A DNA stretch of 30,170 nt, taken from positions 1 through 30,170 of the IMG/VR virus record IMGVR_UViG_3300042691_011935. One strand, 5' to 3'. A model generated the notes under the pieces. The model was given only the letters and a program-made list of their open reading frames with translations. It did no database searches and was not told where the DNA came from. A program made the position numbers and the translations under genes. Shown one piece after another: positions 1 through 30,170 of this stretch; position 1 is the first letter of the stretch; every line of letters begins with the position of its first letter. Source of the DNA: a virus.

Positions 1-1330
1 CATTATGCCAAGCATGAATACCACTTGCAGTACCTAATACACAAGATGTAGTACCTGATGGTTTAACACAAGTAGTTCTGGCTGCAGAGTTAATACCAAT
101 ACTTTGTGAAGTTTCAATATTAACAAGTTTAACTACCTCAGCAGCTTCTGTTAGGTCATACTTAAATACTTCCATACTAGCAATACCAGTCATACCTACA
201 CCAATAAGAGCATCTTTTTCAGTAGTTTTTTTCCAAATAGGTCTTAAATAATGAAAGTCAGTAAACCCTGCTTGTAGAGTTCCAAAGAATGCTGCAGCAG
301 ATACTCTATTATTTAAGTCTTCTTGTGACTCTACATTACTTACATTAACCTCACACAAGTTACAGAACTGGTATGGTCTTAATGCAATCTCACAGCATGG
401 GTTAGTACCCCAGTCTGCATCATTGGTAAAATAGAATCCTGGTTCACCACTACCTGATAGTTCAATCTTTTTCCACAGATTTAAGAAGAATTCTTTAGTA
501 ATTCTATGTCTTACTAATACTGCAGAATTGTTAGATCTACCACGTTGAGGGTTAGTTTCCCACCAACTACCAAACTTACAGGTTAACATAGACTCATCAT
601 CTGCTGAGAACAAGCTAATTAAAGCTGCTCTTCTGATTCCTCCTGCCAATACAGCATCAGCAATATGACAAACAATATCATGCACTTCAATAGTTGATAA
701 CTTTTCACCATCTGATTTTCTTTCTAATATTTGATTTAATTCAAATAGACATTTTTTAAGTGGTTCTGGGCCAGGTGCTTTACCACCAGCAGTAATTAAT
801 CTTGTACCTTTTTGTCTAATATCACTAAAATCAAATCTAGGTTTAGTATTTCTAAAACCAAGGTAACTACCAATAAGATGCTTAACTGCATCTGCCCAAC
901 CCTCAATAGAATCACCTACTAAAAACTTTTGTTCTTTAGATGGCTTTCTAATTTCAGGTAATTTTTCAATATGTTTAAATTGTACAGAGTATCCTACACC
1001 TGTACCACCTAATAATAAAAACATTACTTCACCAAAAGCTCTGTAATCATCAATAGGTAAATAACAACAGTTGTAAATCCTTGCTTCATTCTTTTGAATG
1101 GCAGGACCTGCAAATTGTAATGCTCTCATAGAAGGTAAAACTTTCTTGTCAAAAAGAAAATTACTATAATTCATAATTTGGCTTGCTAAATGAGGATATT
1201 TATTTACCATCATTTGTAAATACCTAAATATTATTTCATCATAAACTTCTCTTCTATTTAGTTGAGGTAAGTATTTTGCATACTTATTAAAAGTCACAAT
1301 TTGTGACAGGGTTTCTAATCCAATATCCAT
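1..1330 (-). CDS. nrdJ: Adenosylcobalamin-dependent (class II) ribonucleoside-triphosphate reductase, N-terminal 443 residues
   Basis: The enzyme reduces ribonucleoside triphosphates to deoxynucleotides with a B12-generated radical, supplying dNTPs for phage replication. The ORF runs off the left edge, so the C-terminus is missing. Residues 66-118 carry the family signature (PSMRALQFAGPA, a Cys pair at 88-89, LLLGGTGVGYSVQ). The active-site loop NPCCEIAL places Cys312 and Glu314 two apart, with Cys323 eleven residues after Cys312. This is the spacing of Cys408, Glu410 and Cys419 in the Lactobacillus leichmannii monomeric enzyme. The phosphate-binding motif KPSGTTSCVLGTASG is near the cut end. 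The start ATG at 1330 follows a terminator and a Bacteroidota promoter, so the gene is its own transcription unit. The extra Cys313 beside the radical Cys is unusual to my knowledge. The family call is secure; subtype (monomeric RTPR) is likely. Confidence 0.93.
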   Translation of the reverse strand, partial: MDIGLETLSQIVTFNKYAKYLPQLNRREVYDEIIFRYLQMMVNKYPHLASQIMNYSNFLFDKKVLPSMRALQFAGPAIQKNEARIYNCCYLPIDDYRAFGEVMFLLLGGTGVGYSVQFKHIEKLPEIRKPSKEQKFLVGDSIEGWADAVKHLIGSYLGFRNTKPRFDFSDIRQKGTRLITAGGKAPGPEPLKKCLFELNQILERKSDGEKLSTIEVHDIVCHIADAVLAGGIRRAALISLFSADDESMLTCKFGSWWETNPQRGRSNNSAVLVRHRITKEFFLNLWKKIELSGSGEPGFYFTNDADWGTNPCCEIALRPYQFCNLCEVNVSNVESQEDLNNRVSAAAFFGTLQAGFTDFHYLRPIWKKTTEKDALIGVGMTGIASMEVFKYDLTEAAEVVKLVNIETSQSIGINSAARTTCVKPSGTTSCVLGTASGIHAWHN

Positions 1331-1352
1331 AATTTATTTTTTTAAAGGATGG

Positions 1353-1383
1353 CAAAGATATAAAAACCCCTGTATATTTCAAC
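1353..1383 (-). promoter_or_regulatory. Bacteroidota-type promoter for the ribonucleotide reductase
   Basis: On the minus strand GTTG (1383-1380) is followed after 19 nt by TATCTTTG (1360-1353). This matches the -33 TTG / -7 TAnnTTTG promoter of Bacteroidota primary sigma factor. The -33 element sits in the loop of the upstream terminator hairpin. The spacing and position, about 23 nt before the ATG, support it. Confidence 0.65.
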
Positions 1384-1389
1384 AGGGGT
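1361..1389 (-). terminator. Rho-independent terminator after the metallophosphoesterase gene
   Basis: An 8 bp perfect stem, ACCCCTGT/ACAGGGGT, with loop TGAAATAT is followed on the minus strand by TTTTATA. It starts 8 nt after the stop codon of the upstream gene and separates it from the reductase gene. Confidence 0.85.
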
Positions 1390-1396
1390 ATTTATA

Positions 1397-2251
1397 TTAA
1401 ATTGACATAGGAATATTTATAGGTAATTTACCATCCAATATCACAGCACAAGCTACAACAGGCTTTCTGGTATTCTGTTTACCATATGCAAATGCATACT
1501 TCTCATGGTCTATACCACAACCTACAGTTACACCAAATATTAAATCTTTATAACTGGCTAAAAATCTAGTATTCATTACTGTATGTAAGTGACCAATTAC
1601 AGTAGATTGTCTGTTTTCTCTAGCAGCATTTATAGCTGCCATCTCACCAGATAATCCTGTACCATGAGTATATATTACACCATTAACTTGATGAACAAAA
1701 TCCCATTCCCATGTAGGAGGGCTTTGTAACAGTTCTTGATAAGTTTTTAACCATGTTTTAGGAAGACCAGCTGTAAAAGCTTTTCTAAATGGTAATGCAT
1801 CATGATTCCCAATACATACTTTTACATTAGGAAATGTATAATACCATCTTTTCATTCTTTCTAAAGCAAGATTAAACTCATCACCTGCTGACATACCTTC
1901 AGGATCTTTTTCATGATAACTAACAGCATGATTATCTACTGCATCACCTATATGCACTACTGTTCCACAATCATAATCTTGTTGAACTTTTCTACAAAAT
2001 TCTAAATAACCCTCTTTAGTAAATGGTTCATGTGGATCACCAATTACTAAAACATTGTTAGGATTACCATTTAAATAAGGTTCTATATTATTTAACTTAT
2101 TTGCAGCTTTTAAAAGTTCTTTTGCCAGTCTTATAATTTCACTATTAGGTTCATTAACTAATCTACCTATATATTCATTAGACTTTTTAATGTAACCTGG
2201 CTTTAATTTCAAAAACTCATAAACAAGATTTACCTTTTTGTTTTTATTCAT
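1397..2251 (-). CDS. Calcineurin-like metallophosphoesterase
   Basis: A di-metal phosphoesterase of the calcineurin-like superfamily, 284 aa. The metal-binding blocks are present in order: GDPHEP (71-76, with the usual D-x-H), GDAVDN (102-107), GNHD (148-151), THGTG (195-199) and GHLH (220-223). The first 60 residues form a predicted helical extension before the catalytic domain. Substrate is not evident: phage relatives include nucleases (Mre11/SbcD-like folds), protein phosphatases and nucleotide phosphatases. Its place at the end of the replication/recombination operon favours a nucleic-acid or nucleotide role, but that is inference. A strong terminator follows immediately. Confidence 0.9.
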   Translation of the reverse strand: MNKNKKVNLVYEFLKLKPGYIKKSNEYIGRLVNEPNSEIIRLAKELLKAANKLNNIEPYLNGNPNNVLVIGDPHEPFTKEGYLEFCRKVQQDYDCGTVVHIGDAVDNHAVSYHEKDPEGMSAGDEFNLALERMKRWYYTFPNVKVCIGNHDALPFRKAFTAGLPKTWLKTYQELLQSPPTWEWDFVHQVNGVIYTHGTGLSGEMAAINAARENRQSTVIGHLHTVMNTRFLASYKDLIFGVTVGCGIDHEKYAFAYGKQNTRKPVVACAVILDGKLPINIPMSI

Positions 2252-2281
2252 AATTTAATTTTTAACAACAAAAATACTAAA

Positions 2282-2857
2282 TTAATCTTCCTCTTTATAA
2301 ATATAGTTGTTAAAATATGTTTCTGTTTCTTTATCTGGTATTGAAGACAGTTCAGCGTCTTCAGACAACTTCATTCCAATTAAGTTTTCTATTTCTTCTT
2401 TTCTCCAATCTTTTTTAAATAATACACCTACAGGTCCAAATTTATCATTAGATGATACTGAAAAGAAATCTAATATTTTTATCTTAGTAGAATTTTTAAA
2501 TTTTGAAAATTTACCATTATCAAAATTATTTAAACAATCATAATAATCAGTTGGTATTTTATATACTAACATTACTGAATATTTATCAAGTTCAATATAT
2601 TCTACAAAATTTTTGTTTTTTTTAAGTTTATTTATAAATAATTCAAATGTATTGGTAGGACTATAAGCATATATAATAAACAAATGTTTATCATAATGTT
2701 TTAGAAACTCACAATACCTAAATACATTTACAAAATTGTTTCTAGGAAATACATCATTATCTTTATAATCGTTTAATTTATCTGATTTATTAACAACCAT
2801 AGGAAATAAATAAGGAAAACTTTTAGTATTTATTTTTCTTATATCTTCCAAACTCAT
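2282..2857 (-). CDS. Hypothetical protein, 191 aa
   Basis: I do not recognise this protein. It is rich in Asn, Lys, Asp, Phe and Tyr, has no signal peptide or membrane segment, and ends in acidic KEED. The ATG overlaps the stop of the exonuclease gene (ATGA, 2854-2857), so the two are probably translationally coupled. A role linked to recombination or DNA processing is possible from position only. Confidence 0.75.
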   Translation of the reverse strand: MSLEDIRKINTKSFPYLFPMVVNKSDKLNDYKDNDVFPRNNFVNVFRYCEFLKHYDKHLFIIYAYSPTNTFELFINKLKKNKNFVEYIELDKYSVMLVYKIPTDYYDCLNNFDNGKFSKFKNSTKIKILDFFSVSSNDKFGPVGVLFKKDWRKEEIENLIGMKLSEDAELSSIPDKETETYFNNYIYKEED

Positions 2858-3600
2858 ATTACAAAATTATTCACATTTACATTTATTGGATTTAAATAAT
2901 CATTTACATATAAATCATCTCTTATTTTAAGACATAAATAATTCTGATAAAATTTAATTACTCCATAATATTCTCCATATTGAGAAATATATTCTTCAAA
3001 AACTAGTAATCTCATAATATTATTATCAGGTATATTATCTAATAATTTATCAGCAAATGCTTTACCTTTACCCTCTAAACCTTTTATATTATCAGCAGTA
3101 TCACCAATAATCATTGACTTCCAAAAATATATTATAGAATCTTGTTCTGATACTGTTACCCATTCATTCTTTTTATAATTATAATGAGTACCTTCTAACA
3201 TTAATAAATCTTTATCAATAGCACAAACTATACTATAGGGAATTTGTTTTCTAACACTATTAACCATATCATCTGCTTCTATACCATATAAAGCATGGAA
3301 ATTCCATTTGCTTTCCATATGTTCTTTAATTTCATTGATGTATGTTAATTGTTGTTTATTTTTCCTATTCCCTTTATATTCAATATATGCTTTACTTCTT
3401 TCTACATCTCTACCATAACCAATGAAGCCAATATATTTATTGACTCCAATGGTTATAAGTAGATTTGTAATTATTTTATCAGTAGATAGAAGTATATCTT
3501 CTAAAGACTTATCAAATGTTTTAGTATCAGAATTCCAATGAGCAATGTAACAAATGCTGTCAGCATCAATTACTGCTATCTTTTCTGATGATAAGTCCAC
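2854..3600 (-). CDS. 5'-3' exonuclease / flap endonuclease (T5 D15, T4 RNase H type)
   Basis: A structure-specific 5' nuclease that removes RNA primers and flaps or resects DNA ends. The 248 aa protein shows the FEN/PIN acidic residues: IDADS (11-15), GIEADD (106-111) and AIDKD (127-131). The helix-three-turn-helix DNA-binding motif GDTADNIKGLEGKGKA spans 166-181. Length is close to compact phage FEN proteins. The 35 nt overlap with the upstream nuclease gene and 4 nt overlap with the downstream gene mark it as part of a coupled operon. Alternative name: phage RNase H. Activity toward ssDNA, flaps or dsDNA cannot be told from sequence. Confidence 0.88.
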   Translation of the reverse strand: MDLSSEKIAVIDADSICYIAHWNSDTKTFDKSLEDILLSTDKIITNLLITIGVNKYIGFIGYGRDVERSKAYIEYKGNRKNKQQLTYINEIKEHMESKWNFHALYGIEADDMVNSVRKQIPYSIVCAIDKDLLMLEGTHYNYKKNEWVTVSEQDSIIYFWKSMIIGDTADNIKGLEGKGKAFADKLLDNIPDNNIMRLLVFEEYISQYGEYYGVIKFYQNYLCLKIRDDLYVNDYLNPINVNVNNFVI

Positions 3601-4006
3601 TTTCTAATAACTTTTTAATTATGAGATACCAATCTGATTTTTTTAGAACTACTACTTCTTCTTGTTCTTTTTTATGAAATATTAAATTAATATATATTTC
3701 TCTCTCAGGAACTAAATCTGAAATACCTTTTTCCATTTCATTTAAAACAGTAAACACATTTAATCCAGATCTTACAGATTTACATTGAACATTAAATGGA
3801 ATATTATTAATATCAATTTTAGCATCATCCATAATTCTACTTGTAGCTCTTGTGGTAGATGCTTTTTGATAACCAATATCCTTATGTTCTTTTACAATCT
3901 TTCTTTCATAATTGTGACCTATTCTTCTTACATTGGGTTTAGATTTAGTTTTTTCAGAAGAAAGTTCATTCTTATTCTTAATTTTCCTTCGCTTAGGTTC
4001 TCTCAT
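3566..4006 (-). CDS. PD-(D/E)XK nuclease, probable Holliday-junction resolvase (Hjc-like)
   Basis: A small nuclease of 146 aa with the Hjc-like layout: GHNYERKIVKEH (30-41, conserved Glu34), then a DAKID segment with Asp65 and, after about ten residues, QCK (74-76). Together these give the E...D...(E/Q)xK catalytic set. The first 28 residues are strongly basic and probably disordered, suited to DNA binding. Position beside the 5' exonuclease, Sak4-like ATPase and SSB-like protein supports branched-DNA resolution during recombination-dependent replication or before packaging. A different PD-(D/E)XK role, such as recombination endonuclease, is possible. Confidence 0.78.
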   Translation of the reverse strand: MREPKRRKIKNKNELSSEKTKSKPNVRRIGHNYERKIVKEHKDIGYQKASTTRATSRIMDDAKIDINNIPFNVQCKSVRSGLNVFTVLNEMEKGISDLVPEREIYINLIFHKKEQEEVVVLKKSDWYLIIKKLLESGLIIRKDSSN

Positions 4007-4181
4007 TACTTTGTTTAATAGTTAACATATCAATAATTTCTTGATATGCTTCTGTTTTACCTTCAAAAAATCTTATAAGAAGATCATCTTGAGTTACAGT
4101 TTCTAATTCTGAAACTATTCTTTCAGCTGCATCTTTCTTTTTATAGATTGCCTGAAGTAATATTTCTATTAGATTAGTCAT
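3993..4181 (-). CDS. Hypothetical helical protein, 62 aa
   Basis: A small acidic, largely helical protein with no recognised domain. Its ATG shares a base with the stop of the upstream gene (TAATG at 4181), and its 3' end overlaps the Hjc-like nuclease by 14 nt. Coupled translation in the recombination operon is the main evidence that it is real. Confidence 0.65.
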   Translation of the reverse strand: MTNLIEILLQAIYKKKDAAERIVSELETVTQDDLLIRFFEGKTEAYQEIIDMLTIKQSNERT

Positions 4182-4471
4182 TAGTTATTATTTGATGAAA
4201 ATGCATCTAATGTTTCTGAATAATTCAAAGTATTATTTACAGGTAATGAATCTATTGAAGGAAGATCATCAACTTTATTTACTACAAAATCAAAATTAAG
4301 ATTAATAGTATAATCAGTTGTAGTTTTAGTAGGTTTAGCAAAACCAAATTTAACTAAAACATCTCTCATATCTTTAATTGAGATTCCAAAATGTTCAGCC
4401 ATTGTTTTTACATCAGTTTTATATGCACGCATTGCAGCAACTTCTTTTTGAGAAATATTAATTGTATTCAT
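4181..4471 (-). CDS. Probable helix-turn-helix DNA-binding protein, 96 aa
   Basis: Residues about 18-45 (TDVKTMAEHFGISIKDMRDV) read as a helix-turn-helix: a helix, a tight turn at FGIS, and a recognition helix. The C-terminal half is Asn/Asp/Ser-rich and probably flexible. It lies between primase and nucleases in the replication operon, with a 4 nt overlap (ATGA) with the primase gene. It could be a regulator or an accessory replication factor. No specific family is recognised. Confidence 0.7.
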   Translation of the reverse strand: MNTINISQKEVAAMRAYKTDVKTMAEHFGISIKDMRDVLVKFGFAKPTKTTTDYTINLNFDFVVNKVDDLPSIDSLPVNNTLNYSETLDAFSSNNN

Positions 4472-5505
4472 ATTAAATAATTATTAATTTTTGTTATTAA
4501 TTCTTTTGTTTGATCATACCCCTTAATGGATATGTAATCAGATAAATCTTTTATACCATCAGGTATAGTAAAAGATTTAATTTTAAATAATTCAGAAAAC
4601 TTTTTCATATTATGTAAACCAGTTTCATCATTATCATAGTTAATTATGATTTGTTTAAATCTCATTGACAATAATGTAAATTGATTTTCATTTAAAAATA
4701 TATTTTCTGATTGTGGATTAATTGCATTAATTCCAAACATTCTGTATACCATACAATCTTTTAAACCTTTAGTAACTATTAGAAGATCACCATTTTGTTC
4801 TAATTGATTCCAACCACTAAATATATGTCTTGGAATATTACTTGTCCATTTTTTATCTCTTGTTGCAAAAGGTCTTAAAATTTTTCTAATTCCATCACCA
4901 TGCTCATAACTATAAGCTGGATCATTTGTTGTTTCTGTATAAACATTTATAAGTTCATCAGAATTACAACTAATCCAATAATCACTAATAGGTACTACAT
5001 TGTAGAATCTTAGTATATCTCTGTTTAAATAATATTTATCCCAATATGTATCATAGTCTTTCCATTGTCTTTTTTTAATTTTAATAATAGTATTTACTCT
5101 ATTAATCTTATCAGGAAGACCTACATAATTTAAAGATGGTATTATTTTTTTATTTTCTAGTTTTTTAATAAAACCAAAATCATTAGCTATAACTTTAAGA
5201 GTTTCTTGAAAATTCAAATCTTCATTAAATCTAACTTTCATATATCTTTGAACATATGAAAAACAATCATAGCTTTCTTCTGTACCAAAATCCTTATAAA
5301 ACAATCCTTGAGGATATGCTTTAATAGAACATGATGCATTATTGTCTATTCTTAAATTAGATTTAAATAATTTATTTAACCCTATAAAGTTTTCACAATA
5401 AAATCTAAAGATTTGGTACTCAGACACATTGCTGAGTACCATCTCTTTAGTAAAATGTATTACATCTAATCCTCCAAAATTAGAATGGGAGTCCACTATT
5501 GTCAC
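4468..5505 (-). CDS. TOPRIM-domain DNA primase (DnaG-like)
   Basis: This protein probably makes RNA primers for the phage replisome. At 345 aa it is compact. The N-terminal region (about 50-85) resembles the CHC2-type fold (RIDNNASCS then LFYKDFGTEE) but lacks a full set of zinc cysteines. A TOPRIM-like region follows, with LLIVTKGLKD (241-250) and INYDNDETG (288-296, the DxD motif). The usual TOPRIM glutamate position reads Lys (VTKG), a variant I recall from other phage primase-like proteins. Catalytic competence is therefore not certain. It overlaps the SSB-like gene upstream by 26 nt and is two kilobases from a DnaB-like helicase gene, its expected partner. Confidence 0.82.
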   Translation of the reverse strand: MTIVDSHSNFGGLDVIHFTKEMVLSNVSEYQIFRFYCENFIGLNKLFKSNLRIDNNASCSIKAYPQGLFYKDFGTEESYDCFSYVQRYMKVRFNEDLNFQETLKVIANDFGFIKKLENKKIIPSLNYVGLPDKINRVNTIIKIKKRQWKDYDTYWDKYYLNRDILRFYNVVPISDYWISCNSDELINVYTETTNDPAYSYEHGDGIRKILRPFATRDKKWTSNIPRHIFSGWNQLEQNGDLLIVTKGLKDCMVYRMFGINAINPQSENIFLNENQFTLLSMRFKQIIINYDNDETGLHNMKKFSELFKIKSFTIPDGIKDLSDYISIKGYDQTKELITKINNYLI

Positions 5506-6034
5506 CAGCTTTAAATTCTGAATCTGGCAATTTAGCTAATTTTTTAATATCTAATTCAGAATTAAATGTAAGATTGGTTTTTGATACAGGAACATATTCA
5601 GCATCTTCTTGAATAGCTTCAGCAAATTCAGGAAGACCAATTACTGCTCTTACACCTACAGAACCATCTTGTTTAATATATTCTTCACCACGAAACTTAA
5701 TTCTCAAAGAATTACCTGCCAGTTTATTATTGTAAACTTCACCTAACTCTTCAACACTATTAGCTTTTGAAGAAAGATAATCAGCATCTTTTACTACTTT
5801 AGTAAAAATATGTCTGATCTTCTTATATGAAACTACTGCTGCTTTTTCTGAAAGATAAAATCTAAAATCAGTAGTTGCTTCTGCATCACCATCTACTAAA
5901 TGCATTGAAAATACAATAGTAGGATTACCATTTTGATTTGTTTCACCTTTAACAGATTTAATTGTTACTTCATGTACACCTGGCCTAATATATTTAGGCT
6001 TATTTACTTCTTGAACATCTTGTCCACCAAACAT
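5480..6034 (-). CDS. Putative single-stranded DNA-binding protein with SSB-type C-terminal tail
   Basis: Probable ssDNA-binding protein of 184 aa. The N-terminal two thirds alternate beta strands (HEVTIKSVKGETNQNG, TIVFSMHLVDGDA), in keeping with an OB-like fold. The C-terminus ends DNSGLPF, which matches the acidic, Pro-Phe-terminated tail that SSB proteins use to recruit partners (E. coli DDDIPF). It lies directly between the Sak4-like ATPase and primase genes, where phage SSBs are common. There is no strong sequence signature for the OB fold itself, so the call rests on the tail and context. Confidence 0.68.
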   Translation of the reverse strand: MFGGQDVQEVNKPKYIRPGVHEVTIKSVKGETNQNGNPTIVFSMHLVDGDAEATTDFRFYLSEKAAVVSYKKIRHIFTKVVKDADYLSSKANSVEELGEVYNNKLAGNSLRIKFRGEEYIKQDGSVGVRAVIGLPEFAEAIQEDAEYVPVSKTNLTFNSELDIKKLAKLPDSEFKAGDNSGLPF

Positions 6035-6055
6035 AATTTTAATTTTTTAATTTTG

Positions 6056-6781
6056 TTATATAAATATTTTATCCCAATTACCTTTTAGATTATTATCTAC
6101 AAGTTCAGTTAGAATAATTTCTTGATTTTTAAGGTGATCAGGTCTTGCACCACAAGTTACTTCTTCTGAAGTTTTAAAGTTTAAACTTACTTTATCACCT
6201 TTTCTGCTCAATAGAGCAATAGCATCTGCTTTAGCACATACAATAGATTTAATCTTACCTGACAAATCTAAATCAACAGCAGATACTTCTTTACCATTTG
6301 TTTCCAGCATCTTATCTTTCAAATGACCTAATAGAATTAGACTACCATCATTTGGTATCAATGTTTCTATATAGTCAAGAATCTTAAAGAATGCTTCACG
6401 CAGATACATATAACCTGCGCCATTAGGTAATTTAAGTACATTGTCACCAGCAAAGTTTTTACCCATTGGAGTATCTTGATATAAAGTTTTTGCATATCCT
6501 ATGCACATTTCTTCCAATGCTGTTACAGTATCTACTGCAATGTACTTATATGGTTTATTAGCTTTTATAATTTCTTGACCAATAGCTTTTAATGTAGCAA
6601 GACTATCAACTTTTAATTTCATAGCTTCTACATAATCAGAACCATTCTCAAAGTCAAGAATTAAACAGTTATCTAATAAAGCCAAAGCTGATGTTTTACC
6701 AGCTTTAGGCTTTGAATAGATAACCAATCTTTTAGGATTAGCTCTTACAGGAGCTATCTTAACAGTTGGTAATTCAATCAT
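6056..6781 (-). CDS. Sak4-like RecA-fold ATPase (single-strand annealing recombinase)
   Basis: A RecA-core P-loop ATPase of 241 aa, typical of phage Sak4 proteins that pair ssDNA together with an SSB. Walker A is SKPKAGKTS (23-31). Walker B is in YKYIAVDTVT (about 79-88). A later strand reads SLILLGHLKD, followed by KADAIALLSRKGD, the usual ATP-sensor region. The adjacent downstream gene encodes an SSB-like protein, the known functional partner of Sak4. The stop overlaps the upstream gene arrangement by 4 nt (ATGA at 6778-6781). An AAA-type replication factor is the main alternative. Confidence 0.82.
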   Translation of the reverse strand: MIELPTVKIAPVRANPKRLVIYSKPKAGKTSALALLDNCLILDFENGSDYVEAMKLKVDSLATLKAIGQEIIKANKPYKYIAVDTVTALEEMCIGYAKTLYQDTPMGKNFAGDNVLKLPNGAGYMYLREAFFKILDYIETLIPNDGSLILLGHLKDKMLETNGKEVSAVDLDLSGKIKSIVCAKADAIALLSRKGDKVSLNFKTSEEVTCGARPDHLKNQEIILTELVDNNLKGNWDKIFI

Positions 6782-7146
6782 AATTTACTCACTAATTCTA
6801 ACAATCGTTCTGCTAATATAGGATATATACCAGGATATTGACTTTTAACCATATCAATAGGTGTACCTCCAACAATAACAGCTTGTCTTTCACCATTAAC
6901 TGTTTGACGTTCAGTCCTTGGAATAACAGTTTTCAAATCTAATACTTTACAAATAGTATTTACAGATTCAATAACTTCTTCTCTTGAGTTAATTCCAAAC
7001 CTTTCTGATCTTAATTTTTCTACATAAGCTAAATATTCTTGTTTAATATTATCTATCTCTTGAGAAGATTGTTGTTCTACAATATCATTTACAGTAGAAT
7101 CATTTTCAATAATTTGTGGATTTGCCACATCATTAGTTTCTGTCAT
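6778..7146 (-). CDS. Hypothetical protein, 122 aa, coupled to the Sak4-like ATPase
   Basis: No recognised domain. The N-terminal 35 residues are polar and probably disordered. Residues about 35-75 are helical and charged. The middle holds a short basic strand around RTERQTVNGERQ. Its stop overlaps the Sak4-like ATPase start (ATGA), suggesting a fixed stoichiometry with the recombinase. Confidence 0.7.
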   Translation of the reverse strand: MTETNDVANPQIIENDSTVNDIVEQQSSQEIDNIKQEYLAYVEKLRSERFGINSREEVIESVNTICKVLDLKTVIPRTERQTVNGERQAVIVGGTPIDMVKSQYPGIYPILAERLLELVSKL

Positions 7147-7169
7147 TTTAATTTAATTTATTGTTGTTA

Positions 7170-8375
7170 TTAATATATATTACCTATTCTTGAATTTAAA
7201 GTATCTCTGTCATAATAAGCTTCATGTTCATCTATATATTGAAAACAATCCATGCAATATGTTTTATCCATAGTAATATCATACTTTGTGCTTTTATGCT
7301 TACAATTGTCAAATATAGATGTTTGTCTTACATTTAAATGAGATTGATTTTTTAATTCAAGTTCAGTTTCTCGTTCTTCTTGAAAAAATTCTAAATATTC
7401 ATTCAACATATCACTCATGTAAGGATAGTCTGGATTATAAACATCTGTAACTTTATCAATTTTTTCTAACAAATCTTCAAAGAACTGTATAGTTATGCTA
7501 TATGCATAATTCATATTATTTGATTTAATGTATCTTGGAGAATTTCTAAATTCTTCATAAAGCATTGTATACAGCTTAGATTTAGTATTATTTGTAACAG
7601 CTTTATAGTCAGATTCAGGTCTTACATATACAAATTGTTTATCAGCATTATCAATAATGTTTAATATTACATTATAACATCTTTGTACATCAGAAATTTT
7701 TACATATTCTTTAGAACTATGTGGTAAATAATAACCACATGAAATATTAAAACATGCTATATTAACTCCTCTTTTTGATAAACAACCTGCATCTGTAGAA
7801 GTACCTCCACATTCTGTATAACCATACAAATCTAATGATTTTTTTACAAATTGACTAAATTCATTATCAAATAATTTTACACCATTAGAATGATTTATAA
7901 AATCACTATTATCCCTTCTATCTGCTTGACCTATAAACTTACAATTTTTAAAGAAAGATAGATCACAAGCATTAGAACCTACACACCCAACCTCTTCTGC
8001 AATAAAAAATACAACTTTAATTTTATCTACTACTTCTAAAAGACTAAGACACATAAAAACACCTACTAAATCATCACCACCTGTACCTATTTGATTAGGA
8101 CCATTAAATGCTAATAAATAATCATCAATTTCTATAATAGTTTTGTTTTCATTATATTTATGTACTTGATCTAAATGTGATACTATACATGGATAAAGAT
8201 CAGCTTTACCTTTAGTAACAAAAATATTACCATGTGTATCTTGTTCTATTACTAATGAATACTTTGACTTTATAGAATTTAAATAATTATAAAGTGTTGG
8301 TATAATTTGTTCTCTTTCTTTATAAGATTCAGACTGCCAGCCTAAAACCTCAATTAATAAATTTTTATTAAACAT
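7170..8375 (-). CDS. M20/M28-like zinc metallopeptidase with C-terminal zinc-finger-like extension
   Basis: Predicted cytoplasmic di-zinc peptidase of 401 aa, related to tripeptidase/aminopeptidase-type enzymes (PepT, M42). All expected residues can be seen: SHLDQ (His67, Asp69), GTGGDD (Asp101 bridging), AEEVG (Glu127 general base, Glu128), ADRRD (Asp152) and PHSS (His219). There is no signal peptide. After the peptidase domain (to about 250) a 150-residue extension ends with Cys358, His360, Cys374 and Cys377, a possible zinc knuckle. The enzyme lies inside the replication operon, 1 nt downstream of an unknown 488 aa gene. Substrate is unknown; peptide recycling, host-protein processing or a non-peptidase amidohydrolase role are all possible. 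Confidence 0.8.
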   Translation of the reverse strand: MFNKNLLIEVLGWQSESYKEREQIIPTLYNYLNSIKSKYSLVIEQDTHGNIFVTKGKADLYPCIVSHLDQVHKYNENKTIIEIDDYLLAFNGPNQIGTGGDDLVGVFMCLSLLEVVDKIKVVFFIAEEVGCVGSNACDLSFFKNCKFIGQADRRDNSDFINHSNGVKLFDNEFSQFVKKSLDLYGYTECGGTSTDAGCLSKRGVNIACFNISCGYYLPHSSKEYVKISDVQRCYNVILNIIDNADKQFVYVRPESDYKAVTNNTKSKLYTMLYEEFRNSPRYIKSNNMNYAYSITIQFFEDLLEKIDKVTDVYNPDYPYMSDMLNEYLEFFQEERETELELKNQSHLNVRQTSIFDNCKHKSTKYDITMDKTYCMDCFQYIDEHEAYYDRDTLNSRIGNIY

Positions 8376-9839
8376 TTAAAATTCTATATTTATTGTTTGT
8401 TCTTCATTTTCTGTATTGTTTTTATCTAAAACAACTTCATCAACTTTAAGTTTAGCTTCACCATAAATTATTTCAACATAATCTGAATGATAAACATTAC
8501 CATGAGCATCTTTTTCATATTTATTAAAAGGTATAACTTCATTTGTAAGATTACATATAAAAGTATTATCAATAGGCATTAAACTAATTTGCTTTGTAAC
8601 ACCATTAATTAAATTAAAATTATCTAAATATGGAAAATTGTATGAACTTGTTACACTAGTTTGTCTTACATTATAAGCAAGTTTAATTTTATCAGACATT
8701 TTTAAAACTAAAAACTCTTTAGGCAAATAATCTAAATCTACTATATAATTTTCAGTATACTCTGCTTTCCAATAACAAGGTGACATTGCTGTTAAATCTC
8801 TTTTATTATTAAAAACTTTAATAGTATAAACATTTAAGAAATTATTTTCTTCAGCATATTTATGGAAAAAACCTACTATTTTACTATTACAAGTATAAAT
8901 TCTATCCATAACTTTAACACCTTCAGTAGTTGTCCACAATAATGATCTACCTAAAATAGTATCAGAATCTTTAGCTTTTAATATAATTAATGATATGTTT
9001 TCATTCTTAGCATAAAATTCTATTTGCTTTTGATGATTTTCACCTTTCATACATGAAGTACCTAAATCACCAGATTTATTATAATAATTATCTTCTAAAT
9101 AATATTTTAATATATCATTACCTTTAACAATATCAAACATACTTGAATCATAATTACTAATCCATTTATTATACTCAATATATTTTTGTAATGTTTTAAC
9201 ATTATGATTTGGATATATTGTATTAATAAATTTAGTAAGTGACATTGATCTTGAATAATTCAATAAATTATCAAAACTAATATATTCTTTTTGAGATTTT
9301 AAAGTAGCTTCTACAAGTTTACTTTCTGTAAAATATACAATATCATTATTAATACCATGTATATAACATATATCATTATCTTTTAAATTTTTATTAGTAA
9401 TTCTATTTATCTCATAAGAATTATCAATACCAAATATACTTGTAAGAGTCCTATATATTTCTGACATGTCAGTATATGGTAATATTACTGAATTTTCTAA
9501 TTTAAATTTTGCAAATATTATAAAATTATCAAAATTATCTTCTATTATATTATAATCAAGAAAATAATCATTTATAATTTTATATCTATTAGTTTTAATA
9601 TATGAATCTGGAATAACTTTATTAATACCAACTTTAAAATTAAAAAATCTTTTACGCAAATAAGTAAAACGATAATGATATACATTAGTAATTACTAAAG
9701 TATAAGAATCATCATCATTAAGTGTTAATCCATAATAAATAAATTTTACTTTTCTGTTATAAAGATAAAATAATATATCACCTGGTAAAGTTAAATTAAG
9801 TTTTGAATTTTCTTCTTTTGTTAAATGTATTTTTCCCAT
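8376..9839 (-). CDS. Conserved phage protein of unknown function, 487 aa
   Basis: Function unknown. A central block (GTSCMKGE, then GRSLLWTTTEGVKVMDRIYT) resembles a conserved segment I recall from large hypothetical proteins of unrelated phages. Near the C-terminus is CNLTNEVIPF followed by DAHGNVYHSDYV, a possible small metal-binding or treble-clef-like turn. I place the start at the ATG ending at 9839 (MGKIHLTKEEN). An earlier in-frame ATG at 9863 lies inside a terminator hairpin and is unlikely. The protein shares the hexapeptide NVRQTS with the extension of its operon neighbour, the metallopeptidase. Confidence 0.8.
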   Translation of the reverse strand: MGKIHLTKEENSKLNLTLPGDILFYLYNRKVKFIYYGLTLNDDDSYTLVITNVYHYRFTYLRKRFFNFKVGINKVIPDSYIKTNRYKIINDYFLDYNIIEDNFDNFIIFAKFKLENSVILPYTDMSEIYRTLTSIFGIDNSYEINRITNKNLKDNDICYIHGINNDIVYFTESKLVEATLKSQKEYISFDNLLNYSRSMSLTKFINTIYPNHNVKTLQKYIEYNKWISNYDSSMFDIVKGNDILKYYLEDNYYNKSGDLGTSCMKGENHQKQIEFYAKNENISLIILKAKDSDTILGRSLLWTTTEGVKVMDRIYTCNSKIVGFFHKYAEENNFLNVYTIKVFNNKRDLTAMSPCYWKAEYTENYIVDLDYLPKEFLVLKMSDKIKLAYNVRQTSVTSSYNFPYLDNFNLINGVTKQISLMPIDNTFICNLTNEVIPFNKYEKDAHGNVYHSDYVEIIYGEAKLKVDEVVLDKNNTENEEQTINIEF

Positions 9840-9840
9840 A

Positions 9841-9883
9841 ATATAAAATAAAACACTCCCCACTTTTATTGTGAGGAGTGTTT
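9841..9883 (-). terminator. Rho-independent terminator
   Basis: A 13 bp stem, AAACACTCCTCAC paired with GTGGGGAGTGTTT, has an 8 nt loop and is followed by TATTTTATAT on the minus strand. The single imperfect pair is U-G on the minus-strand RNA but A-C on the other strand, which fixes the strand. It follows the 158 aa gene and makes 8376-9839 a separate transcript start. Confidence 0.85.
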
Positions 9884-9899
9884 ATTAAATTAAATTTTG

Positions 9900-10376
9900 T
9901 TAAGAAATATCTGACATTAATATTGATAAATTCCCATAAGAATTATCAGAAATAGTACTTGCAACCCATGCATCATTTTTATAGATTACATAATACCTTG
10001 ATGGTGATTTCTTTTGAGCTTTAACTTTATTAAATAAAGCAATAATAGTATCATTGTCTGGACTAAGTTGTTCATCATTTAAGGTAACTTCATCATCACC
10101 ATTGTAATCATTATATGCTTCTATACATGTTGTAATAAATGCAATTACATTATCTTCTAGATCATAAATGTCAATATCAGCTTCATCTGCTTTTTTATCA
10201 GCAAAACTTTCATTTTTAATCCAATCTACATCATTGTTTTTACTACCTGTAGTTAGATAGTTATTATTATCAATATCCCAAATATTGTTAGATGTTGATA
10301 ATCCTAGTGTTTCAGCAAAACTAATACATGCATTTGCTATTGTCACATCATTTACTTTTAAAATTAATCTTTCCAT
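9900..10376 (-). CDS. Hypothetical acidic protein, 158 aa
   Basis: Not recognised. Strongly acidic, rich in Asp, Asn and Ile, with no membrane segment. It is the last gene before a strong terminator and follows the DnaB-like helicase gene by 11 nt, so it is co-transcribed with the helicase. Confidence 0.75.
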   Translation of the reverse strand: MERLILKVNDVTIANACISFAETLGLSTSNNIWDIDNNNYLTTGSKNNDVDWIKNESFADKKADEADIDIYDLEDNVIAFITTCIEAYNDYNGDDEVTLNDEQLSPDNDTIIALFNKVKAQKKSPSRYYVIYKNDAWVASTISDNSYGNLSILMSDIS

Positions 10377-10387
10377 TTTTAATTTAA

Positions 10388-11431
10388 TTAAATTTGTTTG
10401 TTATAAAATTTGTTTATTTCTAAACTGTTAGGTTCAGGTAATTCAAAGAATTTACCAGATTCAGGTTTTACATATAGACCTTTGGCTATCCCATCTCTTG
10501 ATAATCTGTTTTTAATTATTTTAAGCATTAACATTCTATCTTTAAGTTTAGTAATATCATAACCTAAAGAAGTATCCATATCTAATTTATATGGACACAT
10601 AAGACCTAATGCTATATCACAATCTGCATAAGGAGAAGTTGTATCTCTAAAATCACCTTGTGAAGGAGATAAATCTACACCTTTAAACTTCTGTCTGTCT
10701 ACATTAGACATACCTTGATTAAATTGTTGTAAAATAATAGGAGTAAATCCAAACAAATTCCTTAATAGAACAAAATATTCACTCATTTTGTCCATAACTT
10801 CTTTAGTTTGAAATCCTCTTTCTTTCTTTAACAAATACAAGTGATCTAATGCTATAATATTATATGCATCAGGGTCATTAGGAATATAATTTGTTATTCT
10901 TTGTTTTGTAGATCCATCTGAATCTTGATAATTTTCATACATCAATTTACCATTATCAGTTGCAAATTTCCATAATTCATGAAATATGCCTGTTGGATTA
11001 ATAGATTCAAATCTAAAGTGAATATTATCAATCATTTGTTCTACAATAGGAATAACTGAAAAGACTACATCTTTCTCTTCATTAGATAATCTAAAATTAC
11101 CCAGACCTTTGATTTTTTCAGGTGGAATTACTACTCCATATAATTGATAAATAATACCTGATGTCCAGTTACACATCTTAGTAATTTTATCAATCTCAAA
11201 AGAATAATAAAACACATTACACTTAATATTATTATCATTAGCATCCTTAATAGCATTTCTTACCATATAATCCAACAATGTTGTTTTATAAGTACCTGAA
11301 CTACCACCAATTAAATAATAAGTATTTCTTTGAATACCAAAAATATATTTATTAAGTGTATCAAATCCATTAGATAAACCTTTGTATTTACCTTCTAAAC
11401 CTTCATTAATTCTTTTTGTTAATATACTCAT
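10388..11431 (-). CDS. DnaB-family replicative helicase (RecA-like C-terminal type)
   Basis: Replicative helicase that unwinds the fork ahead of PolB. The 347 aa protein corresponds to the RecA-like motor domain, without the usual long N-terminal domain of DnaB. Walker A is GGSSGTYKTT (42-51). A Walker B-like strand is NIIALDHLYLL. TPIILQQFNQG is the sensor-like strand, and IIKNRLSRDG near the C-terminus fits the arginine-finger/DnaB KNR motif. FYYSFEIDK matches the DnaB H1a region (usually SLEM). It overlaps the upstream gene by 4 nt (ATGA). Confidence is high for the family; it may need a loader such as its 168 aa neighbour. Confidence 0.9.
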   Translation of the reverse strand: MSILTKRINEGLEGKYKGLSNGFDTLNKYIFGIQRNTYYLIGGSSGTYKTTLLDYMVRNAIKDANDNNIKCNVFYYSFEIDKITKMCNWTSGIIYQLYGVVIPPEKIKGLGNFRLSNEEKDVVFSVIPIVEQMIDNIHFRFESINPTGIFHELWKFATDNGKLMYENYQDSDGSTKQRITNYIPNDPDAYNIIALDHLYLLKKERGFQTKEVMDKMSEYFVLLRNLFGFTPIILQQFNQGMSNVDRQKFKGVDLSPSQGDFRDTTSPYADCDIALGLMCPYKLDMDTSLGYDITKLKDRMLMLKIIKNRLSRDGIAKGLYVKPESGKFFELPEPNSLEINKFYNKQI

Positions 11432-11934
11432 ATTCTTTCTACTCTTTCTATATCAATAGTTTCAATTTCTAAATCAGCATACTTATCCCATGTCATTTGA
11501 TTAAACCATGTTCTAATATCTTGAAAGAAGTTTTCACTACCACCTTTTTTTCTCAAATGTTTTTCTATTAACAAACCTTTATACATTCTTTCACCCAAAT
11601 TAGGGCTACTTTTCAGATAATGTTTGTATTTACTTAAACAATGTTTACCATCAGCAGAATCTATACTTTTAGATTTAAGTACTCTTGTTCCTACTTTATG
11701 TGGATATTCATCATAAGTTCTTACAAACATTATCATTTCATTACCAACTTTAGGAATTACTATATCTACACCTGCAGGAGTTAATTCATAATCTTCATTT
11801 AATAAACCAAGTTCTATCAAAGCTTCAAAACTTAGTTCAGTAGGAAGATTATTATGCAATACGTGCAAATATAGTAATTCTAAAGCAGTTATACCTAAAT
11901 TATCACTAACATCAGTATCAATTAGTATTTTCAT
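11428..11934 (-). CDS. Protein with possible winged-helix N-terminus, 168 aa, next to the helicase gene
   Basis: Residues 10-60 (LGITALELLYLHVL, then EALIELGLLNEDYELTPAG) read like a compact winged helix. The second half is basic and ends with a Trp-rich helix (FFQDIRTWFNQM). Such two-part proteins beside a DnaB-like gene are often helicase loaders or origin-binding initiators (DnaD/DnaT-like), but no family motif proves it here. Stop and helicase start overlap by 4 nt; the start overlaps the preceding gene by 17 nt. Confidence 0.7.
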   Translation of the reverse strand: MKILIDTDVSDNLGITALELLYLHVLHNNLPTELSFEALIELGLLNEDYELTPAGVDIVIPKVGNEMIMFVRTYDEYPHKVGTRVLKSKSIDSADGKHCLSKYKHYLKSSPNLGERMYKGLLIEKHLRKKGGSENFFQDIRTWFNQMTWDKYADLEIETIDIERVERI

Positions 11935-12328
11935 TTTCTAAATCTTTTAAACTGTCTATAACTGATATATCAGTATTTGTTAATTTTAACAGAGATGTAT
12001 TTAATAATACTAATGAATTTAAAGTTTTATTGTTATTTTCAGAAGGATTAAAAAGATTGCTTACAAATAGTTGATTGTACTTATCAAATAAATATAATGT
12101 AATATCTTTAACTGAATCACCTACAAAAAGATAAAATTCTTTATTACCAGTTTCATCTATTGATGAAGTAAATAAACAAATTTTATTATCTTTTGTATCA
12201 AATACAGTAACTACATCAACATCTTCATTAATGTAAGATAATATATCATAAAAACTATCTCTATCTTGAAAATTTACAGAAAAATCTGTAATATTATCAA
12301 TACCAATATATACATCAATCATAACCAA
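11918..12328 (-). CDS. Hypothetical protein, 136 aa
   Basis: Not recognised. A beta-rich, acidic, soluble protein (MIDVYIGIDNITDFSV start, FYLFVGDSVKDITLYLF core). The overlaps with both neighbours (17 and 14 nt) show that it belongs to the replication operon. Confidence 0.7.
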   Translation of the reverse strand: MVMIDVYIGIDNITDFSVNFQDRDSFYDILSYINEDVDVVTVFDTKDNKICLFTSSIDETGNKEFYLFVGDSVKDITLYLFDKYNQLFVSNLFNPSENNNKTLNSLVLLNTSLLKLTNTDISVIDSLKDLENENTN

Positions 12329-12536
12329 ATTCTTTATACAATAACCTAGCTTCTTCTTCTTCTACAATATTAACATCATATAAATCAATTACATCTTGTA
12401 AATCAACTTTAATATCAAATATATCTTCTATCAATTGTTTTATTTTTTCAGCACCATCTGTAAAATAAGAATCATATCCTGATTTTACACAATTAATACA
12501 GAAAATTAATTCATCCTTGTCAATACTTTTTTTCAT
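12315..12536 (-). CDS. Hypothetical small acidic protein, 73 aa
   Basis: No domain recognised. A Cys pair (FCINC at 12-16) is present without further cysteines. The ATG overlaps the SF2 helicase stop (ATGA at 12533-12536), and the 3' end overlaps the next gene by 14 nt. Confidence 0.65.
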   Translation of the reverse strand: MKKSIDKDELIFCINCVKSGYDSYFTDGAEKIKQLIEDIFDIKVDLQDVIDLYDVNIVEEEEARLLYKEFGYD

Positions 12537-13657
12537 AAGTTTCTAGAGTTAATGTAAGTTATTTTTTGTTTATCTAAATTTTCAGAACATTTGTTCCACC
12601 ATACTTCATCTTGAGTATTTACTGCAAGTAATATCCATATGACAGCTTCATGATTAGGTCTAAACCTAATAGTTCTACCTATTTGTTGAATTAAATTTCT
12701 TTCAACACTATTAATTTGAGTAATAATAGCTGAATCTAAATCAGGTATGTTTTGACCTTCATTTAAGGCTTTAACACAACTTAATTGATTAATTTGTTTA
12801 GATCTTAATTTTTCTAAATTATTAACCTTTGATTTAGAATGAAAACTATATTCACACAATTGTTCTGCTTGCTCTATTGAATGACAAAATATTAAATATC
12901 TCTCATTTGACATATATTTTTCTTTTATCAGTTTAGCAACATTAGTTTTAGATTTTAAAGTACCTAAAAATCTTTGTCTATTTAATTGAGCAAACATTGC
13001 AGCTTTTTGTTTACCTGCATATTTTAGTTGTAATATTTGTTTACATAAATATTGATAATGACTATATTCTGTAGTCATAAAAGGTTTAACTTTTGTACCT
13101 GCAGTAATATACTTATCAGTATTATCTAATTGTATTTCAACTAAATTAATTTTATATGGTGCTACTACACCATTTTCAACAGCTTCATCTAATTTATATT
13201 CATAAACTATTGGACAATGAAGATTAATTAACATCTTTTTAATCTCATCAGATGGAGGTGTTGCAGATAAACCTATAATTCTTTTACAATCATTTTGTGA
13301 AAAGAATTTAGCACTATTCTCAGTTAAATTCTGGAGCTCATCAAGTATTACAAGATCATAAGTTTGATAATTAATTTTATTTAATGAAACATAACAATAC
13401 CTGTCTAAAAACTTATAGTATTTAGTCATTTTCCATTTCTTAAACTCATCTAACCAATTTTGATCTCTTAAACTTTCTGTAGGAACAGCTAATAAAACTT
13501 TAGGTTTTTTAATCTCTAATACTTTTATTAAATATTCAATAGCTAACAATGCACATCTTGATTTACCTGCACCAGTAGCCATTGCAAGTGAACCTTTACA
13601 ATTATTATCTATCCAAGAATTTAATGCTTCATTTTGAACTTGTGATTTTTTAGACAT
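12533..13657 (-). CDS. SF2 DNA helicase (DEAD/SNF2-like)
   Basis: ATP-dependent superfamily 2 helicase or translocase of 374 aa. Motif I is MATGAGKSR (26-34), motif Ia region VLLAVPTESL (54-63), motif II DELQ (106-109), and motif III LSATPP (130-135). YLIFCHSIEQAE is the start of the second RecA domain, and QQIGRTIRFRP (about 328-338) is motif VI with its arginine fingers. It resembles short UvsW- or RadD-type phage helicases that remodel forks and recombination intermediates. It is separated from the DnaB-like gene by three small genes and probably acts in fork restart rather than as the main replicative helicase. Confidence 0.88.
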   Translation of the reverse strand: MSKKSQVQNEALNSWIDNNCKGSLAMATGAGKSRCALLAIEYLIKVLEIKKPKVLLAVPTESLRDQNWLDEFKKWKMTKYYKFLDRYCYVSLNKINYQTYDLVILDELQNLTENSAKFFSQNDCKRIIGLSATPPSDEIKKMLINLHCPIVYEYKLDEAVENGVVAPYKINLVEIQLDNTDKYITAGTKVKPFMTTEYSHYQYLCKQILQLKYAGKQKAAMFAQLNRQRFLGTLKSKTNVAKLIKEKYMSNERYLIFCHSIEQAEQLCEYSFHSKSKVNNLEKLRSKQINQLSCVKALNEGQNIPDLDSAIITQINSVERNLIQQIGRTIRFRPNHEAVIWILLAVNTQDEVWWNKCSENLDKQKITYINSRNL

Positions 13658-14006
13658 TAAATGCTTCTTTTACTTTAGAAATTATTTCTTGTAAATCATT
13701 TGATTCTATTGTATTAATTACTATTTGATTTTCAATAGTACTAAGTGGTATAAGTTTAGGAAGTTCTTCTTCCATTGTTGTACCATAAAATTTAAAAGCA
13801 AATCTTTCAATTTCATAATTGGTAATTATATTTGAATTATCAAAAAATGTAGTATTTACTTTATGAATAGCTTTACCAACATCTGTTTTCATAAATTTTT
13901 CAACTTGATTTTTAATAATTTCTTTACGTTCTTTTGCAATTGCTGTTTGAAATTCTGCATGAATTTGAAATGCTAATGCTTTAATTTGTGATTGTGTAAG
14001 TTTCAT
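13650..14006 (-). CDS. Hypothetical protein, 118 aa
   Basis: Not recognised. Largely helical and charged. I choose the ATG ending at 14006 (MKLTQSQIK), which starts just after the preceding stop. An earlier ATG at 14033 would force a 25 nt overlap. The 3' end overlaps the SF2 helicase by 8 nt. Confidence 0.65.
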   Translation of the reverse strand: MKLTQSQIKALAFQIHAEFQTAIAKERKEIIKNQVEKFMKTDVGKAIHKVNTTFFDNSNIITNYEIERFAFKFYGTTMEEELPKLIPLSTIENQIVINTIESNDLQEIISKVKEAFNV

Positions 14007-14008
14007 AT

Positions 14009-14254
14009 TTATCTGTTTATATTGTTTATGCAATCTTGTTCAATGTTCTCTAATAAAGACCATGCATTATTACTATATGCTAGTAAAAAATCAAGCAATG
14101 TACCTTTAATTAATTTAATTTCATCAATTTCAAAAATAGGGGGATAGCCGGGATTTGAACTATCCACTGGATAATATGTTGCTGGTTCACCAGAATCATA
14201 ACTACCAAATACTTCAATTTCAACATCATCATTTATTTTTAAGTTTACTATCAT
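14009..14254 (-). CDS. Conserved small phage protein, 81 aa
   Basis: The sequence has short beta strands around a Pro/Tyr/Gly-rich turn (PATYYPVDSSNPGYPP), followed by FEIDEIKLIKG. I have seen this pattern in small phage proteins of unknown function. It lies tightly between its neighbours with 1-2 nt gaps. Confidence 0.65.
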   Translation of the reverse strand: MIVNLKINDDVEIEVFGSYDSGEPATYYPVDSSNPGYPPIFEIDEIKLIKGTLLDFLLAYSNNAWSLLENIEQDCINNINR

Positions 14255-14255
14255 A

Positions 14256-15653
14256 TTAGTTTGTTTTTAAGTTTACGTTTATGTTGTTTATTGTTATTAC
14301 ATTACTTATAGTATCTTTATAACAATTAAATGTTAAATAAAGATTAACATTATAAGTACCTATGTTATTGTAATTATGTATAGGATTGTTTTCAGTACTT
14401 GTATTACCATCACCAAAATCCCACAACAAATCTAATAGATCTAAGTTATTTAAACATTCTAATACACTTATCCAAGGTAAATAAAAATTTACTTTTTGAC
14501 AGTTTATATTATATTTAAATGGTACTTCATATGGTTTTAAATAATACTGAGCATTATTGGGTAATCCAAAACTAGTTGAACAATTAGTTGGTACACTCCA
14601 TAATGATAAATTACAACCTATACCACCTATATCAGGATTATTAATTACGGATAATGAACTTAATGTGCCTATAGGTTCTGATTTAGTTATATAAATCTTA
14701 CCATTAGTTGCCAATTGAAGACTACCAATTAAAGAACCTATATTTGTTGCTATAACTATTCTACTTAAATTAACTGTAGGATTACATAGATCATACTGAT
14801 CTAAAAAGTTACCTGTGTTATAACACACATACAAATATCTACCATTAGGAGAAAACTCACATCCGTAATTTCTTGTTCTTATACTTGATGTAGAAAGTAT
14901 ATTTTCATTACTCACTACTCCAGTACTATTATTAAACACATAAGATGCTGTAATGTTTATAGGATCATAATAACAACACCCTAATCTATTACCTTGTGGA
15001 TTAGCTTTTAATTGACCTAACTTACCAGAGTTAATAGCAGGATTCAATGTATCAGAACTTACATTAATTGTACTTATATTACTTACTACAGGAACCATAT
15101 TAATTCCAGCAGCAGTAACTAACCATACTCTGAAAGTTCTACCTATATCTCTTGTAACAACCCAAAAATCAATATTATTACAATGTCTTACTATACAAAT
15201 CTTTTCAGATGAATTTCTTTGCATAGATACATTTTTAGTAATTACATCACCTAATCCACTATTTAAGGTAATATCTACAACAGAATAATTAATACCAAAT
15301 GATCTTTGTTGTTGAGCAACAGTAAAAATATAATAATATCTGCTACTTTTAGGTCTTTGCACAATAACACCTGATTGTGTACTACTTACATCACCTAATA
15401 ATCCAAAACCATTAGGCATTTGTATATTATTCTTATTCCATACTCTAATACCATCTGTGTAAAATAATAGATTACCATTAACATCAGCAATACTGCTAAC
15501 ACCTTCAGTAGTACTCATAGCACTACCACTTACTGGTATTGGATTACCTGAATTAAAATCTAATCCACAATTTCTACCAAATCTCCATTGATTAAGTTGT
15601 TTTTGAGCAAAACATAAATTACTAATTAATAAAAGTAATATTAGTTTTTTCAT
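14256..15653 (-). CDS. Secreted beta-propeller plus PKD-domain protein (host-like)
   Basis: Predicted exported protein of 465 aa. A Sec signal peptide (MKKLILLLLISNLCFAQ, cleavage after FA) is followed by repeats typical of Bacteroidota surface proteins: TEGVSSIADVNGNLLFYTDG, then VIVQRPKSSRYYYIFTV, FSPNGRYLYVCY and LATNGKIYI, a probable seven-bladed-type propeller. A PKD domain follows near 410-455 (WDFGDGNTS, then NNIGTYNVNL). Host relatives usually add a gliding/T9SS C-terminal sorting domain; here the protein stops after PKD. It is a strange gene in a replication region and looks acquired from a host. Surface modification, superinfection exclusion or carbohydrate binding are possible roles. 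Confidence 0.85.
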   Translation of the reverse strand: MKKLILLLLISNLCFAQKQLNQWRFGRNCGLDFNSGNPIPVSGSAMSTTEGVSSIADVNGNLLFYTDGIRVWNKNNIQMPNGFGLLGDVSSTQSGVIVQRPKSSRYYYIFTVAQQQRSFGINYSVVDITLNSGLGDVITKNVSMQRNSSEKICIVRHCNNIDFWVVTRDIGRTFRVWLVTAAGINMVPVVSNISTINVSSDTLNPAINSGKLGQLKANPQGNRLGCCYYDPINITASYVFNNSTGVVSNENILSTSSIRTRNYGCEFSPNGRYLYVCYNTGNFLDQYDLCNPTVNLSRIVIATNIGSLIGSLQLATNGKIYITKSEPIGTLSSLSVINNPDIGGIGCNLSLWSVPTNCSTSFGLPNNAQYYLKPYEVPFKYNINCQKVNFYLPWISVLECLNNLDLLDLLWDFGDGNTSTENNPIHNYNNIGTYNVNLYLTFNCYKDTISNVITINNINVNLKTN

Positions 15654-16054
15654 TTTATAAATTTAAAATCAGGAGTTTTCATTCCAGCTAATTGACAAGT
15701 ATCTGCAGGATAAGCTGATACTGTATGATATTTATTTTTATCAGGATCAGTATCATCTAACCATCTTTGATGTCTTATTATTTGATATAAATGTATAGCA
15801 ATTCTTGCATCATCATTTACATCTTCAGTATTTAAGATACCAGGATTACCATTAGAAGGATAACCAAATAATGATTTTAATTCATCAGTTTTATTTCTAA
15901 ATTCTGAAGATACTTCTTTATTCCATATTAACTTTTGTAAAGAATTACATAAAGTAAGATATTCAAATTGTAACATGCCTACTCTACCATATAATTCTAA
16001 AGATCTTTCAATTAAACATAATTCATCAAAAGATAATTCTATTTTATATTTCAT
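15650..16054 (-). CDS. Hypothetical phage protein, 134 aa
   Basis: Function unknown. The N-terminal helix pattern (LSFDELCLIERSLELYGRVG) is one I associate with uncharacterised phage proteins. The C-terminal part is rich in Asp, Pro and His. The start overlaps the stop of the following upstream gene by 4 nt (ATGA at 16051-16054), and the stop overlaps the exported propeller gene start. Confidence 0.7.
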   Translation of the reverse strand: MKYKIELSFDELCLIERSLELYGRVGMLQFEYLTLCNSLQKLIWNKEVSSEFRNKTDELKSLFGYPSNGNPGILNTEDVNDDARIAIHLYQIIRHQRWLDDTDPDKNKYHTVSAYPADTCQLAGMKTPDFKFIK

Positions 16055-16446
16055 TTTACAATTATTGTTATTTTATCATTATCAATTTGAAATCCTTTAA
16101 TTACACCTTTCAATCCAAATTGATCCATATTCATATTTGTAGCTAAATAAGGACCACCTGAAGGATCTACCATGTTAATATTGTTTGTAGATTTTACTAA
16201 ACTTTGATATGGTTTAAATTCAGGATTATAACCTGTTTCACTATCATACTCAAATAATTTATCAATGAATGTTTTAATATCTATAGGGTTATCAACATCT
16301 TCACAATATTTTAAATATGCATCTAAATAATTATTAGCATATCCATACCTATAAAACTCACCACCTTCCATTGATATTTGATTATTAGATGTTTGAGTAA
16401 ACTTTATTTCATCACTATATCTGTTTTTATAAATTACTGTTTTCAT
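16051..16446 (-). CDS. Hypothetical protein, 131 aa
   Basis: Not recognised. Mixed alpha/beta, Asn- and Tyr-rich, no signal peptide. It is overlapped by its downstream neighbour (ATGA) and starts 1 nt after the 82 aa gene. Confidence 0.7.
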   Translation of the reverse strand: MKTVIYKNRYSDEIKFTQTSNNQISMEGGEFYRYGYANNYLDAYLKYCEDVDNPIDIKTFIDKLFEYDSETGYNPEFKPYQSLVKSTNNINMVDPSGGPYLATNMNMDQFGLKGVIKGFQIDNDKITIIVK

Positions 16447-16447
16447 A

Positions 16448-16696
16448 TTAATATTCTAAACTTAAATTATTATCTTGTAAAATTTCTCTAATAACTTCTC
16501 TTAATTTATCAGCAACATTAGCTTCTTCATCAGTAGCTTCTTTTTCAGAATCAAGTAAACCTGCATTATATTTTACAACAGCTCTAAGTCTTTGGTCTAA
16601 ATCCCACATAACATGTTTCCATTTATGACCATCTAATGCAGTTCTAGCATCATTAGCTTCTTCAACAGAATCAAATTTTAAAATTATTTCTCCCAT
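16448..16696 (-). CDS. Conserved small phage protein with WDLDQxLR motif, 82 aa
   Basis: A family I have seen in phages and prophages: a short beta-alpha start (IILKFDSVEEANDARTALD), the core HVMWDLDQRLRAVVKY, an acidic linker, and a C-terminal helix (KLREVIREILQDN). Function is unknown. Confidence 0.72.
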   Translation of the reverse strand: MGEIILKFDSVEEANDARTALDGHKWKHVMWDLDQRLRAVVKYNAGLLDSEKEATDEEANVADKLREVIREILQDNNLSLEY

Positions 16697-16698
16697 GA

Positions 16699-17073
16699 TT
16701 ATTTTTGTTTTACAATTTCAATTAATTTGTTAAGGCAAGCAAGTTTTGCTTCTTCGTAGGTTTTATAATGTTCTATACCATTCCATTCTACTTTATCCTG
16801 AACAAAATAGTATTGATAAGAATAATTATTCCAGTCGTGTTGCCAATAGGTAGCAATATGTGACGGTAATCCATACTTCTCTCTAAAGAAAGAGAATGCT
16901 TGTTGGTATAGTGGTGCTCCTATTACTAATTCAGGATTTTCATTTTGCCATCTAGTAGATTCATAAGTATTACATAATCTACTATTTTTTTCATAAACTT
17001 TATAACACCATTCATCAAACCCTATTTCTTTGAGTGCTAAGGATGGTTCGTAAGGTATAAATTCTTTGTTCAT
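16699..17073 (-). CDS. Paralogous accessory protein A (FxPYExALxLKExGFDE family), 124 aa
   Basis: Soluble Trp/Tyr-rich protein of unknown function. It starts EFIPYEPSLALKEIGFDEWC and ends YKTYEEAKLACLNKLIEIV. Both ends match the next gene (17075-17530) closely, while the middle differs. The pair arose by tandem duplication. Similar proteins occur in flavobacterial phages and prophages, as far as I recall. Confidence 0.75.
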   Translation of the reverse strand: MNKEFIPYEPSLALKEIGFDEWCYKVYEKNSRLCNTYESTRWQNENPELVIGAPLYQQAFSFFREKYGLPSHIATYWQHDWNNYSYQYYFVQDKVEWNGIEHYKTYEEAKLACLNKLIEIVKQK

Positions 17074-17074
17074 C

Positions 17075-17530
17075 TTATTTAGTTTTAGTTATTTCAATTA
17101 GTTTATTAAGGCAAGCCAGTTCAGCTTCTTCGTAGGTTTTATATTCCCAATCACCAGCTGGTCTATTTTTTGGCATTGTATGATATTCTTCCCCTGTTTT
17201 ATAATTCCAAATCCAATAGTTATAACCTAATTGACGACTATGCTGGTCAGCAGTTGGGTCTATTGAATTTTGCCAATTATGATTCTCCCTAAACCATCTA
17301 AATGCTTGTGAGAATGTTGGTGCAGTACATCCATTTTTATTCATTTTAGGGAACTGTTCTTCTAAATTTAAAAACCATTTGTTGGTTCTTTCATTTTGAA
17401 TTTCTTCATCATACCAGTAGTTAATTTCACCATTATTGTAATTCCAATCTCCAAAACAAGGTTCATCAAACCCTAATTCTTTAAGTTCTAATGCCTGTTC
17501 GTAGGGTAAAAATTCTTTTTCTAAATTCAT
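17075..17530 (-). CDS. Paralogous accessory protein B (FxPYExALxLKExGFDE family), 151 aa
   Basis: Paralogue of the 16699-17073 product. It carries the same N-terminal block (EFLPYEQALELKELGFDEPC), a TFSQAFRWFRE block matching QAFSFFREK of the partner, and the same C-terminal block (YKTYEEAELACLNKLIEI). It is 27 residues longer because of an insertion in the middle. Function unknown. It lies 1 nt upstream of its paralogue. Confidence 0.75.
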   Translation of the reverse strand: MNLEKEFLPYEQALELKELGFDEPCFGDWNYNNGEINYWYDEEIQNERTNKWFLNLEEQFPKMNKNGCTAPTFSQAFRWFRENHNWQNSIDPTADQHSRQLGYNYWIWNYKTGEEYHTMPKNRPAGDWEYKTYEEAELACLNKLIEITKTK

Positions 17531-17540
17531 AATATTTTTT

Positions 17541-17732
17541 TTAAATTGTTACACTATCTATAATAACATTATTTGCACATATTTCTAAACACCAGTTCAT
17601 TAGTTTATCTAACATAAGTGAATTATCTTCTTCATCAAAAGCATCTGTTGTAGCAATACATAATAAATCTGCTTGATTTGGATGCATTTTAATTAATTCA
17701 CTTGTTCTGTCTGAAAATTCTTTTACTGTCAT
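17541..17732 (-). CDS. Hypothetical small protein, 63 aa
   Basis: I choose the ATG ending at 17732 (MTVKEFSDRTSELI), just after the preceding stop at 17734. A longer frame to 17846 only reads through the neighbouring gene. It is mostly helical, with an acidic middle (DAFDEEDN). Not recognised. Confidence 0.6.
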   Translation of the reverse strand: MTVKEFSDRTSELIKMHPNQADLLCIATTDAFDEEDNSLMLDKLMNWCLEICANNVIIDSVTI

Positions 17733-17733
17733 A

Positions 17734-17973
17734 TTATTTCTTTTTAAATTCTTCAATGCTTTTTGATTTAAAGGTTTCGTTATAGTATTGCTCTGCCCAC
17801 ATATCACCAGGACCTGTTCCTCTATATAATAAAGTATTAGCAGCATCCATTATTTGGTCTTTTTCCATTTGTTTGGCTATCTGAAATGCGTTTGTATTCT
17901 GAATGTCATGGAATACATGATGTTCTTCAAGTTCCTTCACCAACCATTCAACTGCTGTCTGTTTATTTCCCAT
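17734..17973 (-). CDS. Small accessory protein (QTAVEWL...QYYNET family), copy 1
   Basis: A 79 aa helical protein of unknown function. QTAVEWLVKELEEH, IAKQMEKDQIMDAA and AEQYYNETF match the product of 18534-18770 closely, so the two are paralogues separated by one gene. The start at 17973 (MGNKQTAVEWL) is chosen by comparison with that copy and overlaps the upstream stop by 11 nt. Confidence 0.75.
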   Translation of the reverse strand: MGNKQTAVEWLVKELEEHHVFHDIQNTNAFQIAKQMEKDQIMDAANTLLYRGTGPGDMWAEQYYNETFKSKSIEEFKKK

Positions 17974-18559
17974 ATTTCTCAATATATTTCAAATATTTCT
18001 TTTTAAGAATAAAATTATAGTGATTAGTTTTAATTTGTTTATCACCATCATATTTAACCCAAATGTTTTTTACATTATCCATACATTGCAACAATCTTTC
18101 TAACTGAGATTTACTTTTATCAGTATTTCTTTCATAATACAACCAAGTTTCCCAGTAAGTATGATCAGGTTCTACAACAGTAACTGCTATTTGATAACCA
18201 AAAAATACAAATGATAATACTGGATTGTATTCATGCCTATAATCAGTTTCACTCCATTTGGTTTTCCATCCTAACCCACATGAACTAAAACCCACTTTAA
18301 TAGGTACAGGATATTGATATCTCATTTTCTCCGCATAAATCTCTTCATATGGTTTTATTTTACGAGCGTAATTAGGATTCATTTTGTTATAATTTTCCGT
18401 ACGTGCTATTTCTTCTAGTGTAGCTTTATAAGCTCTTTCAGGTGTGGCTTTAACCCATTTTCTAGGAAAGAAATATGGAACACCTATTGCTGTTTTACCA
18501 ATATACCATTTTAACTTAAATAGTTTAAATGGACTATTTATTATTTTTATCCAATTCAT
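17963..18559 (-). CDS. Hypothetical protein, 198 aa
   Basis: Basic Tyr/Trp-rich protein of unknown function. The start (MNWIKIINSPFKLFKLKW, then IGVPYFFPRKW) resembles uncharacterised flavobacterial phage proteins. ATG codons at 18586, 18568 and 18559 are all in frame. I take 18559, but 18568 is equally possible. It overlaps the gene on each side by 11-26 nt. Confidence 0.7.
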   Translation of the reverse strand: MNWIKIINSPFKLFKLKWYIGKTAIGVPYFFPRKWVKATPERAYKATLEEIARTENYNKMNPNYARKIKPYEEIYAEKMRYQYPVPIKVGFSSCGLGWKTKWSETDYRHEYNPVLSFVFFGYQIAVTVVEPDHTYWETWLYYERNTDKSKSQLERLLQCMDNVKNIWVKYDGDKQIKTNHYNFILKKKYLKYIEKYGK

Positions 18560-18770
18560 AAGTTTCATTATAGTATTGTTCTGCATCTTTTGTTACATCA
18601 AGTATTTCACCTGCTTCATCTACTATACCTCGCCCATAAGCATCTATTATCTGTTGTTTTTCCATTTGTTTGGCTTGTTCAATAATTTCATACATCACTC
18701 CAAAAACACCAATTGTTTTTTCAAGTTTAATAAACTCTTGTTCTAACCATTCAACTGCGGTCTGTTTCAT
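18534..18770 (-). CDS. Small accessory protein (QTAVEWL...QYYNET family), copy 2
   Basis: A 78 aa paralogue of 17734-17973: MKQTAVEWLEQEF, EQAKQMEKQQIIDA and AEQYYNETYE align with copy 1. The start at 18770 is set by an ATGA overlap with a 47 aa gene directly upstream (18767-18910). Longer in-frame starts would run through that gene. Confidence 0.75.
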   Translation of the reverse strand: MKQTAVEWLEQEFIKLEKTIGVFGVMYEIIEQAKQMEKQQIIDAYGRGIVDEAGEILDVTKDAEQYYNETYELDKNNK

Positions 18771-18910
18771 TCTGCTTCCCATAATTGTTGTATTAGTGGT
18801 GTTAATAATTTGCCTGAAAATATCCAATAAATCAATTGAATTGGTAGTATTATCATATCTAAAACCATAAATGGTAATGTAAAAATTACTTTAATTAGTC
18901 GTATTTTCAT
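18767..18910 (-). CDS. Small membrane protein, 47 aa
   Basis: A short gene joined to both neighbours by 4 nt ATGA overlaps (18907-18910 and 18767-18770), which strongly supports it. The product starts MKIRLIKVIFTLPFMVLDM and continues with a hydrophobic IILPIQLIYWIFSGK segment, giving one or two membrane passes with a basic N-terminus. Function unknown. Small inner-membrane proteins of this type are common among phage accessory genes. Confidence 0.75.
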   Translation of the reverse strand: MKIRLIKVIFTLPFMVLDMIILPIQLIYWIFSGKLLTPLIQQLWEAE

Positions 18911-19164
18911 TTAAATGTTATATTAATAATGTTTTTAGCTACAATCTTATTTCCATCTTTCCATAATGTGTCTCCTTTTATTGAGTCACATTCCATAGTA
19001 GGATATGATTGATAACCACTTGTTTCCCAATATGATTGAACTTCAATAGGATATTCTTTTGTTGGCTTATGATTACGAGGAAACATTATTCCTAATAATA
19101 TTCCAACAATAAAAAATATCATTGGAACCCAAAAATTCCAAAAATTAAAATTTTTCCAGTTCAT
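18907..19164 (-). CDS. Single-pass membrane protein, 85 aa
   Basis: One membrane segment near the N-terminus (FWVPMIFFIVGILLGIMF, about residues 11-28) followed by a polar domain of about 55 residues, probably periplasmic. No lipobox. Unknown function. It overlaps both the upstream 67 aa gene and the downstream 47 aa membrane gene by 4 nt, so a small membrane complex is conceivable. Confidence 0.72.
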   Translation of the reverse strand: MNWKNFNFWNFWVPMIFFIVGILLGIMFPRNHKPTKEYPIEVQSYWETSGYQSYPTMECDSIKGDTLWKDGNKIVAKNIINITFK

Positions 19165-19364
19165 AACACTTGTATTTGTTGTTTTACTTCAGACCAAAAT
19201 TCATATCCTCTATCAGCACCCATATAACCTAATACTTCATCACATACTTTTAAAGCACATACTTTAGCAGTAGGTAAATAAATCTTTGAATAATCTGATA
19301 ATTTAGTTTGTTTAAGATTACAAAAATAATCTATGAGCTCTTGTGCTTTTTCTTTTGGTGTCAT
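19161..19364 (-). CDS. Conserved small protein (KEKAxELIDxF family), 67 aa
   Basis: Helical protein of a type widespread in Bacteroidota phages and prophages as I recall: KEKAQELIDYF at the start, AKVCALKVCDEVL in the middle, FWSEVKQQIQVL at the end. Function unknown. ATGA overlap with the membrane-protein gene downstream. Confidence 0.72.
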   Translation of the reverse strand: MTPKEKAQELIDYFCNLKQTKLSDYSKIYLPTAKVCALKVCDEVLGYMGADRGYEFWSEVKQQIQVL

Positions 19365-19370
19365 ATTAAT

Positions 19371-20255
19371 TTAATATATTATTCTCTTTTTTACAATACC
19401 ATTAGAATATTTTATGATTTTAAATCCTGGAGTAATTAAATTACTTACATTACCCATTATATCATAAACTGTATAGTAAATACTTTTACTAGGTTCTACA
19501 TATATAACACCTTTGTTATATTTAGTACCATTAAAATCATATTGTGATAATTGATAATAAGTTATATACTGTGATACATTATAATCTTTAAAATTATAAA
19601 CAGTATAATAATTAGAATTACCTTGAGCTTTTATTTTACCTACATAATAAAATGTAATAAAATCATTAGATTTTAATAATTCAAAATAATCTGAATTAGT
19701 TTCACTAAATGTTGCCCAAGATAATTCTACATAATTACTATCATTAAATGCTTTAAAATAATCTAATTCTACTGGCAATGGTGTTACATTTAACCAATAA
19801 GGGCATATAGAATTAAATCCTTTACATAAACTTCCTGATGCTGTTGCTTTTACTTGCCATGTGTATTTGTGATCCTTCTGAACTTGGAACTCAAAGCCCT
19901 GACCAACAGTTTGACAGGTAGTGTTATCAATAAGAGTGAGATCACTAAACTGTACGCTAGTACAGCCAATGATATTGTACCCAATATTAATGATAATATT
20001 ACCATGAAAATTAATGTCAAAGGTAAAACTATAAGATATATTTCTGGAAAAAGGATTAATAGTATTACAATAATTATTACTAATAAGATATTCATAATTT
20101 AAAGGATATTCATTTATTTGTTTAGCTTTTAATTGTGATGTATCACAAGTTGTTAATTGTCTTAAATTCTGAATAACATTGTTAGTATCAATTTTAACAA
20201 ACTGTGCATTAAGTAAATTAGATATTAATATAAACAATATTATTATTTGTTTCAT
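19371..20255 (-). CDS. Secreted host-like surface protein with T9SS-like C-terminal domain
   Basis: Predicted exported protein of 294 aa. A Sec signal peptide (MKQIIILFILISNLLNAQ) is followed by a Cys-containing beta-rich domain. From about residue 160 there is the module found before sorting domains in Bacteroidota surface proteins: LPVELDYFKAF, VELSWATFSETNSDYFEL and YYQLSQYDFNGTKY. The end (YYTVYDIMGN, then GFKIIKYSNGIVKKRIIY) resembles a type A T9SS C-terminal signal. If functional, the host type IX secretion system would place it on the cell surface during infection. It may act in superinfection exclusion or surface alteration; both are inference. The signal peptide resembles that of 14256-15653 (LISNL..AQ). 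Confidence 0.82.
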   Translation of the reverse strand: MKQIIILFILISNLLNAQFVKIDTNNVIQNLRQLTTCDTSQLKAKQINEYPLNYEYLISNNYCNTINPFSRNISYSFTFDINFHGNIIINIGYNIIGCTSVQFSDLTLIDNTTCQTVGQGFEFQVQKDHKYTWQVKATASGSLCKGFNSICPYWLNVTPLPVELDYFKAFNDSNYVELSWATFSETNSDYFELLKSNDFITFYYVGKIKAQGNSNYYTVYNFKDYNVSQYITYYQLSQYDFNGTKYNKGVIYVEPSKSIYYTVYDIMGNVSNLITPGFKIIKYSNGIVKKRIIY

Positions 20256-20283
20256 TGTACAAAATTAATTAAAAAATATACCT

Positions 20284-22164
20284 TTAGAATAATGTTAATT
20301 GTTCTTTTATATTTATATCAGCAATCCATTCTTTAGCTTTATTTATATAATATGAATAATCAATATCATACTTACTAAAATCATCAGGATAAAATGCTTT
20401 GTTAAAATAAGTTACTTTCCAATCTTTAGAAAATGATCTGTGTTTATATGGAGCTTCTACATGAGCTTTACTACCATCTTCTGAATGTTTAAATAACCAT
20501 TTACCTTTATTAGATATAAAATATCTTACAGTTTTAGATAGTTTCTGAGTTTTATATTCCCCATCTTCTATCCAATGTAATTGATACCAATTATTACCTC
20601 TTTTATCTGAACTTTTAGATTTAACACCAGCACAAAAATCAAATATATTTTTATGATTCATAATAGTATCTTTAACATTTGTACTATTTTTATGATACAT
20701 ATAGAAAGCATAAGGAATAATAGCATGTGATTTGTTTTTATGTAATGGAATATCTTCAAACTCACATCTACCTTTAGCTTTATATTTACCATTAGTATAG
20801 AATGCCAAATAATTATTAACATCAAATATTACCATTTTACTATATTCAGCATACTCTAATTGAAGTTTAGTTTTATTCATCCAATCAATACAGATATCAT
20901 AATAATTACTAATTTGACTTTTTGGTATTCTCATAGTTAAACCATCAGTATTAATTTGAATAAGTTTATTATCCTCAATATCCATTAGCATTTCAGCTAA
21001 CATGGTCAATAATAACTGACCATTAATAGTTGTTGCCATAGTATATTGTGGATCATATAACCATGAATACATATCATTAGACTTACCATATACTGAATTA
21101 GCACTCAACTTAAATCCATCAGCTAATACTTTATCTCCAGTTTTCTTTGCTTCTAATCTTGGAATTACAATTTCCTCTTTATAGATTTTAGGAAAATCTT
21201 TACCTAAATGCTTAGGATATAATTCATTAACAATAGCAATACTAGGATATAGTGAACTTACGTCAGCATCTATTATCATATAATTTTCATCAGATTCTAC
21301 AATAGCATTATTTATACTACCGTGAATACCACCTTTACCATAATCAAACTGAAAATCTTTATATGTAATACTAACATTACCATCAGACTTAGTATTTGCT
21401 AATTCACAATTTTTAAAATAATCTAGAATTTTATTAAATTCATCAGATTTAAAATTTATGTAATCAAATACTATATCAGAACCTTTAATGCTCTTTCTAA
21501 ATGTTCTCATACTTCTGACATCTTTCTTATTTTTGCCAGTTTTATTACAATAAATATTTAGCATTAACTCTGAACCTATTTTACTATCAGATGCATTTAT
21601 AAGATTAATATTGTATAATTTAGTAAGTTTCTTTCTTAACTCTATCATATTAATAGTTCTCTTATATAATTCTTTAGTAGCAATAACATCATTTAGATTA
21701 TAACTAAGAACCATTTCTAACCAATTACTACCTTCACCTTGTGATGGCATGTCTTCTATATTATCTAAATCCATAGAAAATTCACACCATTTAAGACCTG
21801 TTCTTTTATTCTTATTGTCAAAATGATGTATTCTATATAAATCTAAATGTTTGTGTCTTAATCTCCATTCAGGTACATCTAATTGTCTATCATTGTCAGA
21901 TGTTATTATATGTGCATATCTCCTAATATCACCTGGTGTACAATTAGGATGTCTATACATATATTCTAATATCTGAGCATCAAAGTTTATAGAATTAAAA
22001 CCTATAAGACCTGATACTTCATTGTTTAGAAATTCAAACATTTGTTCTTTATCATCAAGTTCATTGTCAATAACAAATATTCTTGTTTCATCTGAATCTC
22101 TATCTAAAAAAGTAGCTGTAAAAACATCAAGGGTTTCTAAATCCCATACCCATACTTTTTTCAT
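20284..22164 (-). CDS. Family B DNA polymerase
   Basis: Replicative polymerase with 3'-5' proofreading, 626 aa. Exonuclease motifs: WDLETLD (Asp8, Glu10), GFNSINFDAQ (55-64) and SYNLNDVIATKEL (154-166, Asp159). Polymerase motifs: DADVSSLYPS (298-307, motif A), KLSANSVYGK (351-360, motif B) and INTDGLT (403-409, motif C, where the usual DTDS reads NTDG; the essential second Asp406 is kept). The last five residues, QLTLF, match the bacterial sliding-clamp binding motif QLxLF. No protein-priming (TPR2-type) insertion is obvious. Its short length fits phage PolB enzymes. It overlaps the small Cys-rich gene upstream by 4 nt. Confidence 0.93.
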   Translation of the reverse strand: MKKVWVWDLETLDVFTATFLDRDSDETRIFVIDNELDDKEQMFEFLNNEVSGLIGFNSINFDAQILEYMYRHPNCTPGDIRRYAHIITSDNDRQLDVPEWRLRHKHLDLYRIHHFDNKNKRTGLKWCEFSMDLDNIEDMPSQGEGSNWLEMVLSYNLNDVIATKELYKRTINMIELRKKLTKLYNINLINASDSKIGSELMLNIYCNKTGKNKKDVRSMRTFRKSIKGSDIVFDYINFKSDEFNKILDYFKNCELANTKSDGNVSITYKDFQFDYGKGGIHGSINNAIVESDENYMIIDADVSSLYPSIAIVNELYPKHLGKDFPKIYKEEIVIPRLEAKKTGDKVLADGFKLSANSVYGKSNDMYSWLYDPQYTMATTINGQLLLTMLAEMLMDIEDNKLIQINTDGLTMRIPKSQISNYYDICIDWMNKTKLQLEYAEYSKMVIFDVNNYLAFYTNGKYKAKGRCEFEDIPLHKNKSHAIIPYAFYMYHKNSTNVKDTIMNHKNIFDFCAGVKSKSSDKRGNNWYQLHWIEDGEYKTQKLSKTVRYFISNKGKWLFKHSEDGSKAHVEAPYKHRSFSKDWKVTYFNKAFYPDDFSKYDIDYSYYINKAKEWIADINIKEQLTLF

Positions 22165-22433
22165 GATATTGTAATATTATTATCAATCTTAAATTTATTC
22201 CAATCTTCAACACTCATCATATCAGGAAATCTTTTACCTTTATTACATGATTTTTTAACATATAATTTACCAGGAACTGAACATCCACAATATATACATT
22301 TACCTTTTTTCATACAATCATTCTTACAAATCTCAGATCTGTATAATACTTGTTCTCTTTCATGCTGAGGTAATATATTTAATTTATCACCTAACATTTT
22401 TAAATTACCTTCAATAAATTGTAATACTTTCAT
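22161..22433 (-). CDS. Small zinc-ribbon-like Cys-rich protein, 90 aa
   Basis: Six cysteines at 36, 40, 46, 49, 51 and 63 (CKNDC, then KCIYCGC, then SCNKGKRFP) suggest a zinc-binding knuckle between a helical N-terminus and a short C-terminal helix (VEDWNKFK). Similar phage proteins of unknown function exist. Coupled by ATGA overlaps to both PolB (downstream) and the nucleotide hydrolase (upstream), so an accessory replication role is plausible. Confidence 0.75.
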   Translation of the reverse strand: MKVLQFIEGNLKMLGDKLNILPQHEREQVLYRSEICKNDCMKKGKCIYCGCSVPGKLYVKKSCNKGKRFPDMMSVEDWNKFKIDNNITIS

Positions 22434-22741
22434 TTTAAATAAGTTTTATTTCTATTATCATTTATACTATTATTTAATATACCATCTAATGCCATTAATG
22501 CATTAGCAGCTACACAAGCTAAATGATGTACACCAGATTCATCCATGTCTTCACCTGTTAAATATTGATTAGTATGTCTGTGTAAAGCATCTATATATCT
22601 TAATACATCACCATTACCTGAATAATTAAATTCACCATATTTATCAGCACCATGTGTAAATACTTTAGCAACTTCTTTTAATGCTAATTGAGGTATCATT
22701 GTAAATTTAGGTTTACCTTGATCAAATTTTTTAAATTCCAT
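22430..22741 (-). CDS. MazG-like dATP/dGTP pyrophosphohydrolase family protein, 103 aa
   Basis: Matches from memory the short all-helical family annotated as dATP/dGTP diphosphohydrolase N-terminal (formerly a DUF). Key blocks: FTHGADKYGEFNYSG (27-41), RYIDALHRHTNQYLTGEDMD (48-67) and VHHLACVAANALMALD (71-86). The Glu/Asp and His residues of the helical bundle would bind magnesium and nucleotide. It probably hydrolyses dNTPs to dNMP and pyrophosphate, shaping the nucleotide pool for the PolB gene two genes downstream. No PurZ or other Z-genome gene is visible, so a base-modification role is not supported here. Confidence 0.75.
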   Translation of the reverse strand: MEFKKFDQGKPKFTMIPQLALKEVAKVFTHGADKYGEFNYSGNGDVLRYIDALHRHTNQYLTGEDMDESGVHHLACVAANALMALDGILNNSINDNRNKTYLK

Positions 22742-22989
22742 TGTTAATAATTTAATTTTGTTAAAAATAGAGCATGCTTGGAAACTTAATCCACTACACC
22801 ATATACCTCTCTATTTAGGGCCATCAAGTCTAACTTGATAACGCATCCACCAACTAACACCCCTGTTAGTATTTTAATGAGGAAGTTCCAACTAGTTCAA
22901 TCCTATTCTAGAAATCAGATGTAACTGTTGGTGCATGACTAAGCTCTACATTAATCCTCATTGTTTAATCTTTTTCTACCTGTGTTTTG

Positions 22990-23089
22990 TAGTCAGGACA
23001 GGATTCGAACCTGTATGATAAGTAATTTTAAGACCATATTGTAAACCTATCTTATTGTGGTCAGCGTCTACCAATTCCGCCACCTGACT
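22990..23089 (-). tRNA. tRNA-Leu-like sequence with aberrant anticodon region
   Basis: The acceptor stem AGTCAGG/CCTGACT is perfect with discriminator A. Positions 8-9 are TG, the D-arm GCGGAATTGGTAGACGC is typical of tRNA-Leu, and the T-arm ACAGG-TTCGAAT-CCTGT is perfect. The region between D- and T-arms is 49 nt instead of about 31 in the window's normal tRNA-Leu. No 5 bp stem with a 7 nt loop forms. Instead GACCA pairs TGGTC across 21 nt, and GATAGGT could pair ACTTATC in a pseudoknot. CTTAAAA, a Leu(UAA) anticodon loop sequence, is present but without a stem. It may be an inserted, decayed or specialised tRNA mimic. Confidence 0.6.
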
Positions 23090-23266
23090 GTTTTGCTCTT
23101 TATTCTCTTACCCTTTTATATCAGAGCTAACCTGCTTATCTATAAGAATGTATCCGATGATACTCCGTCCTAAGTTAATAGGACTTCCACTTCTGAGTGT
23201 GGACCCTTTCTTAATAATACGAGTTTTTCAAGGGTACAGGTTATTTGAGGATGAGAAGTCCTCTTG

Positions 23267-23355
23267 TGGACCCGATGAGATTCGAACTCATGTATCTCAC
23301 ATAATTTCAATTAAGTTTCTACAAGTTTAGGTACACAATTTTTCTTCATGTGTCC
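23267..23355 (-). tRNA. Degenerate tRNA-like sequence (intact T-arm)
   Basis: The T-arm ATGAG-TTCGAAT-CTCAT (23275-23291) is perfect, followed by CGGGTCC and discriminator A. The 5' strand GGACACA pairs with it at five of seven positions. Positions 8-9 are TG, and the D-region (GAAAAATTGTGTACC) is a distant match to a Leu-type D-arm. No anticodon stem can be drawn. It is probably a tRNA pseudogene or the tRNA-like part of the larger RNA. Confidence 0.45.
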
Positions 23356-23452
23356 AGCTGAATATTTAGTTTAATTTTGCCATCAAACTAACAAAGTGGG
23401 AGGTTCACTTTTAATCTGGCAGCACCCTAAACGAGGCCAGTTTTGTACTTAT

Positions 23453-23575
23453 TTAGACTAACTCAAGTACAGGAGTTTCAACATCATTAAATGATGCTAC
23501 AAGGTCTGCGATGGCAGACTGACCTACTAGATCAGCCTTAGTGCCAAGTTCAATAGAGTTTCCAACTATTGTTAC
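23453..23575 (-). other. 40-codon open stretch with protein-like composition, no start codon
   Basis: Inside the structured region a frame stays open for 40 codons to a TAA. It reads VGNSIELGTKADLVGQ followed by SAIADLVASFNDVETPVLEL. It is less AT-rich than its surroundings and looks like real protein, but has no ATG and is preceded by two TAG codons (23576-23581). It overlaps two of the hairpins. Options are a fragment of a lost gene, a recoded gene, or chance. Confidence 0.35.
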
Positions 23576-23667
23576 CTACTAATTATTTAAGTCCACACAT
23601 TATTAGGCAAAGGACTACTTGCTTGTTAATATTCACTATATGAGGCATATCCTTTCGGGCCCAATTA

Positions 23668-23775
23668 TTATTTAATTTGCAAAAGTACAACACATTTTCT
23701 TTTCTTCCAAATTGTATAATGCAAAATAAATTGATCATTAACTTCATCATAGTCAATATTCCAATTGAATATCAT
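23668..23775 (-). CDS. Possible small protein, 35 aa
   Basis: An ATG-started frame (MIFNWNIDYDEVNDQF, ending LLQIK) with ordinary composition, 76 nt after the tRNA-Leu. Against it, the best promoter of the region (23680-23711) lies within its 3' half and no coupling with other genes is seen. Confidence 0.35.
   Translation of the reverse strand: MIFNWNIDYDEVNDQFILHYTIWKKRKCVVLLQIK
23680..23711 (-). promoter_or_regulatory. Bacteroidota-type promoter for the structured RNA region
   Basis: On the minus strand TTTG (23711-23708), a 20 nt spacer, then TACTTTTG (23687-23680). This is a full match to the -33 TTTG / -7 TAnnTTTG consensus. Transcription would begin near 23672, at the start of the gene-poor, hairpin-rich stretch. 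Confidence 0.65.
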
Positions 23776-23851
23776 TTTAGACAATGATAAAATAATGATA
23801 AAAAATAAAAAGAAATTGTAAATTAACATAATTATTGATTTTAAAGGTTAG

Positions 23852-23933
23852 TGCTCAAGGAGGGAATCGAACCCTCAAAGCTAATGCCATAGGATTTTAA
23901 GTCCTACATGTTTACCAATTTCATCACCTGAGC
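23852..23933 (-). tRNA. tRNA-Leu (anticodon UAA)
   Basis: A complete class II tRNA of 82 nt. Acceptor GCTCAGG/CTTGAGC (one G-U) with discriminator A, D-arm ATGAAATTGGTAAACAT, anticodon arm TAGGA-CTTAAAA-TCCTA giving anticodon UAA, long variable region, and T-arm GAGGG-TTCGATT-CCCTC. The 3' CCA is not encoded. It decodes UUA, a codon used heavily in these AT-rich genes. It begins directly after the terminator of the preceding gene. Confidence 0.93.
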
Positions 23934-23934
23934 A

Positions 23935-23968
23935 TAAAAAGAACCCTGAACTTAATCAGGGCTCTTTT
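23935..23968 (-). terminator. Rho-independent terminator after the 159 aa gene
   Basis: A 12 bp stem AAAGAGCCCTGA/TCAGGGTTCTTT (one G-U on the minus strand) with a 6 nt loop and a following T-run. It lies 26 nt after the stop of 23994-24473 and ends at the tRNA-Leu. Confidence 0.88.
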
Positions 23969-23993
23969 AAACAAACAACAATTGATTTACTAA

Positions 23994-24473
23994 TTATCCA
24001 GCAATTTGTGCTCTCAAAGCCTCAAGAACTTGAGTATTTGTTGGAACATCAGCTGTTGTTAAAGCATGACCTTTAGAATTAAAGGTTGACTTTACAGCTG
24101 ATTCAAATGCAGGAGAATCAGTATCTGCAAATACTACTGTTGTGTAGGTATTTACAGTTCTTACACCACCATCAGCAGTAGGAATATCATATCCCTCTAC
24201 TTCACGAGTTTCAATAGAACCCATGAACCACCCACCATTGGCAGGATTGCTTTGGTTAAATATTGCATCTGCATAACCTGGATCTTGTTTACCAAGATAA
24301 TTGGTTTCATAGCAATTGATTTTTGTAGTACGTGCTTGTGTTGCAGGTACTACCATTTTACCAAATGGTGTATCAATGAATTTTACTTCACCAAATGTAA
24401 TTGTTCTGTAATTACGACCATTTTTGTCTTGTTTAATCTCTGATTGTGCTGTTTTGATTACGATGTTACTCAT
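23994..24473 (-). CDS. Conserved protein, possibly OB-fold nucleic-acid binding, 159 aa
   Basis: Not firmly recognised. The N-terminus (NIVIKTAQSEIKQDKNGRNY, then TITFGEVKFI) alternates strands around a DKNGR turn as in OB-fold proteins. The middle contains GKQDPGYADAIFNQ and the C-terminal 30 residues are helical. Codons are less AT-biased than in neighbours, which can mark high expression, and a strong terminator follows. A second SSB-like protein is one possibility; a structural or host-takeover protein is another. Confidence 0.72.
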   Translation of the reverse strand: MSNIVIKTAQSEIKQDKNGRNYRTITFGEVKFIDTPFGKMVVPATQARTTKINCYETNYLGKQDPGYADAIFNQSNPANGGWFMGSIETREVEGYDIPTADGGVRTVNTYTTVVFADTDSPAFESAVKSTFNSKGHALTTADVPTNTQVLEALRAQIAG

Positions 24474-24478
24474 GATTT

Positions 24479-24727
24479 CTAATTGTTTTTAAATTGTTTT
24501 GATTTGTTTTTATTGAATTGTTGTTGTTTGTTTTCTTCTTTTATCTTTCTGATTAGTAACTTAATTTTAGTAATGTCATTCTGACATTTGTAGAACATTT
24601 GTACATCACCTTCATTGATAAATTTATCTGACCACATAAATTGCATTTGCAATTTTTTGTGTAAAATATCAATTTGTGACATGTGTTCTTCATTCCACCT
24701 AATAGGCATTACAAAAGATGTGTTCAT
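24479..24727 (-). CDS. Hypothetical basic helical protein, 82 aa
   Basis: Predicted helical, with a coiled-coil-like middle and a Lys/Gln/Asn-rich basic tail (QQFNKNKSKQFKNN). Ends in TAG, showing that TAG is an ordinary stop here. ATGA overlap with the gene upstream. Not recognised. Confidence 0.7.
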   Translation of the reverse strand: MNTSFVMPIRWNEEHMSQIDILHKKLQMQFMWSDKFINEGDVQMFYKCQNDITKIKLLIRKIKEENKQQQFNKNKSKQFKNN

Positions 24728-24873
24728 TGTTTTATTTGTTTATGAATGTGAGAAAATGTTTCATTAAAGGATAATTTATGAGTATATCCTTCAATTTTAG
24801 TTAATTTTGGTTTTTTCAGAAAATCATCTGATTTTACTGTTTTAGGTTTAATCAATTCCTTTAACCACGTCAT
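24724..24873 (-). CDS. Hypothetical small basic protein, 49 aa
   Basis: Frame open to 24927, but I favour the ATG at 24873 (MTWLKELIKPK), which overlaps the previous gene by only 26 nt. Lys-rich, soluble, not recognised. Its stop overlaps the next ATG by 4 nt. Confidence 0.6.
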   Translation of the reverse strand: MTWLKELIKPKTVKSDDFLKKPKLTKIEGYTHKLSFNETFSHIHKQIKQ

Positions 24874-25090
24874 ACTCTTGAACATTAATGATTCTTGCAG
24901 TATATTCAGGTTGTTCATCAAGTTCACCTTGATTTGGAATTAGTTGAACTTCAACAATTTCAGAATTGAATCTGTCAATAAAATTTAAACTTTGTATATC
25001 TGATAATGGATATACTTTTTGTTTTAGTGAATTATCATTTATATAAACAAAATGATCATCACCTTTTTTGAAAATTTGTCCTTGATACAT
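24848..25090 (-). CDS. Hypothetical small beta-rich protein, 80 aa
   Basis: Predicted beta-barrel-like small protein (MYQGQIFKKGDDHFVYINDN, then VYPLSDIQSL, ending acidic). Not recognised. It is the first gene after a strong terminator and probably starts a four-gene transcript running to 23994. Confidence 0.72.
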   Translation of the reverse strand: MYQGQIFKKGDDHFVYINDNSLKQKVYPLSDIQSLNFIDRFNSEIVEVQLIPNQGELDEQPEYTARIINVQEYDVVKGID

Positions 25091-25113
25091 TGTTTTTAAG
25101 TTTAAGGATTAGA

Positions 25114-25150
25114 GAAAAAACTTTAGTGGTGCAAATACACACCACTAAAG
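25114..25150 (-). terminator. Rho-independent terminator
   Basis: An 11 bp perfect stem CTTTAGTGGTG/CACCACTAAAG with an 8 nt loop and a run of six T on the minus strand. It lies 24 nt after the stop of the 52 aa gene. Confidence 0.92.
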
Positions 25151-25174
25151 CGAGAATTAACACTTGTAGGGTTT

Positions 25175-25333
25175 TCATGATAGTTTTAAAACTATAGAAC
25201 CCCAATTAGGAAACTCACATTTCATTAAATGTGAAAGCAATTCCTGCTTGCTTTCCTGATATTTAGAGGTATTCTTATACCTTTTATAATCAGAAATTTC
25301 CTTTTTAATCAGCAATCTTTCTTCTGTTGTCAT
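25175..25333 (-). CDS. Small basic helical protein, 52 aa
   Basis: A short ATG-started gene whose product is helical and Lys/Glu-rich (MTTEERLLIKKEISDYKRY), ending PNWGSIVLKLS. Normal codon use, a position between the lipoprotein gene and a strong terminator, and the lack of any competing frame support it. Function unknown. Confidence 0.7.
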   Translation of the reverse strand: MTTEERLLIKKEISDYKRYKNTSKYQESKQELLSHLMKCEFPNWGSIVLKLS

Positions 25334-25371
25334 TTTTTTTGAATTGAAAAGTGAATAAAAAAATGTGTGTA

Positions 25372-25506
25372 TTAGTTTTTTGTCCAGCTCTTTTTATAAT
25401 TAGGATGAGCTGATAGTCCTTTGCAACCATATTTCTTACTTGATGCACAGCTAGTGATTGCAGCTACTATACACATTAAAATCAAGATTTGAATAAACTG
25501 TTTCAT
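25372..25506 (-). CDS. Small phage lipoprotein, 44 aa
   Basis: The start at 25506 gives MKQFIQILILMCIVAAITSC, a lipoprotein signal peptide with lipobox ITSC, so the mature protein would begin at Cys20. The mature part is only 25 residues (ASSKKYGCKGLSAHPNYK). Such tiny Cys/His-containing l lipoproteins occur in Bacteroidota phages as I recall. A longer frame to 25557 includes a hairpin and is unlikely. Possibly an envelope-located exclusion protein. Confidence 0.72.
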   Translation of the reverse strand: MKQFIQILILMCIVAAITSCASSKKYGCKGLSAHPNYKKSWTKN

Positions 25507-25526
25507 GATACGAGTTTGTACCAAAG

Positions 25527-25558
25527 CTTGGAAACTATATATTTCAATAGTTCCCAAG
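25527..25558 (-). other. 12 bp hairpin in the leader of the lipoprotein gene
   Basis: CTTGGGAACTAT pairs ATAGTTTCCAAG (one G-U) around loop TGAAATAT, with no T-run after it. The same 8 nt loop occurs in the terminator before the reductase gene. It lies between the stop at 25571 and the lipoprotein ATG, and may act as an RNA processing or stability element. Confidence 0.6.
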
Positions 25559-25570
25559 CAAGAATTGTAA

Positions 25571-25888
25571 CTAGAACAACCATTTTCCAGGATATTTATT
25601 TTCAGAGATCAAATTAATTTCTCTTTGAAGTTGCTCTTGTTTCTTCATTCTGTTAAACCGCATAGCTTTTTTCTTGTGTTCAAAATAAGCTTCAGTTACT
25701 TTCATAGGCATACTTTTTTGATAATCAACATGAAAGTTTAACTCAAAATAGTTCTTACCACTTTTAGATGATTTGAACACATTGATACCATTATGCTCAC
25801 CAATAGGTAATGTTGTAGCATAAACCATTTTTACGAATACTCCTGTTTCTCCGTAAATTACTTTGCAATTCTTAGGTAGTTGTACCAT
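25571..25888 (-). CDS. Hypothetical basic protein, 105 aa
   Basis: Beta-rich N-terminal half (CKVIYGETGVFVKMVY, then GKNYFELNFHVDY) and a strongly basic helix from about 70 (FEHKKKAMRFNRMKKQEQLQ). It may bind nucleic acid. Not recognised. Confidence 0.7.
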   Translation of the reverse strand: MVQLPKNCKVIYGETGVFVKMVYATTLPIGEHNGINVFKSSKSGKNYFELNFHVDYQKSMPMKVTEAYFEHKKKAMRFNRMKKQEQLQREINLISENKYPGKWLF

Positions 25889-25930
25889 TTTGTTTGTTTT
25901 AGAGGGTTAAAAAGTGAAATTTTAAAAACT

Positions 25931-26146
25931 TTAGTTATTTAGATTAGACAATTCAATTAATTCAGATACGCTTCCTGCTTTATTATCATACTCAATAATA
26001 TGATTTAACATACCTATAGCATTAAACTCAGGATTTCCAATTACATAACCGTTATATTCTTTTGTTGTAATTAATAAGTTTATTAATTTATCAATTACTT
26101 CATCTCTATGTTTTAGATAATGTTTAAGTTCTCTATTTAATTCCAT
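25931..26146 (-). CDS. Hypothetical protein, 71 aa
   Basis: Small mainly helical protein (MELNRELKHYLKHRDEVIDK). No domain recognised. Preceded by an AT-rich leader with TAATCCTTTAAAA, similar to leaders of neighbouring small genes. Confidence 0.68.
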   Translation of the reverse strand: MELNRELKHYLKHRDEVIDKLINLLITTKEYNGYVIGNPEFNAIGMLNHIIEYDNKAGSVSELIELSNLNN

Positions 26147-26180
26147 TGTTTTTGTTTTTAAAGGATTAAAGAAAAAGAAA

Positions 26181-26441
26181 TTAGTTTATTACAACTGCTT
26201 TATAGTAACCAATGTCACCTAAATAATTATAGGTTCCATCAAAGTTAATCCAGTTGTGATCAAGTTCAAATGACAATTCATTTAATGGATCAACTGTTTG
26301 TACAAGTACAACAGTATCACCAATATTATAAATGTCATTAAACAATACTACTTTTTCATTTGTTTCACAAACTCTAAAAGTAGATTGTCTCTCACATGAT
26401 GCAAATAATGCAACAAGTGTAATTAAAATGATTGTTCTCAT
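26181..26441 (-). CDS. Small lipoprotein, 86 aa
   Basis: Signal peptide MRTIILITLVALFASC with lipobox FASC (Cys16), then a 70-residue beta-rich domain (VVLFNDIYNIGDTVVLVQ). Function unknown; location in the envelope is predicted. It has its own leader with TTTTGTAA and lies after a terminator-like hairpin, so it is probably transcribed separately. Confidence 0.75.
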   Translation of the reverse strand: MRTIILITLVALFASCERQSTFRVCETNEKVVLFNDIYNIGDTVVLVQTVDPLNELSFELDHNWINFDGTYNYLGDIGYYKAVVIN

Positions 26442-26462
26442 TTTTATTTGGGTTTTAAAAAG

Positions 26463-26470
26463 TTACAAAA
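26463..26470 (-). promoter_or_regulatory. Shared TTTTGTAA leader motif (lipoprotein gene)
   Basis: TTTTGTAACTTTTTAAAA lies 22 nt before the ATG at 26441. The same TTTTGTA core precedes four other genes in this end of the window. Probable promoter or transcription-start element. Confidence 0.45.
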
Positions 26471-26523
26471 AAAATGAGGCAGTTTCTCTTCATACCTCAG
26501 GAATACGCAGAATATCACTGCCT
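26467..26523 (-). terminator. Probable terminator hairpin before the lipoprotein gene
   Basis: AGGCAGT/ACTGCCT encloses an inner hairpin around CCTGAGG and is followed by a run of eight T on the minus strand. It follows the 71 aa gene (26552-26767). Confidence 0.65.
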
Positions 26524-26551
26524 TTCTATAGTACTTCAATACATTAGCTTT

Positions 26552-26767
26552 TTACACATAAGCATTAATAAATGCTTTTTGTATAACACTAAAGTTAGCT
26601 GTAGCTCTCATTTCATCACAAGGATAAATATAAGCATCAGCAACTTCACTAAAAGCATGATTAAATACAGCATCTGAAAATGCTTCTTCACCATGTTCAG
26701 TTATAAATTTGTTCATGGAGTTGATTTGGAAATCCAAAACCATTTCTCCCATTGTTGCTTCAAACAT
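26552..26767 (-). CDS. Hypothetical acidic helical protein, 71 aa
   Basis: Acidic, helical, soluble (KFITEHGEEAFSDAVFNHAF). Not recognised. It has its own leader and is followed by a terminator, so it is a single-gene unit. Confidence 0.7.
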   Translation of the reverse strand: MFEATMGEMVLDFQINSMNKFITEHGEEAFSDAVFNHAFSEVADAYIYPCDEMRATANFSVIQKAFINAYV

Positions 26768-26785
26768 GTGTAGAGTTTTAAAAGG

Positions 26786-26793
26786 TTACAAAA
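26786..26793 (-). promoter_or_regulatory. Shared TTTTGTAA leader motif (71 aa gene)
   Basis: TAATTTTGTAACCTTTTAAAA lies about 20 nt before the ATG at 26767. It includes a TAnnTTTG match (TAATTTTG), so it may be the -7 element of a Bacteroidota promoter; no good -33 TTTG is seen. Confidence 0.5.
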
Positions 26794-26902
26794 TTAAATA
26801 GTTTTTTGAGTTTGAGCTACCATTTGTTTATTACTCTTTGGTAACAATAAGAGTTTAAAAATAAATGCTTTACGGTTATTTCAGCATTAACCGACCTTTT
26901 TA

Positions 26903-27241
26903 TTAGGATTTTCTAGGCATAGGTATATTACCTTCTTTACGACACCAATGATAAGAACCACAACTACTACGAGTTGAATATCTAGTACCAAGTTTACCAT
27001 CAAAGACACAATCTTTAATCTCACTCATATAATCTATAGATAAAAGTTGTTTGTTTGTTACAAACACTATTTTATTCCATCTGTTATATGAACTAAAATT
27101 ATTATTGGTCTTAATACGTTTAGATGATATGTCTTTGAATACATAGATGATCTTACGGTAAGAATCATAATAGGCTGGTTTATTATTATATAAACCATAA
27201 TTATAATTACCTGATGCAAAATTTCTGTTGTCAATGAACAT
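26903..27241 (-). CDS. Hypothetical protein, 112 aa
   Basis: Asn/Tyr/Ser-rich, basic protein with paired Cys near the C-terminus (SSCGSYHWCRKEG). No recognised domain. Its leader contains a stem-loop with T-run and a GCACACAAC block that resembles the leaders of the genes at 28844 and 29118. Confidence 0.68.
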   Translation of the reverse strand: MFIDNRNFASGNYNYGLYNNKPAYYDSYRKIIYVFKDISSKRIKTNNNFSSYNRWNKIVFVTNKQLLSIDYMSEIKDCVFDGKLGTRYSTRSSCGSYHWCRKEGNIPMPRKS

Positions 27242-27263
27242 GTTTTAAATTTTAGTTGTGTGC

Positions 27264-27296
27264 AAAAAAATTAAGTGTGTTTAACCTACACACTTA
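27264..27296 (-). terminator. Terminator-like hairpin in the leader of the 112 aa gene
   Basis: A 9 bp stem TAAGTGTGT/ACACACTTA with a 7 nt loop, followed by AATTTTTTT on the minus strand. It lies 23 nt before the ATG at 27241. It could end an upstream noncoding transcript or attenuate the gene. Confidence 0.7.
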
Positions 27297-27671
27297 TAGA
27301 ACCTGCATTGTTTGGTTGATGCCAAAATACAGCTTATACATCTTTCTCATATTACTTTACCAGTTTTGAAAGAATGTAAATCTCAGGCTGTTAAGAATAA
27401 CAGTATTACTAATGTTCTAATTTCGTTCATTCAGTTGTTGGTTATAAATCAACAACTCAGTCTTCTACGTTAGTTTGGTTCAACACAAAGAGTATCAGTC
27501 TTTATATTATACACTTTTTAGCTCATAGTGGAGCCTGTTATTAATTTATTAGCACAAGTTATAACAGAAAGTTATTAGGTTTATATGCTGCATTTCAGCT
27601 TTAATACCAATTTTGCTTTCATTTCTATTGTTTAGGCTTTATATCTCCTATTACAACTTTGTGCAAATGTG
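27297..27671 (-). other. Gene-free stretch with several hairpins
   Basis: No convincing gene. Visible helices include GTTGTTG/CAACAAC, CTGTTA/TAACAG (loop TTCT) and CTGTTAT/ATAACAG. The outer ends carry AGTTGT (27653-27658) and ACAACT (27254-27259), which could close the region weakly. Only very short ORFs occur (13-18 codons). A noncoding RNA is possible. Confidence 0.4.
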
Positions 27672-27884
27672 TTAATAATATTTTTCTTCTTTTGTAGGCA
27701 TTTTATACATATTAAGAAGATAACCATATTTAAACATTAATTTCTCTAATATAACTACATTCTTCTCATGATATACTTTAGAACCAGTGCCAGAAGGATT
27801 AAACTTACCTACAGCAATCTTAGCTTTACTGTTGTCAAGAGACTTTTTCCAAAGTCTTACTTTAGATGGTAGTGGTGTTTTCAT
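27672..27884 (-). CDS. Hypothetical basic protein, 70 aa
   Basis: Basic soluble protein (MKTPLPSKVRLWKKSLDNSK, ending PTKEEKYY). Not recognised. Its leader has the TTTGTAACCTTTTAAA motif and follows directly after a structured RNA element. Confidence 0.7.
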   Translation of the reverse strand: MKTPLPSKVRLWKKSLDNSKAKIAVGKFNPSGTGSKVYHEKNVVILEKLMFKYGYLLNMYKMPTKEEKYY

Positions 27885-27908
27885 TTGTAAAGATTTGTGT
27901 TTAAAAGG

Positions 27909-27916
27909 TTACAAAT
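27909..27916 (-). promoter_or_regulatory. Shared TTTGTAA leader motif (70 aa gene)
   Basis: ATTTGTAACCTTTTAAACAC lies about 25 nt before the ATG at 27884; nearly identical to the leader of the gene at 26552. Confidence 0.45.
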
Positions 27917-27923
27917 TAAAAAT

Positions 27924-28024
27924 CTCTCTGCACTCAGTTGTACTAAACCCGGTTTGGTGCTTCTTACCTTTCATGTAAGAGATACATAGTACAACTGCTC
28001 ACCTAAGTGAGTTAGTGCAAAGAG
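27924..28024 (-). ncRNA. Three-helix structured RNA element, copy 1
   Basis: Closing helix CTCTTTGCAC/GTGCAGAGAG (10 pairs, one U-G), then hairpin CTCAC-TTAG-GTGAG, then helix CAGTTGTACTA/TAGTACAACTG (11 perfect pairs) around a 41 nt insert, in a three-way junction. Copy 2 at 28532-28688 has the same order and near-identical helices but a different, longer insert. An A-T pair in copy 2 is a C-G pair here, a compensatory change. The insert has no gene. No known RNA family is recognised. Confidence 0.6.
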
Positions 28025-28102
28025 AATAATTTAAACAGCTTAACCTACTGTTTATGCTTGAGAGAAAGGGAAGGTTTAACATCATCCTACAAGTATTTGT
28101 GT

Positions 28103-28181
28103 TGTTCCAGATTACTCTCTATCTGTACTATTTTTAAGTTGGTAGTATCAAGGTTCGTTTCTACCTAACTGCATTGGAACA
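28103..28181 (-). ncRNA. Small three-way-junction RNA structure
   Basis: TGTTCC/GGAACA closes two arms: GTTaGGTAG/CTACCAAC (8 bp, one bulge) and CAGAT/ATCTG with an 8 nt loop. It lies between the copy 1 element and the 28195-28331 element. No coding frame fits. Confidence 0.4.
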
Positions 28182-28194
28182 CCTATGCTATGTG

Positions 28195-28331
28195 AAAAAA
28201 TAGTTGTAATAGAGCCACTCCTTCATGTTTTTCTTAAATAAAAAACTTAACGAGGTCATCTACTTGTGCACAGTAATCATCTCTAATAACTTATTATTTG
28301 TAGGAGCTGAGATGAATATTACAACTTTTTT
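28195..28331 (-). ncRNA. Structured element with AGTTGTAATA closing helix
   Basis: AGTTGTAATA pairs TATTACAACT (10 bp), extended by A/T pairs with one bulge. Inside are CATCTC/GAGATG and AATAA/TTATT arms. The closing helix is the same sequence as the second helix of the three-helix elements, but the outer helix and the CTCAC hairpin are not seen. Confidence 0.45.
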
Positions 28332-28531
28332 ATAAGTGTACAAAGAAATAAAATTTTGATACTTATTACCACTTGCTTGCAATCAAGGTAATAATCATGG
28401 TTATCCTGTAGGAAACACAAAACTACAGTTAAGAAAGGGTATTATACTCAAACCAACAGATAAATCTGTAACCACCTTTGTGTGATTATAAGAGTCAGTG
28501 TTTTATATCAAAATTCTATGAAGCTTTTTTT

Positions 28532-28688
28532 CTTTGCACTCAGTTGTAATAACTAATACCAATGACTACATGGCTGTCTGTATATTTAGGGAATTGTGCA
28601 TTCCTACTCAACCTGTTGCAACAGTATTGTTGAGACCCTACTACAATATCATTAGTATTACAACTGCTCACAATGTGAGTGTGCAAAG
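28532..28688 (-). ncRNA. Three-helix structured RNA element, copy 2
   Basis: Closing helix CTTTGCAC/GTGCAAAG, hairpin CTCAC-ATT-GTGAG, and helix CAGTTGTAATA/TATTACAACTG (11 perfect pairs, continued by CTAAT/ATTAG) around a 104 nt insert. Same architecture as copy 1, with loop and insert differing. Confidence 0.6.
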
Positions 28689-28697
28689 AGAAAAAAG

Positions 28698-28789
28698 ACG
28701 CAAGGTGTGGACTTTTACCACAGTTAAGGAAGTTTACATTTCCTTTCACAACCTTATGTTAGGCTTGTACTTCTTGTACACCCTTGCGT
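28698..28789 (-). ncRNA. Cloverleaf-like branched RNA element
   Basis: An 8 bp closing stem ACGCAAGG/CCTTGCGT encloses three hairpins: TGTAC/GTACA, AAGGAA/TTCCTT and TGTGG/CCACA with a 7 nt loop. On the minus strand it is followed by CTTTTTT. The overall shape is tRNA-like, but no T-loop or anticodon consensus exists on either strand. It could be an independent small RNA ending in a U-tract. Confidence 0.45.
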
Positions 28790-28796
28790 TTATGTT

Positions 28797-28842
28797 ACAG
28801 GTGAGGACAGAGCCACTGAAAAGTGGATGTCCTACAACCTGT
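28797..28842 (-). other. Long three-segment hairpin after the 59 aa gene
   Basis: ACAGGT/ACCTGT, AGGACA/TGTCCT and CCACT/AGTGG stack into one long arm with a 4 nt loop (GAAA on the plus strand, TTTC on the minus). It starts 2 nt after the stop at 28844. There is no T-run, so it may stabilise or process the transcript rather than terminate it. Confidence 0.6.
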
Positions 28843-28843
28843 C

Positions 28844-29023
28844 TTAATCTTCGTCTCTAAACCAACAATCATCCATTAGTTTAGCGGTCTCAGGAATTGA
28901 ATTAACAACTTGAGACCCTTTTGGAAGGTTTCCCCAGCACTCAATGTGCTGAGAATATTGGTCTTCAGACCAAATGAAATAATCATCTGAATCTGAATTT
29001 CTCCTTCTGATAATTTTTGTCAT
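28844..29023 (-). CDS. Small acidic/Trp-containing protein, 59 aa
   Basis: A short gene with a basic start (MTKIIRRRNSDSDDYFIW), a middle with QHIECWGNLPKGSQ, and an acidic end (DDCWFRDED). It is supported by a leader nearly matching that of the next gene upstream (29118-29435) and by a long hairpin directly after its stop. Function unknown. Confidence 0.72.
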   Translation of the reverse strand: MTKIIRRRNSDSDDYFIWSEDQYSQHIECWGNLPKGSQVVNSIPETAKLMDDCWFRDED

Positions 29024-29083
29024 TGCTTGTGTGTTGTGCTCTTACAAAACCTACAATATGTAGGAACCTAGGAGCAATGGTTT
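29024..29083 (-). promoter_or_regulatory. Conserved hairpin leader, copy 1
   Basis: On the minus strand: CATTGCTC, then hairpin CCTAC-ATATT-GTAGG, then TTTTGTAAGA, GCACAACA, and the ATG 10 nt later. The blocks and their order are repeated before the gene at 29118-29435. Candidate promoter or RNA regulatory element. Confidence 0.55.
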
Positions 29084-29117
29084 TTAAATTGGAAGCTTAT
29101 GGTTTACCAACCTGAGA

Positions 29118-29435
29118 TTATTTACCAATAGACACCCAATTTCTTGAAGTATACTTGATCTGAAGATAATCAATTACTTGATTGATTATTGGTAATTCTT
29201 CTTTCCACATATCACTATTTTCATAATGATTTCTAACAGAATTATCACCATCTTCTAAACTCATACCTGAAGCAATCATAAATCCAATTGTATCATACCA
29301 ATTGAATACATTGCTTCCATAGAATCTTGGATGAGGTTCAACATTATAAACATTTCTGCATATTTCATCATCTATTGATGATAATCTAACAGGTTCATTT
29401 GTTGATTTGTCAATAAGTTGAAAATTTATAGCCAT
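29118..29435 (-). CDS. Hypothetical acidic protein, 105 aa
   Basis: Acidic soluble protein (MAINFQLIDKSTNEPVRLSS), not recognised. An in-frame ATG at 29453 exists, but it lies in the GATGCACAACA block. The homologous leader before 28844-29023 reads GAGCACAACA with no ATG, so the block is untranslated and the start is 29435. Confidence 0.75.
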   Translation of the reverse strand: MAINFQLIDKSTNEPVRLSSIDDEICRNVYNVEPHPRFYGSNVFNWYDTIGFMIASGMSLEDGDNSVRNHYENSDMWKEELPIINQVIDYLQIKYTSRNWVSIGK

Positions 29436-29497
29436 TGTGTATTTGTTGTGCATCCTACAAAACTCACTTATGTGAAAACTTCAGAGCAATAGTTTAT
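29436..29497 (-). promoter_or_regulatory. Conserved hairpin leader, copy 2
   Basis: CTATTGCTC, hairpin TCAC-ATAA-GTGA, TTTTGTAGGA, GCACAACA, then ATG. Matches copy 1 in block order and spacing, while the hairpin stem sequence differs. Confidence 0.55.
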
Positions 29498-29500
29498 TGA

Positions 29501-29560
29501 TTTCTGTTTCGACTTTCAATTAAGTCATCATCAGTACAGACAATAGTCTATAGACAGAAA
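29501..29560 (-). other. Structured gap between terminator and leader
   Basis: TTTCTGT (29501-29507) pairs ACAGAAA (29554-29560), enclosing a GACTT/AAGTC hairpin. It lies between the terminator of the 99 aa gene and the copy 2 leader. Confidence 0.4.
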
Positions 29561-29579
29561 AAGGAGCCTAAGCTCCTTT
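29560..29579 (-). terminator. Terminator overlapping the stop codon of the 99 aa gene
   Basis: An 8 bp stem AAAGGAGC/GCTCCTTT with loop TTAG, followed by TTCTGTC on the minus strand. The gene's TAG stop codon is within the hairpin loop, so translation would disrupt the hairpin until termination. Confidence 0.75.
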
Positions 29580-29867
29580 AATTTTTTGAGGAATAACCAT
29601 TCTACAACAAGGATAATTTCCATAGTTAGAATTGTAAGATACACCATAATTACTTCCTAACGACATATTGTTAGAAATTCTATTATTAGTGTATTCAATT
29701 CCTTCTATTTCAAACCCATGAGATTTGATGTTTTTACCTTGTTTAGAAATTACATCTTCTAAAGAAGCTTTCATAGCATCTTCTAAAGTAGAATAAGTTC
29801 CTTTAATCATTGTATCTTCCATTACTTTCAAGTTAATGTCCAATACTAAAAATACAGTTGTTTCCAA
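29568..29867 (-). CDS. Hypothetical protein, 99 aa (TTG start) or 84 aa
   Basis: The N-terminal segment VFLVLDINLKV reads as a natural beta strand before MEDTMIKGTYSTLEDAMKAS, so a TTG start at 29867 is plausible; otherwise ATG at 29822. The C-terminal third is Asn/Tyr/Gly-rich (SNYGNYPCCRMVIP). Not recognised. Confidence 0.68.
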   Translation of the reverse strand: METTVFLVLDINLKVMEDTMIKGTYSTLEDAMKASLEDVISKQGKNIKSHGFEIEGIEYTNNRISNNMSLGSNYGVSYNSNYGNYPCCRMVIPQKIKGA

Positions 29868-30026
29868 TTAAACAATTTTTTGAAGTTATGTGCTATATAT
29901 TTGTTAATCTAATGACAATAGCACTTAGTCATAGATGTTAACTTTATCCCTTGTAATGATATTACCTCATAATCAGCAACTTACAACAAGATGAAATAAT
30001 TAAATCTCATCTTGTCATAAGAGCAG
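29868..30026 (-). other. Gene-free leader region with hairpins
   Basis: Minus-strand helices: ACAAGATGA/TCATCTTGT (9 bp, 29986-30015), TTGTAA/TTACAA enclosing GTAAT/ATTAC, and GTGCTAT/ATAGCAC. No ORF is credible. It continues the pattern of structured gaps in this end of the window. Confidence 0.45.
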
Positions 30027-30060
30027 AAGCAGGAGCAAATGGGCCCGAAGGCCCCTGCTT
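30027..30060 (-). terminator. Strong UUCG hairpin after the edge gene
   Basis: AAGCAGG/CCTGCTT encloses GGGCC-TTCG-GGCCC on the minus strand, an extra-stable cUUCGg tetraloop. The base of the stem includes the TAA stop of the edge gene. There is no clear T-run, so it may be a processing or stability element. Confidence 0.65.
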
Positions 30061-30170
30061 AATTTGCCTTGATAGTTCCAACAACTTCACCTGCAACACC
30101 TTCGGTGCACAAACATAAGTTGCCTTCATCACCAATTTCAATTATCTGCATCTTGCTAACATTATCAAGG
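30059..30170 (-). CDS. C-terminal 36 residues of a gene cut by the window edge
   Basis: An open frame from the edge to TAA. It contains MQIIEIGDEGNLCL, then CTEGVAGEVVGTIKAN. Less AT-rich than its neighbours and followed at once by a strong hairpin. The rest of the protein lies outside, so no function is proposed. Confidence 0.65.
   Translation of the reverse strand, partial: LDNVSKMQIIEIGDEGNLCLCTEGVAGEVVGTIKAN

Follow-up and report, generated by a model that had tools for sequence, protein, structure and literature searches.

Array of small RNAs between tRNA-Leu and a hydrolase-like gene

The DNA between a tRNA-Leu gene and a small hydrolase-like gene of the virus record IMGVR_UViG_3300042691_011935 (positions 22766-23672 of the window, the 30,170-nucleotide stretch analyzed here) is an array of separate small RNAs and not one RNA. 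We consider it highly probable that these are small stable RNAs of the minus strand and that the main gene among them is a working phage tmRNA. All the evidence was drawn from sequence, and the IMG/VR contigs are fragments.

The upstream neighbor of the interval is an ordinary tRNA-Leu (UAA) at 23933-23851 on the minus strand, and the hydrolase-like gene lies on the other side at 22741-22430. An earlier note on this DNA had seen no good gene between the two. We likewise found no plausible gene in 22766-23672, where the single open reading frame of at least 60 amino acids is 60 amino acids long and lies on the opposite strand. The comparison of folding energy with shuffled sequence, which the note had proposed, showed that the minus strand of the interval folded better than shuffled sequence (z -3.53, 0/20 shuffles), whereas the plus strand did not (z -1.19). 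The interval is thus a structured, promoter-proximal non-coding region beside a phage tRNA, as the note had described it. In the series of hairpins it had drawn on the transcribed strand, the 5' 400 nt turned out to be a full tmRNA. Among isolated phages, the only homologues of the interval were of the tRNA-Leu.

A Bacteroidota-type promoter motif, TTTG-N20-TACTTTTG, is matched perfectly at 23711-23680 on the minus strand, and the tmRNA starts 17 nt further on. The -7 part of the motif is kept in L039 (TAATTTTG), which is closely related to the window phage. Since the whole window holds 2 such motifs with 2.1 expected by chance, the promoter that the note had seen pointing into the stretch is present but backs the minus-strand direction of transcription only weakly. 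The phage hosts are probably Bacteroidota, judging from only the promoter type and the tmRNA similarity. L039 also carries a Hatchet ribozyme (60.6 bits) at positions 870-1001.

The tmRNA gene

Using cmscan, we found a one-piece tmRNA (ssrA) at 23662-23264 on the minus strand, which matched RF00023 over the full model length (model 1-374) with 63.1 bits (E 1.4e-22), above the curated cut-off of 47 bits. ARAGORN did not call this gene. The acceptor stem, GGGCCCG/CGGGUCC, has the G3-U70 pair found in alanine tRNAs and is followed by A73; CCA is not encoded. The T arm is AUGAG-UUCGAAU-CUCAU with a UUCRANY loop, and the tRNA-like domain has no anticodon stem. All 20 phage tmRNAs that we compared had the G3-U70 pair; the remaining acceptor pairs varied with pairing preserved. 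Pseudoknot PK1, AGUCC/GGACU plus CCUAAU/AUUAGUAGG (23616-23575, minus strand), was read from the sequence and aligns with RF00023 at the model's first pseudoknot. It lies upstream of the resume codon, and the resume site also aligns with RF00023, with GGA in place of the usual GCA.

Homologues of the window tmRNA were found in L044, L045, L056, L057 and L036, and in L036, L044 and L045 the gene shares its position beside an SSB-like gene. No tmRNA match was found in the records of the relatives nearest in DNA polymerase (77-79% identity), two of which are about 92.5 kb long, so the tmRNA gene is either dispensable or a recent gain or loss. None of the 17 records searched encodes a phage SmpB, and host SmpB would therefore serve the phage tmRNA.

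Two other phage tmRNAs were noted. In L187 (8193-7609, minus strand), the 3' end of a tmRNA at 8193-7832 runs into a group I intron (7837-7609), overlapping its start. In L255 (4017-12854), an array of 25 phage tRNAs has a tmRNA at 5724-6218, and the gaps between its tRNAs may hold more tRNA-like RNAs.

The tmRNA tag is long

In the RF00023 alignment, the tag frame of the window tmRNA (23563-23453, minus strand) starts at the resume codon GGA and runs for 36 codons to UAA. The encoded tag is GNSIELGTKADLVGQSAIADLVASFNDVETPVLELV, with the C-terminus PVLELV. The tags of L044, L045, L056 and L057 are of the same GNT...PVLELV form with exactly 36 codons each, and the distant relative L036 also has 36 codons (ANNNNISDESRTFADKVEAMVIAFAPVAEKEVVLAA). 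The tag ends in LELV in the window and its four closer homologues and in VLAA in L036. The Ala-Ala type of degron end, a usual but not defining trait of tmRNAs, is thus absent from the window tag. Between the window tag and those of L044, L045 and L056 there were 7-9 amino-acid changes, compared with 11-15 expected when the same substitutions were placed at random (p 0.001-0.017), which shows, as far as sequence comparison goes, purifying selection on the tag frame. The GGA resume codon and the missing Ala-Ala could also mean that the tag is drifting.

Host tags are much shorter. In 119 bacterial loci, nearly all from Bacteroidota, ARAGORN called 93 tmRNAs, and 86 of the 93 had tags of 9-10 residues, typically GENNYALAA; the 36-residue tag is four times as long. 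The 23 phage tags that were read had 21-45 residues (median 30), with starts set by alignment and by eye that may be off by 1-2 codons. A tmRNA above cut-off was found in 15 of 50 scaffold-bearing phage records (described below), a count without a matched control, and the 2.3% of PMC9004378 refers to another collection and another program. The readable tags of this set, for which only candidates with small or hydrophobic residues at the end were admitted, had 21-32 residues. Five further phage tmRNAs, at loci with the hairpin motif described below, had tags of 30-45 residues. The exact DNA of the window tag was not found in bacterial genomes, nor did we find the long-tag class described in the open-access literature. 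ARAGORN called 3 tmRNAs among the viral loci and missed most of the phage tmRNAs reported here. Phage tmRNAs appear to be undercounted because standard tools miss them.

It was considered that the phage tmRNA may act as an inhibitor or decoy, its tRNA-like domain taking SmpB or EF-Tu from the host tmRNA and its tag being secondary. Mycobacteriophage DS6A has a TLD-only tmRNA, and such molecules inhibit tmRNA, perhaps by SmpB titration (PMC4131195); the phage encoding no SmpB would also fit. However, PK1 and the tag region are kept in full and there is purifying selection on the tag frame, neither of which a decoy would require. We judge a decoy to be unlikely and favor a working tmRNA.

Anticodon-less tRNA-Leu scaffold with a proposed pseudoknot insert

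Further along the minus strand, at 23089-22988, the array contains a tRNA-Leu scaffold in which a predicted pseudoknot takes the place of the anticodon arm. The scaffold has the acceptor AGUCAGG/CCUGACU, a Leu-type D arm, the T arm ACAGG-UUCGAAU-CCUGU and A73. In the insert, helix S1 (GACCA/UGGUC, 23062-23058 with 23036-23032) is crossed by helix S2 (GAUAGGU/ACUUAUC, 23051-23045 with 23023-23017). Compared with the tRNA model (RF00005), the acceptor, the D arm with GG and the T arm are all present, and the 5-bp anticodon stem with its 7-nt loop is absent. Neither Rfam nor ARAGORN gave a match to 23089-22988.

The T arm and acceptor pattern occurred in at least 119 stretches in IMG/VR. Among the matches listed, 89 had a matching 5' acceptor strand, and 42 of these 89 (in 39 contigs) had a Leu-type D arm, a feature that the search pattern did not include. 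Several copies were found in single phages, and the inserts of the 42 members were very different in length and sequence. The inserts of the window, L003, L005 and L040 aligned no better than shuffled sequence, and the SSB-like proteins encoded next to them are about 80% identical or more. When the inserts were grouped into 38 clusters and compared with dinucleotide shuffles, the helix ending at the T arm was stronger (p=3.6e-6) and a helix crossing this T-arm-anchored helix, which makes a pseudoknot, was enriched (p=2.5e-4), whereas serial and inner helices were not (p=0.35 and 0.44). In one insert family of 10 contigs, the same T arm followed the insert in 10/10 and the full scaffold was present in 9/10. 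Under the proposed structure 99% of the cells of this family were paired, and the crossing helix, D stem and T stem showed two-sided changes, which amounts to modest covariation. A second copy of the window's own pseudoknot insert was not found. As judged from these alignments and shuffles, the tRNA-like part belongs to a widespread RNA family with a statistically supported pseudoknot.

On the other hand, the element might be a tRNA-Leu of the normal kind that has a small intron or whose anticodon loop is unusual. The Leu-type D arm would be expected of such a tRNA, and among the 42 members ARAGORN called 9 as tRNAs with an assigned anticodon and 3 as tRNAs with an undetermined one. Standard anticodon arms, however, could be drawn in 12/42 inserts (29%) compared with 23% of shuffled inserts and were not enriched, whereas the crossing helices were, and the inserts could not be aligned between close phages. 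A normal tRNA is therefore an improbable reading, and we treat the element as a scaffold carrying a pseudoknot.

The scaffold RNA was not found in 296 Bacteroidota genomes, and a scaffold query against isolated phages gave tRNA genes and weak matches. The earlier note had allowed for a new RNA family: this holds for the scaffold part, for which we found no description of a tRNA-pseudoknot RNA in the open-access literature, but not for the tmRNA part, which is RF00023.

Two other tRNA-like RNAs were also observed. A very short tRNA-like RNA on the minus strand of L056 (9787-9710) and L057 has AGUCAGG/CUGACU ends in common with the scaffold and an anticodon stem, CCUAA/UUAGG, that closes on a 3-nt loop. 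In L048 (7597-7685), an anticodon-less tRNA-like RNA with another acceptor, AGUCAAG/CUUGACU, adjoins a tRNA-Arg.

Other elements of the array

The remaining elements are also on the minus strand. Directly past the tmRNA 3' end is a spacer hairpin, GAGGA-CUUCUCA-UCCUC (23263-23247), with 21 nt identical at L004 2644-2664, ahead of a tRNA-Arg. It is followed by a multi-branched structured RNA (23242-23129) with the outer stem AACCUGU/GCAGGUU and four inner hairpins. The fold of 23110-23245 had a z of -4.10 (0/200 shuffles), no homologue of the domain was found, and the domain may be one more of the variable RNAs in the block. Past the scaffold, a hairpin domain closed by AAUGAGGA/UUCCUCAUU (22962-22876) did not fold significantly (z -1.27). 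The 3' block element (22869-22815) consists of a GGGG-loop hairpin, UUAGUUGGUGGA, a second hairpin and CCUAA; it has homologues just past the tmRNA in L044 and L056 and, by reading, in L045 and L057. No other Rfam family matched the non-tmRNA part of the interval.

The array ends with a tRNA-like hairpin motif (22816-22765) that has the core GUGUAGUGGAUUAAGUUUCCAAGCA and a covarying stem. At 13 viral loci the 25-nt core is invariant, and 7 of the 9 stem pairs show two-sided changes. The covariation score was 0.67; shuffles gave 0.24, and sliding gave no more than 0.38. The motif lies directly upstream of a tmRNA in L320, L322, L323, L325 and L326. The two embedded tRNA-like segments of the earlier note thus correspond to this hairpin and to the scaffold without an anticodon arm.

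That the block is a decayed, non-functional remnant of tRNAs or a tmRNA, as the note had also allowed, is scarcely tenable: close relatives lack the tmRNA and the tRNA-like pieces look odd at first sight, but the tmRNA is intact and conserved among four to six related contigs (five related phages have an intact acceptor and T arm and an open tag, and show compensating changes), the hairpin covaries, and the pseudoknot recurs with statistical support in the tRNA-like RNAs. A single large ornate RNA of 0.9 kb, GOLLD/ROOL-like or new, would suit the size, the tRNA neighborhood and the whole-interval fold (z -3.5), but it is a very remote prospect, with the Rfam models of GOLLD and ROOL unmatched even at E<=1 and the units of the interval separate and in other orders in relatives.

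Proposed roles and significance

tmRNA is charged with alanine and bound by SmpB, rescues stalled ribosomes and tags the released proteins. By analogy with all tmRNAs, we infer that the phage tmRNA is expressed, charged and active in rescue: it would be charged with alanine, be bound by host SmpB and, in the course of infection, enter ribosomes that have stalled on broken mRNAs. Rescue would then add the phage-specific 36-residue tag ending in PVLELV. In E. coli the terminal Leu-Ala-Ala decides tag strength, and in Mesoplasma the tag is read by Lon (PMC9097571). Because the phage tag has no terminal Leu-Ala-Ala, the tagged proteins may be spared or rerouted. We infer from the long tag without Ala-Ala a fate other than the host ClpXP route; the tagged proteins might go to another protease such as Lon or might not be degraded.

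For the scaffold RNA, processing by RNase P and RNase Z and addition of CCA would produce a stable carrier, and the insert would be the active part that binds a variable target. Since inserts are swapped freely between phages, processing and stability are the most likely purpose of the scaffold, with the insert as the active part. We would guess at a role against host defense, type III antitoxin-like or otherwise anti-defense.

The chances seem evenly balanced for a broader proposal: that phages of probable Bacteroidota hosts carry widespread, undescribed anticodon-less tRNA-Leu scaffolds, each with a different pseudoknot insert, often together with phage tmRNAs, that the long and fast-evolving tags of these tmRNAs send rescued proteins to a different fate, and that scaffolds and tmRNAs form an arms-race RNA toolkit built of tRNA parts. 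With the tRNA-pseudoknot RNAs, the tRNA scaffold would gain a new natural use, that of carrying variable RNA modules, and these RNAs could account for many of the unannotated gaps within phage tRNA arrays. The tags are unlike those of the hosts, so that phage use of ribosome rescue to alter protein fate in infection becomes a testable idea.

Comparison with known systems

A phage tmRNA is a known kind of gene, and the long tag type is what is new here. The long tag of Bxz1 was not used as evidence. Phage tmRNAs have been reported in 10 named phages (PMC4131195), in 402 of 18,146 genomes by ARAGORN (PMC9004378) and, together with SmpB, in huge phages (PMC7162821). Those of Mycobacterium phages such as Bxz1, Bacillus phage G, Melnitz and the huge phages are complete genes and often tRNA-adjacent, as here, but they were found by standard tools, whereas the present ones mostly escape ARAGORN. 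The annotated tag of mycobacteriophage GenevaB15 (AADVAADYAAVGA, 13 aa) is of ordinary length, in contrast to the 21-45 aa of the present phage tags. Bacteroidota chromosomal tmRNAs share the overall fold, but their tags have 9-10 aa and are of the GENNYALAA type. The 5' end pattern used for these host tmRNAs, which is biased to Bacteroidota, came from the relative L036.

Mesoplasma and Mycoplasma tmRNAs also have long tags. They set a precedent for a tag that is read by Lon and largely escapes E. coli proteases (PMC9097571), but they are bacterial and unrelated in sequence to the phage tag. GOLLD and ROOL are phage RNAs near tRNA islands (PMC12286853); the setting is alike, but neither sequence nor structure matches.

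The tRNA scaffold RNAs of biotechnology and the tRNA-like domain of tmRNA resemble the scaffold RNA at 23089-22988: the acceptor, D and T parts of a tRNA are kept, and another RNA stands in for the anticodon arm. Unlike both, the present scaffolds are natural and Leu-type, and they carry variable pseudoknot inserts and no tag frame.
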